From the NCBI RefSeq assembly GCF_036621415.1, contig NZ_CP030941.1, positions 3,098,001-3,162,000 of the forward strand: a stretch of DNA of 64,000 nucleotides. Direction: 5' to 3'. Below are positions 1-64,000 of the stretch, in pieces. The notes beneath the pieces were generated by a model. That model was not told the DNA's origin. It made no database searches and was given only the letters and a program-made list of their open reading frames with translations. Numbering within the stretch: position 1 is the first letter of the stretch; each line of letters begins with the position of its first letter. The translations under genes and the position numbers were made by a program. Source of the DNA: Nitratireductor thuwali. Its GTDB lineage: Bacteria; Pseudomonadota; Alphaproteobacteria; Rhizobiales; Rhizobiaceae.

Positions 1-1
1 G

Positions 2-913
2 GAGACGATCTCGAAATTCCTCGGCATGGAGGACACGATCCTCTATTCCTCCTGCTTCGACGCCAATACGGGGCTGTTCGAAACGCTGCTCGGGCCGGAG
101 GACGCGGTCATTTCCGATGCGCTCAACCACGCCTCGATCATCGACGGCGTGCGGCTCAGCAAGGCAAGGCGCTACCGCTACGCCAACAACGACATGGGCG
201 AGCTGGAAGACCGGCTGAAGGAGGCCGCGGACGCGCGTTTCCGGCTGATCGCCACCGACGGCGTGTTCTCCATGGACGGCATCGTCGCCAATCTTCAGGG
301 CATCTGCGACCTGGCCGACAAATACGGCGCCATGGTCATGGTGGACGACAGCCACGCCATCGGCTTCGTCGGCGCGCATGGGCGCGGCACGCCGGAGCAT
401 TGCGGCGTGGAGGGGCGGGTGGACATCGTCACCGGGACGCTCGGCAAGGCGCTCGGCGGGGCCTCCGGCGGCTATACGAGCGCCAGGCGCGAGGTGGTGG
501 AGTGGCTGCGCCAGCGCTCGCGCCCCTATCTGTTCTCCAATACGCTGGCCCCGGTCATCGCCGCCGCCTCGCTCAAGGTCTTCGACATCGTCAGGAACGG
601 CGACAGCCTGCGCCGCCACCTTTACGACAACGCGGCCCGCTTTCGCGCCGGCATGGAGAAGCTGGGCTTCACGCTCGCCGGCGGCGGCCATCCGATCATC
701 CCGGTGATGCTGGGCGATGCCGCGCTGGCCGACAGGATGGCCTCGCGCCTGCTGGACCACGGCATCTATGTCATCGGCTTTTCGTTTCCGGTGGTGCCCA
801 AGGGCCAGGCCCGCATCCGCACGCAGATGTCGGCCGCCCATTCGGCGGAGGATATCGACCGGGCGGTGGAGGCGTTCGCGATCGTGGGGCGGGAACTGGG
901 GGTGATTTCATGA
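2..913 (+). CDS. kbl: 2-amino-3-ketobutyrate CoA ligase (glycine C-acetyltransferase), 5' end outside window
   Basis: PLP-dependent alpha-oxoamine synthase that splits 2-amino-3-oxobutyrate with CoA into glycine and acetyl-CoA, the second step of threonine degradation. The reading frame is open from base 2, so the gene starts upstream of the window; the first Met in view (base 26) lies inside the conserved [19 protein letters not shown] region and is not the start. The frame shows [11 protein letters not shown], the PLP aspartate region [11 protein letters not shown] and the Schiff-base lysine motif [15 protein letters not shown], all typical of Kbl. About 100 N-terminal residues are missing compared with the roughly 395-residue family. 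It lies 34 bases before tdh, its usual operon partner. The family call is firm; nothing suggests a broken gene. Confidence 0.95.
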
Positions 914-947
914 CGGCAGCCGACGCTCCAGATACGGGGACAGTCTC

Positions 948-1980
<1,033 letters not shown>

Positions 1981-1982
<2 letters not shown>

Positions 1983-2005
1983 GAACCCTTCTGGAAGGGT
2001 CTCTC
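1981..2005. terminator. Hairpin between convergent tdh and the toxin gene
   Basis: ACCCTT (1985-1990) pairs with AAGGGT (1995-2000), extended by GAGA (1981-1984) with TCTC (2002-2005) after one bulged base. It lies directly after the tdh stop, between convergent genes. There is no clear T-run, so intrinsic termination is only likely. Confidence 0.45.
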
Positions 2006-2020
2006 AGACGTTGAAGGGGC

Positions 2021-2425
2021 TCAGGGAACGACGAGCCGGATGGACGCCGCTTCGGCGGCACGGAGAAGCTTGTTGTCGAGTGTGGCGAGGGGCAGACGCA
2101 ATCGACCGGCCAACTCCAGATAGCTCGCGTCGTAGATGGAAAGGGCATGCGCGCGCGCCAGTTGCAGGAGAACCTGTTCATCCACATCATTGTCTTCGAC
2201 GATTGGGTAGATTGCCAGATTGGCGATAATTGCAGCCGTTTGCTCCAATGTCAGCCGCATGCGTCGTTCCGCGACCACAAGCAGATTGCGCACCTCGAAC
2301 CACCAGATCGGCGGAACAAGAAAATGGTCATGAAGGAGATGATCCTCCAAGTGCGTTGCGAGAGGGTGCTCTTCGTCGGGTAGAAGCCAGGCCGCAGTTA
2401 CCGAGGCGTCCAAAATGAACGGCAT
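2021..2425 (-). CDS. vapC: VapC-family PIN-domain ribonuclease toxin
   Basis: Predicted Mg2+-dependent endoribonuclease toxin of a type II toxin-antitoxin pair. The 134-residue protein is one PIN domain. The acidic metal-binding residues are visible: D6 in ILDASV, E44 in WWFEVRN, D99 in IYDASYLELA and D117 in ATLDNKL. Its ATG shares one base with the stop of the antitoxin gene (TGATG), so the two are translationally coupled. It is convergent with tdh. The RNA target cannot be read from the sequence. The catalytic residues look intact, so it is probably an active toxin. Confidence 0.9.
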   Translation of the reverse strand: MPFILDASVTAAWLLPDEEHPLATHLEDHLLHDHFLVPPIWWFEVRNLLVVAERRMRLTLEQTAAIIANLAIYPIVEDNDVDEQVLLQLARAHALSIYDASYLELAGRLRLPLATLDNKLLRAAEAASIRLVVP

Positions 2426-2676
2426 CAGTATTTATGCCCCTCATGACGCCAGGAGAGCACTTCTTCGATGGTAATGCCGGTTTTGGGAAGTGATGCACGA
2501 AGCTTACGGATATTCTCGACCGCCCGCCGCACTTCCTCAGGGCGTTTGCTCTCCTCGGGCACCATCCTGGCAATCGTCCGGCCGTGACGCGTGATGGATA
2601 CAATCTCCCCGCGCTCGACGTCGCTGAGCAGAGCCGAAAACTTGGCTTTGGCTTCCGTGGCAGGGACTGTCTTCAT
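2425..2676 (-). CDS. Phd/YefM-family antitoxin of the VapC pair
   Basis: An 83-residue protein starting MKTVPATEAKAKFSALLSDV, the typical N-terminal DNA-binding segment of Phd/YefM antitoxins, followed by ITRHGRTIARMVP. The C-terminal half (IRKLRASLPKTGITIEEVLSWRHEGHKY region) should wrap the toxin. It precedes the toxin gene with a one-base overlap, the normal antitoxin-first order. A perfect palindrome sits a few bases upstream of its start and is a likely autoregulatory operator. The family call is clear; the pairing with the PIN toxin rests on coupling. Confidence 0.9.
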   Translation of the reverse strand: MKTVPATEAKAKFSALLSDVERGEIVSITRHGRTIARMVPEESKRPEEVRRAVENIRKLRASLPKTGITIEEVLSWRHEGHKY

Positions 2677-2680
2677 TCCT

Positions 2681-2692
2681 TTGACCGGTCAA
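2681..2692. promoter_or_regulatory. Palindrome upstream of the antitoxin gene, candidate autoregulatory operator
   Basis: TTGACCGGTCAA is a perfect 12-bp palindrome lying 5 to 16 bases upstream of the antitoxin start. Phd/YefM antitoxins normally repress their own operon at such sites. The binding role is inferred from position and symmetry. Confidence 0.55.
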
Positions 2693-2730
2693 TCTGGTTA
2701 ATATGACTTGTTAGATATAATGCCGTCCCT

Positions 2731-3183
2731 TCACTTCGTCAACACGGCCTCTTCCAAGGCCGCGAGCCCCTTCAGCACGGCCTCGCGCTTGCGCATGTCG
2801 AGCTTGCCCAGAAGGTCGGCTTCGAACGTCTTGGCAAGGGGAACCAGTTCCTCGTAGACGCGCTGGCCGGCGGGCGTCAGCTCGAGGTGTTCCACCCGCC
2901 GGTCCTGCCCGTCCGCCCGGCGCTTGAGCCAGCGCCTTGTCTCCAGCGCCGCCACAGCGCGGCTGACCTTTGTCTTGTGCATGGAGGAATGAGCGCCGAC
3001 CTCGGTCGCCGTCATCGTGCCATACTGGCCGAGCGTTGCCAGCGTGCGCCATTCCGGCCGGGTAAGGCCGTGGCGCTGCCGGTAGATGTCGGAGAAGGAA
3101 CGGCTGACGGCATCGGCGAGCCGGTTGAGCCTGTAGGGCAGGAAGGTTTCCAGTGACAGGATTTCGCGGTCGGGCATGGCCAT
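2731..3183 (-). CDS. MarR-family transcriptional regulator of the homogentisate cluster
   Basis: A 150-residue winged-helix regulator. Residues around 40-105 hold the MarR core: GLTRPEWRTLATLGQYG, then MTATEVGAHSSMHKTKVSRAV as the recognition-helix region, then RRADGQDRRVEHLELTPAGQ as the wing. It is transcribed divergently from hmgA across 71 bases, which suggests it represses the hmg operon and itself; an aromatic intermediate such as homogentisate is the likely effector. MarR proteins usually release DNA on binding aromatic acids. Two in-frame ATGs (3183 and 3177) are possible; I chose the longer form. The ligand is inferred. Confidence 0.88.
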   Translation of the reverse strand: MAMPDREILSLETFLPYRLNRLADAVSRSFSDIYRQRHGLTRPEWRTLATLGQYGTMTATEVGAHSSMHKTKVSRAVAALETRRWLKRRADGQDRRVEHLELTPAGQRVYEELVPLAKTFEADLLGKLDMRKREAVLKGLAALEEAVLTK

Positions 3184-3254
3184 GACATGATTTGATAGTT
3201 ACATTTTCAATGGTTACAGATGAAACCAGTTTGGTCAATCCTGCGGAGGACGAA
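3184..3254. promoter_or_regulatory. marR-hmgA divergent control region
   Basis: This short AT-richer gap holds two direct copies of GTTACA (3198-3203 and 3213-3218) and a small inverted repeat AAAC-CA-GTTT (3223-3232). These are candidate operators for the MarR protein. The hmgA ribosome site GGAGGA is at 3245-3250. No clean -35/-10 pair could be assigned. Confidence 0.45.
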
Positions 3255-4568
3255 ATGACGGTCCGATACATGCCGGGTTTCGGCAACGACTTCGAAACCG
3301 AAAGCCTTCCCGGCGCGCTGCCGCAAGGCCAGAACTCGCCGCAGCGTCCGGCCTATGGCCTCTATGCGGAACAGCTCTCCGGCTCACCCTTCACAGCCCC
3401 GCGCGGCACCAACGAGCGCTCCTGGCTCTACCGCATCCGCCCCTCGGTGCGGCACACGTCGCGCTTCAAGCCGGTCGAATATGCGCGCTGGAAATCGGCG
3501 CCCAACCTGGACGACCACGAGCTTTCGCTCGGGCAGCTTCGCTGGGACCCGATCCCCATTCCCAACGAGGAAACGGATTTCCTGGCAGGCATCCGCACCA
3601 TGACGACGGCCGGCGACACCCAGGGGCAGTCGGGAATGGCGGCGCACATCTATGTCGCGAACGCCTCGATGGTGGACGACCACTTTTTCAACGCCGATGG
3701 CGAGTTGCTGATCGTGCCGCAGGAAGGCGGCATCCGCGTCATGACCGAGATGGGCATCATGGAAGTGACGCCGGGCGAGATATGCATCGTTCCGCGCGGC
3801 ATGATCTTCAAGGTCGAGCTGATGGACGGCCCGGTGCGCGGCTATATATGCGAGAATTACGGCGCCAAGTTCACCCTGCCGGACCGCGGGCCGATCGGGG
3901 CCAACTGCCTGGCCAATCCGCGCGACTTCAAGACGCCGGTCGCCTGGTACGAGGAGAAGGAGACGCCCTGCCGGCTGACGGTGAAATGGTGCGGGCGCTT
4001 CTATCGCACGGAGATCGATCACTCGCCGCTCGACGTGGTCGCCTGGCACGGCAACTATTCGCCGTACAAATACGACCTTTCCACCTTCTCGCCGGTCGGC
4101 GCCATCCTGTTCGACCATCCCGATCCGTCGATCTTCACGGTGCTCACCGCGCCCTCGGGCGAGGAGGGGACGGCCAATGTCGATTTCGTGATCTTCCCGC
4201 CGCGCTGGCTGGTGGCCGAGCACACCTTCCGCCCGCCCTGGTACCACCGCAACATCATGAGCGAGTTCATGGGCCTGATCAAAGGCCAGTACGATGCCAA
4301 GGAGGCGGGATTCGTGCCGGGCGGCATATCGCTGCACAACATGATGCTGCCGCACGGGCCCGACGCAACAGGCTTCGAGAAGGCGACGAAGGCGGAGTTG
4401 AAGCCGGTGAAGCTTGATGACACGATGGCATTCATGTTCGAAACCCGCTTTCCCCAGAACCTGACGCGCTTCGCCGCCGAGAGCGAGGCCCTCCAGGACG
4501 ATTACATCGACTGCTGGACGGGCCTTAGGAAGCGCTTCAACGGCACGCCCGAGGGCGACTGGTCTTGA
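3255..4568 (+). CDS. hmgA: Homogentisate 1,2-dioxygenase
   Basis: Fe(II) dioxygenase that opens the ring of homogentisate to 4-maleylacetoacetate, the key step of tyrosine and phenylalanine catabolism. I start it at the ATG at 3255, seven bases after GGAGGA, giving 437 residues, as in the family; a TTG further upstream has no ribosome site. Features seen are [12 protein letters not shown] at the N-terminus and iron ligands in [12 protein letters not shown] (His and Glu six apart) and LPHGPD. It leads an operon of at least eight genes. The stop overlaps the next start (TTGA). Confidence 0.97.
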
Positions 4569-5419
4569 GCGACCGGCTCGTCATCCTGGGCAGCAAGGGC
4601 GGGCCGGCGATCCGGCCCGAGGGGCCGATGCCGACCTCTAGTCTGCTGGAGCTCGCCGGCCGGCGCATCGTGGTCGACTGCGGACTGGGCGTCACCGTGG
4701 GCCTCGTCGATGCGGACATGCATCTGCGCGATCTCGACCTGATCTTCATCACGCACCTGCATTCGGACCATGTGCTGGAGATGGGACCGCTGATCCACAC
4801 CGCCTGGACGGCGGGGCTGGCGAAGCCGGTCACGGTCCACGGGCCGCCCGGCGTCGGCGACGTGTGGGACGGCTTCTGCCGGTCGATGTCCTACGACATC
4901 CAGACCCGCATCGAGGACGAGGGGCGCCCCGACATCCGCGAACTGGTGCGGATCGAGGAATATGGCGAGGGCCCGGTGCTGGACGAGGGCGGCCTGAGCG
5001 TCGCGGCGCTGCGCGTCGTCCACCCGCCGGTGACCGACTGCTTCGCGCTGTCCTTCCAAGGTGGCGGGAGGAAGATCGTTTTCTCGGCCGACACGGCCTA
5101 TTTCCCGCCGCTGGCCCACTTCGCCAGGAACGCCGACATTCTCGTGCATGAAGCCATGCTGGAAGCGGGCGTGGATGCGCTGGTCGCGCGCACCGGCAAC
5201 GCGGCCTCGCTGAAGAAGCACCTCATGGACAGCCATACGCTGGCCGGGGACGCGGGACGCATCGCAAGCCTTGCCGAATGCGGCCATCTGCTGCTGCATC
5301 ATCTGATCCCCGCCGACGACCCGAACTTCGGCGAGGAAGAATGGCATGACGCCGTGCGCAAAACGTGGTCAGGTCCCTTGATGGTCGCGCGCGACGGCCT
5401 CGAGATACGGCTGGACTAA
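4565..5419 (+). CDS. MBL-fold metallohydrolase in the hmg operon
   Basis: A 284-residue metallo-beta-lactamase-fold protein with the full metal motif THLHSDH (H64, H66, D68, H69). Further metal ligands are probably in [13 protein letters not shown] and the C-terminal LLLHHLIP. It resembles the RNase Z/arylsulfatase-like branch of small-molecule hydrolases. It starts at TTG, overlapping the hmgA stop in TTGA, so its translation is coupled to HmgA. A thioester or lactone by-product of homogentisate breakdown would be a reasonable substrate, but nothing in the sequence fixes it. Fold and metal site are secure, function unknown. Confidence 0.85.
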
Positions 5420-5577
5420 GGCCATGCTCAACAATAAGTGCTACGCCTTGCTTGTCTTTTTCGCCGCCTGCTTCGTTGCGCCATTCGTTACATACCCTGG
5501 TATGCGCCGAATGACGCGCCTTGCAGGCGACGAAAAATCCGGCGCAATCCGCAGCACTTATTGCTGAGCATGGCCTA
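5417..5577. repeat. Palindromic MITE-like element, about 160 bp
   Basis: The gap between the MBL gene and fahA is almost wholly one long imperfect inverted repeat. The outer arms GGCCATGCTCAACAATAAGT (from 5420) and the complement of a copy ending at 5575 differ by one base over about 22. Inside, TTTTTCGCCGCCTGC (5456-5470 region) matches the complement of GCAGGCGACGAAAAA (5523-5537), and CATACC-CT-GGTATG forms the tip. The ends are flanked by TA. The left end touches the TAA stop of the upstream gene. It has no coding capacity. It looks like a non-autonomous palindromic insertion of the kind common in rhizobial genomes. Confidence 0.75.
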
Positions 5578-5620
5578 ACCGCAACGACATATAAAGATAC
5601 GAGCCAGGGAGAAGCATCGC

Positions 5621-6640
5621 ATGAAAGTCGCCACCTTGAAGGACGGCACACGGGACGGCAGGCTGGTCGTCGTCTCGAAGGATCTGACCCGTTATACGGA
5701 CGCCTCCTTCCTTGCGCCGACGCTGCAGGCGGCGCTCGACGACTGGTCGCGCGTCGCGCCCCATCTGGCAGCCCTTGCCGAAAGCCTGGAGCACGGCGCG
5801 GTGCCGGCCGAGCGCTTCCACGAGCACGATGCCATGTCGCCCCTGCCGCGCGCCTATCAATGGGCGGACGGCTCGGCCTATGTGAACCATGTCGAACTGG
5901 TGCGGAAGGCGCGCGGGGCCGAAATGCCCGGGAGCTTCTGGGAAGACCCGCTCATGTATCAGGGCGGATCGGATTCCTTCCTCGGCCCGCGCGATCCCAT
6001 CGCCGTGGCCGATGAGGCATACGGCATCGACATGGAAGGCGAGGTCGCCGTCGTCGTGGACGACGTTCCCATGGGCGCTTCGGCGGACGAGGCACGGGAT
6101 GCGATACGCCTCATCATGCTGGTCAACGACGTCTCGCTGCGCGGTCTCATCCCGGCCGAACTCGGCAAGGGCTTCGGCTTTTTCCAGTCTAAACCTTCCT
6201 CGGCCTTCTCGCCGGTGGCGGTCACCCCGGACGAGATGGGCGAGGCCTGGGACGGGGGCAGGGTACACCTGCCCCTGTGGGTCGACTACAACGGCAAGCC
6301 CTTCGGCCGGGCCAATGCCGGGATCGACATGACTTTCGATTTCCCGACGCTGATCGCCCATGCCGCCAAGACGCGGCCGCTTTGCGCGGGCTCGATCATC
6401 GGCTCGGGCACCGTCTCCAACAAGCTCGACGGCGGGCCGGGCAAGCCCCTCGACGCCGGCGGCGCCGGCTATTCCTGCATTGCCGAAATCCGCATGATCG
6501 AGACAATCGAAGGCGGCAGCCCCAAGACCGACTTCATGCGTTTCGGCGACACGGTGCGGATCGAGATGAAGGACGGGAACGGCCATTCAATCTTCGGCGC
6601 GATCGAGCAAGAAGTGCAGAAATACGAGAAAGGCGCATAA
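5621..6640 (+). CDS. fahA: Fumarylacetoacetate hydrolase family protein (fumarylacetoacetase)
   Basis: Hydrolyses 4-fumarylacetoacetate to fumarate and acetoacetate, the last step of the homogentisate pathway. The 339-residue protein has the two-part layout of bacterial FahA. An N-terminal segment is followed by a C-terminal FAH fold with the metal-site stretch GIDMEGEVAVVVDD, then MLVNDVSLRG, KGFGFFQSKPSS and GSIIGSGTVSN. A GGGAG ribosome site precedes the ATG. It stands in the hmg operon two genes after hmgA, and its last base abuts the next start. Context and motifs agree; a related acylpyruvate hydrolase activity cannot be fully excluded. Confidence 0.92.
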   Translation: MKVATLKDGTRDGRLVVVSKDLTRYTDASFLAPTLQAALDDWSRVAPHLAALAESLEHGAVPAERFHEHDAMSPLPRAYQWADGSAYVNHVELVRKARGAEMPGSFWEDPLMYQGGSDSFLGPRDPIAVADEAYGIDMEGEVAVVVDDVPMGASADEARDAIRLIMLVNDVSLRGLIPAELGKGFGFFQSKPSSAFSPVAVTPDEMGEAWDGGRVHLPLWVDYNGKPFGRANAGIDMTFDFPTLIAHAAKTRPLCAGSIIGSGTVSNKLDGGPGKPLDAGGAGYSCIAEIRMIETIEGGSPKTDFMRFGDTVRIEMKDGNGHSIFGAIEQEVQKYEKGA

Positions 6641-7591
6641 ATGGCGAAGAACTTCGCATCGGCCGGGGACCTGGCCGACAAGAAAATCTCCTTCGACGAG
6701 ATCGGCCGCGATCTGTGGGCATTCACGGCCGAGGGCGATCCGAATTCGGGCGTCATCATCGGCGATGAATCGGTGATGGTGATCGAGGCGCAGGCGACGC
6801 CGCGCCTTGCGGAAAAGGTGATCGAGAAGGTGCGCTCGGTCACCGACAAGCCGATCAGCCATCTGGTGCTGACGCACTACCATGCCGTGCGCGTTCTGGG
6901 GGCTTCCGCCTATAAGGCCCCCACCATCGTCATGAGCGACAAGGCGCGCGCGATGGTGGTGGAGCGCGGCAAGGAGGACTGGGATTCCGAATTTGTCCGT
7001 TTCCCGCGCCTTTTCCAGGGGCACGAGAGCATTCCCGGGCTCACCTGGCCGACCACCACCTTCTCGCAATCGATGACGGTGTATCTGGGCAGGCGCCGGG
7101 TCGACCTGATGTTCCTGGGACGCGCGCATACGGCCGGCGACATCGTCGCCCATGTGCCGGATGCCAATGTCATGTTCACCGGCGACATCGTCGAATATCA
7201 TTCGGCCTGCTATTGCGGCGACGGCCATTTCCACGACTGGCCGGGAACGCTGGAGGAAATCCGCGCCTTCGATCCCGATGCCATCGCGCCGGGCCGGGGC
7301 GATGCGCTGGTGGGCCGCGACATGGTCAACGAAGCGCTGGACCTGACCGGCGATTTCGTTCTGTCGACCTACCAGCCGGTCGCCCGCGTGGCGCAGGGCG
7401 GCGGCAGCCTGAAGGAGGCCTGGGATGCCTGTCGCGCCGAGTGCGACCCCAAATTCTCCGACTACGCGATCTACGAGCACTGCCTGCCCTTCAACGTCTC
7501 GCGCGCCTATGACGAGGCGCTGGGCATCGACACGCCGCGCATCTGGACCGCCGAGCGCGACAAGCAGATGTGGGAGGCGCTGCAAGGCTAG
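6641..7591 (+). CDS. MBL-fold protein with an incomplete metal motif (SoxH-like)
   Basis: A 316-residue metallo-beta-lactamase-fold protein beginning exactly where fahA ends. The signature that is normally HxHxDH reads THYHAVR (H79, H81, then V83 and R84), so the two second-site metal ligands are lost. The third site-one histidine (H163 in RAHTAGD) and the GDIVEYHS segment remain. The protein should therefore bind one metal at most. It resembles the quinoprotein-relay/SoxH-type branch often found near aromatic degradation genes. The HxH and the HTAGD motif argue against simple decay. The substrate is unknown. Confidence 0.82.
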   Translation: MAKNFASAGDLADKKISFDEIGRDLWAFTAEGDPNSGVIIGDESVMVIEAQATPRLAEKVIEKVRSVTDKPISHLVLTHYHAVRVLGASAYKAPTIVMSDKARAMVVERGKEDWDSEFVRFPRLFQGHESIPGLTWPTTTFSQSMTVYLGRRRVDLMFLGRAHTAGDIVAHVPDANVMFTGDIVEYHSACYCGDGHFHDWPGTLEEIRAFDPDAIAPGRGDALVGRDMVNEALDLTGDFVLSTYQPVARVAQGGGSLKEAWDACRAECDPKFSDYAIYEHCLPFNVSRAYDEALGIDTPRIWTAERDKQMWEALQG

Positions 7592-7642
7592 CCGCGCCGG
7601 AAAGGCGGTCCGGCGGGTGGCATGGCAAGAAGGAGCGAGACG

Positions 7643-7984
7643 ATGCCGAACTGGCTGCTGGGTCTGATCTTCGTTCTGTCGCTGTCGCTGGTGATCTATG
7701 GCTGGCGGCAGATATTGCGCCTGACGTTCGGCCTGGAAAAGCAGCGCTTCGGCTGGTCCGACGACGAAGCCAGATTGAAGTTCTTCTCGCTGCGCAGCCC
7801 GCGCGGACCCGGCAGGAGAAAGCGCATGCAAAAGTACCTCCGGGAGGAACTGCGCGCCTATGCCGAGGAGACGGGCCAGGGCGACATCCACCGCCGCGCC
7901 CGCCTGGCGCTGGCGGCGGGCTATGCCGGGGCGATCGCCTCCAGCTTCGCATGGATATTGTCGACCGCATTCGCCAGCCAGTGA
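7643..7984 (+). CDS. Small membrane protein of unknown function
   Basis: I do not recognise this 113-residue protein. An N-terminal hydrophobic helix (LLGLIFVLSLSLVIYGW) is followed by a basic, polar middle (SPRGPGRRKRMQKYLREELR) and a second hydrophobic stretch near the C-terminus (LALAAGYAGAIASSFAWIL). It should be a two-pass inner-membrane protein with a cytoplasmic loop. The ATG at 7643 has AAGGAG about nine bases upstream and is preferred over an in-frame ATG at 7622. It lies inside the hmg operon, between the SoxH-like and DinB genes, so co-expression is likely. Confidence 0.65.
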   Translation: MPNWLLGLIFVLSLSLVIYGWRQILRLTFGLEKQRFGWSDDEARLKFFSLRSPRGPGRRKRMQKYLREELRAYAEETGQGDIHRRARLALAAGYAGAIASSFAWILSTAFASQ

Positions 7985-7994
7985 CGGAGCCAGA

Positions 7995-8528
7995 ATGGAT
8001 CTGCAAACCCATTTCAAGAAGATGGCGGCCAACAATCGCTGGTCGAACCGGCGGCTGATGCGCGCCGTGCTCGCGCTGGAGCCGGGCGAGTTCGAAGCGC
8101 CGCGCACGGGCTTCTTCCCGTCCATAGCCAAGACGCTCAATCACATCCTGGCCGTCGACCTCTACTATCTGGACGCGCTGGAGGAAGGCGGCCGCGGGCC
8201 CTCGGCATTCCATGACTTCGTGGCGTTCGAGGATCCGGCGGCGCTCGCGCAGGCGCGGCGTGTGGAGGACGAGCGCCTCATCGCCTTGTGCGAAAGGCTC
8301 GGCAACGCCGACATGGCGCGCCGCGTCGTCACGGACCGGGGGGAGGCGGGCCGGTTCCCCGAGCTTGTTGGCGATTTGCTCGCCCATTTGTTCCTGCACC
8401 AGATTCACCACCGCGGACAGGTGCACGCCATGCTGTCCGGCACCACCGTCAAGCCGCCTCAGCTCGACGAATTCTTCCTCGATTTCGACGCGCCCTCGAG
8501 GCGGGGCGAGATGGACGAGCCTGACTGA
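7995..8528 (+). CDS. DinB-family protein, possible maleylacetoacetate isomerase substitute
   Basis: A 177-residue four-helix DinB-fold protein. The expected metal triad is present: H50 in TLNHILAVD, then H135 and H139 in HLFLHQIHHRGQ. This superfamily includes metal-dependent thiol-S-transferases and the mycothiol-dependent maleylpyruvate isomerase. The window has hmgA and fahA but no GST-type MaiA, which must act between them, so this gene is a candidate for the isomerisation step. That role is inference. The start is the ATG at 7995 after GGAGC; the frame is open further upstream but without family-like sequence. Confidence 0.8.
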   Translation: MDLQTHFKKMAANNRWSNRRLMRAVLALEPGEFEAPRTGFFPSIAKTLNHILAVDLYYLDALEEGGRGPSAFHDFVAFEDPAALAQARRVEDERLIALCERLGNADMARRVVTDRGEAGRFPELVGDLLAHLFLHQIHHRGQVHAMLSGTTVKPPQLDEFFLDFDAPSRRGEMDEPD

Positions 8529-8570
8529 ACCGCGACACCGCCCACAGCCCCTAACGAGTGTTTGGAGAAG

Positions 8571-10190
8571 ATGCCCCGCTACGCTTATCAGCCTTTCCCC
8601 TATAAAAAGCCGCCGGAGCTCGACGGCGCGGTCGCCCGGCAATATCCGGTCGCCATTGTCGGCGCGGGGCCGGTCGGGCTCTCGATGGCCGTCGATCTGG
8701 CGCTGCGCGGCGTTCCATCCGTCGTGCTCGACGACAACGACGTCGTGTCGCTCGGCAGCCGGGCGATCTGCTGGTCGAAGCGCACGCTCGAAATCTTCGA
8801 CCGGCTGGGCATCGGCGAGCGCATGGTGGCAAAGGGCATCACTTGGAAGGTCGGCCGGCTTTTCCATCGCGACCGCGAGGTCTGGAGCTTTGATCTCCTG
8901 CCCGAGGAAGGCCACAAGATGCCGGCCTTCATCAATCTCCAGCAATATTACGTGGAACAGTATCTGGTCGAGCGCTGCGCGGATTTTCCCGACCTGATCG
9001 ACCTCAGGTGGAAGAACCGGGTCAACGGCGTGCGCAGCCATCACACGGGCGCCAGGCTCGCGGTCGAGGCGCCCGACGGCGCCTACCATCTCGACGCCGC
9101 ATGGGTGATTGCCTGCGACGGCGCCCGCTCGCCGATGCGCTCCTTCATGGGGCTCGACTTCGAGGGCCGGGTGTTCGAGGAGCGCTTCCTGATCGCCGAT
9201 GTGGAGATGAAGGCCGATTTCCCGTCGGAGCGGTGGTTCTGGTTCGAGCCGCCGTTCCATCCGGGGCAGTCGGCCCTTCTGCACAAGCAGCCGGACAACA
9301 TCTACCGCATCGACCTTCAGCTCGGCCCCGATGCCGATCCCGACCGGGAGAAGAGGCATGAGAACGTGATACCGCGCATCGAGAAGATCATCGGGCACGG
9401 CGATTTCGAGCTCGATTGGGTCTCGGTCTACATGTTCCAGTGCCGCAGGCTGGAACGCTTCGTGCATGGCCGGGTGGTCTTCGCCGGCGACAGCGCCCAT
9501 ATCGTCTCGCCCTTCGGCGCGCGCGGCGGCAATGGCGGCATCCAGGACGTCGACAATCTGGGCTGGAAGCTGGCTCTGATCGTCAAGGGCGAGGCGCCCG
9601 AAAGCCTGATCGAAACCTATGATGAGGAGCGCGTCCGCGGCGCGGACGAGAACATTCTGAACTCGTCGCGCTCCACCTCCTTCATGACGCCCAAATCCAA
9701 GATGGAAAAGCTGTTTCGCGACAGCGTCCTCGATCTGGCGGCCGATCACGCATTCGCCCGCCGGCTGGTCAATTCCGGCCGCCTGTCCAGGCCCTGTTCC
9801 CTTGAAGGCCTCAGCCTGCAAACACCGGGCGCGGCCGAAGGGATTGCCCCCGGCCAGGCCATGCCGGACGCGCCGGTGCAATGCGAAGGCCGTCCCGGCT
9901 GGCTGCTGGAATATTTCGGCAGGGGTTTTGCGCTGATGGCGGTCGGATGCGCGCCGCCGCCCGGCTTGCCCGCCGGACTGCCGGTGATCGAGATATGGCC
10001 GGACGAGAACCTCGCCGGCGCCGAGGCGAGGATCGTCCTGCGCGATGCGGAAGGCCTCGTCGCCGACCGCTACGGCGCCGGCGTCATCTGCCTCGTCCGG
10101 CCCGACCAGCACATAGCGGCGACCTTCGTCGCGCCGCATGCCGACGAGATCGCCCTGGCCTATGCCCGCGCGATGGGGAGGGAGCATTGA
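8571..10190 (+). CDS. FAD-dependent aromatic monooxygenase (MhpA/PHBH type)
   Basis: A class A flavoprotein hydroxylase of 539 residues. It has the N-terminal dinucleotide site VAIVGAGPVGLSMAVDLALRG, the middle DG motif VIACDGARSPMR and the second flavin motif FAGDSAHIVSPFGARGGNGG. The C-terminal thioredoxin-like domain is also present (about residues 430-539). Such enzymes hydroxylate phenols with NAD(P)H and O2. In this operon it may make homogentisate or a related dihydroxyphenyl acid, for example from a hydroxyphenylacetate. The ATG at 8571 follows GGAGAAG closely; a TTG nine bases earlier is an alternative. The stop overlaps the next start in TTGA. Confidence 0.88.
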   Translation: MPRYAYQPFPYKKPPELDGAVARQYPVAIVGAGPVGLSMAVDLALRGVPSVVLDDNDVVSLGSRAICWSKRTLEIFDRLGIGERMVAKGITWKVGRLFHRDREVWSFDLLPEEGHKMPAFINLQQYYVEQYLVERCADFPDLIDLRWKNRVNGVRSHHTGARLAVEAPDGAYHLDAAWVIACDGARSPMRSFMGLDFEGRVFEERFLIADVEMKADFPSERWFWFEPPFHPGQSALLHKQPDNIYRIDLQLGPDADPDREKRHENVIPRIEKIIGHGDFELDWVSVYMFQCRRLERFVHGRVVFAGDSAHIVSPFGARGGNGGIQDVDNLGWKLALIVKGEAPESLIETYDEERVRGADENILNSSRSTSFMTPKSKMEKLFRDSVLDLAADHAFARRLVNSGRLSRPCSLEGLSLQTPGAAEGIAPGQAMPDAPVQCEGRPGWLLEYFGRGFALMAVGCAPPPGLPAGLPVIEIWPDENLAGAEARIVLRDAEGLVADRYGAGVICLVRPDQHIAATFVAPHADEIALAYARAMGREH

Positions 10191-10384
10191 CCGACAAGGA
10201 CGAGATTGGCCGCGACCGGCTGGGTGCGGCCGGCGACGATTTCTATGCCCTGCTGATGCAGGCCCATGAAGGCCTGAGCTTCGAGGAAAGCGCGCGGCTC
10301 AACGCCAGGCTGGTTCTGCTGCTTGCCAACCGGGTGGGCGATCTGGATGCGCTCAAGGCGGCATTGGCGGCGGCGAAGAAGTAG
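10187..10384 (+). CDS. DUF2783 small protein coupled to the monooxygenase
   Basis: A 65-residue acidic protein starting at TTG that overlaps the monooxygenase stop by four bases, with a strong GGGAGGGAG ribosome site just upstream. The core AHEGLSFEESARLNARLVLLLANRVGD is what I recall for DUF2783, whose members usually sit next to flavoprotein monooxygenases. It may be an accessory or stabilising subunit, which is unproven. It is the last gene of the rightward operon and faces the leftward RidA gene. Confidence 0.78.
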   Translation: MTDKDEIGRDRLGAAGDDFYALLMQAHEGLSFEESARLNARLVLLLANRVGDLDALKAALAAAKK

Positions 10385-10447
10385 CTGGCGGATGACGCCG
10401 GCAGCACCGCCCCTCGAAGGACAAGGGGCCGCGCCCGCCGTTCCCGG

Positions 10448-10942
10448 TCAGTTCTTGCCGGCGCGGACGGCGATGGCCTCCACCTCGATCAGCCAGCCGG
10501 GATTGGCAAGACCGGCGACCTCGAAGACCGAGCGCGCCGGCAGGTTGGGCTGTTCATCGGTTCCGAAGAACTCGGTGTAGCCCTCCATGAAGCCGGCAAA
10601 ATCCATTGGTTCCCCGTTCTGGCCGACCAGGAAGACCTGCAGCTTGACGACATCGCCCATCGTCAGATCCATGTCATCGAGGCTCTTCTCGATGGACTGA
10701 AACACCGTTCTGGTCTGCTCGGTAATGTCGCCATAGGCCTCGATCGAGCCACGGTCGGCGTCTTCATTGACCACGGAAGGCACCGCGCCGCTCAAATAGA
10801 CGGTGGTGGCGTCCCCCGGCACCTCTACCGCGCGGGCAATAGGGAAATCCGATCCGGGAATCTTATGGCGCACGACCTCGTCGGCCAGTGCGACCCCCGA
10901 AATCAGCAGGGCGGGCAGGGTGAGGCTTGCAATACGCAGCAT
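10448..10942 (-). CDS. Exported RidA-family (YjgF/UK114) protein
   Basis: A 164-residue RidA-fold protein with a signal peptide (MLRIASLTLPALLISGVALA, cleavage before DEV), which is unusual because most RidA proteins are cytoplasmic. Family features include VYLSGAVPS, the helix QTRTVFQSIEKSLDDMDLTMGD, and VFLVG with the C-terminal NPGWLIEVEAIAVR. RidA enzymes hydrolyse reactive imines to ketones and ammonia. It is the last gene of an operon with a flavin amine oxidase and a cytochrome c, which suggests removal of imines made in the periplasm. The start at 10942 follows AAAGGAA. Confidence 0.88.
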   Translation of the reverse strand: MLRIASLTLPALLISGVALADEVVRHKIPGSDFPIARAVEVPGDATTVYLSGAVPSVVNEDADRGSIEAYGDITEQTRTVFQSIEKSLDDMDLTMGDVVKLQVFLVGQNGEPMDFAGFMEGYTEFFGTDEQPNLPARSVFEVAGLANPGWLIEVEAIAVRAGKN

Positions 10943-10975
10943 GAGAAATTCCTTTCGTTCAATGCAGGATGATCC

Positions 10976-11002
10976 GAGCTTCGGCGCTGAAGGCCGAAGC
11001 TC
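10976..11002 (-). other. Perfect hairpin between cytochrome c and RidA genes
   Basis: GAGCTTCGGC (10976-10985) and GCCGAAGCTC (10993-11002) form a perfect 10-bp stem with a 7-base loop in the 85-base gap inside the amine-oxidase operon. No T-run follows. It may set the expression of RidA relative to the cytochrome or protect a 3' end. Confidence 0.5.
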
Positions 11003-11027
11003 ATCGTCGCCATCTCCATGGCTGATT

Positions 11028-11471
11028 TTAAGGCCGGGTCTGGGCAACCATCTCGGCCGTTGCATCGCCGCCATACTCGTTCCCGAAATGCGTCTGGATG
11101 TAGTTGACGACATCCGCGATCTGCTGGTCGTCGAGGACCTCGCCCAGCGGCGGCATCGCCCTCTGGCCGTTGATGATGATGTAGATCGGGTATTCGGGAA
11201 ATTCGAGGTTCTCGTTATCGGCCAGCGGCGGATAGGCACCAGCGCCCACGGCGCCTTCGCCGTCGGGCATGTGGCAGCCCTGGCAAATGGCCCGGTAGAC
11301 CTCCTCGCCGCCCGTCACGCCGATCCTGGAAGGGTCGGCGAACATGGCCTCATAGTCGGAAAGCTTGCGTGTGTTGGTCTGGTCGTCGCCGACCGCGCCA
11401 TCCTGGGCGAGCGCGAAGGTGGAGACACCGAACAGAATGGCGAGACCGACAGCGCCTGTAAGAGCATTCAT
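11028..11471 (-). CDS. Periplasmic class I cytochrome c
   Basis: A 147-residue monohaem cytochrome. A signal peptide (MNALTGAVGLAILFGVSTFALA) is followed by one haem site CQGCH (C63, C66, H67) and a probable methionine sixth ligand M106 in AMPPLGE; the C-terminal helix DVVNYIQTHFGN is typical. It lies between the flavin amine oxidase and RidA genes, all leftward and closely spaced. It is therefore a likely electron acceptor for the flavoenzyme, which would then work as a dehydrogenase. The ATG at 11471 has AAGGAGAG upstream and is preferred over an ATG ten codons earlier. Confidence 0.9.
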   Translation of the reverse strand: MNALTGAVGLAILFGVSTFALAQDGAVGDDQTNTRKLSDYEAMFADPSRIGVTGGEEVYRAICQGCHMPDGEGAVGAGAYPPLADNENLEFPEYPIYIIINGQRAMPPLGEVLDDQQIADVVNYIQTHFGNEYGGDATAEMVAQTRP

Positions 11472-11501
11472 GACTTCTCTCCTTGGCAAGCAGTTAGGCA
11501 T

Positions 11502-13088
11502 TCAGCCGTTGATGACACGGTCATGCAGACGCGAGATCGCGTCCAGCGACGAGAGGATCGCGCCCTCCTGCCAGCCGGGCAGGTAGGAGATGTGCTCGCC
11601 CGCCATTACCGTGCGCCCGTCTATCGCCGCCGCTGTCCGGTACTGGCTCTCCTTGTCCTGCCAGATGCCGTAGCAGCCGAGCACCCACGGCACCCGGTGC
11701 CAGACCACGCTCACGCCATTGCTGAATTCGTCCTTGTACTGGGGATGGATCCTGGCGCCGTATTCGAGCGCGATCCGGACCCGCTCGTCCGGCGGCATGG
11801 AGTTGAACTGATAGGCGATGGCCCCCCAGCTGTAGCCGCCCAGAAGCACGCCCTTGCCGCCGCTGAAATAGTCGTTGGAGGGGTAGCTGATGAGCGAGAT
11901 CGGCAGGTCGGTGTAGCTGATGCCGCCGAATATGTTCTCGTCTTCCTCCCAGAAGCGCCGGTTGAACTCGAGGCCGAACTTGACCGAGCCGGCATAGTAC
12001 ATCGTGTCGATGACGCCTTTCATGGCGCCCGACAGATTGTTCTCGATCTGGGAAAGGATGGAGAAGGGGATGGTGCAGATGCACCAGTCGCCCTTGGCTT
12101 CCTGAACTCCGCCGCCTTCCCTGGTGTCCTCGAAACTGACGGTGACGCCGTTCTCGTCCTGCATGATCGACGTGACCTTGGTGTTGTAGCGGATGACGTC
12201 CTTCACTTCGCGCTCGAAGGCCTGGGCGATCATGTCCATGCCGCCCACCGGCTGGAACATGGTCGCCTGGTGCTCCACGGTCTCGGCCTCGTCCAGCCAC
12301 CGCCACAGCTCGGATTGAATGATCTTGCTCGGGGCAATGGGTTCGGAGGGCTCCGGAATGCCGTCCAGGCCGCCGCCCGGCCATTTCGCATAGCCTCGGT
12401 AGTCGCTGGTGCGCTCGCTTTTCACATAGGCATAGTTCTCGTCGAGAACGCCGTAGACGCGCAGCGATTCAAGGAGCATTTCCTTGTCTTCCTGCGTGAC
12501 GAGCTCGTCGAGCCTGCCCTGGTTGGTCGCCTTGGCGAGCAGTTCCGATGTCTGGCCGCGATAGTCGGTGGCGATCTCGCGGAAGCGCTGGGGCTTGCCA
12601 TCGAACGCTTCCTGCCGGTGCAGATAGGCGTTGTGGTTCTTCTGGATGAAGGGCTCCAGCTTGACGCCCAGCCGCTTGCAATAGTCCAGAACCGCATGGT
12701 GATGATGCGGAATGCGCCAGGGGCCGGGATTGAAATAATTGCCCTTTTCGTATTGCACGTTCTGCGTGAAGCCGCCGAGTTCCGTATAGCTGTCGCCGCC
12801 GCGCAGCGTCCAGCAACGTCCGCCGGCCTTCTCGCGGTATTCCAGCACTTCGACCGTATAGCCGGCGGCGCGCAATTCCATCGCGGCGACCATGCCGGCA
12901 AGACCGGCTCCGAGGATCAGCACCTTCGCGCCCTGCGGGTCCCCGTCCAGAGCGATCGGCCCCCGATAGGTGGATTCCTGCGCATGGCCCAGCGTCGTCA
13001 TCGCCTGATAGAGGGCCGCGCCTCCTGCGGTGGCGCCGATCATCGTCAAGAGATCCCGCCGCGACATCTGTCCGAACGTCCTGTGCAT
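11502..13088 (-). CDS. Exported flavin amine oxidase/dehydrogenase
   Basis: A 528-residue FAD protein of the monoamine oxidase/L-amino-acid oxidase family. A twin-arginine signal (SRRDLL at residues 9-14, then a hydrophobic stretch ending GHAQ) implies export of the folded protein. The FAD site is ILGAGLAGMVAAMEL, with the GGRCWTLR motif close behind. The C-terminal FAD segment is AGEHISYLPGWQEGAILSS. It heads a leftward operon with a cytochrome c and an exported RidA-like protein. The amine substrate is not evident; an aromatic or amino-acid-like amine would suit the neighbourhood. The start at 13088 follows GGGAGTG. The open frame extends 51 codons upstream without support. Confidence 0.88.
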   Translation of the reverse strand: MHRTFGQMSRRDLLTMIGATAGGAALYQAMTTLGHAQESTYRGPIALDGDPQGAKVLILGAGLAGMVAAMELRAAGYTVEVLEYREKAGGRCWTLRGGDSYTELGGFTQNVQYEKGNYFNPGPWRIPHHHHAVLDYCKRLGVKLEPFIQKNHNAYLHRQEAFDGKPQRFREIATDYRGQTSELLAKATNQGRLDELVTQEDKEMLLESLRVYGVLDENYAYVKSERTSDYRGYAKWPGGGLDGIPEPSEPIAPSKIIQSELWRWLDEAETVEHQATMFQPVGGMDMIAQAFEREVKDVIRYNTKVTSIMQDENGVTVSFEDTREGGGVQEAKGDWCICTIPFSILSQIENNLSGAMKGVIDTMYYAGSVKFGLEFNRRFWEEDENIFGGISYTDLPISLISYPSNDYFSGGKGVLLGGYSWGAIAYQFNSMPPDERVRIALEYGARIHPQYKDEFSNGVSVVWHRVPWVLGCYGIWQDKESQYRTAAAIDGRTVMAGEHISYLPGWQEGAILSSLDAISRLHDRVING

Positions 13089-13314
13089 GGTGATCACTCC
13101 CTTGTGGCAAACCCTCGAAGCGTTAATGACACTCCTTCGACATGGTTGCTTCAATGGTGGTGTTTGCGGAACATTTTGATCCAACCCGTTCAGTGACGCC
13201 TGGCGTGTGAAAGGTTGAGGGCCTGCCGGAGAATATCGCATCCGCGCCGGACGGCGAAAACCGGCTTTTGAGAAAAATACGGCGCAAGCGTCAGTTCAGC
13301 GGCTTGCTGCAATG

Positions 13315-13341
13315 AAAAACGGGACCGCAGAGCGGCCCCGT
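13315..13341 (-). terminator. Intrinsic terminator of hppD
   Basis: Read leftward after the hppD stop, the stem ACGGGGCCGC-TCT-GCGGTCCCGT is followed by a run of T. On the plus strand the arms are 13319-13328 and 13332-13341 with an A-run at 13315-13319. One mismatched pair in ten. A clear rho-independent terminator. Confidence 0.85.
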
Positions 13342-13372
13342 CATTATCAGCCTTGCCAAGCTGGCGGACTGC

Positions 13373-14485
13373 CTATTCGGCCGCGTCCACCTTCAAGACG
13401 CCGCGGCGTATCTGGTCTTCCTCGATGCTTTCGAACAGCGCCCGGAAGTTTCCTTCGCCGAAGCCCTCGTCGCCCTTTCGCTGGATGAACTCGAAGAAGA
13501 TCGGTCCGATCACGGTCTTGGAGAAGATCTGCAGCAGGATCTTGGTCATGCCGCCGTCGATCACGCCTTCGCCGTCGATCAGGATGCCGTGCTTCTTCAT
13601 CCGGTCGATCGGCTCGTCGTGCCCGTGCACCCGCTCATGGCTCTTTTCGTAATAGGTGTCGGGCGGTCCGGGCATGAATTTCAGCCCGTTCGCCGCCAGC
13701 CTGTCCGTGGCTTCGTAGATATGTTCGGTACCGACGGCGATATGCTGGATGCCTTCGCCATTGTACTTCTTCAGATATTCCTCGATCTGGCTCTTGTCGT
13801 CGGTCGATTCGTTGAGCGGAATGCGGATCTTGCCGCATGGGCTCGTGATGGCGCGCGAGACGAGGCCGGTGATCTTGCCGGCTATGTCGAAGAAGTGGAT
13901 CTGCCTGAAGCCGAACAGTTCGCGGTAGAAGGCCCACCACTTGTCCATGTTGCCGCGATAGACATTGTGGGTGAGGTGGTCGAGATAGTAAAAGCCCACG
14001 CCCTCCGGCTTCGGATCGCGCTCGCCCGTCCATTCGAACTCGTCGTCATAGGGCGAGCCCTTTTCGCCGTACTGATCGACGAAATAAAGCAGGGACCCGC
14101 CGATGCCGACGATGGCCGGGACGTCGAGGGACCTGTCGTCGCCCGTATAGGGCTCGGCGCCCTTGGAGACCGCATGGTCGAAGGCGTGCTGCGCATCGAC
14201 CACGCGCCACGCCATGGACGGCGCGCAGGGGCCGTGCTTGTCGACGAAGCGCATGGCGTGGCTGCCCGGCTCGGCATTCAGAACATAGTTGATGTCGCCC
14301 TGCCGCCAGACGCCGATGTTCTTCGACTTGTGGCGGGCGACCTCGACATAGCCCATGCGCGAAAAAAGCTCCGACAGCTTTTCGGGCTCCGGGTGCGCGA
14401 ACTCCACGAACTCGAAGCCGTCCGTGCCGGCCGGGTTTTCCTTGCTGATTTCCGGGGGCGGCGCGTCGTGTGGAAACGGACCCAT
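13373..14485 (-). CDS. hppD: 4-hydroxyphenylpyruvate dioxygenase
   Basis: Fe(II) dioxygenase converting 4-hydroxyphenylpyruvate to homogentisate, the substrate of HmgA. The 370-residue protein has the two-domain vicinal-oxygen-chelate layout. The three iron ligands are visible as H170 in LDHLTHNVYRG, H248 in GIQHIAVGT and E332 in FFEFIQRKGDEGFGEGNF. I start it at the ATG at 14485, preceded by GGAGGAAC; earlier in-frame ATGs lack family sequence. It is transcribed divergently from an Lrp-type gene and ends in a strong terminator, so it is probably a one-gene unit. Together with the hmg operon it completes the top of tyrosine breakdown. Confidence 0.97.
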   Translation of the reverse strand: MGPFPHDAPPPEISKENPAGTDGFEFVEFAHPEPEKLSELFSRMGYVEVARHKSKNIGVWRQGDINYVLNAEPGSHAMRFVDKHGPCAPSMAWRVVDAQHAFDHAVSKGAEPYTGDDRSLDVPAIVGIGGSLLYFVDQYGEKGSPYDDEFEWTGERDPKPEGVGFYYLDHLTHNVYRGNMDKWWAFYRELFGFRQIHFFDIAGKITGLVSRAITSPCGKIRIPLNESTDDKSQIEEYLKKYNGEGIQHIAVGTEHIYEATDRLAANGLKFMPGPPDTYYEKSHERVHGHDEPIDRMKKHGILIDGEGVIDGGMTKILLQIFSKTVIGPIFFEFIQRKGDEGFGEGNFRALFESIEEDQIRRGVLKVDAAE

Positions 14486-14587
14486 GAGAAGTTCCTCCAT
14501 AGCTCTGATAATCTGCCCGATTTTAACGCTCCAGCTTCGCACGATGGTTGCATTGTGATACGGAAAAGGGGCCACCCGCGCTCGAAA

Positions 14588-14625
14588 CGTGCACAATCGA
14601 AGGAAAATGCATGAGCCGTGCACAA
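14588..14625. promoter_or_regulatory. Direct repeat in the hppD-lrp gap
   Basis: CGTGCACAA occurs at 14588-14596 and again at 14617-14625, 29 bases apart, the second copy lying within the first codons of the regulator gene. Each contains the palindrome GTGCAC. They could be sites for the Lrp-type regulator acting on itself and on hppD. The assignment is tentative. Confidence 0.35.
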
Positions 14626-15078
14626 ATTGACGGTTTTGACCGCAAGATACTGTCGCTGCTGCAAACAGACGCACGACTGACCAACAACGATCTGTCGGAG
14701 CGCGTGAACCTCTCGCCGTCCCAGTGCTCCCGCCGCCGCCAAAGGCTGGAGGAGGACGGGCTGATATCCGGCTATTGCGCGGTGCTCAACCGGGAGCGGC
14801 TGGGATTTCCGCTGATCAACGTCATCACCGTGACGCTGGCCACCCACAATCCCGACAATGCGCGCCGCTTCGCCGATCTGGTGGCCCGGCTCCCCGAGGT
14901 GCAGGAAGCCTTCGCGCTCACCGGCGAGATGGACTATATCCTGAAGGTGGTCACGCCCGACCTTCAAAGCCTGTCGGATTTCGTCAACGCCGTCCTGCTT
15001 CCCCACGAATCGGTCCAGCACGTCAAGACGGCGATCGTGCTGCAGACGCTCAAGGAAACCTTCAGCCTTCCTCTGTGA
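14611..15078 (+). CDS. Lrp/AsnC-family transcriptional regulator
   Basis: A 155-residue feast/famine regulator. The N-terminal helix-turn-helix is FDRKILSLLQTDARLTNNDLSERVNLSPSQCSRRRQRLEEDGLI. The C-terminal ligand-binding RAM domain includes EVQEAFALTGEMDYILKVV. It sits divergently from hppD, so control of hppD by an aromatic amino acid such as tyrosine or phenylalanine is the natural guess. The start at 14611 follows AAGGAAAA. It could also act on the TRAP operon downstream. Confidence 0.9.
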   Translation: MSRAQIDGFDRKILSLLQTDARLTNNDLSERVNLSPSQCSRRRQRLEEDGLISGYCAVLNRERLGFPLINVITVTLATHNPDNARRFADLVARLPEVQEAFALTGEMDYILKVVTPDLQSLSDFVNAVLLPHESVQHVKTAIVLQTLKETFSLPL

Positions 15079-15107
15079 CCCCACGGGTCTGGCGATGCCG
15101 CGGGTAT

Positions 15108-15154
15108 TTGTTACGAAATGGGCGAACAAATCCCCTTTATTGTTACATAATAAT
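15108..15154 (+). promoter_or_regulatory. AT-rich region with repeats upstream of the TRAP operon
   Basis: TTGTTAC is present at 15108-15114 and 15140-15146. The second copy lies within TTATT-N7-AATAA (15137-15153), a small inverted repeat. The stretch is much more AT-rich than its surroundings and lies about 190 bases before the first TRAP gene, so it probably holds promoter or operator sites. No confident -35/-10 pair. Confidence 0.35.
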
Positions 15155-15337
15155 CGCTAAGCTTGGCTTCGACCGGGGTTCGGATGCAGGATGTGCGGCG
15201 CTGATCGGATTCGCGATTTTTCGCGTGCCCGACCGGGCAAGAAGAAGTAGCCATGGCCCATTGCAGCCGAACTGGAGCATAATCCAGAACGCGGGCATGT
15301 CCGGGAAAACCGGGTGTTCAAAAGGGAGGACAACAAT

Positions 15338-16387
15338 ATGAGAATGAAATCACTGAAGAGGCTGGCCGCCGCCGGTCTTATCGCCGCCACCGGCCTTCTG
15401 GGCGCCGTATCCGGCTCGCTGGCGCAGGAGGTGACGCTGCGCCTGCACCAGTTCCTGCCGCCGCAGGCCAATGTGCCGAAGCTCGTGCTGGACCCCTGGG
15501 CCGACAAGATCGAGCAGGAATCGGGCGGCCGCATCAAGATCGAGCGCTATCCGGCCATGCAGCTCGGCGGCACGCCTCCGCAGCTCTACGACCAGGCGCG
15601 CGACGGCGTGGTCGACATCGTGTGGACGCTGCCGGGCTCCAATCCCGGGCGTTTCCCCTCGACCGAGGTGTTCGAGCTTCCCTTCATGATGACCAATGCC
15701 GAGGCCACGTCCCGCGCCTACTGGGACCTGTTCGAAAAGCACATGAAGGACACCGAGTTCAAGGACACCCATGTCCTGGGCGTGTGGGTGCACGGACCGG
15801 GCATGCTGCACTCCAAGACCCCGATCGACGAGCTGTCCGATCTCAACGGCATGAAGATTCGCGCGCCCACGCGCATCATCAACGCGCTGCTGGGCCAGCT
15901 CGGCGCGACGCCCGTCGGCATGCCGGTGCCGCAGATCACCGAGGCGCTGTCCAAGGGCGTGATTGACGGCTGCGTGATCCCGTGGGAAGTGACGCCCGCG
16001 CTCAAGGTGCCCGAGCTGGTGGAGAACCACACCGAGTTTGGCGGCGACCACGCGCTCTACACGACGACCTTCGTGCTGGCGATGAACAAGGCCAGGTATG
16101 AGAGCCTGCCGGACGATCTGAAGAAGGTGCTCGACGACAATTCCGGCCAGGAATTCGCCGCCTTCGCCGGCCGCACCCAGGCCGGCGCCGACGGCCCCAG
16201 CCGCCAGATCGCGGTCGATCGCGGAAACAACATCATCCAGATCAGCGCCGAAGACACCGAAAAGTGGAAGGAGGCCGCGCAGCCGGTCTACGACCAGTGG
16301 GTAGCGGAGATGAAGGAAAAGGGCATCGACGGCGAAATGCTCATCGATGAAGCCCGCGCCCTGATCGACAAGTACACGAACAACTGA
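15338..16387 (+). CDS. TRAP transporter substrate-binding protein, DctP family
   Basis: Periplasmic binding protein of a tripartite, sodium- or proton-driven uptake system. The 349-residue protein has a signal peptide (basic MRMKSLKR, then an Ala/Leu-rich core ending SLAQE). A DctP core follows, including GGRIKIERYPAMQLGG, DIVWTLPG, and LNGMKIRAPTRI with its conserved arginine that usually binds a carboxylate. A carboxylic-acid substrate is therefore likely. The ATG at 15338 follows GGGAGGA. Downstream come a hairpin and the two membrane subunits. Its place beside hppD and an Lrp regulator allows an aromatic or keto acid, which is a guess. Confidence 0.93.
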   Translation: MRMKSLKRLAAAGLIAATGLLGAVSGSLAQEVTLRLHQFLPPQANVPKLVLDPWADKIEQESGGRIKIERYPAMQLGGTPPQLYDQARDGVVDIVWTLPGSNPGRFPSTEVFELPFMMTNAEATSRAYWDLFEKHMKDTEFKDTHVLGVWVHGPGMLHSKTPIDELSDLNGMKIRAPTRIINALLGQLGATPVGMPVPQITEALSKGVIDGCVIPWEVTPALKVPELVENHTEFGGDHALYTTTFVLAMNKARYESLPDDLKKVLDDNSGQEFAAFAGRTQAGADGPSRQIAVDRGNNIIQISAEDTEKWKEAAQPVYDQWVAEMKEKGIDGEMLIDEARALIDKYTNN

Positions 16388-16408
16388 TCGCACCGCATGC
16401 GAAGCAGA

Positions 16409-16433
16409 GGCGGGCTTCCGGGCCCGCCTTTTG
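16409..16433 (+). terminator. Hairpin after dctP, probably partial terminator
   Basis: GGCGGGC (16409-16415) pairs with GCCCGCC (16422-16428) around a six-base loop, followed by TTTT. It sits between the binding-protein gene and the permease genes, where it could reduce permease expression relative to the binding protein. Confidence 0.65.
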
Positions 16434-16567
16434 CCGCCGGGCAGGCGCTTCCGCCGTTGCCCGATGGCTGGAGGGCGGTAGCGTCCCGATTGCGCTTGTT
16501 CTACAGTTGTGGCGGGCAATCGTGACCGTGCTACCAGGAACCGGCGGCCCGGCCGGACAAGGGGAAC

Positions 16568-17119
16568 ATGCATGTTTGGGGTAGGGGAGTGAAGCTCTCG
16601 GTGATCGTTCCTTGGCTGGCGCGCGGGTTGGCCATATTGGGCGGCGTCGTTCTCGTCGTCGTGACGGTGCTGACGGTCGTCAGCATCACCGGGCGCGCGT
16701 TGATCGTTTTCGGCTTCGGCCCGATTCCGGGCGATTACGAGCTGGTCGAGGCGGGAGTGGGCTTTGCGGTCTTCTCGTTTCTGCCGTGGTGCCAGCTCAA
16801 TCGCGGCCACGCCTCGGTCGACATCCTGACGAATCTGTTCCCGCCGCGGGTCAACCGGGCGATCGACGTGATTTCGGAAGTGCTCATGACGCTGGTGATC
16901 ATGCTCATCGCCTGGCGGCTCTATCACGGCATGCTCGACAAGCTCAGCTATAACGAAACGACCTTCATTCTGCAGTTTCCGCTCTGGTGGGCCTATGCGG
17001 CGAGCCTTGCTGCGGCCGTGGTGGCCGTCATCGTCTCCGTGTTCGCCACCTGGCAGCGCATCCTCGAGTACCGGGCCGACGGCGGCAGCTATACCTTGGG
17101 CCAGGGAGGCCTTCATTGA
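16568..17119 (+). CDS. TRAP transporter small permease, DctQ family
   Basis: A 183-residue integral membrane subunit with four predicted transmembrane helices: ARGLAILGGVVLVVVTVLTVV, the region around GVGFAVFSFLPW, VISEVLMTLVIMLIAW, and WWAYAASLAAAVVAVIVSVF. The QLNRGHASVDI loop is typical of DctQ. It joins the large DctM subunit encoded next. The ATG at 16568 follows AAGGGGAAC. Its stop codon overlaps the DctM start (TTGA). Confidence 0.9.
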   Translation: MHVWGRGVKLSVIVPWLARGLAILGGVVLVVVTVLTVVSITGRALIVFGFGPIPGDYELVEAGVGFAVFSFLPWCQLNRGHASVDILTNLFPPRVNRAIDVISEVLMTLVIMLIAWRLYHGMLDKLSYNETTFILQFPLWWAYAASLAAAVVAVIVSVFATWQRILEYRADGGSYTLGQGGLH

Positions 17120-18438
17120 GCAATCTCGAACTCGGCCTCTGGTCCTTCCCGGTTCTGCTGGTCTTCATCTTCCTGCGCATGCCCATCGGCCTGGCCATGA
17201 TCATCTGCGGCCTGGCCGGCACATGGCTCGTGACCGGAAGCACGATACCGGTTCTCGCCAAGCTCAAGAACGAGACCTATTCGACCTTTTCCAGCTACTC
17301 GCTTTCCATCGTGCCGCTGTTCCTTTTGATGGGCCAGTTCGCCACGCTGGGGGGCATGTCGCGGGCCCTTTTCCGGGCGGCCGAGACCTGGATGGGCCAC
17401 AGGCGCGGCGGCGTGGCGATGGCGGCTGTCGGCGCTTGCGCCGGTTTCGGCGCCATCTGCGGCTCGTCGCTGGCGACGGCGGCCACGATGAGCCAGGTCG
17501 CCCTGCCGGAATTGCGCCGCTACGGCTATTCCGGGGCCCTGGCGACCGGCACGCTCGCCGCCGGCGGCACGCTCGGCATCTTGATCCCGCCCTCGGTCAT
17601 TCTCGTCATCTACGCGATCCTGACCGAGCAGAACATCGCCAAGCTGTTCGTCGCCGCCCTGGTGCCGGGGCTGCTGGCGGCGGCCGGCTACATGGTGGCG
17701 ATATCGATCTATGTGCGCATCTGGCCCGAATCGGCCGGCAAGCGGGAGCGCGCGCCCTATTCCGAACGCTTCCGCGCCCTGCTGGACGTCTGGCCGGTGC
17801 TGGTCGTGTTTTTCACTGTGGTGGGCGGCATCTATCTCGGCATTTTCACGCCGACGGAAGGCGCGGCCGTGGGCGCGGCGGGCACTGGCCTCATCGCGCT
17901 GGCCAATGGCGGCCTGACGCGCGCGACCTTTGTCCAGTCCATCCTGGCCACCGCCAGCGCCACCGCGATGATCTTCTTCATCGTGCTGGGCGCGAGCTTC
18001 TACAACTCGTTTCTGGCTTTGGCGCAGGTGCCGCAGCAGGCCGCCGCCTTCATCGGCGAGCAGGGCTTCAATCCGTGGATGGTGCTGGTGCTGATCCTGC
18101 TGCTCTACCTCGTCTTCGGCTGCGTCATGGATTCGCTTTCCATGATCCTCCTGACGATCCCGATCTTCTTTCCGATCGTCATGGCGCTCGATTTCGGCAT
18201 GTCCGCCGAGGAATTCGCCATCTGGTTCGGCATCCTGGTGCTGATCGTGGTGGAGGTGGGGCTGATAACGCCGCCGGTGGGCATGAATCTCTTCGTGCTC
18301 AATTCCATGGCCAGGGACACGCCCATCGCCGACACCTATCGCGGCGTGCTGCCCTTCGTGGCGAGCGACATCATACGCGTCGCGATCCTCACCATGTTCC
18401 CGGCGATATCGCTGTTCCTCATGCGCTGGCTGTATTGA
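17116..18438 (+). CDS. TRAP transporter large permease, DctM family
   Basis: The 440-residue main transport subunit, with about 12 to 13 hydrophobic segments across its length. The conserved stretches GAICGSSLATAATMSQVALPEL, GTLAAGGTLGILIPPSVILVIY and EVGLITPPVGMNLFVLNSM mark DctM. It starts at TTG within TTGA, overlapping the DctQ stop, with AGGGAGG upstream, so the two subunits are coupled. Completes a P-Q-M TRAP importer. Confidence 0.92.
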   Translation: MSNLELGLWSFPVLLVFIFLRMPIGLAMIICGLAGTWLVTGSTIPVLAKLKNETYSTFSSYSLSIVPLFLLMGQFATLGGMSRALFRAAETWMGHRRGGVAMAAVGACAGFGAICGSSLATAATMSQVALPELRRYGYSGALATGTLAAGGTLGILIPPSVILVIYAILTEQNIAKLFVAALVPGLLAAAGYMVAISIYVRIWPESAGKRERAPYSERFRALLDVWPVLVVFFTVVGGIYLGIFTPTEGAAVGAAGTGLIALANGGLTRATFVQSILATASATAMIFFIVLGASFYNSFLALAQVPQQAAAFIGEQGFNPWMVLVLILLLYLVFGCVMDSLSMILLTIPIFFPIVMALDFGMSAEEFAIWFGILVLIVVEVGLITPPVGMNLFVLNSMARDTPIADTYRGVLPFVASDIIRVAILTMFPAISLFLMRWLY

Positions 18439-18472
18439 GCGCGATGCTGAAAAGTGGTGCCGCTTTTCGGGA

Positions 18473-18805
18473 TCAGCTCGCCTGCTGCACCAGACCATAG
18501 AGATTGAGACTGCGCGCGCCGCTGCGGCAATAGGCCAGCACCGGGCGGGGCAGGTCGGACAGGGCCTTGGCCATCTCGCGCACATCGTCTTCCGTGATCG
18601 CGCCCGAGACCACGGGGATGAACTTGAACTTAAGGCCCGCCTCCAGCGCCGCCTGGGCAACCTCGTCATGGGGCACGGCGCCGTCTTCCGTGTCCGGCCG
18701 ATTGCAGACCAGGCTCTTGAAGCCGGCGTCCGCGATCTGCTTGACCTGCGCCGCCGCGATCTGGCCGGTTACGGCGAATTCGTCGTTGATCTTGCGGATA
18801 TCCAT
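18473..18805 (-). CDS. DUF442/TIGR01244-family phosphatase- or sulfurtransferase-like protein
   Basis: A 110-residue protein starting MDIRKINDEFAVTGQIA. It has the conserved CNRPDTEDG segment and the active-site-like loop AYCRSGARS near residues 91-99. The family, also the N-terminal part of Blh proteins, has a dual-specificity-phosphatase or rhodanese-like fold and is linked to sulfide handling and biofilm traits in other bacteria. Here it is a single domain with no hydrolase partner. It is convergent with the TRAP operon. AAGGGG lies a few bases before the start. Biochemical role uncertain. Confidence 0.82.
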   Translation of the reverse strand: MDIRKINDEFAVTGQIAAAQVKQIADAGFKSLVCNRPDTEDGAVPHDEVAQAALEAGLKFKFIPVVSGAITEDDVREMAKALSDLPRPVLAYCRSGARSLNLYGLVQQAS

Positions 18806-18960
18806 TCTGTAGCCCCTTGAAGATGTGGCGGTGGCGAGTCCGGCGCCGAGTCCGGCTGTGCATTCAGCAATGTTTTGCCGTCCTTGTCCTTCGCTGGCAA
18901 GCGGCTGTCGCGCATATTGGCCTGAAGCGAGGCAATGATCGGCCCGCCCGAGGCGGCCGG

Positions 18961-21027
18961 CTACCAGGATGCCGCAGCCGCCGCCTCCACCAGCTTCCGC
19001 GCGGGGCGGTAGACGGGCTTGCCGGTCACGCCATGCCAGTATTCGAGCCGCGCGAGGATTTTGTCGATCCCGTGCCTGCGCGCCCAGAACATCGGCCCGC
19101 CCTTGCCGCGCGGAAAGCCGTAGCCATTGACCCAGACCACGTCGATGTCGGAGGCGCGCGCCGCGATGCCTTCTTCCAGGATGCGCGCGCCCTCGTTGAT
19201 CATGGGATACATGGTGCGCTCCAGGATTTCCTCGGCGCCGATGGCGCGGCGCTCGATGCCCAGTTCCCTCGACTTTGCTTCGATTAATTCCTCCACGAAG
19301 GGGTCCGGCACCGGTTTGCGCGCGCCTTCGTCGTAACGATAAAAACCGCGACCGGTCTTCTGGCCGAAATAGCCGAGCTCGCACAGGCTGTCGGCGACGG
19401 GCGCGGTCAATCCCTGCGACTGGCGATGCCGCCAGCTGATGTCGAGGCCGGCGAGGTCGACCATCTGGAACGGCCCCATCGGCCAGCCGAAATCGGTGAA
19501 TGCCTTGTCGACGGAGGAGGGCGAGGCGCCTTCGAGCAGCAGCGCCTCGTTCTCCTCGCGCCGCGCGGCCAGCATGCGGTTGCCGACAAAGCCGTCGCAG
19601 ACGCCGACGACAACGGGGGTCTTGCCGATCGCCTTCGCCACGCTCAAGGCGGTGGCCAGCACCTCGGGCGCCGTACGCTCGCCACGCACGATCTCGAGCA
19701 GGCGCATGACGTGCGCGGGGGAAAAGAAGTGCAGCCCTACCACGTCCGACGGCCGCTTGGTGAAGGCGGCGATGGCATCAAGGTCGAGATACGACGTGTT
19801 GGACGCCAGGACCGCGCCGTCCCTGGCCACCTCGTCGAGCTTTTCGAAGACCTTTCTCTTGACGCCCATCTCCTCGAACACGGCCTCGACGATCAGGTCG
19901 CAGTCGCTCATATCCGTATAGTCGGTGGTTCCGCGGATGCGGGCGAGGCGCGCCAGCTTGTCCTTCTCGCTCAGCGAGCCGCGCGACACGGAGCCCGCAT
20001 AGTTCTTTTCGATCTGGCCGAGCCCGCGCTGCAGCGCCTCGTCGCCGACTTCAAGGACCGTCACCCGCATTCCGCCATTGGCGAAGGCCATGGCAATGCC
20101 GCCGCCCATCGTGCCCGCGCCGACGATGCCGACATGGCGGACCGGCCGTGCCGCGACGTCCTTGCCGACGCCTTCGACCTTGACCGCTTCCCGTTCGGCG
20201 AAGAACAGATGGCGCAGCGCAGCCGATTCCTCGCCGTCGCGCAGTTCAACGAACATCTCGCGTTCCCGCGCCAGCGCTTGCGAGGGTTCAAGAAGAATGG
20301 CGTTGCGCACGGCCTCAGTGCATCTGAGCGGGGCGGTCAGGCCGCGCGCATTGGCGGTTGCCGCCTTGGCCGTTTCCTCGAATGCGTCGAGGTCGTTGCG
20401 TGCAGCCTCGATTTTCTCTTCGCGCTTCAGCACCGGGACGTGCGGACCGCCGCCTTCGGCCCTGGCGCGGGCAAACGACACGGCTTCCGCCACGAGGTCG
20501 CCCTCGGCGATAGCGTCTATGGCGCCGAGGGCCAGCGCCTTTTCGGCATTTACGGGCTTGCCCGAGACGATCACACCGAGCGCTTCCCGCGCGCCGACGA
20601 GCCGGGGCAGCCGCACCGTGCCGCCGGCGCCCGGCAGGAGGCCGAGCGTCACTTCCGGCAGGCCCACCCGCGCATCGGGCGCGGCGATCCTGTAGTGGCA
20701 GCCGAGCGCCAGTTCGAACCCGCCGCCCAGCGCGTTGCCGTGGATGGCCGCGACCGTGGGTTTTCCGATGCTCTCCAGGAGGGCGATCACGTCCGGCAGG
20801 CTCGGCGCCTTCGGCGGCTGGCCGAACTCGGAGATGTCCGCCCCGGCGACGAAGGTCCTGCCCTTGCAGGCGATCACGATTGCCGCCGTGTCCGCATCCG
20901 CGCGCAGCTTTTCCAGCATCGCATGGAGCGGTTGCCGAAGCGCGTGGCCGAGCGCGTTCACCGGCGGATTGTCCAGCCAGACGACGGCCACGCCGTCCTG
21001 CCGCGTCACCGATACCGTATCCGCCAT
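18961..21027 (-). CDS. FadJ-like bifunctional enoyl-CoA hydratase/3-hydroxyacyl-CoA dehydrogenase
   Basis: A 688-residue multifunctional beta-oxidation enzyme. Residues about 1-190 form a crotonase domain with the oxyanion-hole and acid residues in AGADISEF, HGNALGGGFELALG and GLPEVTLGLLPGAGG. Residues about 290-590 form the NAD-dependent 3-hydroxyacyl-CoA dehydrogenase, with VGIVGAGTMGGGIAMAF, SNTSYLDLD and HFFSPAHVMRLLE. GGAGGAC precedes the start. No thiolase gene is in the window. With the enol-lactonase and BKACE genes nearby it may process CoA esters of ring-cleavage or amino-acid products. Confidence 0.92.
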   Translation of the reverse strand: MADTVSVTRQDGVAVVWLDNPPVNALGHALRQPLHAMLEKLRADADTAAIVIACKGRTFVAGADISEFGQPPKAPSLPDVIALLESIGKPTVAAIHGNALGGGFELALGCHYRIAAPDARVGLPEVTLGLLPGAGGTVRLPRLVGAREALGVIVSGKPVNAEKALALGAIDAIAEGDLVAEAVSFARARAEGGGPHVPVLKREEKIEAARNDLDAFEETAKAATANARGLTAPLRCTEAVRNAILLEPSQALAREREMFVELRDGEESAALRHLFFAEREAVKVEGVGKDVAARPVRHVGIVGAGTMGGGIAMAFANGGMRVTVLEVGDEALQRGLGQIEKNYAGSVSRGSLSEKDKLARLARIRGTTDYTDMSDCDLIVEAVFEEMGVKRKVFEKLDEVARDGAVLASNTSYLDLDAIAAFTKRPSDVVGLHFFSPAHVMRLLEIVRGERTAPEVLATALSVAKAIGKTPVVVGVCDGFVGNRMLAARREENEALLLEGASPSSVDKAFTDFGWPMGPFQMVDLAGLDISWRHRQSQGLTAPVADSLCELGYFGQKTGRGFYRYDEGARKPVPDPFVEELIEAKSRELGIERRAIGAEEILERTMYPMINEGARILEEGIAARASDIDVVWVNGYGFPRGKGGPMFWARRHGIDKILARLEYWHGVTGKPVYRPARKLVEAAAAASW

Positions 21028-21060
21028 ATGTCCTCCGATTGCTGCGCCGAACGGATTGCC

Positions 21061-21621
21061 TCAGGCCCCGGCCAAGTCTCCAGACCCCGCAGGTCTGCCA
21101 TAGTCGGGGAAGGTGCTGCGCATGGCCGCCTCTTCCTGCCGGATACGGACATACAGGCAGACGAGATAGACGGGAAGGCCGACGATCAGGGTCGCATATG
21201 CCTGCAGAGCCACCGCGAAGCCAACCAGCTCCGGCAGAATGTTGAGAAAGTAGTTCGGGTGGCGAAACCAGCGGAAAGGCCCGCGTCTCACCAGGCGATG
21301 GTCGCTGGCAATGATGATCTTCACCGTCCAGAAGGGATGAAGCGTGCGTATGATGATCACGAGCATCACCGCCGCGAACAGGTAGAGCGCCATGCCGCCG
21401 GCCTGGACCGCCGTAAGGCCGGTAGTGCCCGAATAGGCCCATTCGACGATGGCGGCGGCGTAGAAGAGGATGTGGAGCAACGCCAGAAGGATGCTGTTTG
21501 CGGCCCCGAACTCCCGCGCGCCCCGCGCCTTCAGCCGGCGTTCGTTCCTGATGGAGACGCCAAGCGTTCCGAAGCGGAAGACCAGTGCGGATGCGATAAA
21601 AAGAACCGTGATCGATTGCAT
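21061..21621 (-). CDS. Isoprenylcysteine carboxyl methyltransferase (ICMT)-family membrane protein
   Basis: A 186-residue membrane protein with several hydrophobic helices and the C-terminal ICMT/phospholipid-methyltransferase signature RRGPFRWFRHPNYFLNILPE followed by RIRQEEAAM. Bacterial members methylate lipids or small molecules with S-adenosylmethionine; the substrate here is unknown. It is leftward, 33 bases upstream of the FadJ-like gene, and could share its transcript. The ribosome site AGAGGATA is about seven bases from the ATG. Confidence 0.85.
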   Translation of the reverse strand: MQSITVLFIASALVFRFGTLGVSIRNERRLKARGAREFGAANSILLALLHILFYAAAIVEWAYSGTTGLTAVQAGGMALYLFAAVMLVIIIRTLHPFWTVKIIIASDHRLVRRGPFRWFRHPNYFLNILPELVGFAVALQAYATLIVGLPVYLVCLYVRIRQEEAAMRSTFPDYGRPAGSGDLAGA

Positions 21622-21684
21622 GCAATATCCTCTTGATAGAAACTAGAAAACGTCTGTCGAAAACGGATACCTTCCGATCGGCGA

Positions 21685-22479
21685 TTATCGGGAAATATGC
21701 TGGTCCACAAAGCCGCCAATCAGCTTGGCCGTCGCCAGCGGCTGCTCGATGCAGGGAAGATGTCCCGCATTCTCGATGATCTCGCAGCGCGCGCCCTCGA
21801 TGAGCGAGGCGAGTTCCCTTACGAGCGCCGGCGGCGTCGCCCCGTCCTGGTCGCCGCAAAGGCACAGCGTGGGCAGCTTGAGGGCGCGGGTCGATTCGGT
21901 CAGGTCGGCGTCGCGCACGGCGGCGCAGGTGCCGGCATAGCCGTCGACCGGCGTGCGCGTCAGCATGGCGACATAGCCGACGAAATCGGGATTGTCCGGC
22001 GCGCGGTAGGCCGGGGTGAACCAGCGCTTCATGATGCCGTCGGCAAGTGCCGCGATGCCCTTTTCGTTGACGGTCTCGATGCGCTGGTTCCACATCGCCT
22101 GGTCGCCGATCTTGTGTCCGGTGTCGCACAAGACCAGCGCCCGCACGAGGTCGGGCCGCAACGTGGCCAGTCCCTGCGCGATCATGCCGCCGACCGACAG
22201 CCCGACGATGACCGAGGCGCCGATGCCCAGATGGTCGAGCAGGGCGGCGAGGTCGTTTACGTGATCGCTGAGCCGGTAGGGCTGCGGCGTCGCTTCGGAC
22301 AGTCCGTGGCCGCGCTTGTCGTAAAGGACGATGCGGTAATTGTCCTCAAGAGCTTCGACGACGCGGTTCCATATCCGGAAGTCCGTGCCCAGCGAGTTGG
22401 AAAAGACCAGTGTCGGCTTGCCCGCCGCACCGCGCATTTCGTGGTGCAGAACGACGCCATTGACCCGTGCAAATGCCAT
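21685..22479 (-). CDS. pcaD: 3-oxoadipate enol-lactonase-like alpha/beta hydrolase
   Basis: A 264-residue alpha/beta hydrolase. The nucleophile elbow is GLSVGG (S95), the acid is in CGDQDGATPP (D210 or D212) and the histidine is H240 in NAGHLPCIEQP. The early YDKRGHGLSEA stretch and the overall sequence are close to PcaD, which opens 3-oxoadipate enol-lactone in the beta-ketoadipate pathway. No other pca gene is visible here, so it may act on a related lactone. GGAGGAAC precedes the ATG. The same frame stays open for 1.8 kb upstream, but that part is shadow sequence, not a fusion. Confidence 0.85.
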   Translation of the reverse strand: MAFARVNGVVLHHEMRGAAGKPTLVFSNSLGTDFRIWNRVVEALEDNYRIVLYDKRGHGLSEATPQPYRLSDHVNDLAALLDHLGIGASVIVGLSVGGMIAQGLATLRPDLVRALVLCDTGHKIGDQAMWNQRIETVNEKGIAALADGIMKRWFTPAYRAPDNPDFVGYVAMLTRTPVDGYAGTCAAVRDADLTESTRALKLPTLCLCGDQDGATPPALVRELASLIEGARCEIIENAGHLPCIEQPLATAKLIGGFVDQHISR

Positions 22480-22532
22480 ACTGTTCCTCCTCCTCGAATT
22501 CCCGCGATGTATGGGAGAATCCCGGCCGCAGG

Positions 22533-23390
22533 TCAATTCGCTTGCATTCCACGTTGCCATGCCGCGCGCAAATCGTCCGCTGTCGCGTGGCTCAGGCCGA
22601 GGGCGCGCAGGGCGGTTGCGGTGCTTGCCACCAGCTCGGCGTTGTCGCCGGCCGGCCTGCCGTCCGGCAGGTGAATATTGTTCTCGAAGCCGACGCGGGC
22701 GTGTCCGCCCAGAAGCGCGGCCGCGCTGACGCAGGCCGTCTCCCGCGCGCCGAAGGCGCAGACCATGAAATGGCCGAAGCGCGGCATTCCCCCGGCGAGG
22801 AACGGCAGCAGGTCCGGCGGCGCCGAACGCTGGCCGGGCGTGTAGCGCCCGAGGACGTAGAGGACGGGGATGTCGTCGAAGGGCACGACGCCCCGCCGCA
22901 TCATGTCGTGGAGCCGCAGCGCCTCGTCCGGGTGGTAAAGGATGATCTGCGGAACGATCTTCTCGCGGGCCATGAAGGCGAGGAAGTCGGCAAAGGCGGC
23001 TTCGTGCGTGGCGTCCGGTGCGAGTTCGCCGAGGGCAAGCGACGCCGCTTCGGGCCGCACCGCGCGCACCACCGCCGTCTGCTCTTCCGGCCGGTAGCGC
23101 CCCACCGCCTCGGTGGTGATCTGGATGACCAGACGCTCGCCGACCGCCGACCGTATGGCCCGGATAACGGTGGAATAGGCATCGGCATCGAGCAGGTGCC
23201 GGCTTTCCCTGTCGCGGACATGGCAATGATACATCGCCGCCCCGGCTTCCAGGCATCCTGCCGCCGTCCGCGCCTGCTCCTCCGGGGTGATGGGCAAGGC
23301 GGGATGGTCGGCCTTCGTCCGGCGGCCGCCATTCGGCGCAACGGCGATTGCAACGGGCTCGAGGCTTTGAGGCGGCGCTGCGTCCGGCAA
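22533..23390 (-). CDS. BKACE-family (DUF849) beta-keto acid cleavage enzyme
   Basis: A 285-residue TIM-barrel enzyme of the BKACE family, which condenses a beta-keto acid with acetyl-CoA and splits the product into acetoacetate and a new CoA ester. The family includes 3-keto-5-aminohexanoate cleavage enzyme from lysine fermentation. Visible marks are APNGGRRTKADHPALPITP at the N-terminus, the metal-binding YHCHVRD, ITTEAVG, and ARVGFENNIHLPDG near the C-terminus. It lies divergently from an RpiR gene across a strong operator-like repeat. Specificity cannot be read from the sequence. Confidence 0.9.
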   Translation of the reverse strand: MPDAAPPQSLEPVAIAVAPNGGRRTKADHPALPITPEEQARTAAGCLEAGAAMYHCHVRDRESRHLLDADAYSTVIRAIRSAVGERLVIQITTEAVGRYRPEEQTAVVRAVRPEAASLALGELAPDATHEAAFADFLAFMAREKIVPQIILYHPDEALRLHDMMRRGVVPFDDIPVLYVLGRYTPGQRSAPPDLLPFLAGGMPRFGHFMVCAFGARETACVSAAALLGGHARVGFENNIHLPDGRPAGDNAELVASTATALRALGLSHATADDLRAAWQRGMQAN

Positions 23391-23405
23391 GGTGACTTCT
23401 CCAAC

Positions 23406-23443
23406 TGTTGCATGGCGAATGGATAATGCAACACTTGTTGCAT
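23406..23443. promoter_or_regulatory. Triple TGTTGCAT operator between the BKACE and rpiR genes
   Basis: TGTTGCAT occurs at 23406-23413 and 23436-23443 and in inverted form (ATGCAACA) at 23426-23433. The last two make the perfect 18-bp palindrome ATGCAACA-CT-TGTTGCAT. It lies exactly between divergent genes, so the adjacent RpiR regulator is the obvious binder. Binding is inferred. Confidence 0.75.
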
Positions 23444-23472
23444 GACGCGCTTTCCGCGTCTAGGATCGCCGC

Positions 23473-24366
23473 ATGGATCGTAACGATTTCGCCGAGCGCA
23501 TCACGCAGTCCGTCGACGGGCTTCCCGGGCAGTTGGGGGCGGCGGCGCGTTATGTGCTGGACAATCCGGGCGACGTCGCGCTCCTGTCGATGCGTGAGCA
23601 GGCCCGGCGCGCGGGCGTCAGGCCGTGGACCATGACGCGTCTTGCCAAGCGGCTTGGCCTCGACGGCTACGACAACGTGCGCCAGCTTCACGGCGAGGCG
23701 CTGAAGGAGCAGGCGCTGGGCTTTTCCGGCCGCGCCAGCGCGCAGCTTGCGCGCCAGAAGCAGGAAGGCGGCGGCGCGCTCGGCGCCGAGATGGCCGGCA
23801 CGATGGCTGCCCAGATCGCTGCGATGGCAGCTCCCGCCCGCATCGAGGTGCTGGCCGGGGCGGCGCGCGACATGGCGGCTGCGCGGCGCATCTATTGTTT
23901 CGGCCTGCGTTCCGGCCGCCCGGTCGCCAGTCATCTGGCCTATGTGCTTTCCTTCCTCGGCGACAAGACTGTTCTTCTGGACGGCGACGGCGGCGCGGGC
24001 CTGGATGCGCTGCGCTTTGCGGGCGCCGGCGACATCTTCTTCGTGGCGACCGTTTCGCCATACACGCGCGCCAGCGTTGAGGCCGCGCGTTTTGCCGCCG
24101 ACAAGGGGCTTGTCGTTGTCGCCATCACCGACAGCGCCGCTTCTCCCGTCGCCCCGGTCGCCAGGCACGTGATCGTGGCGGCCACCGAAAGCCCCTCCTT
24201 TTTTCACGCCATGGCGCCGGCTTTCGCGGCGGCCGAGATCCTGGCCGCGCTGGTGGCCGGGGAGGGCGGAGAAAGCGCCCTCGAAGCCATTGCCCGCGCG
24301 GAAGAACATTTGGCGGAGCGAAAAGTTCATCTCCATGAAAGGCCCCAGCCGCCGGAACCGCGATGA
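23473..24366 (+). CDS. MurR/RpiR-family transcriptional regulator
   Basis: A 297-residue regulator with an N-terminal RpiR helix-turn-helix (LSMREQARRAGVRPWTMTRLAKRLGLDGYDNVR, about residues 38-72) and a C-terminal SIS sugar/effector domain (about 115-265, with YCFGLRSGRPVASHLAYVLS and DIFFVATVSPYTRASV). It is divergent from the BKACE gene and overlaps the aminotransferase start by four bases (ATGA), so it is the likely local regulator of both directions. The effector is probably a small metabolite of this pathway rather than necessarily a sugar phosphate. Confidence 0.9.
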   Translation: MDRNDFAERITQSVDGLPGQLGAAARYVLDNPGDVALLSMREQARRAGVRPWTMTRLAKRLGLDGYDNVRQLHGEALKEQALGFSGRASAQLARQKQEGGGALGAEMAGTMAAQIAAMAAPARIEVLAGAARDMAAARRIYCFGLRSGRPVASHLAYVLSFLGDKTVLLDGDGGAGLDALRFAGAGDIFFVATVSPYTRASVEAARFAADKGLVVVAITDSAASPVAPVARHVIVAATESPSFFHAMAPAFAAAEILAALVAGEGGESALEAIARAEEHLAERKVHLHERPQPPEPR

Positions 24367-25703
24367 CCCACATATTGCACCGACAGATCCACGCCCCGTT
24401 GCCCGTCGCCGCGGGAGGCAGCGGCATCGAGCTCTTCGATACCGAGGGGCGCGCCTATATCGACGCCTCGGGCGGCGCGGCCGTTTCCTGCCTCGGCCAC
24501 GGCCATCCCGACGTCATCGAGGCCCTGCGCAGGCAGGCCGAAACGCTGGCCTATGCCCATACGAGCTTCTTCACCAGCGAGCCGGCGGAACGGCTGGCCG
24601 ACAGGCTGATCGCGTCGGCGCCCGAAGGCATCAGCCACGCCTATTTCGTCTCCGGCGGCTCGGAAGCCAATGAGGCGGCCATCAAGATGGCACGGCAGTA
24701 TTTCGTGGAGAAGGGGCAGCCGCAGCGCCGCAACATCATCGCGCGCCGGCAGAGCTATCACGGCAACACGCTGGGAACGCTCGCCGCCGGCGGCAATGAG
24801 TGGCGGCGCGCCCCGTTCGCGCCGCTGCTGATCGGGACGCATCACATAAGCCCCTGCTACGCCTACCGCCATCGGGAGGAAGGCGAAAGCGATGCCGCCT
24901 ACGGCCAGCGCGCGGCGCAGGAGCTGGAGGACAAGATCCTGGAACTCGGCCCCGACACGGTGATGGCCTTCATGGCCGAGCCGGTCGTGGGCGCGACCGC
25001 CGGCGCCGTGCCCGCCGTCGAAGGCTATTTTCGCCGCATCCGTGAAATCTGCGACCGCCATGGCGTGCTGCTGATCCTCGACGAGGTCATGTGCGGCATG
25101 GGGCGCACGGGGACCATGTTCGCCTGCGAGCAGGATGGCGTGAGGCCCGATATCGTGACCATCGCCAAGGGGCTCGGCGGCGGCTACCAGCCCATCGGCG
25201 CCGCGCTCCTGTCGCGGGACATCTTCGACGCCTTCGCCGAAGGATCGGGCCTGTTCCAGCACGGTCACACCTATATCTGCCACCCCATGGCCTGCGCGGC
25301 CGCGCTCGCCGTGCAGGAGGTGATCGCGCGCGACGGCCTGTTGCGGAACGTGCGGGAGGTGGGTGCCCATCTGCGCGAACGCCTGGAGGCGCGTTTCGGC
25401 AATCACGCCCATATCGGCGACATTCGCGGCCGGGGCATGTTCCTGGGGCTGGAATTGGTCACCGACCGGTCCACCAAGGCGACCTTCGAGCCCGATGCAA
25501 AGCTGCATGCGCGGGTGAAGAAGGAGGCGATGGCGCGGGGACTGATGGTCTATCCGGCCGGCGGGACGGTCGACGGCGTGCGCGGCGATCACATCCTGAT
25601 CGCGCCGCCTTTCATCCTCGGCCGGCCGGCGGCGGAAGCCATCGTCGAGCGGCTGGGCGAGGCGCTGGATGCGGCCGTCGCGCAGGTTCGGCCGGCCGAT
25701 TGA
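24363..25703 (+). CDS. Class III PLP-dependent aminotransferase
   Basis: A 446-residue omega-aminotransferase-type enzyme. Motifs: the PLP-phosphate site VSGGSEANEAAIKMARQY, the PLP-ring aspartate D240 in LLILDEVMCGMGRTG, and the Schiff-base lysine K269 in VTIAKGLGGGYQPIGAA. It transfers an amino group, often a terminal one, from an amine or amino acid to a keto acid. It is translationally coupled to the RpiR gene and followed by a TAXI transporter. Together with the BKACE enzyme this suggests use of an amino acid that becomes a beta-keto acid. Exact substrate unknown. Confidence 0.9.
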   Translation: MTHILHRQIHAPLPVAAGGSGIELFDTEGRAYIDASGGAAVSCLGHGHPDVIEALRRQAETLAYAHTSFFTSEPAERLADRLIASAPEGISHAYFVSGGSEANEAAIKMARQYFVEKGQPQRRNIIARRQSYHGNTLGTLAAGGNEWRRAPFAPLLIGTHHISPCYAYRHREEGESDAAYGQRAAQELEDKILELGPDTVMAFMAEPVVGATAGAVPAVEGYFRRIREICDRHGVLLILDEVMCGMGRTGTMFACEQDGVRPDIVTIAKGLGGGYQPIGAALLSRDIFDAFAEGSGLFQHGHTYICHPMACAAALAVQEVIARDGLLRNVREVGAHLRERLEARFGNHAHIGDIRGRGMFLGLELVTDRSTKATFEPDAKLHARVKKEAMARGLMVYPAGGTVDGVRGDHILIAPPFILGRPAAEAIVERLGEALDAAVAQVRPAD

Positions 25704-25896
25704 CCGCGCGAGTGGAAGAGAAATGCGGCAACAGGAGGTTGCAAGTATCGGCGGATTGCGCGGCATGGGCATTGACTCCCCCGCAAGGGCGTTACACGCT
25801 CAGGCCATGCTGCGCGGCGGCTGCCCGGACATATGCACGCAATGTCTGGAACGGCCGGCAGACCCCTGCGCAAGGGGTGGCGAACAAGTCACGACG

Positions 25897-25907
25897 TGCA
25901 AGTTGCA
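25897..25907. promoter_or_regulatory. GTTGCA-type box upstream of the TAXI gene
   Basis: TGCAAGTTGCA is an 11-bp perfect palindrome 25 bases before the binding-protein start. It shares the GTTGCA core with the triple operator at 23406-23443, and another GTTGCA lies at 25738-25743. It may be a second site for the same RpiR regulator. Weak evidence. Confidence 0.35.
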
Positions 25908-25931
25908 ATGTTTAACATCCAGGGAGACGAG

Positions 25932-26918
25932 ATGATGAAACCAAACAGGCTTCTGGGACTCGGCATGGCCGCGGCGATGCTGGGCGCACTGTCGGCGGGC
26001 GCCGCCAACGCACAGCAGCAGCAGCAGTTCGTGTCTGTCGGCACGGGCGGCGTGACCGGCGTCTACTACCCGGTCGGCGGTGCGATCTGCCGCCTGATGA
26101 ACCAGAACCGGCGGGAGCATGGCATCCGCTGCTCGGTCGAATCGACCGGCGGCTCCGTCTTCAACGTCAATGCGATCAAGGGCGGGGATCTCGAATTCGG
26201 CGTGGCCCAGTCCGACGTGCAGTACAATGCGTATAACGGCGTGGCGAATTTCGCCGACACCGGCGCCCACGAGGATCTGCGTTCGGTCTTCTCGCTGCAT
26301 GCCGAGCCGCTGACGGTGGTCGCCCGCGCCGATGCCGGCATTTCGAGCTTCGACGACCTGAAGGGCAAGCGGGTCAATATCGGCAATCCCGGTTCCGGCC
26401 AGCGCGCGCTGATGGACCTGCTCATCGCCGAAAAAGGCTGGACGAATACGGACTTCGCCGTTGCCGCCGAACTGGCCCCGGCCGAGCAGAGCGCCGCCTT
26501 GTGCGACAACAACATCGACGCCTTCGCCTACACGGTCGGCCATCCGGCCGGCGCGATCCAGGAAGCGACCACCACTTGCGACAGCGTCATCGTCCCGGTC
26601 GAGGGCGAGGTGGTCGACAGGCTGGTCGAGGAGAACCCCTACTACTTCAAGGCCACCATTCCCGGCGGCATGTATCGCGGCACCGACGAGGACGTGAACA
26701 CCTTCGGCGTCGGCGCCACGGTGGTGACGTCGGCCAACGTGTCCGACGAGGTGGTGACGGCGTTCGTGAAGTCGGTCTTTGAAAACTTCGATGCCTTCAC
26801 GGGCCTGCACCCGGCGCTCGCCAACCTGACGCCGGAACGGATGGTCACCCAGGGCAATTCCGCTCCCTTGCATCCCGCGGCGGAGGCCTATTACAAGGAA
26901 AAGGGTTGGCTCGAATAG
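25932..26918 (+). CDS. TAXI-family TRAP transporter substrate-binding protein
   Basis: A 328-residue periplasmic binding protein. The signal peptide ([20 protein letters not shown] to NAQ) is followed by the TAXI hallmark [20 protein letters not shown], then [16 protein letters not shown] and [15 protein letters not shown] proteins deliver mainly glutamate, glutamine or dicarboxylates to a fused 4TM/12TM permease, which is the next gene. Two adjacent ATGs (25932 and 25935) are usable; AGGGAGACG lies just upstream. It ends inside the first of two hairpins. Confidence 0.93.
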
Positions 26919-26925
26919 CCAACCC
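26903..26925 (+). other. Hairpin overlapping the stop of the TAXI gene
   Basis: GGGTTGGCT (26903-26911) pairs perfectly with AGCCAACCC (26917-26925) around CGAAT, enclosing the TAG stop codon. No T-run follows. It precedes a second, terminator-like hairpin by six bases. Confidence 0.6.
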
Positions 26926-26931
26926 GTCTCA

Positions 26932-26959
26932 AGGGCGCCCTTGCCGGGGCGCCCTTTTT
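26932..26959 (+). terminator. Terminator-like hairpin between TAXI binding protein and permease
   Basis: AGGGCGCCC (26932-26940) pairs with GGGCGCCCT (26947-26955), a perfect 9-bp stem with a six-base loop, followed by a run of T to 26959. It is a good intrinsic terminator, but the permease of the same system starts only 65 bases later, so partial read-through is likely. Confidence 0.8.
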
Positions 26960-27024
26960 CGCTCTGCACCATAAGAACGCCGGGCAGGGCGCAATAACGA
27001 TAACCATGCTGTGGGGACAAACAC

Positions 27025-29706
27025 ATGGCCGACAACCAGAATGGCGCACGCGCGCAAACCCAGCCCGCCAGCGGCGATCTGCAGGATCTCGTCGCCGCGG
27101 CCGATACCGGCGCGCGCAGCCCCGCGGGCAAGGCGGGATTCGTCATCGCCGCCGTGGCATTATGCTGGTCGCTCTTTCAGCTCTACATCGCCTCGCCGCT
27201 GCCATTCATGTTTTCGCGCCTGACCGGCCTCTCGCTGGTCCTCAACGATGCGCAGACGCGCGCCATTCACCTCGCCTTCGGCCTGTTCCTCGCCTACATG
27301 GCCTTTCCGGCGCTCTCCAGCTCGCCGCGCGACCGCATTCCGCTGCTCGACTGGGTTCTCGGGATCATGGCCGCGGCCTGCGCGCTCTACGTTTTCGTCT
27401 TCTACCGGGACCTTGCGCAGCGGCCGGGCCTGCCGATCACGCAGGACCTCGTGGTGGCCGGCCTTGGCATGGTGCTGCTGCTCGAAGGCACGCGCCGCGC
27501 GCTCGGGCCGCCGCTGGTGATCGTGGCGCTGGTCTTCCTGGCCTATGTCTTTTTCGGCTCCTCGCCCCTGGTGCCCGACATCATCCGCTGGGGCGGCGCG
27601 TCGTTCAGCCGCGCCATGGACCAGATGTGGCTGTCGCCCAATGGCGTGTTCGGCGTGGCGCTCGGCGTGTCCTCGGCCTTCGTCTTCCTGTTCGTGCTGT
27701 TCGGCTCGATGCTGGACCGCGCCGGCGCGGGGAATTTCTTCATCAAGCTGGCCTTCGCGCTGCTCGGCCATCTGCGCGGCGGCCCGGCGAAGGCCGCCGT
27801 GCTGGCCTCGATGATGACGGGGCTGATCTCCGGCTCCTCCATCGCCAATGTGGTGACCACCGGCACCTTCACGATCCCGCTCATGAAGCGCGTCGGCTTT
27901 ACGCCCGAGCGCGCCGGATCGGTCGAGGTGGCAAGCTCCGTCAACGGCCAGATCATGCCGCCGGTCATGGGCGCGGCCGCCTTCCTGATGGTCGAATATG
28001 TCGGCATTTCCTATCTGCAGGTCATCAAGCATGCCTTCCTGCCGGCCGTGATCTCCTACATCGCGCTGCTTTACCTCGTGCATCTGGAAGCCGTGAAGAA
28101 CGACATGCCGATCCTGGAAAAGCGCCAGACGCATCCGGCGACGATCGCGCTGCTGCGCATCGGCATCACCGTCGCCTCGATCGTCATCCTGGCGGGCGCC
28201 ATCTATTACGGCATCACGCTCGTGCGCTATGTTCTTCCCGATGTCTCCGCGCCGGTCCTGATCATCGGCATGCTGGCGATCTATGTCGGTCTGGTATGGT
28301 TCGCCGCACGCGAACCCGATCTGGAGCTGGACGATCCCGAGGCGCCGGTGGTCCAGCTGCCCATAGCCACGGAAGTGCTGAGGACGGGGCTTCACTACCT
28401 TCTGCCGCTCGTGGTTCTCGTCTGGTTCCTGATGATCGAGCGGTCCTCGCCCGGCCTCTCGGCCTTCTATGCCGTGCTGCTGCTGATCTTCATCATCCTC
28501 ACCCAGAAACCGCTCAAGGCGGTCTTTCGCGGCCTCCAGTCCGATGAACAGCGGGCCGCCGCGGTCGAGGGGTTCCAGGATCTGATCGCCGGCCTCATCG
28601 CCGGCGCCCGCAACATGATCGGCATCGCCTGCGCGACGGCGGCGGCCGGCATCATCGTGGGCACCGTCACGCTCACCGGCATCGGCCAGGTGATGGCGGA
28701 GTTCGTGGAGTTCCTTTCGGGCGGCAACATCTTCCTGATCCTGGTCTTCACGGCCGCGATCTCGCTGGTGCTGGGCATGGGCCTGCCGACGACGGCGAAC
28801 TACATCGTCGTCTCCTCGCTGATGGCTCCCGTCATCGTGCAGCTCGGCGCGGCCAACGGCGTGCTGATCCCGCTGATCGCAGCCCACATGTTCGTCTTCT
28901 ATTTCGGCATCATGGCCGATGTGACGCCACCGGTGGGGCTGGCGTCCTTTGCCGCCGCCGCCGTATCCGGCGGCGATCCGCTGAAGACGGGCTTCACCGC
29001 GTTCTTCTACTCGCTGCGCACGGTGCTCCTGCCGTTCATCTTCGTCTTCAACACGGACCTGTTGCTGATCGACGTGGGGTGGCTCGGCGCGATCTGGGTG
29101 TTTGCGCTGGCGACCGCCGCCATGCTGATATTCGCCGCCGCGACCCAGGGATTCTTCATGGTGAAATCGCGGCTTTGGGAATCGGCGGCGCTGCTGCTCG
29201 TGACCTTCATGCTGCTGCGTCCGGGCTTTTTCCTCGATCTCGTGCAAAGCCCCTATGACCAGGTGGAGCCCCAGTACATATTCGAGGCCGTGGAAGCCGA
29301 GCCGAGCGGCGCGGACGTGCGTCTGGTCATTACCGGCCCGAGCTTCGACAACCCCGACCAGACGCTTACGCGCACCATGGCCTTCGGTCTCGGAGAGGCC
29401 GGCGCGCCGGGCGAGGAGCGCTTCGAGCGCTCGATCGGCCTTCCGGTGCGCATCGAGAACGGGACGGTGATCCTGGACGAGCCTTTGGATATGAACTCGC
29501 TTGCGGCCAGAACCTTGTCGAACCTCGACTTCTACGCGGAGGAGCCCGTGCAGATCACCGCCGTGGAGGTGAGCGCGGAACGGATGCCGCGCGAGGTATT
29601 CTACATTCCGGCGGCTCTTCTTCTGGCGCTGGTCATGTTTCTCCAGCGTCTGCGCGGGGGCACGTTGGCGGGCAATCCACGGCCTCGCCGGGCTGCGGCC
29701 GCATAA
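27025..29706 (+). CDS. TRAP transporter fused 4TM/12TM permease with C-terminal DUF3394-like domain
   Basis: An 893-residue fused DctQ-DctM permease for the TAXI binding protein. After a hydrophilic N-terminus (about 35 residues) come about 16 or more membrane segments. Conserved DctM stretches are MMTGLISGSSIANVVTTGTF, PVMGAAAFLMVEYVG, and LGMGLPTTANYIVVSSLMAP with VTPPVGLASFAAAAVSGGDP. After about residue 720, between helices, lies a soluble beta-rich region (YIFEAVEAEPSGADVRLVI onward) resembling DUF3394, which only some TAXI permeases carry. GGGGAC precedes the ATG. The universal stress gene follows 11 bases later. Confidence 0.93.
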   Translation: MADNQNGARAQTQPASGDLQDLVAAADTGARSPAGKAGFVIAAVALCWSLFQLYIASPLPFMFSRLTGLSLVLNDAQTRAIHLAFGLFLAYMAFPALSSSPRDRIPLLDWVLGIMAAACALYVFVFYRDLAQRPGLPITQDLVVAGLGMVLLLEGTRRALGPPLVIVALVFLAYVFFGSSPLVPDIIRWGGASFSRAMDQMWLSPNGVFGVALGVSSAFVFLFVLFGSMLDRAGAGNFFIKLAFALLGHLRGGPAKAAVLASMMTGLISGSSIANVVTTGTFTIPLMKRVGFTPERAGSVEVASSVNGQIMPPVMGAAAFLMVEYVGISYLQVIKHAFLPAVISYIALLYLVHLEAVKNDMPILEKRQTHPATIALLRIGITVASIVILAGAIYYGITLVRYVLPDVSAPVLIIGMLAIYVGLVWFAAREPDLELDDPEAPVVQLPIATEVLRTGLHYLLPLVVLVWFLMIERSSPGLSAFYAVLLLIFIILTQKPLKAVFRGLQSDEQRAAAVEGFQDLIAGLIAGARNMIGIACATAAAGIIVGTVTLTGIGQVMAEFVEFLSGGNIFLILVFTAAISLVLGMGLPTTANYIVVSSLMAPVIVQLGAANGVLIPLIAAHMFVFYFGIMADVTPPVGLASFAAAAVSGGDPLKTGFTAFFYSLRTVLLPFIFVFNTDLLLIDVGWLGAIWVFALATAAMLIFAAATQGFFMVKSRLWESAALLLVTFMLLRPGFFLDLVQSPYDQVEPQYIFEAVEAEPSGADVRLVITGPSFDNPDQTLTRTMAFGLGEAGAPGEERFERSIGLPVRIENGTVILDEPLDMNSLAARTLSNLDFYAEEPVQITAVEVSAERMPREVFYIPAALLLALVMFLQRLRGGTLAGNPRPRRAAAA

Positions 29707-29717
29707 GGGGAACCATC

Positions 29718-30143
29718 ATGTACAAGGATATCCTCGTCTCCATCGACCTCGGCGACGCCGACAGCGAGAAGAAGACGCTCGAGACGGCCATCGATTACGC
29801 CCGCACCTTCGGCAGCCGCCTGCACATCATGACCGTGGTGCCGGACTACGGCATGTCGATCGTCGGCGGCTTCTTCCCCAAGGGGCACGAGCAGGAGGCG
29901 ATCGACCACACCAACAAGGCGCTGCACGCGTTCACGAAGAAGCTCGTGCCGGCCGAGATCAAGCATCGCCACATCGTCGGCCACGGCTCGATCTACCGCG
30001 AGATCCTGCACTATGCCAACGTGACCAAGGCCGATCTGGTGGTGCTTTCGGCCAAGCGGCCGGGACCGGAGGACTATCTCATCGGGCCCAACGCCGCCCG
30101 CGTGGTGCGCCACGCCACCATTTCGGTGCTGGTGGTGCGGTAG
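29718..30143 (+). CDS. Universal stress protein A family protein
   Basis: A 141-residue single USP domain. It starts YKDILVSIDLGDADSEKK and ends with a phosphate-binding-type segment LVVLSAKRPGPEDYLIGPNAARVVRHATISVLVVR. The usual ATP-binding G-x2-G-x9-G(S/T) motif is only loosely met (GP...IGPNA), so nucleotide binding is uncertain. USP genes often follow TRAP-TAXI permeases and may tune the transporter. AAGGGGAACC gives a good ribosome site, and it is the last gene of this operon. It faces a leftward RpiR gene. Confidence 0.9.
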   Translation: MYKDILVSIDLGDADSEKKTLETAIDYARTFGSRLHIMTVVPDYGMSIVGGFFPKGHEQEAIDHTNKALHAFTKKLVPAEIKHRHIVGHGSIYREILHYANVTKADLVVLSAKRPGPEDYLIGPNAARVVRHATISVLVVR

Positions 30144-30175
30144 CTTCGGCGAGCGCCATATACGCGGGTGTCTTG

Positions 30176-31051
30176 TTATACGAATTTGCGGAACAGCCGG
30201 GTCTTGTCGAACAGCTCTTCCAGCTCGTTCATGCGCGCGCGGGTCGTCTCCCAGGTGCGGGTCTCGATGGCCGCGATCAGCGCCTCGGAGATGAAGAGGA
30301 TGACGGCGGTGGAATCCCAGGCCGACGGCACCTCTATCCGCGCATGGAAACGATGGGCCGCATGGCGGGCGGCGGGCGAGCCCCACTGGTCGGTGAACAG
30401 CACGACGGTCACGTCGCGCGCCCGCGCCATTTCCGTCAGGCGCAGGATGTCGTGCTCATAGCGGCGGATGTCGAAGGCCACCAGGACGTCGCCCGCGCGC
30501 ATGTTCAGCACGTAATGCGGCCAGCTGTTCGAGTTGGAGGCGATCTGCGTCACTCCCGGCCGGATCACCTGCATATGGGTGAAGAAGTGGTCGGCCATCG
30601 ACCGGGTGATGCGCCCGCCCACCACATGGACGTTCCGCTCCGGGTCGGAAAGCAGGCCGGCAACCGCATCGAATGCCGCCTTGTCGATCTGGTGAAGCGT
30701 CTGGCGGATATTCTCCGTCACCGCATCCGCGAAGCGGCTGAGCAGATGGCCTTCCAATGCGCTTGCAGCCCACTGGTCGTGCTTGGCGATGGGGTTCGAG
30801 ATGGTGGCCTGGAGTTCCGCCCGCAGGCTGGCCTGCATCTCCGGAAACCCGCCGAAGCCGAGCTTCTTGGCCATGCGCACCACCGTTGGCGTGGACACGC
30901 CCGCCGATTCGGCGACGGCGGTTATGCTCTCCAGCCCCAGCATGGGGTAATTGTCGAGCAGCGCATTGGCCAGCTGCCGCTCGGCTCGCGTCAGATCGTC
31001 GAAGGTCTGGCGCGCCCGCTCGGCGACGGTCTTCTGCTCTGCAATGCCCAT
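30176..31051 (-). CDS. MurR/RpiR-family transcriptional regulator
   Basis: A 291-residue protein with an N-terminal RpiR helix-turn-helix (AVAESAGVSTPTVVRMAKKLGFGGFPEMQ, about residues 45-73) and a C-terminal SIS domain (about 125-265, with VHVVGGRITRSMADHFFTHM and RAGDVLVAFDIRRYEHDILRL). It is divergent from the N-formylglutamate amidohydrolase-like gene and the amine/alcohol operon that follows, and is probably its regulator. The 164-base gap is AT-rich with a run of A (CTGTAAA...TTTCAG) but no clean operator. Confidence 0.9.
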   Translation of the reverse strand: MGIAEQKTVAERARQTFDDLTRAERQLANALLDNYPMLGLESITAVAESAGVSTPTVVRMAKKLGFGGFPEMQASLRAELQATISNPIAKHDQWAASALEGHLLSRFADAVTENIRQTLHQIDKAAFDAVAGLLSDPERNVHVVGGRITRSMADHFFTHMQVIRPGVTQIASNSNSWPHYVLNMRAGDVLVAFDIRRYEHDILRLTEMARARDVTVVLFTDQWGSPAARHAAHRFHARIEVPSAWDSTAVILFISEALIAAIETRTWETTRARMNELEELFDKTRLFRKFV

Positions 31052-31215
31052 CGGCCCCGCCTCCCTCGGTTTGTGTTCTTGCCTAAGATGTAATCCATCT
31101 TCTCAAGCCTGTAAAAAAAATTTCAGAATTAATCTTGACCGAAATGACGGTTGTGAAAAGATCGTTTCCGAATGCGGCGGGATGATCGCATGGGGAACAG
31201 TTTCAGGGGGCCGGC

Positions 31216-32007
31216 GTGAAGCCATTCGTGAAGCAGGACGAAGCCGAGGCATCAGCGACCGTCGTCGAGACGATCAACGCCGAAGGTTCGGGCGGCTTCG
31301 TGCTGGCCTGCGAGCACGCTGCCCGCGCCATCCCGCCGGAATATGCCGATCTGGGCCTGGACGAAGAGGCGCTCTCCAGCCACATCGCCTGGGATCCGGG
31401 CGCGCGCGCGGTCGCGGTCGAGCTGGCACGCCTGCTGGATGCGCCGTTGGTGGCGCAGCGCGTGTCGCGGCTCGTCTATGACTGCAACCGGCCGATGGAA
31501 GCGCCCGACGCCATGCCGATGCGCAGCGAGCTCTATATCGTGCCGGGCAATGCGAGCCTGACCGAGGAGGAGCGGGCCGCCCGCATCGCCCGGTTCTACC
31601 GGCCTTTCGAGAAGGCGCTTGCGGCCAGCCTCGACAGCCGGAGCGCGGGCGGGCGGTTGCCGGCGCTCGCCACCATCCATTCCTTCACGCCCGTCTATGG
31701 CGGCGTTCGCAGGCAGGTGGAAATCGGCATCCTCCACGACCGCGACAGCCGCCTGGCCGATGCGCTGCTGGCTTCCCTGACGACGGAATCCGGCTTCAAG
31801 GTGCGCCGCAACGAGCCCTATGGCCCGGAGCACGGCGTCATGCACACGCTCGTCACCCACGCCCTGCCGCGCGGCCTCCACAACGTCATGATCGAAATCC
31901 GCAGCGACCTCATCGCGGACGAAGGGCAGCAGGCGCGGATGGCCGGGCTGCTCGCCGAGCATCTGGCTCGGGCGAGGGCGTCGGTCGAGCGGAGCGTGGG
32001 GGCGTGA
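31216..32007 (+). CDS. N-formylglutamate amidohydrolase family protein
   Basis: A 263-residue FGase-family zinc hydrolase. Seen are VLACEHAARAIPPEY, SSHIAWDPGA, RLVYDCNRP, TIHSFTPVYGGVRR and VMIEIRSDLI, which match the family's metal and carboxylate sites. Classic members hydrolyse N-formyl-L-glutamate in histidine breakdown, but no hut gene is near. In this operon, with a glutamine-synthetase-like ligase and two dehydrogenases, it could instead cleave an N-acylated or gamma-glutamylated intermediate. The start is GTG after a G-rich site; it leads the operon. Confidence 0.88.
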   Translation: MKPFVKQDEAEASATVVETINAEGSGGFVLACEHAARAIPPEYADLGLDEEALSSHIAWDPGARAVAVELARLLDAPLVAQRVSRLVYDCNRPMEAPDAMPMRSELYIVPGNASLTEEERAARIARFYRPFEKALAASLDSRSAGGRLPALATIHSFTPVYGGVRRQVEIGILHDRDSRLADALLASLTTESGFKVRRNEPYGPEHGVMHTLVTHALPRGLHNVMIEIRSDLIADEGQQARMAGLLAEHLARARASVERSVGA

Positions 32008-32046
32008 TGGGATATCGAGCCCGAACAGGAACCGCGGAGGCTTCGG

Positions 32047-32553
32047 ATGCCTGAACTGCTCCTGCGCTATGTCCGCGTCGTCGACCGGGTGAACCGCGCC
32101 ATCGGCCGCTTCGCCATGTATCTGATCGTGGTCCTCGCGGGCATCCTGATGTGGTCGTCCGTGTCCAAGCAGGCGGGCTACCCGTCGCTGTGGACGCTCG
32201 AAATGGCCCAGTTCGTCATGGTCGGCTACTACGTCCTGGGCGGACCTTATTCCATGCAGCTCGGAGATCACGTGCGGATGGATCTCATCTACGGCGCGCT
32301 CTCCGACAGGCGCAAGGCCGCGCTCGACGCGGTGACCGTCCTTGCCCTGATCTTCTTCCTCGGCGTGCTGTTCTACGGCGGCATCTCCAGCACCACCTAT
32401 GCGATCGAATATGGCGAACGCGCGCATTCGGTGTGGCGGCCCTATATGTGGCCGGTCAAGCTCGTCGCCACCTTCGGAATTTTCCTGATGTTGCTGCAGT
32501 CCATCGCGGAATTGATCCGCGATGTCGCCCGGCTTCGCGGCGTCGAGGCGTAG
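32047..32553 (+). CDS. TRAP transporter small permease, DctQ family
   Basis: A 168-residue membrane subunit with four hydrophobic helices (FAMYLIVVLAGILMWSSV, the region MAQFVMVGYYVLGGPY, AVTVLALIFFLGVLFYGGI and LVATFGIFLMLLQSIAELI) and the typical GDHVRMDLIYG loop. GGAGG lies upstream of the ATG. It is followed two bases later by the large permease, and here the gene order is Q-M-P. Confidence 0.9.
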   Translation: MPELLLRYVRVVDRVNRAIGRFAMYLIVVLAGILMWSSVSKQAGYPSLWTLEMAQFVMVGYYVLGGPYSMQLGDHVRMDLIYGALSDRRKAALDAVTVLALIFFLGVLFYGGISSTTYAIEYGERAHSVWRPYMWPVKLVATFGIFLMLLQSIAELIRDVARLRGVEA

Positions 32554-32555
32554 AA

Positions 32556-33887
32556 ATGGACTACACAACCATCGCCCTTTTGATGTTCGTCTCGATGATG
32601 CTGATGCTCATCACCGGGCAGCGCGTCTTCGGCGCCATCGGCGCCGTAGCGGTGGCGGCGGCCCTTCTCCTTTGGGGGACGGGCGGCGTGGAGATCGCCT
32701 TCGCGCAATCGATCAAGCTGATGAAATGGTATCCGCTGCTGACGCTGCCGATGTTCATCTACATGGGCTACATGCTGTCGGAAAGCCGCATCGCGGACGA
32801 CCTCTACGAGATGTTCCACGTCTGGTTCGGTCCGGTCCGCGGCGGCCTGGCCATCGGCACGATCGTGCTGATGGTGATCGTCTCGGCGATGAACGGTCTT
32901 TCGGTGGCGGGCATGGCGATCGGCGCCACCATCGCGCTGCCCGAGCTTTTGCGGCGGGGCTACGACAAGATCATGGTCACCGGCGTCATCCAGGCGGGCT
33001 CGTCGCTGGGCATCCTCATTCCGCCTTCGGTGGTGCTCGTGCTTTACGGCATGATCGCTCGGCAGCCGGTGAGCCAGCTCTGGCTGGCCGGCGCGCTTCC
33101 CGGATTGATGATGGCGACGCTGTTCGTCGTCTACATCGCCGTGCGCTGCCGCCTGCAGCCGCATCTCGGCCCGGTCCTGCCCGAGGAGGAGCGCAACATT
33201 CCGCTCGCCGAGAAGCTGCGGCTGCTGCGCGCCGGCATCCTGCCGCTCGCCATCTTCTTCATGATGACCGGCCTGTTCCTGATGGGCATCACCAGCCTCG
33301 TGGAGAGCTCCGCCGTCGGCGCCATCTCGGCGACGGTCGCCGCCGCCATCAAGGGGCGCCTGACGGCGCAGGTATGGGAGAACACGCTGCGCAAGTCGCT
33401 GGGCATCACCTGCATGTTCATGTGGATCATCCTGGCGGCGCTCGCCTTCGGCGCGATCTTCGACGGGCTGGGCGCCGTGCGGGCCATCGAGGGCTTCTTC
33501 CTGGAGGATCTGGGTCTGGGCCCCTGGGAGGTGCTGATCCTGATGCAGCTCTCCTTCCTGCTGATGGGCACCTTCCTGGACGATACGGCGATGCTGGTCA
33601 TCATAGCGCCGCTGTACATTCCGCTCGTGCGGGCGCTCGGTTTCGACCTGATCTGGTATGGCGTGCTCTACACGATCACCTGCCAGATCGCCTATATGAC
33701 CCCGCCCTTCGGCTATAATCTGTTCCTGATGCGCGCCATGGCACCCCCCGAAATCCGCCTGCGCGACATCTACGCTTCCGTCTTCCCGTTCGTATTGGTG
33801 ATGATTCTGGCGCTCGCGCTGGTGATGCTCTTCCCTCAGATCGCCCTGTGGCTGCCATCGCAGTTCCAGGGGAAGCTGCAGGGTTGA
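32556..33887 (+). CDS. TRAP transporter large permease, DctM family
   Basis: A 443-residue protein with about 12 hydrophobic segments. DctM marks are MNGLSVAGMAIGATIALPEL, VIQAGSSLGILIPPSVVLVLY, MGTFLDDTAMLVIIAPLYIP and IAYMTPPFGYNLFLMRAMAP. The ATG at 32556 lies three bases after the DctQ stop, with GAGGCG upstream. A long in-frame extension upstream is shadow sequence of DctQ. Confidence 0.92.
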   Translation: MDYTTIALLMFVSMMLMLITGQRVFGAIGAVAVAAALLLWGTGGVEIAFAQSIKLMKWYPLLTLPMFIYMGYMLSESRIADDLYEMFHVWFGPVRGGLAIGTIVLMVIVSAMNGLSVAGMAIGATIALPELLRRGYDKIMVTGVIQAGSSLGILIPPSVVLVLYGMIARQPVSQLWLAGALPGLMMATLFVVYIAVRCRLQPHLGPVLPEEERNIPLAEKLRLLRAGILPLAIFFMMTGLFLMGITSLVESSAVGAISATVAAAIKGRLTAQVWENTLRKSLGITCMFMWIILAALAFGAIFDGLGAVRAIEGFFLEDLGLGPWEVLILMQLSFLLMGTFLDDTAMLVIIAPLYIPLVRALGFDLIWYGVLYTITCQIAYMTPPFGYNLFLMRAMAPPEIRLRDIYASVFPFVLVMILALALVMLFPQIALWLPSQFQGKLQG

Positions 33888-33928
33888 CGAGGAAACAAGA
33901 AACCGAAAACACAGAGGAGAACGCAATC

Positions 33929-34969
33929 ATGACATCGAGACGCAATTTCCTGAGGACCGCGGGAATGGCCGGCGCAGCCAGCCTCGCCGCTCCCGCCGTC
34001 GTGCGCGCGCAGGCGCCGATCCGCTGGCGCATGCAGACCTATGCCGGCTCGACGCTGGGCGAGTTCGTGACGAAGCCTTTCGTCGATGCCGTCAACGAGG
34101 CGGCCAATGGCGAGATGGAGATCGAGCTGTTCTACGCCGACCAGATCGTGCCGACCGGCGAGCTTTTCCGCGCCCTCCAGGCCGGCACCATCGACGCCGT
34201 GCATTCGGACGACGATTCCATGGCCGCGCCGGTGGAAGTCTCCGTCTTCGGCGGCTACTTCCCCTTCGCCACGCGCTCCATCCTGGACGTGCCGGTGCTG
34301 TTCCAGCAATACGGCCTCGCCGATATCTGGCGCGACCAATATGCCAAGGCCGGCGGTGTGGTGTGGCTTTCGGCGGCCGGACAGGACCCCTGTCACTTCA
34401 ACACCAAGAAGCCGATCCGCAGCCTGTCCGATCTCCAGGGCCTGCGCCTCTACACTTTCCCGACCGCTGGCCGCTTCCTGGCCCAGTTCGGCGTCGTGCC
34501 CGTGTCGATCCCCTATGAGGACGCCGAGGTGGCGGTGCAGACGGGCGAACTCGACGGCATGGCGTGGTCGGGCATCACCGAGGACTACACCGTGGGGTGG
34601 GCGGACGTGACCGACTACTTCACCACCAACAATATCTCCGGTGCCTGGATCGGTTCGTGGTTCGCGAACGAACGGAAATGGGCGGACCTGCCGGACCATC
34701 TCAAGGCGCTCTACATGTCCTGCATGGAAGCAAGCCACACCTTCCGCAACCAGTGGTACTGGGGCGGCGAGGCAAAGCTGCGCGCTTCCGGCGAGAAGCT
34801 GGAGCTGACGACGGTGCCGGCGGCCGAGTGGAACGAGGTCGAAGAAGCGGCAAAGAAATTCTGGGACGAGATCGCCGCGGAAAGCGAGACCAAGGCGAAA
34901 GTGGTCCAGATATTCAAGGACTATAACGCCGTCATCAACAAGTCCGGCTTCCCCTACAGCGCGTCCTGA
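33929..34969 (+). CDS. TRAP transporter substrate-binding protein, DctP family, Tat-exported
   Basis: A 346-residue periplasmic binding protein. The start TSRRNFLRTAGMAGAASLAAP is a clear twin-arginine signal, cleaved near VRAQA, which some TRAP binding proteins carry. The DctP core has GEMEIELFYADQIVPTGELF, FNTKKPIRSLSDLQGLRLYT and GELDGMAWSGITEDYTVGW. AGAGGAGAACG precedes the ATG. It lies between the permease genes and the ligase/dehydrogenase genes, so the ligand is probably the compound these enzymes degrade, possibly an amine or amino-alcohol. This ligand is inferred. Confidence 0.92.
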   Translation: MTSRRNFLRTAGMAGAASLAAPAVVRAQAPIRWRMQTYAGSTLGEFVTKPFVDAVNEAANGEMEIELFYADQIVPTGELFRALQAGTIDAVHSDDDSMAAPVEVSVFGGYFPFATRSILDVPVLFQQYGLADIWRDQYAKAGGVVWLSAAGQDPCHFNTKKPIRSLSDLQGLRLYTFPTAGRFLAQFGVVPVSIPYEDAEVAVQTGELDGMAWSGITEDYTVGWADVTDYFTTNNISGAWIGSWFANERKWADLPDHLKALYMSCMEASHTFRNQWYWGGEAKLRASGEKLELTTVPAAEWNEVEEAAKKFWDEIAAESETKAKVVQIFKDYNAVINKSGFPYSAS

Positions 34970-34983
34970 GCGCGCTCCGAGAC

Positions 34984-35011
34984 AGGCGCTCCCGCTAGAC
35001 CGGGGGCGCCT
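34984..35011 (+). terminator. Hairpin after dctP
   Basis: AGGCGCTCCCG (34984-34994) pairs with CGGGGGCGCCT (35001-35011), ten of eleven pairs, around a six-base loop. The T-run is poor (CATTCATG). Likely a partial terminator or mRNA-stabilising hairpin before the ligase gene. Confidence 0.5.
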
Positions 35012-35104
35012 CATTCATGACAGCCCATTGTTTGTCGCGGGATCTTTGCGAATAAGAACAGTGTCCACTTCTTCGTATCCCGCTCCAAGAAAGTCGAGAA
35101 CGCC

Positions 35105-36472
35105 ATGCCCGGAAAGCTGACTTTGGAAGAACTGAGGGCCGCCGCGGCGGCCGGCGAGATCGACACCGTCCTGGTGGCGCTGGTCGACATGCAGGGGCGG
35201 CTCATGGGCAAGCGCTTCCACGTCGATTTCTTCCTCGAAAGCGCTTTCGAGGAAACCCATAGCTGCAACTACCTGCTGGCGACGGACCTTGAAATGTACA
35301 CGGTCGAGGGTTACCGCGCGACGAGCTGGGAAGCCGGCTATGGCGACTACACGATGAAGCCGGACCTCACCACCATGCGGCGCATTCCATGGCTGGAAGG
35401 CTCGGCGCTGGTGCTGTGCGACGTGCTCGACCACCACACCCATGCCGAGGTTCCGCATTCCCCGCGCGCGATGCTGAAGACGCAGATCGAAAGGCTGAAG
35501 GCGCTGGGCATGAAGCCCATGATGGCCTCGGAGCTGGAGTTCTTCCTGTTCCGCGATTCCTACGAGGAGGCCCACGCCAAGGGCTATCGCGGGCTGGAGC
35601 GCATCAGCGCCTACAACGAGGACTACCACATCTTCCAGACCACCAAGGAAGAGGGCGTGATGCGAGCGATCCGCAACGGCCTGAACGGTGCCGACGTGCC
35701 CGTCGAGAACTCCAAGGGCGAGGCCGATGCCGGGCAGGAGGAAATCAACGTCCGCTACGCCGACGCGCTGACCATGGCCGACCGCCACGCCATCGTGAAA
35801 AACGGCTGCAAGGAGATCGCCTGGAAGAACGGCCGCGCCGTCAGCTTCATGGCCAAATGGGACAATGCGGCCGCCGGCAATTCCTCGCACGTTCACCAGT
35901 CGCTGTGGTCGCTCGACGGCAAGCCGCTTTTCTTCGCCCCCGGCAAGGAACACGGCATGTCGGACCTGATGAGGAACTATATGGCGGGCCTGCTGGCGCA
36001 TGCCGGCGAGATCACCTATTTCCTGGCGCCCTATATCAATTCCTACAAGCGCTTTGCCGCCGGCACGTTCGCGCCGACCAAGGCGATCTGGTCGATGGAC
36101 AACCGCACCGCCGGCTACCGCGTCTGCGGTGCCGGCAGCAAGGCCGTGCGGGTGGAGTGCCGGGTGGGCGGGGCCGATCTCAACCCTTATCTTGCATTCG
36201 CGGCGTTGCTGGCGGCGGGGCTGGACGGTATCGAGAACGAGCTGGCGCTGGAGCCCGCCTTCGTCGGCGACGCCTATCACGGCCGCGACGTCCGCGAGAT
36301 TCCACAGACCCTGCGCGAGGCGACCGCCGCGCTCGACGCTTCCCGCTTTATGCGGACGGCTTTCGGCGACGAGGTGATCGACCACTATGTGCACGCCGCG
36401 CGCTGGGAGCAGACCGAATATGACCGCCGCGTCACCGACTGGGAAGTCCGCCGCGGATTTGAGAGAGCCTAA
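35105..36472 (+). CDS. Glutamine-synthetase-family ligase (gamma-glutamylamine synthetase type)
   Basis: A 455-residue glutamine-synthetase-fold enzyme. The N-terminal beta-Grasp part includes VLVALVDMQGRLMGKRF. The catalytic part has the glutamate-binding and metal stretches ASELEFFLF, AGQEEINVRYADAL, GNSSHVHQSLWS and NRTAGYRVCGAGSKAVRVECR. It belongs to the branch with PuuA, IpuC and GlnT-like enzymes that gamma-glutamylate amines, not to GlnA: the adenylylation-site region differs and the operon is catabolic. It precedes an aldehyde dehydrogenase and an iron alcohol dehydrogenase. The ribosome site is weak. The substrate amine is unknown. Confidence 0.87.
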   Translation: MPGKLTLEELRAAAAAGEIDTVLVALVDMQGRLMGKRFHVDFFLESAFEETHSCNYLLATDLEMYTVEGYRATSWEAGYGDYTMKPDLTTMRRIPWLEGSALVLCDVLDHHTHAEVPHSPRAMLKTQIERLKALGMKPMMASELEFFLFRDSYEEAHAKGYRGLERISAYNEDYHIFQTTKEEGVMRAIRNGLNGADVPVENSKGEADAGQEEINVRYADALTMADRHAIVKNGCKEIAWKNGRAVSFMAKWDNAAAGNSSHVHQSLWSLDGKPLFFAPGKEHGMSDLMRNYMAGLLAHAGEITYFLAPYINSYKRFAAGTFAPTKAIWSMDNRTAGYRVCGAGSKAVRVECRVGGADLNPYLAFAALLAAGLDGIENELALEPAFVGDAYHGRDVREIPQTLREATAALDASRFMRTAFGDEVIDHYVHAARWEQTEYDRRVTDWEVRRGFERA

Positions 36473-36473
36473 G

Positions 36474-37862
36474 ATGACAGACACATTGAAATGCATTTCG
36501 CCGATCGACGGCTCCGTCTATGCGGAGCGCCCGGTCATGCCGCCCGCGGAGGCCGCCAAGCGGGTCGAGCGCGCGGCCAAGGCGCAGAAGACATGGGCCG
36601 CCCGCCCGCTGGACGAGCGCATCGCCCTGGTCAGCGCCGGCATCGCCCGCCTCAACCAGATGGCGGACGAGGTGGTGCCGGAGCTTGCCTGGCAGATGGG
36701 AAGGCCCGTCCGCTACGGCGGAGAGTTCGGCGGCATGAACGAGCGCGCCGACTATATGGCCAAGATCGCCGCGCGGGCCCTGGCGCCCATCGAAATCGAG
36801 GATTCGGCCGCCTTCTCGCGCTTCATCCGGCGCGAGCCGCATGGCGTCGTGATGGTCATCGCGCCCTGGAACTACCCCTACATGACGGCGATCAACACCA
36901 TCGTTCCGGCGCTGATCGCCGGCAATGCGGTGGTGCTGAAGCATGCCACGCAGACCCTGCTCGTTGGCGAGCGGATCGCCCGCGCCTTTCACGAAGCAGG
37001 CGTGCCGGAGGAGGTGTTCGTCAATCTCTTCCTCGACCACAGGGGCACCGAGGCGCTGGTCTCGGCCGGCCTTTTCGGCTTCGTCAATTTCACCGGATCG
37101 GTCGGCGGCGGCAAGGCCATCGAGCGCGCCGCCGCCGGCACCTTCACCGGGCTTGGGCTGGAGCTGGGCGGGAAGGACCCCGCCTATGTGATGGAGGATG
37201 CCGATCTCGACTGGGCGGTCGACGTGCTGATGGACGGCGCCATGTACAATGCCGGCCAGTGCTGCTGCGGCATCGAGCGGCTTTACGTGGCCGAGCCGCT
37301 GTTCGACGCCTTCGTGGAAAAATCCGTCGCCTGGGTGGAAAAGCTCAAGCTCGGCAATCCGCTCGATCAGGAGACGACCATCGGGCCCATGGCCAACAAG
37401 CGCTTCGCGGCCGAAGTGCGCAGCCAGACGGCCGATGCCGTGGCGCAGGGCGCGCGTGCCCTGATCGACGCAAAGCTGTTCCCGCAGGACGATGGCGGCG
37501 CCTATCTGATGCCGCAGATTCTCGTCGACGTGAACCATCAGATGCGTGTCATGCGCGACGAGAGCTTCGGCCCCGTCGTCGGCATCATGAAGGTCGAGGA
37601 CGACGACGAAGCGCTGGAGCTGATGAATGACAGCCCCTATGGCCTCACCGCCTCGCTGTGGACGGCCGATGCCGAGCGCGCGGAGCGTATCGGCGGGCTC
37701 GTCGAGACCGGAACCGTCTTCCAGAACCGGGCGGACTACCTCGATCCGGCCCTGTGCTGGACCGGCTGCAAGGACACCGGCCGCGGCGGCGCGCTGTCGG
37801 AGATCGGCTTCCACAACCTCACCCGCCCGAAATCCTTCCATCTCAGGAAAAGAAAATCATGA
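36474..37862 (+). CDS. NAD(P)-dependent aldehyde dehydrogenase
   Basis: A 462-residue ALDH-superfamily enzyme. Seen are VIAPWNYPYMT, FVNFTGSVGGGKAI, the general-base glutamate E230 in LELGGKD and the catalytic cysteine region AGQCCCG (C264 by the GQxC pattern, flanked by two more cysteines). It starts two bases after the ligase stop, so the two are tightly linked. It should oxidise an aldehyde, probably a gamma-glutamylated one, to the acid. Its stop overlaps the next start in ATGA. Confidence 0.93.
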   Translation: MTDTLKCISPIDGSVYAERPVMPPAEAAKRVERAAKAQKTWAARPLDERIALVSAGIARLNQMADEVVPELAWQMGRPVRYGGEFGGMNERADYMAKIAARALAPIEIEDSAAFSRFIRREPHGVVMVIAPWNYPYMTAINTIVPALIAGNAVVLKHATQTLLVGERIARAFHEAGVPEEVFVNLFLDHRGTEALVSAGLFGFVNFTGSVGGGKAIERAAAGTFTGLGLELGGKDPAYVMEDADLDWAVDVLMDGAMYNAGQCCCGIERLYVAEPLFDAFVEKSVAWVEKLKLGNPLDQETTIGPMANKRFAAEVRSQTADAVAQGARALIDAKLFPQDDGGAYLMPQILVDVNHQMRVMRDESFGPVVGIMKVEDDDEALELMNDSPYGLTASLWTADAERAERIGGLVETGTVFQNRADYLDPALCWTGCKDTGRGGALSEIGFHNLTRPKSFHLRKRKS

Positions 37863-39004
37863 GCCAGACTGCCAATTGGTCCTACCCCACCAGCATCCGT
37901 TTCGGGGCAGGGCGCGTGAAGGAACTGGCCGAGGCCTGCAAGGCCGCCGGCATGAGCCGGCCGCTTCTCGTCACCGACAAGGGCCTGGCGCCGCTGCCCA
38001 TCACCGGCCAGGCGCTTGCCGTCCTCGGCGACGCCGGGCTGGGCGCGGCCATGTTCAGCGACGTCGATCCGAATCCGGACGAGAACAATCTTGCCGCCGG
38101 CATCAAGGTCTTCAACGAGGGCGGCCATGACGGCGTCGTCGCGTTTGGCGGCGGTTCGGGATTGGACCTCGGTAAGCTCGTCGCCTTCATGGCCGGGCAG
38201 ACGCGGCCCGTGTGGGATTTCGAGGACATCGGCGACTGGTGGACCCGCGCCGACGCGGCAAAGATCGCGCCCATCGTCGCCGTGCCGACGACGGCAGGCA
38301 CCGGCTCTGAAGTCGGCCGCGCCGGCGTGCTGACCAACTCCGTGACCCACGTTAAGAAGATCATCTTCCACCCGAAGATGCTCCCCGCCGTCACCATCTG
38401 CGATCCCGAGCTGACCGTCGGCATGCCCGCAACGATCACGGTCGGCACCGGCATGGATGCCTTCGCCCATTGCCTGGAAGCCTATTCCTCGCCCTTCTAC
38501 CATCCCATGAGCCAGGGCATCGCGCTCGAGGGAATGCGGCTGGTGAAGGAGAATCTTCCAAAGGTCGTGGCCGACCCCGGCAATCTGGAGGCGCGCGGGC
38601 ACATGATGAGCGCCGCCGCCATGGGCGCCGTCGCCTTTCAGAAAGGTCTCGGCGCCATCCACGCGCTCTCCCATCCCGTGGGTGCGATCTACAACACCCA
38701 TCATGGCATGACCAACGCGGTGGTGATGCCCGCCGTTCTAAGGCTCAACCGCCCCGCCATCGAGGACCGCATCGCGGCCGCTGCCGCCTATCTCGGCATT
38801 TCCGGCGGGTTCGACGGCTTCTACGACTTCGTCATCGGCCTGCGCGCCGAACTCGGCGTGCCGGACCGGCTGGGCGAGCTCGGCGTCGGGACCGATCGCA
38901 TCGACGACCTGGTCCAGATGGCGCTGGAGGATCCAACGGCCGGCGGCAATCCCGTCCGCCTCGACCCGGAGAATGCCCGCAAGCTGTTCGAGGAAGCGAT
39001 CTGA
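37859..39004 (+). CDS. Iron-containing (group III) alcohol dehydrogenase
   Basis: A 381-residue group III alcohol dehydrogenase. It has the NAD-binding FGGGSGLDLGK and VPTTAGTGSEV, and metal ligands in GMDAFAHCLEAY and IHALSHPVGAIYNTHHGMTNA. It oxidises an alcohol to an aldehyde or the reverse. Coupled by ATGA to the aldehyde dehydrogenase, it suggests a two-step oxidation alcohol-aldehyde-acid on one substrate. No ribosome site beyond AGGAAAAG. It ends the operon and is convergent with a LacI gene. Confidence 0.92.
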   Translation: MSQTANWSYPTSIRFGAGRVKELAEACKAAGMSRPLLVTDKGLAPLPITGQALAVLGDAGLGAAMFSDVDPNPDENNLAAGIKVFNEGGHDGVVAFGGGSGLDLGKLVAFMAGQTRPVWDFEDIGDWWTRADAAKIAPIVAVPTTAGTGSEVGRAGVLTNSVTHVKKIIFHPKMLPAVTICDPELTVGMPATITVGTGMDAFAHCLEAYSSPFYHPMSQGIALEGMRLVKENLPKVVADPGNLEARGHMMSAAAMGAVAFQKGLGAIHALSHPVGAIYNTHHGMTNAVVMPAVLRLNRPAIEDRIAAAAAYLGISGGFDGFYDFVIGLRAELGVPDRLGELGVGTDRIDDLVQMALEDPTAGGNPVRLDPENARKLFEEAI

Positions 39005-39043
39005 AAGGACGGCGCCGACCGCAAAACGCAACGGCAGAGCGCC

Positions 39044-39063
39044 GTGCGTCCATCCGGACGCAC
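39044..39063. terminator. Hairpin between convergent ADH and lacI genes
   Basis: GTGCGTCC (39044-39051) and GGACGCAC (39056-39063) form a perfect 8-bp stem with a four-base loop in the 75-base convergent gap. No T-run on either side, so bidirectional termination is possible but weakly supported. Confidence 0.4.
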
Positions 39064-39079
39064 AAAGGATGCCCTGAAC

Positions 39080-40108
39080 CTACGCCAGCGGCGCCGTGCT
39101 TTTCCTGACCACCAGCTCGACGCCCAGCACCTGATGCACCGCCGAGGCGGCTTCGGTTTCATCGCCGCTGATCTGCTCGATGAGCAGCCTGGCGGCGGCG
39201 TTGCCGATGGCGTTTCGGGGCTGGTGTATCGTGGTCAGGGGCGGGATGAAGCGCCGGGCGATGTCGATGTCGTCGAAACCGACGATGGAGACGTCGCCGG
39301 GCACCGACAGCCCTTCCTGGCTGAGCTCGGATATGAAGCCGCAGGCCATCTGGTCGCTGGCGCAGAACAGCGCCGTGGGGCGCTCCTCCATGGCAAGCCA
39401 TTGCCGCGCGGCATCCGCGCCCGACTGCAGGCTGAAATCGCCGTCGATGAACCACTCGTCGCGGATGTCGAGCCCTAGGGAAGCCAGCGCCTTGCGCGTG
39501 CCGGCGAGCCGCGTTTCGGTGAGGACGTTGCCAGAAGGCCCCGTCACATGCCCGATGTTCCGGTGCCCCAGCTCATGGAGGTGGCGCACCGCCATGGCCG
39601 CCCCGGCCTCGTTGTCGATGGCCACGTTGGGAAAGGAGCTGTCGGCGATCCACTCGCAGGCGAAGACGATCGGCGGCATGGCGCTGGATGCCTGCCCGTC
39701 GCCGAGCAGGGCGCGGGGCAAGGAGCCGTCGAGCGCGATCAGCCCGTCCGCCCGGGTATTGTGCAGATAGCTGACGAGCTGGGCCTGGTCCGCGTCGGGA
39801 TGCTTGGTGTCCACGATCAGCACGGAGAGCCCTTCGGCCGCCGCCGTCTGCTCGATGCCGGAAAGGATGCGCGAGAAGAACGGATTGCCGAGATTGGGCA
39901 CCAGCACGACGATGGCGCCGGTGCGCTTGCGCCGCAGGTTACGGGCCATGAGATTGATGTGGTAGCCGGTCGTGCGGATGGCTTCGAACACGGCCTCGCG
40001 CGTCACCTCCGACACGATCTCGGGATTGCTGATGGCCCGGCTCACCGTGGCTGTGGACACGCCGGCGACCCGCGCAACATCCTGAATCTTGGTCGCTTTC
40101 CTGTCCAA
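39080..40108 (-). CDS. LacI-family transcriptional regulator of the sugar operon
   Basis: A LacI/GalR repressor. The N-terminal helix-turn-helix and hinge read KIQDVARVAGVSTATVSRAI. The periplasmic-binding-like ligand domain follows (IVVLVPNLGNPFFSRIL to the C-terminus). I start it at the TTG at 40108, after AGGAAC, giving 342 residues with the HTH at the normal distance; an ATG at 40159 is the alternative. It is divergent from a sugar ABC operon whose leader holds LacI-type palindromes, so it probably represses that operon and is relieved by the imported sugar or a product. Confidence 0.9.
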   Translation of the reverse strand: MDRKATKIQDVARVAGVSTATVSRAISNPEIVSEVTREAVFEAIRTTGYHINLMARNLRRKRTGAIVVLVPNLGNPFFSRILSGIEQTAAAEGLSVLIVDTKHPDADQAQLVSYLHNTRADGLIALDGSLPRALLGDGQASSAMPPIVFACEWIADSSFPNVAIDNEAGAAMAVRHLHELGHRNIGHVTGPSGNVLTETRLAGTRKALASLGLDIRDEWFIDGDFSLQSGADAARQWLAMEERPTALFCASDQMACGFISELSQEGLSVPGDVSIVGFDDIDIARRFIPPLTTIHQPRNAIGNAAARLLIEQISGDETEAASAVHQVLGVELVVRKSTAPLA

Positions 40109-40166
40109 TCCCGTTCCTACCCGTGCCCTCAATCCGCTCTTCCGGCAAAGCGACCCCATAAAAGGC

Positions 40167-40188
40167 TTGACACTTTTGCCGCGGCAAA
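40167..40188 (+). promoter_or_regulatory. -35-like box and 14-bp palindrome in the sugar operon promoter
   Basis: TTGACA (40167-40172) is a perfect -35 hexamer on the plus strand. It is followed at once by TTTGCCGCGGCAAA (40175-40188), a perfect palindrome with the CG centre common in LacI-family operators, which would fill the promoter spacer. No strong -10 was found. Confidence 0.55.
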
Positions 40189-40198
40189 TCAAGCTACA

Positions 40199-40212
40199 TG
40201 TAATCGATTACA
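40199..40212. promoter_or_regulatory. LacI-type operator 1
   Basis: TGTAATCGATTACA is a perfect 14-bp palindrome with a central CG, typical of LacI-family sites for sugar operons. It is in the divergent gap between the LacI gene and the binding-protein gene, and a near-copy follows 32 bases later. Confidence 0.75.
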
Positions 40213-40230
40213 AGCGCTGGCATCATAGCA

Positions 40231-40244
40231 TGTAATCGATTTCA
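40231..40244. promoter_or_regulatory. LacI-type operator 2
   Basis: TGTAATCGATTTCA matches operator 1 at 13 of 14 positions. Its centre is 32 bases away, about three helical turns, so two repressor dimers could bind the same DNA face. Confidence 0.7.
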
Positions 40245-40305
40245 TCGGTAGGAGGCCGTTTTTTGTTTTTGGTCCGCGAGCGGGCCACCGAATGGGAGGA
40301 ATGAG

Positions 40306-41541
40306 ATGAACACTTTTAAAGCCGCACTGGCAGCGTCCACCATGATGGGCGCCGTAACGGCCGCGTCGGCGGTCGAACTGGAAGTGACGCATTGGTGGAC
40401 CTCGGGCGGTGAAGCCGCCGCGGTCGCGGAATTTGCCAAGGCATTCGAGGAAAAGACCGACCACACATGGGTCGACGGCGCCATCGCCGGTGGCGGCAAC
40501 ACCGCCCGTCCCGTCATGATCAGCCGCATCACCGGCGGCGATCCTATGGGCGCCACGCAGTTCAACCATGGCCGGCAGACGGAGGAACTGGTCGAGGCGG
40601 GCCTGATGCGTCCGCTTACCGGCCTTGCCGAAGAGGAAGGGTGGAAGGACATCGTGAGGCCTGCGAGCCTGCTCGACAGCTGCACGGTCGACGGCGAAAT
40701 CTACTGCGTGCCGGTCAACATCCATTCCTGGGAGTGGCTGTGGCTTTCCAACAAGGCTTTCGAAGAGGCCGGCGTGCCGGTGCCGAGCAATTGGGACGAG
40801 TTCGTCGCGGCTGCTCCCGCGCTTGAGGAAGCCGGCAAGATCCCGCTCGCCATTGGCGGCCAGCCCTGGCAGATCGGCGGCGCCTTCCGCGTCCTCGTCG
40901 CTTCGCTCGGCGGCCCTGAGCTCTATCAGCAGGTCTATGGCGACAAGAATGCCGAGGTGGCCGGCGGCCCGGAGATGGCCAAGATATTCAAGGCCGCCGA
41001 CGATGCGCGCAAGATGGCTGCGAAATCGACGGTCCAGGACTGGAACCAGGCGACCAACCTCGTGATCACCGACGAGGCCGGCGGCCAGATCATGGGCGAC
41101 TGGGCGCAAGGTGAATTCCAGGTGGCCGGCGAGACAGCCGGCGAAGACTACACCTGTCTGCCCGGGCTCGGCGTGCACCAGGTCCTGTCGACCGGCGGCG
41201 ACGCCTTCTACTTCCCGAAGGTGGAGGACGAAGAGATCGCCAAGGCGCAGGAAGAGCTCGCCTCGGTGATGCTCGATCCCGAGGTCCAGGTCGCCTTCAA
41301 TCTGAAGAAGGGATCGGTGCCGGTGCGCGGCGACGTCGACCTCGCTGCGGCCAATGACTGCATGAAGAAGGGTCTTGCGATCCTGGAGAACGGCACCCTC
41401 GTTCCTTCCGGCGAGCAGCTCATGTCGCAGGACGCCCTCAACCAGATCAATGATCTGATGGCGCAGTTCTTCAGCACGCCGTCGATGACGGCGGAAGATG
41501 CGCAGAAGCGTTTCGTCGACATCGTCGGCAGCGCCACCTGA
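40306..41541 (+). CDS. Carbohydrate ABC transporter substrate-binding protein (CUT1)
   Basis: A 411-residue periplasmic sugar-binding protein. The signal peptide (MNTFKAALAASTMMGAVTAA, cleaved near ASA-VE) is followed by LEVTHWWTSGGEAAAVAEFA, a family-1 extracellular binding start, and by CVPVNIHSWEWLWLSNKAF and IMGDWAQGEF. It is close in style to the glucose/mannose-type binding proteins of rhizobia. The ligand may be a xylose- or glucose-containing oligosaccharide given the GH43 enzyme downstream; that is inference. A strong hairpin follows before the permease genes. Confidence 0.92.
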   Translation: MNTFKAALAASTMMGAVTAASAVELEVTHWWTSGGEAAAVAEFAKAFEEKTDHTWVDGAIAGGGNTARPVMISRITGGDPMGATQFNHGRQTEELVEAGLMRPLTGLAEEEGWKDIVRPASLLDSCTVDGEIYCVPVNIHSWEWLWLSNKAFEEAGVPVPSNWDEFVAAAPALEEAGKIPLAIGGQPWQIGGAFRVLVASLGGPELYQQVYGDKNAEVAGGPEMAKIFKAADDARKMAAKSTVQDWNQATNLVITDEAGGQIMGDWAQGEFQVAGETAGEDYTCLPGLGVHQVLSTGGDAFYFPKVEDEEIAKAQEELASVMLDPEVQVAFNLKKGSVPVRGDVDLAAANDCMKKGLAILENGTLVPSGEQLMSQDALNQINDLMAQFFSTPSMTAEDAQKRFVDIVGSAT

Positions 41542-41553
41542 CCGCCTGAACAC

Positions 41554-41588
41554 GGAGCCGCCGGCCGGTCGCGCCGGCCGGTGGCTCC
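41554..41588 (+). other. Long hairpin between sugar-binding protein and permease genes
   Basis: GGAGCCGCCGGCCGG (41554-41568) pairs with CCGGCCGGTGGCTCC (41574-41588), 14 of 15 pairs with a five-base loop. No T-run follows. It probably stabilises the upstream mRNA or slows transcription, giving more binding protein than permease. Confidence 0.65.
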
Positions 41589-41624
41589 AAACCCTCCACA
41601 GTTCGCCGGCCGGGAGATCATGCG

Positions 41625-42521
41625 ATGACGCAGCAAAGCCGTCCGAACCAGCTTTTCCGGAATCTTCACGCAAAGATCGCGGCCATACCGATGATCTTGA
41701 CGGCCGTGGTGATTTTCGCTGGCGGAACGCTCTGGACGATTTTCTATTCCTTCACCGACTCAGGGCTGCTCCCCCGTCTGCAGTTCGTGGGGCTGGCGCA
41801 GTACGACCGTCTGTGGTCGACGCCGCGCTGGCTCATATCGATCGAAAATCTCTTCATATACGGCCTCGGCATGCTGGTCTTCTCGCTGGTGATCGGCTTC
41901 GTCCTGGCCGCCTTGCTTGACCAGAAGATCCGCTTCGAGAACACGTTCCGCACGATCTTCCTCTACCCGTTCGCTCTTTCGTTCATCGTCACGGGCCTCG
42001 TCTGGCAGTGGATCCTCAATCCCGAATTCGGCATCCAGAGGGTGATCCGCTCGCTTGGATGGGAGAGCTTCACCTTCGACCCGCTCTACAATCCCGACAT
42101 CGTCATCTACGGCATTCTGATCGCCGCGCTCTGGCAGAGCACCGGCCTGATCATGTGCCTGATGCTGGCCGGGCTGCGCGGGATCGACGAGGACATCTGG
42201 AAAGCCTCGCGCATCGACGGCATTCCGATGTGGAAGACATATCTCCTCATCATCGTCCCGATGATGAAGCCGGTTTTCATCACCGCCCTCGTCATCATCG
42301 CGACGGGCATCGTGCGCGTCTACGACCTCGTCGTCGCGCAGACCAGCGGCGGGCCCGGGATCGCCTCGGAGGTTCCGGCAAAATACGTCTACGACATGAT
42401 GTTCTCCTCGCAGAATCTCGGCCAGGGCTTTGCCGCCTCCACCATGATGCTGCTCTCGGTGCTGATCGTCGTCATCCCGTGGGCCTATCTCGAATTCGGA
42501 GGGAAGAAACGTCATGGCTAA
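41625..42521 (+). CDS. Sugar ABC transporter permease (MalF type)
   Basis: A 298-residue inner-membrane protein with six hydrophobic helices. The cytoplasmic EAA loop, which contacts the ATPase, is DEDIWKASRIDGIPMWKTYL. It pairs with the next permease, whose start overlaps this gene's end by eight bases. The ATG lies downstream of a GGGAG site. Confidence 0.92.
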   Translation: MTQQSRPNQLFRNLHAKIAAIPMILTAVVIFAGGTLWTIFYSFTDSGLLPRLQFVGLAQYDRLWSTPRWLISIENLFIYGLGMLVFSLVIGFVLAALLDQKIRFENTFRTIFLYPFALSFIVTGLVWQWILNPEFGIQRVIRSLGWESFTFDPLYNPDIVIYGILIAALWQSTGLIMCLMLAGLRGIDEDIWKASRIDGIPMWKTYLLIIVPMMKPVFITALVIIATGIVRVYDLVVAQTSGGPGIASEVPAKYVYDMMFSSQNLGQGFAASTMMLLSVLIVVIPWAYLEFGGKKRHG

Positions 42522-43455
42522 CACAGGCGCCCTCAACAGAGCCGGAGTCGCGGCCGGCACCATCCCAGAGGAACTGGCCGGCCCCCGCGGCGCACGGCCG
42601 AGGCGCATCGTCTCGCGCGGCAACATCATCCTTTACGGCACGCTGTTCGTCATGGCGGTCTACTATCTCCTGCCGCTTTACGTGATGGTGGTGACATCGC
42701 TGAAGGGCATGCCCGAGGTGCGCCTCGGCAACGTCTTCTCGCCGCCCATGGAGATCACCTTCGAGCCCTGGGTGAAGGCATGGGCAACCGCTTGCACGGG
42801 GCTCAATTGCGACGGGCTCTCGCGCGGCTTCTGGAACTCGGTGAGGATCACGGTCCCCTCGGTCGTCCTGTCCATCGCCATTGCCTCGCTGAACGGCTAT
42901 GCGCTGTCCAACTGGCGCTTCAAAGGCGCGAACCTGTTCTTCACGATCCTGATCATCGGCGCGTTCATCCCCTATCAGGTGATGCTCTATCCGATCGTCA
43001 TCATCCTGCGGGAAATGGGGCTTTACGGCGGCCTTACCGGGCTGGTGCTGGTGCACACGGTCTTCGGCATGCCCATCCTGACCCTGCTCTTCCGCAACTA
43101 TTTCTCGTCCGTGCCGGAGGAACTGTTCAAGGCCGCGCGCGTGGACGGAGCCGGCTTCTGGGGCATCTATTTCAAGATCATGCTGCCGATGAGCCTGCCG
43201 ATCTTCGTCGTCGCGATGATCATCCAGATCACCGGCATCTGGAACGACTTCCTATTCGGCGTCGTCTACACCAAGCCGGACCTCTATCCGATGACCGTGC
43301 AGCTCAACAACATCGTCAACTCCGTGCAGGGCGTGAAGGAATACAACGTCAACATGGCGGCCACGATCATCACCGGCCTCGTGCCGCTCGTCGTCTATTT
43401 TGCATCCGGAAAGCTCTTCGTCCGCGGCATCGCCGCAGGCGCGGTGAAAGGGTAG
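42514..43455 (+). CDS. Sugar ABC transporter permease (MalG type)
   Basis: A 313-residue membrane protein with six hydrophobic helices after a hydrophilic N-terminus of about 35 residues. The EAA motif is PEELFKAARVDGAGFWGIYF, typical for the second CUT1 permease. Overlap with the upstream gene and a three-base gap to the ATPase gene show tight coupling. Confidence 0.92.
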   Translation: MANTGALNRAGVAAGTIPEELAGPRGARPRRIVSRGNIILYGTLFVMAVYYLLPLYVMVVTSLKGMPEVRLGNVFSPPMEITFEPWVKAWATACTGLNCDGLSRGFWNSVRITVPSVVLSIAIASLNGYALSNWRFKGANLFFTILIIGAFIPYQVMLYPIVIILREMGLYGGLTGLVLVHTVFGMPILTLLFRNYFSSVPEELFKAARVDGAGFWGIYFKIMLPMSLPIFVVAMIIQITGIWNDFLFGVVYTKPDLYPMTVQLNNIVNSVQGVKEYNVNMAATIITGLVPLVVYFASGKLFVRGIAAGAVKG

Positions 43456-43458
43456 GGC

Positions 43459-44547
<1,089 letters not shown>

Positions 44548-44645
44548 CGTTCCAACGACCGGCGCCGAATTAGCAGGACCACCAGAATATTGCCCAGTTC
44601 ACTGCCGTTACGAGGCGGGCGGACCTTCCAATAGTGGAGAAAGAC

Positions 44646-45395
44646 ATGACCGCATTTTCCTACCAGCTTTATTCATCCCGGGAATTCCCGCCCCTGGACA
44701 AGACCCTTTCGATGCTCAAGTCGCTCGGCTACGCGCAGGTCGAAGGCTATGGCGGCGTCTATGGCGATCCGGCGGGCTTGAAGGCGGCGCTCGACGGGGC
44801 CGGCCTTTCGATGACCTCCGGACATTTCGGGATCGATGCGCTGGAAAATGAGGCCGACAAAGTGCTGGAGATCGCCAGCACCGTCGGCATGAAGGCGGCG
44901 TACTGCCCGTTCCTGGTGCCCGACCAGCGGCCTGCGGATGCGGCCGGCTACGCCCGTTTCGGCGAGCGCCTGCAAAAGGCGGGAGAGAAGCTCGTCAGCG
45001 CCGGCCTGACCTTCGGCTGGCACAATCACGATTTCGAGTTCCGCGCCCTGCCGGGCGGTTCGATCCCCCAGGAGGAGATATTCCGCGGCGGGCCCGATCT
45101 TTCGTGGGAGGCCGACATTGCATGGATCGTCCGCGGCGGCGGCAACCCGATCGAGTGGATCGAAAAATACGGCAGCCGCATCACCGCCGTTCACATCAAG
45201 GACACCGCGCCCGAGGGCGAGTGCGCCGATGAGGACGGCTGGGCCGATGTCGGCACCGGCACGATGGACTGGAAGTCGATCATGGATGCGGTGCGGGCGC
45301 ATACCAGCACGCGCTTCTTCGTGATGGAGCACGACAAGCCGAACGACCATGAGCGCTTCGCGCGCCGGTCGATCGAAAACGCACGCAGCTACTAG
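44646..45395 (+). CDS. TIM-barrel sugar isomerase/epimerase (xylose isomerase-like)
   Basis: A 249-residue AP-endonuclease-2-fold protein. Likely metal-site residues are in TFGWHNHDFEFR, DLSWEADIAWI, ITAVHIKDTAP and FFVMEHDKPND. The family isomerises or epimerises sugars and keto-sugars, and some members open 3-keto-glycosides. The ATG at 44646 follows GGAGAAAG. It lies between the importer and a Gfo/Idh dehydrogenase, which suggests action on an oxidised sugar. Exact reaction unknown. Confidence 0.88.
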   Translation: MTAFSYQLYSSREFPPLDKTLSMLKSLGYAQVEGYGGVYGDPAGLKAALDGAGLSMTSGHFGIDALENEADKVLEIASTVGMKAAYCPFLVPDQRPADAAGYARFGERLQKAGEKLVSAGLTFGWHNHDFEFRALPGGSIPQEEIFRGGPDLSWEADIAWIVRGGGNPIEWIEKYGSRITAVHIKDTAPEGECADEDGWADVGTGTMDWKSIMDAVRAHTSTRFFVMEHDKPNDHERFARRSIENARSY

Positions 45396-45441
45396 AACGG
45401 AATCGTCGAATGTATTTGAACCGTATGGTGGGTTGAGATGG

Positions 45442-45578
45442 TCAGGCATGGATCCTCGGGTCAAGCCCGAGGATGACGAGTAAGGAAGGACGGCCGATGC
45501 CAATCGCCGACGTCTGCGATTAGCCGGGACACCTCAACCGTCGTCATCCTCGGGCTTGACCCGAGGATCCATGCCTGA
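45442..45578. repeat. Perfect 38-bp inverted repeat with 61-bp spacer
   Basis: Bases 45442-45479 and 45541-45578 are exact reverse complements over 38 bases. Each arm is itself nearly palindromic: TCCTCGGG-TCAAG-CCCGAGGA. The pair fills most of the gap between an isomerase gene and a Gfo/Idh gene. The arm matches the kind of short palindromic repeat scattered through rhizobial genomes. It may be a pair of such elements in opposite orientation or one MITE-like unit, and it carries no ORF of note. Confidence 0.85.
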
Positions 45579-45620
45579 GCGTTGCCACCACCGCCAGCGG
45601 CCAAGATAAGAGGTATAAGC

Positions 45621-46775
45621 ATGACCAAGAAACTGGGCGTCGGCATCATCGGCTGCGGCAACATATCCGCCGCCTATATGCGCCTTGCCCCACTTTTCCG
45701 CGGCATCGAGATACGCGCCTGCGCGGATGTGAACGAAGCGGCGGCGAAGGCGCGCGCCGAAGAATTCGGCGTCAGGCAGGAGACCGTGGCGGGCCTGCTT
45801 GCCGCCGGCGATATCGACATCGTCGTCAATCTGACGATCCCCGCGGCCCACTACGATGTCTCGCGCAAGGCGATCGAGGCGGGCAAGCACGTTTATTCGG
45901 AAAAGCCGTTCGTCCTGTCCGTGGAAGAGGGCCTTGCCCTGGCAAGGCTGGCCGAGGACAAGGGCGTCCGCGTCGGCTCGGCCCCCGACACGTTCCTGGG
46001 CGGCGCACACCAGCTTGCCCGCCATGTGATCGACACCGGCGCCATCGGCAAGGTCGTCAGCGGAACGTGCCATGTCATGAGCCACGGCATGGAGCATTGG
46101 CATCCGAACCCGGATTTCTTTTTCCTGCCCGGCGCCGGTCCGGTGCTCGATGTCGGCCCGTACTACGTCACCAACCTGATCCAGCTCATCGGGCCGGTCA
46201 GGCGCGTCGGGGCGCTCGCATCGATCCCGGCCAAGGAGCGCACCATCCTTTCGGAGGCGCGCCGGGGCGAGAAGATCCCGGTCGAGACGCCCACCACGAT
46301 CCATGCCGTGATGGAGTTCGCCAACGGCGCCATCGTCACCCTCGGCGCGAGCTGGGACGTGTGGCATCACAAGCATTCCAACATGGAGCTTTATGGCGAC
46401 AAGGGTTCGCTCCACCTGCCGGACCCGAATTTCTTCGGCGGCGATCTGATCGTGACCAATGAGCAGCAGGTCGTGGACGTGCTGCCGGACTGGCCGCATC
46501 CCTTCGCCGTTGCCAACCAGGATCTGGAGAACGGCCCCGGCCGCGCCAACTATCGCGCCGTCGGCCTTGCCGACATGGCCATGGCGATCGTCGAGGGGCG
46601 TCCCCACCGCTGCTCGCTGGAGATGTCGTTGCACGCGATTGACGTAATGACATCGATCCTGGAATCGGGCGAGAAAGGCAGCTTCATCGAGCTCCAGACC
46701 ACATGCGAGCGCCCGCCGGCGCTGGATGTGGCCGGAGCGCACGCTTTGCTGGCTGAAGAGAAGGAACACGCATGA
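45621..46775 (+). CDS. Gfo/Idh/MocA-family dehydrogenase
   Basis: A 384-residue NAD(P)-dependent sugar dehydrogenase. The N-terminal Rossmann motif is GVGIIGCGNISAAYMRLA. The catalytic lysine motif is EKPFVLS, and the C-terminal fold holds GPVLDVGPYYVTNLIQLIG with the conserved aspartate and probable catalytic residues. Such enzymes oxidise a ring hydroxyl of sugars, glycosides or inositols. The ATG at 45621 follows AGAGGT. The next start overlaps its stop (ATGA). Substrate unknown, probably the imported glycoside. Confidence 0.92.
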   Translation: MTKKLGVGIIGCGNISAAYMRLAPLFRGIEIRACADVNEAAAKARAEEFGVRQETVAGLLAAGDIDIVVNLTIPAAHYDVSRKAIEAGKHVYSEKPFVLSVEEGLALARLAEDKGVRVGSAPDTFLGGAHQLARHVIDTGAIGKVVSGTCHVMSHGMEHWHPNPDFFFLPGAGPVLDVGPYYVTNLIQLIGPVRRVGALASIPAKERTILSEARRGEKIPVETPTTIHAVMEFANGAIVTLGASWDVWHHKHSNMELYGDKGSLHLPDPNFFGGDLIVTNEQQVVDVLPDWPHPFAVANQDLENGPGRANYRAVGLADMAMAIVEGRPHRCSLEMSLHAIDVMTSILESGEKGSFIELQTTCERPPALDVAGAHALLAEEKEHA

Positions 46776-47818
46776 CCTGGCAACCCGCCGAAAACCGCTA
46801 CGAGACCATGCAATACCGCCGCTGCGGCCGCTCCGGCCTCAAGCTGCCGGCGATCTCGCTTGGCCTGTGGCACAATTTCGGCGAGGATTCGCGCCATGAC
46901 AACAAGCGCGCGATCTGCCGCAAGGCCTTCGATCTGGGCATCACCCATTTCGATCTGGCCAACAATTACGGCCCGCCGTCCGGGTCGGCCGAAACGGCCT
47001 TCGGCGAAATCCTGCGGACCGATTTCGCGGGCTATCGCGATGAACTCATCGTCTCGTCGAAGGCCGGATACGGCATGTGGCCCGGCCCCTATGGCGAATG
47101 GGGCAGCCGCAAATATCTGGTCGCCAGCTGCGACCACAGCCTGAAGCGCCTGGGCCTCGACTATGTCGACATCTTCTATTCCCACCGCTTCGACCCCGAG
47201 ACGCCGCTGGAAGAGACGATGATGGCGCTCGACCACATCGTCCGTTCCGGCCGGGCGCTTTATGTCGGCATCTCCTCCTACAACGCCCAGCGCACCCGCG
47301 AGGCAGCCGCGATCCTGAAGGAGCTCGGCACGCCCTGCCTGATCCACCAGCCGAGCTACTCGCTCATCAACCGCTGGGTGGAGGATGACGGGCTGCTCGA
47401 CGCGCTCGACGATCTCGGCATCGGCTCCATCGTCTTCTCGCCGCTGGCGCAGGGCATGCTCACCGACAAATATCTGGGCGGCATTCCCGAGGAAAGCCGT
47501 GCGGCCCAGGGCAAGTCGCTGCGCAGCGAATTCCTGACCGAGCGCAACCTTGCCAATATCCGCGGCCTGAACGAGATTGCCGGGCGCCGGGGACAGACGC
47601 TGGCCCAGATGGCGCTCGCCTGGGTGCTGCGCGGCGGGCGCGTGACGACCGCGCTGATCGGCGCCAGCAAGCCGAGCCAGGTGGAGGACTGCGTGCGCTC
47701 CCTGGACAAACCGGATTTCACCGACGAGGAACTGGCCGAGATCGATGTCTTCGCGCGCGATGCCGACATCAACATCTGGGCCGCTTCGGCAGAGCGCAAG
47801 GGACCGGCCCGCAAATGA
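46772..47818 (+). CDS. Aldo/keto reductase (YghZ/AKR14-like)
   Basis: A 348-residue TIM-barrel NADPH-dependent reductase. The tetrad is seen in HFDLANNYGPPSGSAE (Asp and Tyr), VSSKAGYGMWPGPYGEWGSR (Lys) and DIFYSHRFD (His); the cofactor site includes ALIGASKPSQVEDC. It resembles YghZ, the L-glyceraldehyde-3-phosphate reductase type. It overlaps both neighbours by ATGA. It may reduce an aldose or keto-sugar from the GH43 step. Confidence 0.92.
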   Translation: MTWQPAENRYETMQYRRCGRSGLKLPAISLGLWHNFGEDSRHDNKRAICRKAFDLGITHFDLANNYGPPSGSAETAFGEILRTDFAGYRDELIVSSKAGYGMWPGPYGEWGSRKYLVASCDHSLKRLGLDYVDIFYSHRFDPETPLEETMMALDHIVRSGRALYVGISSYNAQRTREAAAILKELGTPCLIHQPSYSLINRWVEDDGLLDALDDLGIGSIVFSPLAQGMLTDKYLGGIPEESRAAQGKSLRSEFLTERNLANIRGLNEIAGRRGQTLAQMALAWVLRGGRVTTALIGASKPSQVEDCVRSLDKPDFTDEELAEIDVFARDADINIWAASAERKGPARK

Positions 47819-49437
47819 TCGTCAACCCCATCCTGCCGGGCTTCAACCCCGACCCTTCGATCTGCAGGGTGGGCGAGGACTATTATATCGCCACCTCGAC
47901 ATTCGAATGGTTCCCCGGGGTCCAGATCCATCATTCGCGCGATCTGGTGAACTGGCGCCTGGTGAGGCGCCCGCTCGACCGGGCGAGCCAGCTCGACATG
48001 CGCGGCAATCCCGATTCCTGCGGCATCTGGGCGCCGTGCCTTTCCCACGCGGACGGGCTGTTCTGGCTGGTCTATACGGACGTCAAGCGCCTCGACGGGA
48101 ACTTCAAGGACGCCCACAACTACATCGTCACGGCGCCGGCCATCGAGGGGCCGTGGTCCGATCCCGTCTATGTCAATTCGTCGGGCTTCGACCCGTCGCT
48201 GTTCCACGACGATGACGGGCGCAAATATTTTCTCAACATGGTCTGGAACCACCGCACCGATTCGGTGGGCGGCAAGCCGAAGCATCCGGCCTTTGCCGGC
48301 ATACTCCTGCAGGAATATGACGCGGCGGCCGGAAAGCTGATCGGCGAGGCGAAGAACGTCTTCGCCGGCAGCCCGCATGGTCTGGTGGAAGGCCCGCACC
48401 TCTTCAAGCGCGGGGGATGGTACTACATGACCGTCGCGGAGGGCGGCACCGGCTATGGGCATGCGGTCACCATGGCCCGCGCGCGCAGCATCGACGGGCC
48501 GTATGAACTGCACCCGAAAATCCACCTGTTCACCGCGAAGGACGATCCCGACGCGCCGCTCCAGCGCGCCGGCCACGGCCAGGTGGTGGAAACGCCCCAG
48601 GGCGAGGTCTATCACACACATCTGTGTTCCCGCCCGTTGCCGGGCATGAGGCGCTCTCCGCTCGGCCGCGAAACCGCAATCCAGAAATGCGTCTGGCGCG
48701 AGGACGGCTGGCTTTATCCCGAAAGCGGCAGCCCGGTGCCGGAGGTGAAGGTGGCCGCGCCGGCCGGGACGGGAGACGGGGCGGGAGAGCGCAAGGCGCC
48801 CGCTTCGGCGCGCCACCGCTTTACCGATACCAGGCTGCCCGACGACTTCCAGTGGCTGCGCACTCCCGAACCCGGCCGCATCTTCACCCTCACCGGCTCG
48901 GCCCTCCGCCTGCACGCGCGCGAGTCCATCGGGAGCTGGTTCGAGCAGGCGCTGGTCGCCCGCAGGCAGGAGCATTTCTCGTTCCGTGCAGAAACAGGCG
49001 TCGACTTCGCGCCCCGGAACTATCAGCAGGCGGCGGGGCTGACGCACTACTATAACCGCCACAAGTTCCATTTCCTCGCCGTCACCTTCCACGAGGAACT
49101 GGGCCGGGTGCTGACCATAATGAGCTGCCCCGGCGACTGGCCCGACGGCAAATTGTCGTTTCCTCTTGAGGCGCCGGTGGAACTGCCGGGAGAGGGCCCG
49201 GTCGGGCTCGCGGCCGAGATCGACCACGACAGGCTGCAGTTCTTCTACAGCCTTGACGGTGCGCAATGGCGCAAGGCCGGCCCGGTGCTGGACGCCAGCG
49301 TCATCTCCGACGAAGGCGGGCGGGGCGAGCATGGTTCCTTTACGGGCGCCTTCATCGGCATGGCCGCGTTCGACACCAGCGGCAGCGCCATTCACGCGGA
49401 TTTTTCCCGCTTTTCCTACGAACCCCGAGGCGCGTGA
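47815..49437 (+). CDS. Glycoside hydrolase family 43 (beta-xylosidase-like)
   Basis: A 540-residue GH43 enzyme. The N-terminal five-bladed propeller carries the three acids: D13 in GFNPDPSI, D126 in SGFDPSLFHDDDG and E192 in LVEGPHLFK. The C-terminal beta-sandwich (about 340-540) is the domain typical of GH43_11 xylosidases. No signal peptide is seen, so it acts in the cytoplasm on imported oligosaccharides. Beta-xylosidase or alpha-arabinofuranosidase activity is likely. The start overlaps the upstream stop in ATGA, so no separate promoter. Confidence 0.92.
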   Translation: MIVNPILPGFNPDPSICRVGEDYYIATSTFEWFPGVQIHHSRDLVNWRLVRRPLDRASQLDMRGNPDSCGIWAPCLSHADGLFWLVYTDVKRLDGNFKDAHNYIVTAPAIEGPWSDPVYVNSSGFDPSLFHDDDGRKYFLNMVWNHRTDSVGGKPKHPAFAGILLQEYDAAAGKLIGEAKNVFAGSPHGLVEGPHLFKRGGWYYMTVAEGGTGYGHAVTMARARSIDGPYELHPKIHLFTAKDDPDAPLQRAGHGQVVETPQGEVYHTHLCSRPLPGMRRSPLGRETAIQKCVWREDGWLYPESGSPVPEVKVAAPAGTGDGAGERKAPASARHRFTDTRLPDDFQWLRTPEPGRIFTLTGSALRLHARESIGSWFEQALVARRQEHFSFRAETGVDFAPRNYQQAAGLTHYYNRHKFHFLAVTFHEELGRVLTIMSCPGDWPDGKLSFPLEAPVELPGEGPVGLAAEIDHDRLQFFYSLDGAQWRKAGPVLDASVISDEGGRGEHGSFTGAFIGMAAFDTSGSAIHADFSRFSYEPRGA

Positions 49438-49504
49438 TGAAATGGCTCCACGCACGCCCCGATGAAGGGACAAGCCCAATGACAAGAAAAGAAGGAGAAC
49501 GACA

Positions 49505-50563
49505 ATGGCTTCGACCATGAAGGGCGCGGGTATCTTCCTGGCCCAGTTCGCCGGCGATGAGGCCCCCTTCAACAGCTTGCCTTCCATCGCCCGATGGGCG
49601 GCCGGACATGGCTATGAGGGCATTCAGATCCCGGCCTGGGATGGGCGCCTGTTCGACCTGGCGAAAGCCGCCGCCTCGAAGGATTACTGCGACGAGGTGA
49701 AGGGAATATGCGCCGAGGCCGGGGTCGAGATCACCGAGCTTTCCACCCATCTCCTCGGCCAGCTCGTCGCCGTGCACCCGGCCTATGACATCGCGTTCGA
49801 CGGGTTCGCGCCGGCAAGGCTGCACAACAACCCGAAAGCGCGGCAGGCCTGGGCCGTCGAGCAAGTGCTGCTGGCGGCGAAGGCGTCGCGCAATCTGGGC
49901 CTCGACGTCTCGGTCTCCTTCACCGGAAGCCTTGCCTTTCCGTATCTTTATCCCTGGCCGCAGCGGCCGGCCGGGCTGGTGGAAGAGGCTTTCGGCGAGC
50001 TTGCCCGCCGCTGGAAGCCGATTCTGGACGCCTATGACGATGTCGGCGTGGATGTCGGCTTCGAGCTGCATCCGGGCGAGGACGTCTTCGACGGCGCGAC
50101 TTTCGAGATGTTCCTCGACAGGCTTGGCGGCCACAAGCGCTGCACCATCAATTACGACCCGTCCCACTTCCTGCTGCAGCAGCTCGACTACCTGGCCTTC
50201 ATCGACATCTATCACGAGCGCATCTCCGCCTTTCACGTGAAGGATGCCGAGTTCAACCCGGACGGGCGGCAGGGCGTCTATTCGGGCTATCAGGGCTGGA
50301 TCAACCGGGCCGCCCGTTTCCGCTCGCTGGGCGATGGGCATGTCGATTTCACCGGCATCTTCTCCAAGCTCGCCCAGTACGACTACAACGGGTGGGCGGT
50401 GCTGGAATGGGAGTGCTGCCTGAAGCACCCTGAAGACGGCGCGGCCGAGGGCGCTCCGTTCATCAAGAACCACATCATCCGTGTTACCGAGAAGGCGTTT
50501 GACGACTTCGCCGGCGGCGCTCCGGACAAGGCGCAACTGCGCTCCATGCTCGGCATCGGATAG
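49505..50563 (+). CDS. TIM-barrel sugar phosphate isomerase/epimerase family protein
   Basis: A 352-residue xylose isomerase-like barrel, larger than the one at 44646. Metal-site candidates are in VGFELHPGEDVFDG, CTINYDPSHFLLQ, ISAFHVKDAEF and WAVLEWECCLKHPEDG. AGAAGGAGAACG precedes the ATG. Such 350-residue members are usually found beside a Gfo/Idh dehydrogenase, as here, and act on keto-sugars. A perfect palindrome follows its stop. Confidence 0.9.
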   Translation: MASTMKGAGIFLAQFAGDEAPFNSLPSIARWAAGHGYEGIQIPAWDGRLFDLAKAAASKDYCDEVKGICAEAGVEITELSTHLLGQLVAVHPAYDIAFDGFAPARLHNNPKARQAWAVEQVLLAAKASRNLGLDVSVSFTGSLAFPYLYPWPQRPAGLVEEAFGELARRWKPILDAYDDVGVDVGFELHPGEDVFDGATFEMFLDRLGGHKRCTINYDPSHFLLQQLDYLAFIDIYHERISAFHVKDAEFNPDGRQGVYSGYQGWINRAARFRSLGDGHVDFTGIFSKLAQYDYNGWAVLEWECCLKHPEDGAAEGAPFIKNHIIRVTEKAFDDFAGGAPDKAQLRSMLGIG

Positions 50564-50564
50564 G

Positions 50565-50597
50565 TCAGTTCACCGTTTCGCGGAAACGGTGAACTGA
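50565..50597 (+). terminator. Perfect 33-base palindromic hairpin after the isomerase gene
   Basis: TCAGTTCACCGTTTC (50565-50579) pairs with GAAACGGTGAACTGA (50583-50597) around GCG, with no mismatch. It begins directly after the stop. The following bases are only moderately T-rich (TTGCTTGATTTTACG). It could be an intrinsic terminator or a REP-like element. Confidence 0.6.
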
Positions 50598-50682
50598 CTG
50601 ATTGCTTGATTTTACGCAATTCCGGACGGAAAACCGGTTCCCACTTTTCCTGGAATTGCTCTGGAAGACGAAAGGGAAGCTC

Positions 50683-51861
50683 ATGGTTTCGGCCGCATCG
50701 ACGATCGCAAACAACCAACCGGTCCGCCTCGGCATGGTCGGCGGCGGGCAGGGGGCCTTCATCGGCGCGGTGCACCGCATGGCCGCGCGCCTTGACGGCC
50801 ACTATACACTGGTGGCCGGAGCGCTGTCCTCGGACCCCGAGCGGGCTCGGGCTTCGGCCGAGGAGCTGGGCCTTGCGCCCGATCGCTCCTATGGCAGCTA
50901 CGAGGAGATGGCCGCGAAGGAGGCCGCCCGCGAGGACGGCATCGAGGCCGTCAGCATCGTCACGCCGAACCACGTCCACTATCCGGCCGCAAAGGTCTTC
51001 CTCGAAGCGGGCGTCCACGTCATCTGCGACAAGCCGCTGACCTCCAGCCTGAAGGACGCGAGGCAGCTTGCCGAAACGGTCGACAAAAGCGGCAGGCTGT
51101 TCGTCCTCACCCACAATTATTCCGGCTATCCGATGATCCGGCACGCCCGCCAGATGGTGGCCGAGGGCGCGCTGGGCGACATCATCCTGGTCCAGGCCGA
51201 GTATCCCCAGGACTGGCTGGCCGAGCCCATCGAACAAACCGGCCAGAAGCAGGCCTCCTGGCGCACCGACCCGGCACGCTCGGGCGCCGGCGGGGCGATC
51301 GGCGATATCGGCACCCATGCCTATCAGCTCGCCTCCTTCGTGACCGGCCTCAAGGCCGAGAGCCTTGCCGCCGATCTCCACAGCTTCGTCGACGGCCGGC
51401 AACTCGACGACAACGCGCATATCATGCTGCGTTTTGCCGGCGGGCGCGCCAAGGGCACGATCTGGGTCAGCCAGGTGGCGCCGGGCAACGAGAACGGGCT
51501 GAAGCTCAGGGTCTACGGCACCAAGGGCGGCATCGAATGGGTGCAGGCCGATCCGAACTATCTGTGGTTCACGCCGCTGGGCGAGCCGCGCCGCCTCATC
51601 ACGCGCGGGGGCGCGGGGGCGGGCGACGCGGCAGCCCGGGTGACCCGCATTCCCGGCGGCCACCCCGAAGGCTATCTGGAAGCCTTCGCGACGCTCTACA
51701 CAGAGGCCGCCGCGATGATCCGCGCCAGGCGGGACGGCTCGGCGCTGCCCGACCTGCCTCTGCCCACCGTTCATGACGGCGTGGACGGCATGCGCTTCAT
51801 CGCCGCCTGCGTCGCATCGTCCCGCGCCGACAGCGCCTGGACCCGGCTCGACGCGGTTTGA
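50683..51861 (+). CDS. Gfo/Idh/MocA-family dehydrogenase
   Basis: A 392-residue dehydrogenase with VRLGMVGGGQGAFIGAVHR as the Rossmann start, the catalytic lysine motif CDKPLTSS, and GGAIGDIGTHAYQLASFVTGL in the C-terminal domain. It differs clearly from the one at 45621, so the operon has two distinct sugar dehydrogenases. The ATG at 50683 follows AAAGGGAAG; the frame is open 27 codons upstream without family sequence. It probably pairs with the isomerase at 49505. Confidence 0.92.
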   Translation: MVSAASTIANNQPVRLGMVGGGQGAFIGAVHRMAARLDGHYTLVAGALSSDPERARASAEELGLAPDRSYGSYEEMAAKEAAREDGIEAVSIVTPNHVHYPAAKVFLEAGVHVICDKPLTSSLKDARQLAETVDKSGRLFVLTHNYSGYPMIRHARQMVAEGALGDIILVQAEYPQDWLAEPIEQTGQKQASWRTDPARSGAGGAIGDIGTHAYQLASFVTGLKAESLAADLHSFVDGRQLDDNAHIMLRFAGGRAKGTIWVSQVAPGNENGLKLRVYGTKGGIEWVQADPNYLWFTPLGEPRRLITRGGAGAGDAAARVTRIPGGHPEGYLEAFATLYTEAAAMIRARRDGSALPDLPLPTVHDGVDGMRFIAACVASSRADSAWTRLDAV

Positions 51862-51898
51862 ACCCGGACAAGCCATTGACTGTGGCCGGGCTCTCCCG

Positions 51899-51918
51899 CA
51901 ATTGTCGCGCGACAATTG
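51899..51918. promoter_or_regulatory. 20-bp perfect palindrome before the aldose epimerase gene
   Basis: CAATTGTCGC followed directly by its reverse complement GCGACAATTG makes a 20-bp perfect palindrome in the 73-base gap, 17 bases before the ATG. The central CGCG fits LacI-type operators. It suggests separate control of the epimerase gene. Confidence 0.5.
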
Positions 51919-51934
51919 GCAAACGGGGGAGAAT

Positions 51935-52945
51935 ATGGCGGGCAAGGTGAGGAAGACTGCCGAATGGCAGGGCGGGGACGTCGTCGAAGCCGTGCTCGAG
52001 AGCGAAGCCGGCGTCCGCCTGAACGTCATGAATTACGGCGGCGTAATCCGCGATTGGCAGGTTCCGGTAGGCGGGCAGATGCGGTCGGTCGTGCTGGGCT
52101 TCGACCGTTTCGAGGACTATCCGGCCCACAGCCCTTATTTCGGCGCGCTGGCGGGGCGGGTGGCGAACCGCATCGGCGGCAGCCGGTTCACGCTCGACGG
52201 CAAGGAATACGAGCTGACGCCGAATGAGGGCCCCAACCATCTCCATGGCGGCCCCGGCGGCATCTCGCGCAAGCTCTGGAAACTGGAGCCGCTGGAGGCA
52301 AACGCCCTGCGGTTGTCCCTGTCCAGCCCCGACGGCGACATGGGGTATCCGGGCAGCCTGGACATGGAGGTGATCTACCGCCTCGACGGCTATCGCCTGC
52401 ATATCGATTTCGCCGCCGTGGCAAGCGCGCCGACGCCGGTCAATCTCGTGCAGCACAATTACTTCAACCTGATGGGCGGCGGCGAGGTGTTCGACCATCG
52501 TCTCGAGGTCGCCGCAAGCGCCTATACGGTCACCGACGACGCGCTCATCCCGACCGGGGAGATCAAGCCGGTTGCCGGCACCCGGTTCGATTTCAGGCAT
52601 GGCCATCCCATGCGCGATGAAAGCGGCGCGCCGATCATTCTCGACCAGAATCTGGTGCTCGACACCCGGCGCGACCCCGCCGACCCGGTGGCCTCCCTCG
52701 TCGCGCCGGACGGCTCCTTGCGCCTCGAGCTGTTCACCGATCAGCCGGGTCTGCAAGTCTATAATGGCGGCCAGATGGACATAAAGGCGGAAGGGCTCGG
52801 AGGCCGCCGGTACCCGCGCTTCGGAGGCATGTGCCTGGAGGACCAGCACTTCCCCGACGCGGTCAACAACCCCCACTTCCCGAACACGATCGTGGCGCCG
52901 GAAGCGCCCTACCGGCACCGTTGCGCCATCGAGATCCGCCCTTGA
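51935..52945 (+). CDS. Aldose 1-epimerase (galactose mutarotase family)
   Basis: A 336-residue mutarotase interconverting alpha and beta anomers of aldoses. Conserved parts are YGGVIRDWQVP, NRIGGSRFTLDGKEY, the histidine segment NHLHGGPGG, the second catalytic histidine in VQHNYFNLMG and the C-terminal CLEDQHFPDAVNNP with the catalytic glutamate region. GGGGGAGAAT precedes the ATG. Fits the end of the sugar operon. It is convergent with the leftward purU. Confidence 0.92.
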   Translation: MAGKVRKTAEWQGGDVVEAVLESEAGVRLNVMNYGGVIRDWQVPVGGQMRSVVLGFDRFEDYPAHSPYFGALAGRVANRIGGSRFTLDGKEYELTPNEGPNHLHGGPGGISRKLWKLEPLEANALRLSLSSPDGDMGYPGSLDMEVIYRLDGYRLHIDFAAVASAPTPVNLVQHNYFNLMGGGEVFDHRLEVAASAYTVTDDALIPTGEIKPVAGTRFDFRHGHPMRDESGAPIILDQNLVLDTRRDPADPVASLVAPDGSLRLELFTDQPGLQVYNGGQMDIKAEGLGGRRYPRFGGMCLEDQHFPDAVNNPHFPNTIVAPEAPYRHRCAIEIRP

Positions 52946-52998
52946 TTTGAGCTTGATGAGTTCAGGACGGGGCAAACGGCCTATCACCCCTTGTCGCG

Positions 52999-53859
52999 TC
53001 ACCCCTTGGCGAACACCACGGTCTTGTGCCCGTTGAGCATGACGCGGCTTTCAAGATGCAGCTTGACCGCGCGGGCCAGCACCCGGCTTTCGATGTCGCG
53101 CCCGGCGGCCACGAAATCCTCCGCGCTCATGGCATGGCTCACGCGCTCGGTTTCCTGCTCGATGATCGGCCCCTCGTCGAGGTCGGGCGTCACGTAATGC
53201 GCGGTGGCGCCGATCAGCTTGACGCCGCGCTCATGGGCCTGGTGATAGGGCTTGGCGCCCTTGAAGCTGGGCAGGAACGAGTGGTGGATGTTGATCGCCT
53301 TGCCGAACAGACGGTTCGACAATTCGTTGGAAAGCACCTGCATGTAGCGGGCAAGGACGACGAGATCCGCGCCCGTCTCCTTGACCAGCGCGAGCAGCTT
53401 CTGCTCCTGCTCCGCCTTGTTGTCCCTGGTCACCTTCCAGTGGTGGTAGGGTATGTTCCCGGCCTCGGCCGTGCGGCGCGAATCCTCGTGATTGGAGACG
53501 ATGGCGACGACCTCCGCATCCAGCCATCCGACGCGGATCTGGTAGAGAAGATGCAGCAGCGCGTGGTCGAATTTCGAGACCATGATGACGATCTTCCGCC
53601 GCCGCCCGCGGTCGGCCAGCGCCGTCTTCATGTCGAAGCGCGCGATCGCCGGTTCCAGCGCGCGCGTTATCTCCTCGCGGCTCACGCCTTCCGCCACCGT
53701 GAACGAAATGCGCATGAAGAAGCGGTTGGTCCGCTGATCCCAGAACTGGTTGGATTCGGCGATATTGGCGCCAAGCCCGGCAAGCTCGGTCGTCACCGCG
53801 GCAACGATGCCCGGCCTGTCCTCGCAGGAAAGGGTGATGTCGAATGTCTTGTGCGTCAT
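52999..53859 (-). CDS. purU: Formyltetrahydrofolate deformylase
   Basis: Hydrolyses 10-formyl-tetrahydrofolate to formate and tetrahydrofolate. The 286-residue protein has an N-terminal ACT domain (about 1-80, FDITLSCEDRPGIVAAVTTEL) and a C-terminal formyltransferase-type domain with the catalytic N190-H192-D228 set in INIHHSFLP and PDLDEGPII. It is the last gene of the leftward operon with the MocD/E/F-like oxygenase. That place suggests it recycles folate carrying the one-carbon unit released by demethylation. The ribosome site is weak. Confidence 0.95.
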   Translation of the reverse strand: MTHKTFDITLSCEDRPGIVAAVTTELAGLGANIAESNQFWDQRTNRFFMRISFTVAEGVSREEITRALEPAIARFDMKTALADRGRRRKIVIMVSKFDHALLHLLYQIRVGWLDAEVVAIVSNHEDSRRTAEAGNIPYHHWKVTRDNKAEQEQKLLALVKETGADLVVLARYMQVLSNELSNRLFGKAINIHHSFLPSFKGAKPYHQAHERGVKLIGATAHYVTPDLDEGPIIEQETERVSHAMSAEDFVAAGRDIESRVLARAVKLHLESRVMLNGHKTVVFAKG

Positions 53860-53918
53860 GGATAAGGTCCGGTTGTCGTGCGGGGCGCGGGCGCCGGCTG
53901 GTGGTGGGGCCGATGTCT

Positions 53919-54722
53919 CTATACGCCATCGAGCCAGGATTGGAACGCGCTCAGCACCTCGTCCCTGGCGGCAACCTTGTGGCCCGGTTGCGGATAGGCG
54001 CCGGACTGGACGTCGGAGGCGAACTCCCGATAGGCGGCGACGCGCTCTTCCTGAAGCCGCGCAAACTCGGCGGCGAAATTGCGGTAGACCCTGGCGTGAC
54101 GGGGAACGTGGCCCGTATTGGCTCCCAACACATCGTCGGAAAACAGATATTGCGCATCGCAGCCGGCGCCGGCGCCCATGGAGATCATGAAAAGCGAGCT
54201 TCTGCGTGAAATCTCGGCGGCGATCGCCTCCGGCACGACTTCGATTTCGGCGGCGAAAGCGCCGGCCTCTTCCAGCGCCTTCACCTGGTTCCAGACGAGC
54301 TTGGCCGTCTCCAAAGTCTTGCCCACCGCCGCAAAACCGCCGGTCCAGGTGGCCTTGGATGGGATCAGGCCGACATGGCCGCAAACGGGAATGCCCTCGG
54401 CGGCAAGCCGTGCGATGGTCTGCGTGCCGGCCGAGCAATAGACCGCGTCCGCGCCCGCCTTGTAGAGCGCGAAAGCCCAGCGGATGAAGTCGTCCGTCGT
54501 GCCGATCTCGTAGAAGTTCTCGCCGGGCACGGCGAAGATCGACGGCGCGGCGTCGCGGAAGGCGGGGTCGAGCATCATGTCCGTCGGCACCGACGCCATG
54601 TCGATCCCGGCGCGCTCGGCCGCCTCCGCCTCTTCCAGCGTCGTGACCCGCAGCATGGATAGCTGCCTTTTGCCGCGCAGGTCCCGCAGATCCTGCACCG
54701 TCTTTCGCTGTGCGCGCGTCAT
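53919..54722 (-). CDS. PanB-like ketopantoate hydroxymethyltransferase paralogue
   Basis: A 267-residue TIM-barrel protein of the PanB/PEP-mutase superfamily. Matching segments are GIPVCGHVGLIPSKATWTGG, the catalytic-glutamate region AAEIEVVPEAIAAEI, and SMGAGAGCDAQYLFSDDVLG. The usual metal-ligand motifs differ: GDS is replaced by PTDMM, and the DMPF-type aspartate region reads YCSAGT. So this is probably not the housekeeping pantothenate enzyme. Its family uses 5,10-methylene-tetrahydrofolate, which fits an operon with PurU and a demethylase; the acceptor is unknown. It lies three bases from the mocF gene. Confidence 0.8.
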   Translation of the reverse strand: MTRAQRKTVQDLRDLRGKRQLSMLRVTTLEEAEAAERAGIDMASVPTDMMLDPAFRDAAPSIFAVPGENFYEIGTTDDFIRWAFALYKAGADAVYCSAGTQTIARLAAEGIPVCGHVGLIPSKATWTGGFAAVGKTLETAKLVWNQVKALEEAGAFAAEIEVVPEAIAAEISRRSSLFMISMGAGAGCDAQYLFSDDVLGANTGHVPRHARVYRNFAAEFARLQEERVAAYREFASDVQSGAYPQPGHKVAARDEVLSAFQSWLDGV

Positions 54723-54725
54723 CCT

Positions 54726-55910
54726 CTATCCCTTCAGCAATTGTTTCAGTCTAGTGCCCGGATCGCAAAGCACCTCGGGCGCGACGACGATGCCGCGCTC
54801 GATCAGCTTTTCGGCAATCGAGATGTCGCGGGCGACCGCGTTTCCGGTGCCCACGCCGCTGGCCGACAGCACCCGGCCCTGACCGTCGAGCTGGAACAGG
54901 ACGAAGGCGCCGTCGCCCACCTCCCGCCGCAGGAACGGGCGGTCGGCCAGCGCAAGACCGGCCACCTGCAGGCCGAGATCGTACTGATCCGACCAGAACC
55001 AGGGCACGCGCACGAAACTGTCGCCGCAGCCCAGCATGGCGCGGGCGGCGTGGGCGCCCTGATCCTGCGCGCAACGCCAGCTTTCCAGCCGCACGGGGGC
55101 TCCGCGATAGGGAAAACTGCAGCAGTCGCCGGCGGCGAAAATGCTGGAATCGGCCGTTCGCAGGCATCCATCGACGACGATCCCGTTGTCGACGGCGAGC
55201 CCGGCATCGGCCGCAAGGCCCGTGATCGGCTCGGCGCCTATGCCGGCCACCACGATGTCCGCTTCGATCCGCGACCCGTCCGCCAACACCACGGCATGTT
55301 CCTCCAATGCCTCGACCTTGGCCCCGAGCCGCAGGCGGACGCCTTCCTGCCGGTGGCGGTCCTCGAACATGGCCGCGATCTCCGCCGGAACGGCCCGCGC
55401 CATCAACCGGTCCGCGGCTTCAAGGACGGTCACTTCCGCGCCCAGCCCGCGCGCCGTGGCCGCCAGCTCCAGCCCGATAAAGCCGCCGCCGATGATGACG
55501 AGCTTCGTGCCGGCACCGATGGCCGACAGGATGGCGTCCGCATCGCCGACGCTGCGCAGGGTGCGCGCCTTTTCCATGCCGGCAAAGCGGCGCGCCCGCG
55601 CGCCCGTCGCGATCAGCAGCCTGTCGTAGTCGAGCGTCCGGCCGTCCGCGAGAACGAGGCGCCTGTTCTCCCGGTCGATGCGCTGGCCCCGTGTGCCGCG
55701 CAAAAGATCGATGGACAGGTCCCGGTAGCGCGTCTCCTCCGCGATGAGCTTGACGGCCGGCGGCGCATTCTTGGAAAGCGGCGGCCGCTCGTAGGGAAGA
55801 TGCGGCTCCTCGCCGACCAGCGTGACGGTGCCCTCGTAGCCTTCCTCGCGCAGGGTGAATGCGGCGCGCACGCCGCACTCGCCCGCGCCGACGATGACCA
55901 TGCCGCCCAT
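54726..55910 (-). CDS. mocF: FAD-dependent ferredoxin reductase of the MocDEF-like oxygenase
   Basis: A 394-residue NAD(P)H:ferredoxin reductase of the rubredoxin/putidaredoxin-reductase type. FAD site MVIVGAGECGVRAAF, then PYERPPLSK, NAD site LVIIGGGFIGLELAATARGLG and FAD-binding IFAAGDCCSFPYRG. It would pass electrons from NAD(P)H to the Rieske ferredoxin encoded just upstream. The start is placed at the ATG at 55910, three bases after the mocE stop; an ATG three codons later is possible. The gene name follows context and recall of the rhizopine mocDEF genes. Confidence 0.85.
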   Translation of the reverse strand: MGGMVIVGAGECGVRAAFTLREEGYEGTVTLVGEEPHLPYERPPLSKNAPPAVKLIAEETRYRDLSIDLLRGTRGQRIDRENRRLVLADGRTLDYDRLLIATGARARRFAGMEKARTLRSVGDADAILSAIGAGTKLVIIGGGFIGLELAATARGLGAEVTVLEAADRLMARAVPAEIAAMFEDRHRQEGVRLRLGAKVEALEEHAVVLADGSRIEADIVVAGIGAEPITGLAADAGLAVDNGIVVDGCLRTADSSIFAAGDCCSFPYRGAPVRLESWRCAQDQGAHAARAMLGCGDSFVRVPWFWSDQYDLGLQVAGLALADRPFLRREVGDGAFVLFQLDGQGRVLSASGVGTGNAVARDISIAEKLIERGIVVAPEVLCDPGTRLKQLLKG

Positions 55911-55912
55911 CG

Positions 55913-56227
55913 TCAGGACAGGTCGATCAGGACGCGGCCGGCCTCGACCTTGACCGGATACGTCCTGAGATTGACGCAGACCGGCGCGCCCTTGGCCTCG
56001 CCGGTGCGATAGTCGAACCGGCCATTGTGCTTGGGGCATTCGATGATGTGATCCATCACCAGCCCGTCCGCCAGGTGCACATGTTCATGGGTGCACAGGC
56101 CGTCTGTGGCGTAGAATTCGTCGTCGGGACTGCGATAGATCGCGAAGGTGCGGCCGTCGTGATCGAAGCGGATGAGGTCTTCCTCTTCGACATCGTCGAC
56201 GGCACAGGCTTCCACCCACTGGCTCAT
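55913..56227 (-). CDS. mocE: MocE-like Rieske [2Fe-2S] ferredoxin
   Basis: A 104-residue Rieske ferredoxin. The cluster ligands are C45 and H47 in LCTHEHVHLADG and C64 and H67 in ECPKHNGRFDYRTG. It is small and soluble and should shuttle electrons from the reductase to the membrane oxygenase. TAGGGAGGT gives a strong ribosome site. It stands between the oxygenase and reductase genes in the order D-E-F, as in the rhizopine genes of Sinorhizobium. Confidence 0.92.
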   Translation of the reverse strand: MSQWVEACAVDDVEEEDLIRFDHDGRTFAIYRSPDDEFYATDGLCTHEHVHLADGLVMDHIIECPKHNGRFDYRTGEAKGAPVCVNLRTYPVKVEAGRVLIDLS

Positions 56228-56247
56228 GCGTACCTCCCTAGTGTCTG

Positions 56248-57336
56248 CTATTGCGCCGGCGCCAGGTCCGGCTCGACTTCGTGAAACTCGGCCCGGTAGG
56301 GCTTGGCCGTCGCCGGCAGCGCGCGCACCACGTAGTGGTCCTCGTAGCGAAGCTGGCGCAGGAACGCCGGCACCATCTCGCGGTAGCCGTCGAGGATCGA
56401 ACGGTTGGGCGCGGGCAGGTCGTGCTTGATCAGCTCGTGCAGTTGCGGCAGCGCGTGATAGGGGACCATGGGGAACATGTGGTGCTCCACATGATAGTTC
56501 ATGTTCCAGTAGATGAAGCGGCTGATCGGGTTCATGTAGACCGTCCGGCTGTTCAGCCGGTGGTCCGTCACGTCGTCTGCCAAGCCGCCATGCTGCAGGA
56601 GGCCGGTCATGACATGGTGCCAGGCGCCGTAGAGACGCGGGCCGCCGATCAGCAGGAACGGCAGGATCGAGCCCGTTGCAATCGCCGCAAGACCGGTGGC
56701 GGCGTAGATCGCCACCCAGATGCGTGCAATGCGTATGGCCCTGGGCTGCTCCTGCTCGGGAATGAAGGTCGCCTCCTCGGGGCTCAGTCGCCCGGAGGCA
56801 TTGCGCGCGAGATCGACCGCCGCATGCCAGACATCGATGATGCCGAAGAAATTGAGTGCCAGCCGCGCAAGGTCGGGCGGGCGCATGACGGCGATCTCGG
56901 GATCGCGGCCGACGATGATCGTGTCCGTGTGGTGGCGCGCGTGGCTCCACCGCCAGGTGACCGGATTGCGCATCATCATGAAGGAGGCGATCTGGTAGAC
57001 GGCGTCGTTCATCCAGCGCGTCTTGAAGGCGGTGCCGTGCCCGCATTCGTGCCAGCGCGAATCGGCGGCCGAGCCATAGAGAACGCCGTAGGCGAGGAAG
57101 AACGGGACCGACCAGGCCGAAGGGAACAGGTAGACGGCGATGCCGGCCAGGACGATCATCGACCCGAGCCATAGGACCGTGTCGCGGATCGCCGGCCCGT
57201 CGCTGCGCTTCATCAGCGCCTTCATCTCCTTGCGCGGCACGTCCGTATGGTACCATTCGGCCGAGGCGAGGCCGGTCTCCACCGCGCGCTTCGCGTTGGG
57301 GCCGACAAGACTGTAGTCGCGTTCTGCCGCTGCCAT
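56248..57336 (-). CDS. mocD: MocD-like fatty-acid-desaturase-fold oxygenase (probable O-demethylase)
   Basis: A 362-residue integral membrane di-iron enzyme. Three histidine boxes are present: HECGH (96-100), HARHH (132-136) and HVEHH (282-286). Hydrophobic helices lie around residues 52-90 and 205-235. The fold is shared by desaturases and alkane hydroxylases, but with the MocE and MocF partners it best matches MocD, reported to take part in demethylation of the rhizopine 3-O-methyl-scyllo-inosamine. It leads the leftward operon, with GGAGGAAC before the ATG. Alternative: a lipid desaturase. The inositol-type genes next door favour demethylation. Confidence 0.85.
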   Translation of the reverse strand: MAAAERDYSLVGPNAKRAVETGLASAEWYHTDVPRKEMKALMKRSDGPAIRDTVLWLGSMIVLAGIAVYLFPSAWSVPFFLAYGVLYGSAADSRWHECGHGTAFKTRWMNDAVYQIASFMMMRNPVTWRWSHARHHTDTIIVGRDPEIAVMRPPDLARLALNFFGIIDVWHAAVDLARNASGRLSPEEATFIPEQEQPRAIRIARIWVAIYAATGLAAIATGSILPFLLIGGPRLYGAWHHVMTGLLQHGGLADDVTDHRLNSRTVYMNPISRFIYWNMNYHVEHHMFPMVPYHALPQLHELIKHDLPAPNRSILDGYREMVPAFLRQLRYEDHYVVRALPATAKPYRAEFHEVEPDLAPAQ

Positions 57337-57411
57337 GGTTCAGTGTTCCTCCCTGACTATCCGCCAGTTGATGCGCAGAGACTACGGAACGTGCGGCGAT
57401 GCCTCAAGCAG

Positions 57412-57432
57412 AATGAAAGTTTTTCTTTCATT
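57412..57432. promoter_or_regulatory. Inverted repeat in the mocD-lacI gap
   Basis: AATGAAAG (57412-57419) and CTTTCATT (57425-57432) are perfect inverted repeats around TTTTT in an AT-rich divergent promoter region. A probable operator for the LacI-type regulator encoded at 57488. Confidence 0.55.
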
Positions 57433-57487
57433 TCCTATCATGATATGCGTAAAAGCATGATGTGAATTCCTCAGCGGGGAGAACGAC

Positions 57488-58522
57488 ATGGCCCGCCGCC
57501 CCACCATTGCCGATCTTGCCCGCAAGGCAGGCGTGAGCGTGGCCACCGTCGACCGCGTCCTGAACGGCCGCCATCGGGTGCGCGAGGAGACGGCCCGCCG
57601 CGTCTATGAGGCGGCGAGCGAGATCGGCTACCACGCCGCCGCCCTCATTCACCAGCGCATCACCGCCGATCTGCCGAGAATGGATTTCGGCTTCGTCCTG
57701 CAAAAGGAGACGCAGCCCTTCTATCAGGCAATGGCCCGTGCGCTGGAAGAGGCGGTCGCCGCGCGCCGCGACATCCAGGGCAGGGCCCATATCGCTTTCG
57801 TGCGCAACCAGACGCCGGCGGAAGTCTGCGAGGCGATGCGGGCGCTGGCCGGTCGCTGCGACGCCATCGCGGCCACCAGCCTCGACCATCATCTGGTGAC
57901 GCAGACCGTCGAGGCGCTTCGGGCGGAAGGAACGCCGGTCTTTTCGCTTCTGTCGGATTTCGCCCAGGGCGTGCGCGAGAGCTATGTCGGGCTGAACAAC
58001 ATGAAAGTCGGGCGCACCGCGGCGTGGTTCATCGCCCGCACCGCGCCGAGACCGGGCAAGGTGGCGATCTTCGTGGGCAGCCACCGCTGGCATGGCCACG
58101 AGTTGCGCGAGACCGGCTTCCGCAGCTTCTTTCGCGAATACGCGCCGCAGTTCGAGATACTCGAAACGCTCGTCAACCTGGAGACCCGCCAGGTCACCTA
58201 CGAGGCGACGCTGAGCCTGCTTTCGCGTCATCCCGACCTTGCCGGATTCTACGTGGCCGGCGGCGGCATGGAAGGCGCCATAACCGCATTGCGGGAAACG
58301 GCCGCGCAAGCCCCGCGTCCGTCGGTGGTGGTCAACGAGCTCACCGCCGATTCCACCCTGGCGCTGCAGGAGGGGCTTTTGATCGCGGCCCTTTCGACGC
58401 GGCCCTCGGCCATGGCCCGGGCCTTGATCAGCCTGATGATCGGAGCGGCCAAATCCGGTCCCGCGGATCCGCCGGGCCAGCTTTTCCTGCCGATGGCGAT
58501 CCATGTGGCCGAGAGCCTTTGA
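57488..58522 (+). CDS. LacI-family transcriptional regulator of the moc/inositol cluster
   Basis: A 344-residue LacI repressor. Its HTH is TIADLARKAGVSVATVDRVLNGRHRV at residues 6-31, with the less common VDRVLNG form found in inositol- and sugar-type regulators. A ligand domain follows with GFVLQKETQPFYQAMARALEE and KVAIFVGSHRWHGHELRETGF. It is divergent from mocD and precedes the isomerase and importer genes, so it probably controls both operons in response to an inositol-like compound. GGGGAGAACG precedes the ATG. Confidence 0.92.
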   Translation: MARRPTIADLARKAGVSVATVDRVLNGRHRVREETARRVYEAASEIGYHAAALIHQRITADLPRMDFGFVLQKETQPFYQAMARALEEAVAARRDIQGRAHIAFVRNQTPAEVCEAMRALAGRCDAIAATSLDHHLVTQTVEALRAEGTPVFSLLSDFAQGVRESYVGLNNMKVGRTAAWFIARTAPRPGKVAIFVGSHRWHGHELRETGFRSFFREYAPQFEILETLVNLETRQVTYEATLSLLSRHPDLAGFYVAGGGMEGAITALRETAAQAPRPSVVVNELTADSTLALQEGLLIAALSTRPSAMARALISLMIGAAKSGPADPPGQLFLPMAIHVAESL

Positions 58523-58548
58523 CGCAACGCCCGCAAGGGCGTCCGGTA

Positions 58549-58587
58549 TGCGATGAGAATCTATCATGAATGACAGGTTTCATCGCA
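58549..58587 (+). promoter_or_regulatory. Inverted repeat upstream of the isomerase gene
   Basis: TGCGATGA (58549-58556) and TCATCGCA (58580-58587) are perfect inverted repeats 23 bases apart, downstream of lacI. A further small stem ACGCCC-GCAA-GGGCGT lies at 58527-58542. They may be a processed or attenuating leader. Weak evidence. Confidence 0.35.
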
Positions 58588-58662
58588 CATCCGCGTTGAC
58601 CGTCCTGCTGCCTCTCTTCATGCTTCCGGTCATCGACTATCGAAAGGGTCAGGGAGGCCTGC

Positions 58663-59499
58663 ATGTCAGCATTTACGTCCCGGTTCGCGCTCAACCACAT
58701 GTGCGCGCCGAGCAGGTCGGCAACGGAATTTTTCGATCTCGCATCTTCTGTCGGCGTCCGGGGCGTGGAAATCCGCAACGACCTCGCCGGCAATGCGATC
58801 GTGGATGGCGCCCCCGCCGCGCAGATCAAGCGGGCCGCCGGGGAACGCGGCCTGCGCATCCTGTCGATCAACGCCCTGCAGCGCTTCAACGCGTGGACGC
58901 CCGAACGCGAGCGCGAGGCGCGTGAGCTTGCCGCCTATGCCCGCGATTGCGGTGCGCAGGCGCTGGTCCTCGTCCCCGGCAACGACGGAACGGGCCGTGC
59001 GAACGGCGAGCGCCAGGCCAATCTGCGCATCGCGCTCAAGGCGCTGCGCCCCATATTGGAGGACGCCGGCATTCGCGGGCTGGTCGAGCCGCTGGGTTTC
59101 GAGGTCTGCTCGCTGCGGCTGAAATCGGAGGCGCTGGAGGCCATCCGCGCGCTCCAGGCCGAAAGCGTTTTCAGCCTCGTTCACGACACTTTCCATCACT
59201 TCCTGGCCGGAGAGGAGGCGCTGTTTCCGCTCGACACCGGCCTCGTTCATATTTCGGGCGTGGGAGATCCTTCGGTCGCGGTGCCGGACATGCGCGACGG
59301 CCACCGCATCCTGGTCGACGAGCACGACCGGCTGGGCAACGCGGCGCAGATCCGCGCCCTCCTGGCGGGCGGATATGACGGGTTCTTCTCGTTCGAGCCG
59401 TTTTCCGAACTGGTCCACCGGGAGGCAGAGCTGGAAACCGCGCTTGCCGCCAGCATCAGCCTTATCGAGCGGGATGCGCTTGCGCCGGCGCGGGTTTGA
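58663..59499 (+). CDS. IolI/MocC-like TIM-barrel isomerase (2-keto-myo-inositol isomerase candidate)
   Basis: A 278-residue AP-endonuclease-2-fold protein. It has FALNHMCAPSRSATEFFDLA, VEIRNDLAG, ILSINALQRFNAW, LVEPLGFEV, LVHDTFHHFLAG and FFSFEPFS. These match the layout of 2-keto-myo-inositol isomerase (IolI), with the metal-binding glutamates and histidine expected in LVEPLGF, HDTFHH and FSFEPF. The rhizopine protein MocC belongs to the same fold. It lies between a LacI gene and an inositol-type importer, which supports an inositol substrate. AGGGAGGCC precedes the ATG. Confidence 0.85.
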   Translation: MSAFTSRFALNHMCAPSRSATEFFDLASSVGVRGVEIRNDLAGNAIVDGAPAAQIKRAAGERGLRILSINALQRFNAWTPEREREARELAAYARDCGAQALVLVPGNDGTGRANGERQANLRIALKALRPILEDAGIRGLVEPLGFEVCSLRLKSEALEAIRALQAESVFSLVHDTFHHFLAGEEALFPLDTGLVHISGVGDPSVAVPDMRDGHRILVDEHDRLGNAAQIRALLAGGYDGFFSFEPFSELVHREAELETALAASISLIERDALAPARV

Positions 59500-59522
59500 C
59501 GCTTCCGGGGCACGGCCGTTCC

Positions 59523-59609
59523 GGAAAATAGAATAGCGCTTGACGGCGGCGTAGAAAATGGAATAAAAATTACATATTGAGCGATTTATGGTGGCTGTGT
59601 TCCATTTTC
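59523..59609 (+). promoter_or_regulatory. Promoter and operator region of the inositol importer operon
   Basis: GAAAATGGAA (59554-59563) and TTCCATTTTC (59600-59609) are perfect 10-bp inverted repeats; a third related copy, GGAAAATAGAATA, is at 59523-59535. TTGACG (59540-59545) can serve as -35 with AATAAA (59562-59567) as -10, so the first arm would cover the promoter. The region is strongly AT-rich. Regulator binding is inferred; the GAAA-type arms resemble the mocD-side repeat. Confidence 0.55.
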
Positions 59610-59738
59610 GTTGAGAGTCGCACGACGCGAAAGCAGGTGCGGGATGGGCAAGCCACTGTAAACGCTCTGGAAAATCCCCTGGGAGGGAATCCGGTCTGGT
59701 TCGGGTGATGCCGGGCACCCAATGTGGAGGAGAAATCA

Positions 59739-60683
59739 ATGAAGAAACTTTTGCTTGGTGCAGCCCTTTCGGCGCTGATGACGAGCTCGGCCATGGCCGA
59801 GAAGATCGGCGTCTCGATGGCTTTGTTCGACGACAACTTCCTGACGGTTCTGCGCAACGGCATGCAGGATTACGCTGGAGAGCTGGATGGCGTCGACCTG
59901 CAGATCGAGGATGCGCAGAACGACGTCGGAAAGCAGCTCAACCAGATCCAGAACTTCATCGCTTCGGGTGTGGACGCGGTGATCGTCAACCCGGTCGACA
60001 CCGACGCCACCGTGGCCATGACCAAGGCCGCCGCGGATGCGGGCGTGCCGCTGGTCTATGTCAATCGCGAGCCCGTCAATGTCGACGACCTGCCCGACAA
60101 CCAGGCTTTCGTCGCATCCGATGAGCGCGAGTCCGGCACCCTGGAGACGCAGGAAATCTGCCGTCTTCTCAAGGAGCAGGGCAAGGGCGACGGCGCCAAG
60201 ATCGTCGTCATGATGGGCGAGCTTTCCAACCAGGCCGCCCGCATGCGCACCCAGGACGTGCACGACGTGATCGCCACGGAAGAGTGCTCTTTCATGGAGA
60301 TCGTCGAGGAGCAGACGGCCAACTGGAACCGCACGGAGGCGGCCGACCTGATGACCAACTGGCTTTCCGCCGGGCTGGAGTTCGACGCGGTCGTCTCCAA
60401 CAATGACGAGATGGCTCTCGGAGCGATCCAGGCCATGAAGGCCGCCGGCATTTCCATGGACGAAATGCTTGTCGGCGGCGTCGATGCGACCCAGGACGCG
60501 CTGGCCGCGATGGCGGCGGGCGACCTCGACGTCACTGTCTTCCAGGACGCGGCAGGCCAGGGCAAAGGCGCGGTCGATGCGGCTTTGAAGCTGGCGAGTG
60601 GCGAGGAAGTGGACCAGAAGGTGTACATTCCTTTCCAACTGGTCACGCCCGAAAACATGGATCAGTTCGCCACCAAGAACTGA
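59739..60683 (+). CDS. Sugar/inositol ABC transporter substrate-binding protein (MocB-like)
   Basis: A 314-residue ribose-type periplasmic binding protein. The signal peptide (MKKLLLGAALSALMTSSAMA-EK) is followed by IGVSMALFDDNFLTVLRNGM, IASGVDAVIVNPVDTD, VNREPVNVDDLPDNQAFV and NNDEMALGAIQAMKAAG. This is the class with myo-inositol, ribose and rhizopine (MocB) binding proteins. The neighbouring isomerase and IolG support an inositol or rhizopine ligand. GGAGGAG precedes the ATG at 59739. Confidence 0.92.
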   Translation: MKKLLLGAALSALMTSSAMAEKIGVSMALFDDNFLTVLRNGMQDYAGELDGVDLQIEDAQNDVGKQLNQIQNFIASGVDAVIVNPVDTDATVAMTKAAADAGVPLVYVNREPVNVDDLPDNQAFVASDERESGTLETQEICRLLKEQGKGDGAKIVVMMGELSNQAARMRTQDVHDVIATEECSFMEIVEEQTANWNRTEAADLMTNWLSAGLEFDAVVSNNDEMALGAIQAMKAAGISMDEMLVGGVDATQDALAAMAAGDLDVTVFQDAAGQGKGAVDAALKLASGEEVDQKVYIPFQLVTPENMDQFATKN

Positions 60684-60700
60684 TCGGGCCGGGGCGCCGC

Positions 60701-60727
60701 TTGCGGGACAAAAATAGGTCCCGGCAA
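60701..60727 (+). other. Hairpin after the MocB-like gene
   Basis: GGGAC (60705-60709) pairs with GTCCC (60718-60722), extended by TTGC (60701-60704) with GCAA (60724-60727) past a bulged G. No T-run follows. The rest of the 270-base gap to the permease gene shows no gene I can support. Confidence 0.4.
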
Positions 60728-60953
60728 CGACCGGCGCGTGGAAGAACGGGTATTCGCAGCGCCGCCGATGTCCGACAGGACGCACGGCGCTGCGAACTGC
60801 AAGGCATCCGCCGGACGCGCATTGTCTCCGGCCGGAGCCTCGCAATCTCTCCAACGGTCTCCGCGTCTTACGGCGCGGGACGGCAGCCGGCACGCAAGTG
60901 CTTGACCTGCTCGATGCAGGAACGTGGCCGGCGCTTCAGGATGGACAAAAGCG

Positions 60954-61982
60954 ATGGCAAACCAGGCACAGGCGATAACGCCCGGAAAACCGGATGAAAC
61001 CCACAAGCGGCCGCGTTCCCATGAACTCAACGCGCTGCTCGGTCTGGTGGGCATCGCCCTGATCTTCGAGATTCTCGGCTGGATGCTGCAGGGGCAGAGC
61101 TTTCTTTTCAACCCGCAGCGCCTCTCGATCATGATCCTGCAAGTGGCCGTCATCGGCATCATCGCCATCGGCGTCACCCAGGTCATCATCACCGGCGGCA
61201 TCGATCTGTCATCGGGCTCGGTGGCGGGCGCGACCGCCATGGTCGCCATGAGCTTTGCCCAGGTGAGCACCTACCCCCGCGCCGTCTATCCCGAATGGAC
61301 CGATCTGCCGGTCATCATCCCCCTGCTCATAGGCCTGAGCTGCGGCCTTATCGCCGGCCTGATCAACGGCTTGCTGATCGCGTTCACCAGAATACCGCCG
61401 TTTATCGCCACACTCGGCATGATGGTGACGGCGCGCGGCGTGGCCAAGTGGTATACGAAGGGCCAGCCCGTCTCCTTCCCGACCGACAGCTTTGCCTCGC
61501 TCGGCCAGGGCATGACGCCCGTCATCATATTCCTGGCGGTCGCGGCGCTGTTCCACATCGCACTGAAATACACAGTCTATGGCAAGCATACCTATGCGAT
61601 CGGCTCCAACGAGCAGGCCGCGCGCATGTCCGGCATCAATGTCGAGCGCCATCTCGTGCTCGTCTACGCCATCGCCGGTCTTCTGGCCGCGCTGGCCGGC
61701 ATCGTCGTCGCCGCGCGCGGGCTGACCGCCCAGGCCGGCATGGGCATCATGTACGAGCTCGACGCCATCGCCATGGCGGTCATCGGCGGCGTGTCGCTTT
61801 CCGGCGGGCGCGGCTCCATCGTCGGCACGCTCATCGGCGCCGTCATTTTCGGCGTCATCATCTCCGGATTCACCTTCCTGAGGCTGGATGCCTACTACCA
61901 GGAGATGATCAAGGGCGCGATCATCGTCGCCGCCGTGGTCGCAGACGTCTACCGGCAGCGCATGCGCGCAGCCTCGCGCTGA
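60954..61982 (+). CDS. Sugar/inositol ABC transporter permease (RbsC type)
   Basis: A 342-residue membrane protein of the ribose/inositol class with about ten hydrophobic segments. Marked stretches are GVTQVIITGGIDLSSGSVAGA, GLINGLLIAFTRIPPFIATLG and AIGSNEQAARMSGINVERHLV with GGVSLSGGRGSIVGTLIGA. The start is uncertain: the ATG at 60954 has only a distant AGGA, and a GTG at 60924 is possible. It pairs with the ATPase that follows 30 bases later. Confidence 0.92.
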   Translation: MANQAQAITPGKPDETHKRPRSHELNALLGLVGIALIFEILGWMLQGQSFLFNPQRLSIMILQVAVIGIIAIGVTQVIITGGIDLSSGSVAGATAMVAMSFAQVSTYPRAVYPEWTDLPVIIPLLIGLSCGLIAGLINGLLIAFTRIPPFIATLGMMVTARGVAKWYTKGQPVSFPTDSFASLGQGMTPVIIFLAVAALFHIALKYTVYGKHTYAIGSNEQAARMSGINVERHLVLVYAIAGLLAALAGIVVAARGLTAQAGMGIMYELDAIAMAVIGGVSLSGGRGSIVGTLIGAVIFGVIISGFTFLRLDAYYQEMIKGAIIVAAVVADVYRQRMRAASR

Positions 61983-62012
61983 GCCAGGCTCCGGCGCAAA
62001 GGGAGGAAACAG

Positions 62013-62795
62013 ATGAACACGGACCGCAAGATCATCCTCAAGACCGAGGGTCTCACCAAGCATTATGGCGGCGTGCATGCGCTGGAGGACGCGGATTTCG
62101 AGCTCTACGAAGGCGAGCACGTGGCCATCGTGGGCGACAACGGGGCGGGAAAGTCGACCTTCGTCCGCCAGATCACCGGCGTCGAGCAGCCGACCAGAGG
62201 GCGCATCCTGTTCGAGGGCAAGGAGGTGGAGTTCCACAATCCGGTCGCCGCGCGCGAGGTCGGCATCGAGGCGGTGTTCCAGAACCTGGCGCTGGCCGAC
62301 GACCTCGACGTGCCGTCCAACATCTTTCTCGGCCGCGAGGAGGTCTATTTCAACCTCGGCCCCTTCAGCTTCCTCAACCAGCGCAAGATGTACCAGCGCT
62401 CGCGCGAGGCGCTGGAGAAGACCGGCGTGAAGATCCCCAACCTGCACAATTCGATCGCCAACATGTCGGGCGGCCAGCGCCAGTGCGTGGCCATCAGCCG
62501 CGCCGCCAGCTTCGCCTCCAAGCTCATCCTCATGGACGAGCCCACGGCCGCGCTCGGCGTGCAGGAGACGACGCAGGTGGAGAACATCATCCGCAATCTG
62601 AAGGAGCGCGGCATCCCGCTGATCCTGGTCAGCCACAATCTGCGCCAGGTGTTCAATCTGGTCGACAAGATCTGGGTCTTCCGCCGGGGCCGCATCGCCG
62701 GAATGCTGGAGGCCGATAAGACCGACGGAAACGAGGTCGTCTCCCTCATCACCGGCGTGCAGTCGGGCGTGCACGAAAACGCAAGCTACATCTGA
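62013..62795 (+). CDS. Sugar/inositol ABC transporter ATPase, single domain
   Basis: A 260-residue ATPase with one nucleotide-binding domain: Walker A VGDNGAGKST (41-48 core), signature NMSGGQRQCVAISRA and Walker B LILMDEPTAALG. Ribose-type ATPases usually have two fused ABC domains of about 500 residues; this one has a single half and should work as a homodimer, as in the frcA/mocB-type systems of rhizobia. GGGAGGAAAC precedes the ATG. Confidence 0.93.
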   Translation: MNTDRKIILKTEGLTKHYGGVHALEDADFELYEGEHVAIVGDNGAGKSTFVRQITGVEQPTRGRILFEGKEVEFHNPVAAREVGIEAVFQNLALADDLDVPSNIFLGREEVYFNLGPFSFLNQRKMYQRSREALEKTGVKIPNLHNSIANMSGGQRQCVAISRAASFASKLILMDEPTAALGVQETTQVENIIRNLKERGIPLILVSHNLRQVFNLVDKIWVFRRGRIAGMLEADKTDGNEVVSLITGVQSGVHENASYI

Positions 62796-62886
62796 TCCTC
62801 CCACGGCGGCGCCTCCGGGCGTCGCCGGCCTTCATTCCTTCCCGGCCTCGGCCGCTGACATCGGCAGGCGCAACAGAGAGCGCATC

Positions 62887-63666
62887 ATGCGAAACGCACA
62901 CACACGCGCAGTCATCGTCGGGGGCACCCAGGGACTGGGTTTTGCCATTGCGCGGCAGTTGGTGGAGGAAGGCTGCCGGGCCATCGTCCTTAGCGGGCGC
63001 GACCGGGCAAAAGGCGCCGAGGCGGCCGCTGCTTTGGCCGTACTTGGCTGCGATGCCCATTTCGTTGCCGCCGATCTTGGCAATCTCGACGACTGCCATG
63101 GCGTGATCGAACAGTCCGGCGCGCTCATCGGTCCGCTCAACGCGCTGGTCAACGCCGCCGCGGCATGCGACCGCGGATCCTTGCTCGATACCACGCCGGA
63201 GGTCTGGGCCAGGCTGATGGACGTCAATGCGCGCGGACCCTTCTTCACCATGCAGGCTTTCGTCTGGCAGGCGCGCCATCACGGGATCGAGGCGTCGATC
63301 GTCAACATCGTGTCCATGGTGATCCATTGCGGCCAGTCCTATCTTGCGCCTTATTCCGCCTCCAAGGCGGCTCTTGCGAACATCACCAGGAATACGGCGC
63401 AGGCGCATCGCCGCGACCGCATCCGCTGCAACGCCATCGCCTGCGGGTGGATGGACACGCCGGGCGAGGACGCGACCCAGAAACGCCATCATGACGCGCC
63501 GGACAACTGGCTGGAACTGGCCGAGGCCGAACAGCCCTTCGGCCAGCTGGTCAAACCGGATCAGGTCGCGCCGCTTGCCACGTTCCTCCTGTCGCCGCAG
63601 TCCGGCGTCATGACCGGCGCGATCATCGACTGCGACCAGAACGTTGCGGGAGCCTATCCCGAATAG
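62887..63666 (+). CDS. Short-chain dehydrogenase/reductase
   Basis: A 259-residue classical SDR. Cofactor motif VIVGGTQGLGFAIA (residues 9-22), NAAAACD near residue 90, and the catalytic S143-Y156-K160 set (IVSM, YSASK). It ends with a typical C-terminal VMTGAIIDCDQNVAG. In an inositol-type operon it may oxidise a ring hydroxyl of the demethylated inositol or reduce a keto intermediate. No strong ribosome site: AGAGAGC lies just before the ATG. Substrate unknown. Confidence 0.9.
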   Translation: MRNAHTRAVIVGGTQGLGFAIARQLVEEGCRAIVLSGRDRAKGAEAAAALAVLGCDAHFVAADLGNLDDCHGVIEQSGALIGPLNALVNAAAACDRGSLLDTTPEVWARLMDVNARGPFFTMQAFVWQARHHGIEASIVNIVSMVIHCGQSYLAPYSASKAALANITRNTAQAHRRDRIRCNAIACGWMDTPGEDATQKRHHDAPDNWLELAEAEQPFGQLVKPDQVAPLATFLLSPQSGVMTGAIIDCDQNVAGAYPE

Positions 63667-63718
63667 CGGCCCGCAGAGCCTGTTTTCGACCCCTCAAAGA
63701 CGTTATAAAGAGAACCCC

Positions 63719-64000
63719 ATGACCGTAAAATTTGCTCTTCTCGGCGCCGGCCGCATCGGCAAGGTCCACGCCAAGGCGATTGCCGGGAATGCCGACGCCA
63801 AGCTCGTTGCCGTGGCCGATGCCTTTGCCGAGGCCGCGCAAGGCATCGCCGGAACCTATGGCTGCGCCGTCCGCTCCATCGACGAGATCGAGGCGGCGGC
63901 CGATGTCGACGCCGTGGTGATCTGCACCCCGACCAACACCCATGCTGACCTCATCGAGCGCTTCGCCCGCGCCGGCAAGGCGGTGTTCTGCGAAAAGCCC
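63719..64000 (+). CDS. iolG: Inositol 2-dehydrogenase (Gfo/Idh/MocA family), 3' end outside window
   Basis: The first 94 codons of a dehydrogenase whose start VKFALLGAGRIGKVHAKAIA, VVICTPTNTHADLIERFARAG and the catalytic-lysine motif CEKP are close to rhizobial inositol 2-dehydrogenase and to MocA. It oxidises myo-inositol (or a derivative) at C2 with NAD+. The window ends inside the gene; the rest is not visible. It lies after the SDR gene in the inositol-type operon and supports the pathway reading. Confidence 0.9.
   Translation, partial: MTVKFALLGAGRIGKVHAKAIAGNADAKLVAVADAFAEAAQGIAGTYGCAVRSIDEIEAAADVDAVVICTPTNTHADLIERFARAGKAVFCEKP

Follow-up and report, generated by a model that had tools for sequence, protein, structure and literature searches.

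A mocDEF locus adjoining inositol and one-carbon genes in Nitratireductor thuwali, a candidate for O-methyl-inositol catabolism

The stretch of DNA analyzed here (the window; 64,000 nucleotides, C1:3098001-3162000 of the 4.75-Mb genome of Nitratireductor thuwali) carries two divergent operons at its right-hand end. All of the genes named in an earlier sequence-only reading were recovered as open frames at the coordinates given below, and profile searches matched them to family models. This confirmed the leftward operon proposed there, consisting of oxygenase, Rieske ferredoxin, reductase, PanB-like, and PurU genes and diverging from the lacI side. The operon lies on the minus strand in the order mocD-mocE-mocF-PanB-like gene-purU, with gaps of 20, 2, 3, and 59 bases. 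mocD (56248..57336) encodes a three-histidine-box membrane oxygenase (PF00487), mocE (55913..56227) a Rieske ferredoxin (TIGR02377, 189 bits; cut-off, 136), and mocF (54726..55910) an FAD ferredoxin reductase (PF07992 and PF14759). The PanB-like gene (53919..54722; PF02548, 141 bits) and purU (52999..53859), which encodes a formyltetrahydrofolate deformylase (TIGR00655, 337 bits; cut-off, 286), complete the operon. A GalM gene adjoins purU.

The second operon lies on the plus strand in the order lacI-TIM-SBP-permease-ATPase-SDR-iolG. The lacI-family regulator gene (57488..58522; PF00356 and PF13407) is followed by genes for a TIM-barrel isomerase/epimerase-like protein (58663..59499; PF01261; nearest solved relatives, 2q02 and 4hgx) and for an ABC importer. 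The importer comprises a MocB-like sugar-binding protein (SBP; 59739..60683; PF13407), a permease whose start codon is uncertain (60924..61982; PF02653), and a single-domain ATP-binding protein (62013..62795) that matched sugar-importer ATPase models, none of them above cut-off. A short-chain dehydrogenase (SDR) gene (62887..63666; PF13561; NF004847, 350 bits; cut-off, 240) precedes iolG, which starts at 63719, continues past the window end at 64000 (L003:719-1723), and would end at 64723. The sequence-only reading had left this last gene as IolG/MocA; it is a true inositol 2-dehydrogenase gene (TIGR04380, 422 bits; cut-off, 355). It leaves the window and is joined within about 10 kb by iolC, iolD, iolE, and iolB, all of which pass curated cut-offs. 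The link to inositol proposed earlier is supported. One further gene outside the window resembles an RpiR-type regulator on inspection by eye; at E 1e-30 it matched no NCBIfam model.

MocD shares 77% identity with its counterpart at L092, the MocR-type rhizopine locus of Rhizobium bangladeshense 1002, in agreement with the kinship to rhizopine mocD suggested earlier. Its three histidine boxes (HECGH, HARHH, and HVEHH) are invariant in the four aligned sequences. In a tree of 100 rows, which included L092 and excluded L290 to L296, 92 rows formed a MocD group (support, 97/92). This group was separate from four marine-type MocD-like rows and from four desaturase-family rows, the latter being generic, uncharacterized outgroups, some on very long branches. 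LacI-type and MocR-type loci did not split into two clades, the fork between them being open. Grouping with lipid desaturases, named in the sequence-only reading as one part of what would count against it, was not what the tree gave. It is hardly credible that MocD is a lipid desaturase or hydroxylase of the usual kind: the PF00487 match and the label "fatty acid desaturase," carried by most of the plasmid records listed (285 match MocD, 276 of them over at least 80% of the query), would fit, but the best-scoring curated desaturase model reached only 31.6 bits against a cut-off of 500, and mocE accompanies the oxygenase gene at all 92 loci retained in the comparison below. A search of solved structures with the oxygenase gave no match at E 0.1.

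Neighborhoods were compared at 95 loci with MocD matches, of which three with MocD below 70% identity were dropped. Close relatedness among many of the remaining 92 loci means that the counts cannot be read as independent events, and contig ends truncate some of the loci. Downstream of mocD, MocE was found at 92, MocF at 87, a PanB-like protein at 57, and PurU at 19 (22 with PurU anywhere in the locus); upstream, LacI was found at 90, the TIM-barrel protein at 59, SBP at 54, and IolG at 42. A permease was present at 50 loci, an SDR at 23, and iolC/D/B at 14. Among the 83 loci with at least 5 kb downstream, 51 had PanB-like and 18 PurU. IolG tracked the importer, occurring at 42 of the 51 loci that have SBP and extend 9 kb or more upstream, and at none of the 35 loci without SBP. 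The full set of LacI, TIM, SBP, permease, IolG, MocE, MocF, PanB-like, and PurU was present at nine of the 92, six in congeners and three in Phyllobacterium. The mocDEF/lacI/importer/iolG locus is real and conserved, not a chance grouping. At 12 loci lacking a PanB-like gene, inspection of protein starts by eye revealed no consistent one-carbon gene downstream of mocF; five Rhizobium loci had an FMN-reductase-like gene and an EamA-type transporter there, and two Aminobacter loci had GalM.

The motif WTCA-N6-ATCA occurred in 80 of the 92 mocD/lacI intergenic regions, whereas 200 Markov-shuffled sets gave 2.8 on average and never more than 8. Here it lies at 57427-57440 and overlaps a perfect inverted repeat at 57412-57432, and we regard 57412..57440 as a candidate LacI operator, a site that would place the locus under LacI control. 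Rhizopine units are described as mocDEF, mocR, mocBA, and mocC (PMC10107442), from which the present locus differs in several parts: LacI takes the place of MocR, the TIM-barrel protein that of MocC, and IolG that of MocA, and a full ABC importer lies inside the operon. The genome contains no MocR above cut-off (the highest score, 437 of 650 bits, came from elsewhere than the locus), and no moc-box with up to 6 of 22 mismatches was found in the two promoter stretches scanned (57300-57999 and 59400-59799). We therefore did not class it as a rhizopine locus.

For comparison, MocR of L092 passes the curated rhizopine-MocR cut-off (743 versus 650 bits), and of the moc-box pairs in 21 kb of L092, the two best sit directly upstream of mocB and mocD. 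A plasmid search with this MocR gave 14 records at 80 to 90% identity and 13 below 60%; seven of the 14 were examined. At each of the eight MocR-type loci compared (the seven plasmid loci and L092), MocD, MocE, MocF, PanB-like, and PurU matches follow one another in this sequence, and a moc-box pair lies upstream both of mocD (0 to 4 of 22 mismatches) and of mocB (3 to 4). At L294 the match to the PanB-like protein is split in two; L293 has a shorter MocD match, and no mocD is listed in its gene table. A MocC-like gene was found in seven of the eight stretches (absent from L292). The proposal that the one-carbon genes form part of the demethylase operon is supported by these loci and, judged by gene order, these genes belong with mocDEF. 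The NCBI models for rhizopine SBP (NF052284) and MocR (NF052281) were passed by 10 of 297 order genomes and 14 of 394 family genomes, respectively. None of these 24 loci had a MocD, MocE, or MocF match in the 10 to 19 kb examined, some being cut by contig ends, indicating that the two models are poor guides to mocDEF.

MocDEF, the MocB-like protein, and the PanB-like and PurU genes after mocDEF are thus common to this locus and to MocR-type loci, as they would be if it served the catabolism of rhizopine (3-O-methyl-scyllo-inosamine) under a different regulator. We consider this quite improbable given the moc-boxes at all eight MocR-type loci, the lack of MocC at the present locus, and a true IolG where MocA would be expected. 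When a MocR biosensor was tried on a panel that included ononitol and pinitol, scyllo-inosamine and L-3-O-MSI activated it (PMC6668481), a pattern with which a separate sensor for ononitol and pinitol would make sense. The substrate had been put forward as a methyl ether of an inositol, including rhizopine; the inositol part of that proposal is supported, and rhizopine proper is disfavored.

The importer had been called MocB class. As kinship this is right, since SBP is 69% identical to MocB of L092, although NF052284 scores it at only 38 of 420 bits; that model is also absent from the matches of L092 MocB at E 1e-20. The structure model of SBP is close to glucose/galactose receptors. This resemblance, the GalM gene beside purU, and the sugar-acid dehydratases found at distant PanB-like loci would suit an O-methylated sugar demethylated by MocDEF, with the iol genes merely as neighbors. 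Such a substrate seems unlikely because a true IolG is encoded within the same operon, SBP and MocD are kin to rhizopine MocB and MocD, and iol genes lie near the locus in 14 of the 92 cases. We conclude that the locus probably serves the catabolism of a neutral O-methyl-inositol, of the pinitol or ononitol class, under the control of LacI.

For such a substrate we infer the following order of reactions. The MocB-like ABC importer would take in the methylated cyclitol, and MocD would hydroxylate its O-methyl group with electrons that MocF and MocE relay from NAD(P)H. The resulting hemiacetal would decay to an inositol and toxic formaldehyde. Conversion of the inositol, isomerized if needed, to an inosose for the adjoining IolE, IolD, IolB, and IolC may fall to the TIM-barrel protein, SDR, and IolG. 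The methyl carbon would pass to tetrahydrofolate, probably aided by the PanB-like protein, after which FolD, which is present in the genome, would yield formyltetrahydrofolate and PurU would free formate. A second purU copy lies at C1:1180651.

Published induction data can be set beside this scheme. In Rhizobium mesoamericanum, Mimosa root exudate, in which pinitol was the most concentrated component (145 µM), is reported to raise mocDEF homologues 1.5- to 2.1-fold and a mocB-like ABC system 4- to 4.7-fold and to induce iol genes, which the authors read as rhizopine use (PMC5789663). Pinitol and ononitol are described as widespread in legumes and as accumulating in nodules (PMC8730688). Among the literature matches listed, there was no bacterial route for pinitol or ononitol demethylation and no pinitol demethylase, and expression data for the Rhizobium leguminosarum 3841 locus were not found in the two papers examined.

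The arrangement had been thought undescribed, a view that is not supported. Sullivan et al. (2013; PMC3538637) report LacI genes of the fixV type that are transcribed divergently from mocDEF and followed by a TIM-barrel gene. This LacI/TIM/mocDEF layout is therefore not new, and it is widespread in Rhizobiales. The likeness of the present locus to the fixV/msi119 type is one of layout, and an ABC importer, SDR, iolG, and PurU are additional here, with no nifA link. The same account connects FixV homologues encoded at loci of this kind with a signal, perhaps derived from inositol, by which nitrogen-fixation genes are turned on in Mesorhizobium (PMC3538637); a substrate found for the present locus would point to that signal. 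The succession of mocDEF, PanB-like gene, and purU is already annotated, without remark, in rhizopine-type plasmid loci. The arrangement is thus not new to sequence databases and in part not new to print. The terms purU, panB, and formaldehyde do not occur in the main text of PMC10107442, and none of the titles or abstract starts among the matches listed joined mocDEF with a PanB-like protein or purU; subscription literature was outside this scope, and earlier print is possible.

The most valuable piece of the locus is the PanB-like protein. PF02548 matches it over profile positions 93 to 258 only, and its score is far below the PanB equivalog cut-offs. Its structure model retains the PanB (ketopantoate-transferase) fold. 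In the alignment, D84, K112, and E114 are present in nine of nine canonical PanB proteins and in none of 29 PanB-like proteins, two of which align an aspartate at D45 within a gapped stretch. We take these four positions to be the Mg ligands and 2-oxoacid residues of PanB. In contrast, E181 and H136, presumably the general base and a second residue with a role in PanB, are kept in all 29.

In a survey of 61 relatives, all 11 genomes with an oxygenase at least 64% identical to MocD, this genome included, had a low-scoring PanB-like gene within about 3 kb of it, and nine of them carry a separate full-length PanB. Outside these 11, matches of 80 to 109 bits occur in G034 and, on other contigs, twice in G027. 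The PanB-like protein is the only PF02548 match in the N. thuwali genome, where panC is present, as if it were the ketopantoate synthase of this organism and stood beside mocDEF by chance. This is very unlikely in view of the missing residues and the constant association with the oxygenase in relatives that mostly have their own PanB; moreover, PF02548 matches nothing in the congeners G010, G012, and G015.

No enzyme with the dedicated task of attaching formaldehyde to tetrahydrofolate is known to us. The uncatalyzed reaction has been judged too slow for growth, and Escherichia coli PanB is given as one of two promiscuous candidates, the deletion of both of which changed nothing by that account (PMC7073904). 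A tentative possibility is that the PanB-like protein acts as a tetrahydrofolate-dependent enzyme for formaldehyde capture, which would transfer the hydroxymethyl group of the hemiacetal, or free formaldehyde, to tetrahydrofolate to give 5,10-methylenetetrahydrofolate, with FolD and PurU leading on to formate and with relatives serving several families of demethylating oxygenases. It would be a folate counterpart of Fae, with which it would share only the proposed job of capturing formaldehyde enzymatically on a pterin carrier; Fae is a different protein acting with a different carrier, tetrahydromethanopterin, and no PF08714 match was found in the genome. A PanB-like protein tied to demethylases makes the question of an enzymatic formaldehyde-tetrahydrofolate reaction directly testable.

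Some PanB-like relatives adjoin other oxygenase families. As judged by eye and with the queries used, nine loci (L241, L242, L244, L245, L247, L204, L205, L251, and L255) have a PanB-like gene and no nearby oxygenase, so the oxygenase link does not hold for the whole superfamily. Five loci were left unscored, four with no PanB-like gene called (L238, L239, L254, and L256) and one whose gene looks like a canonical panB (L243). At L240, where no oxygenase was identified, PurU, the PanB-like protein, a Rieske protein, IolG, IolC, and IolD are encoded together.

The PanB-like gene of the moc locus (window 53919..54722, minus strand) was the sole PF02548 match in the genome of contig C1, and no canonical panB was found in this genome, the presence of panC notwithstanding. 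The panC gene is located at C1:3014916-3015737 (L068). Three congeners (G010, G012, and G015) had no PF02548 match.

PanB-like genes were also found alongside other oxygenases. The single small genome G492 (1.6 Mb) carried five PanB-like matches, and at its locus L252 a PanB-like gene was flanked by two MocD-type oxygenases and one sterol-desaturase-type oxygenase; this locus also encodes an ABC importer as well as a sugar-acid dehydratase. O-methyl-sugar demethylation is a possible function of this locus. On plasmid pCW1_1 of Bradyrhizobium sp. CW1 (L202), genes for a PanB-like protein, a sterol-desaturase-type oxygenase, a Rieske protein, a TIM barrel, an FAD reductase, and a ribokinase formed a single cluster, which is apparently an independent three-component system. 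The PanB-like match of Sinorhizobium meliloti BL225C, at a MocR-type rhizopine locus, was split into two pieces (L294:13407-14191), and the gene is possibly broken. Among the 24 fetched loci passing the NCBI rhizopine MocB or MocR models (L192-L201 and L276-L289), none showed mocDEF over the 10 to 19 kb viewed, some loci being cut by contig ends. These models seem to span a broader inosamine group.

Adjoining purU in the window are genes for a second TIM-barrel protein, a Gfo/Idh protein, and GalM (49505-52945, plus strand), and this set was kept, whole or in part, beside the moc locus in congeners (L069 and L071-L075). On the other side, in the stretch extending beyond the window end (L003), a levoglucosan-dehydrogenase-like gene (L003:2258-3376, minus strand; 333 bits against a cut-off of 650) is placed between iolG and the iol cluster. 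Read by eye, the region beyond iolB (L003:10449-17000) holds genes for a LysE-type exporter and an SMP-30-like protein, along with a second ABC importer for sugars that has two permeases.
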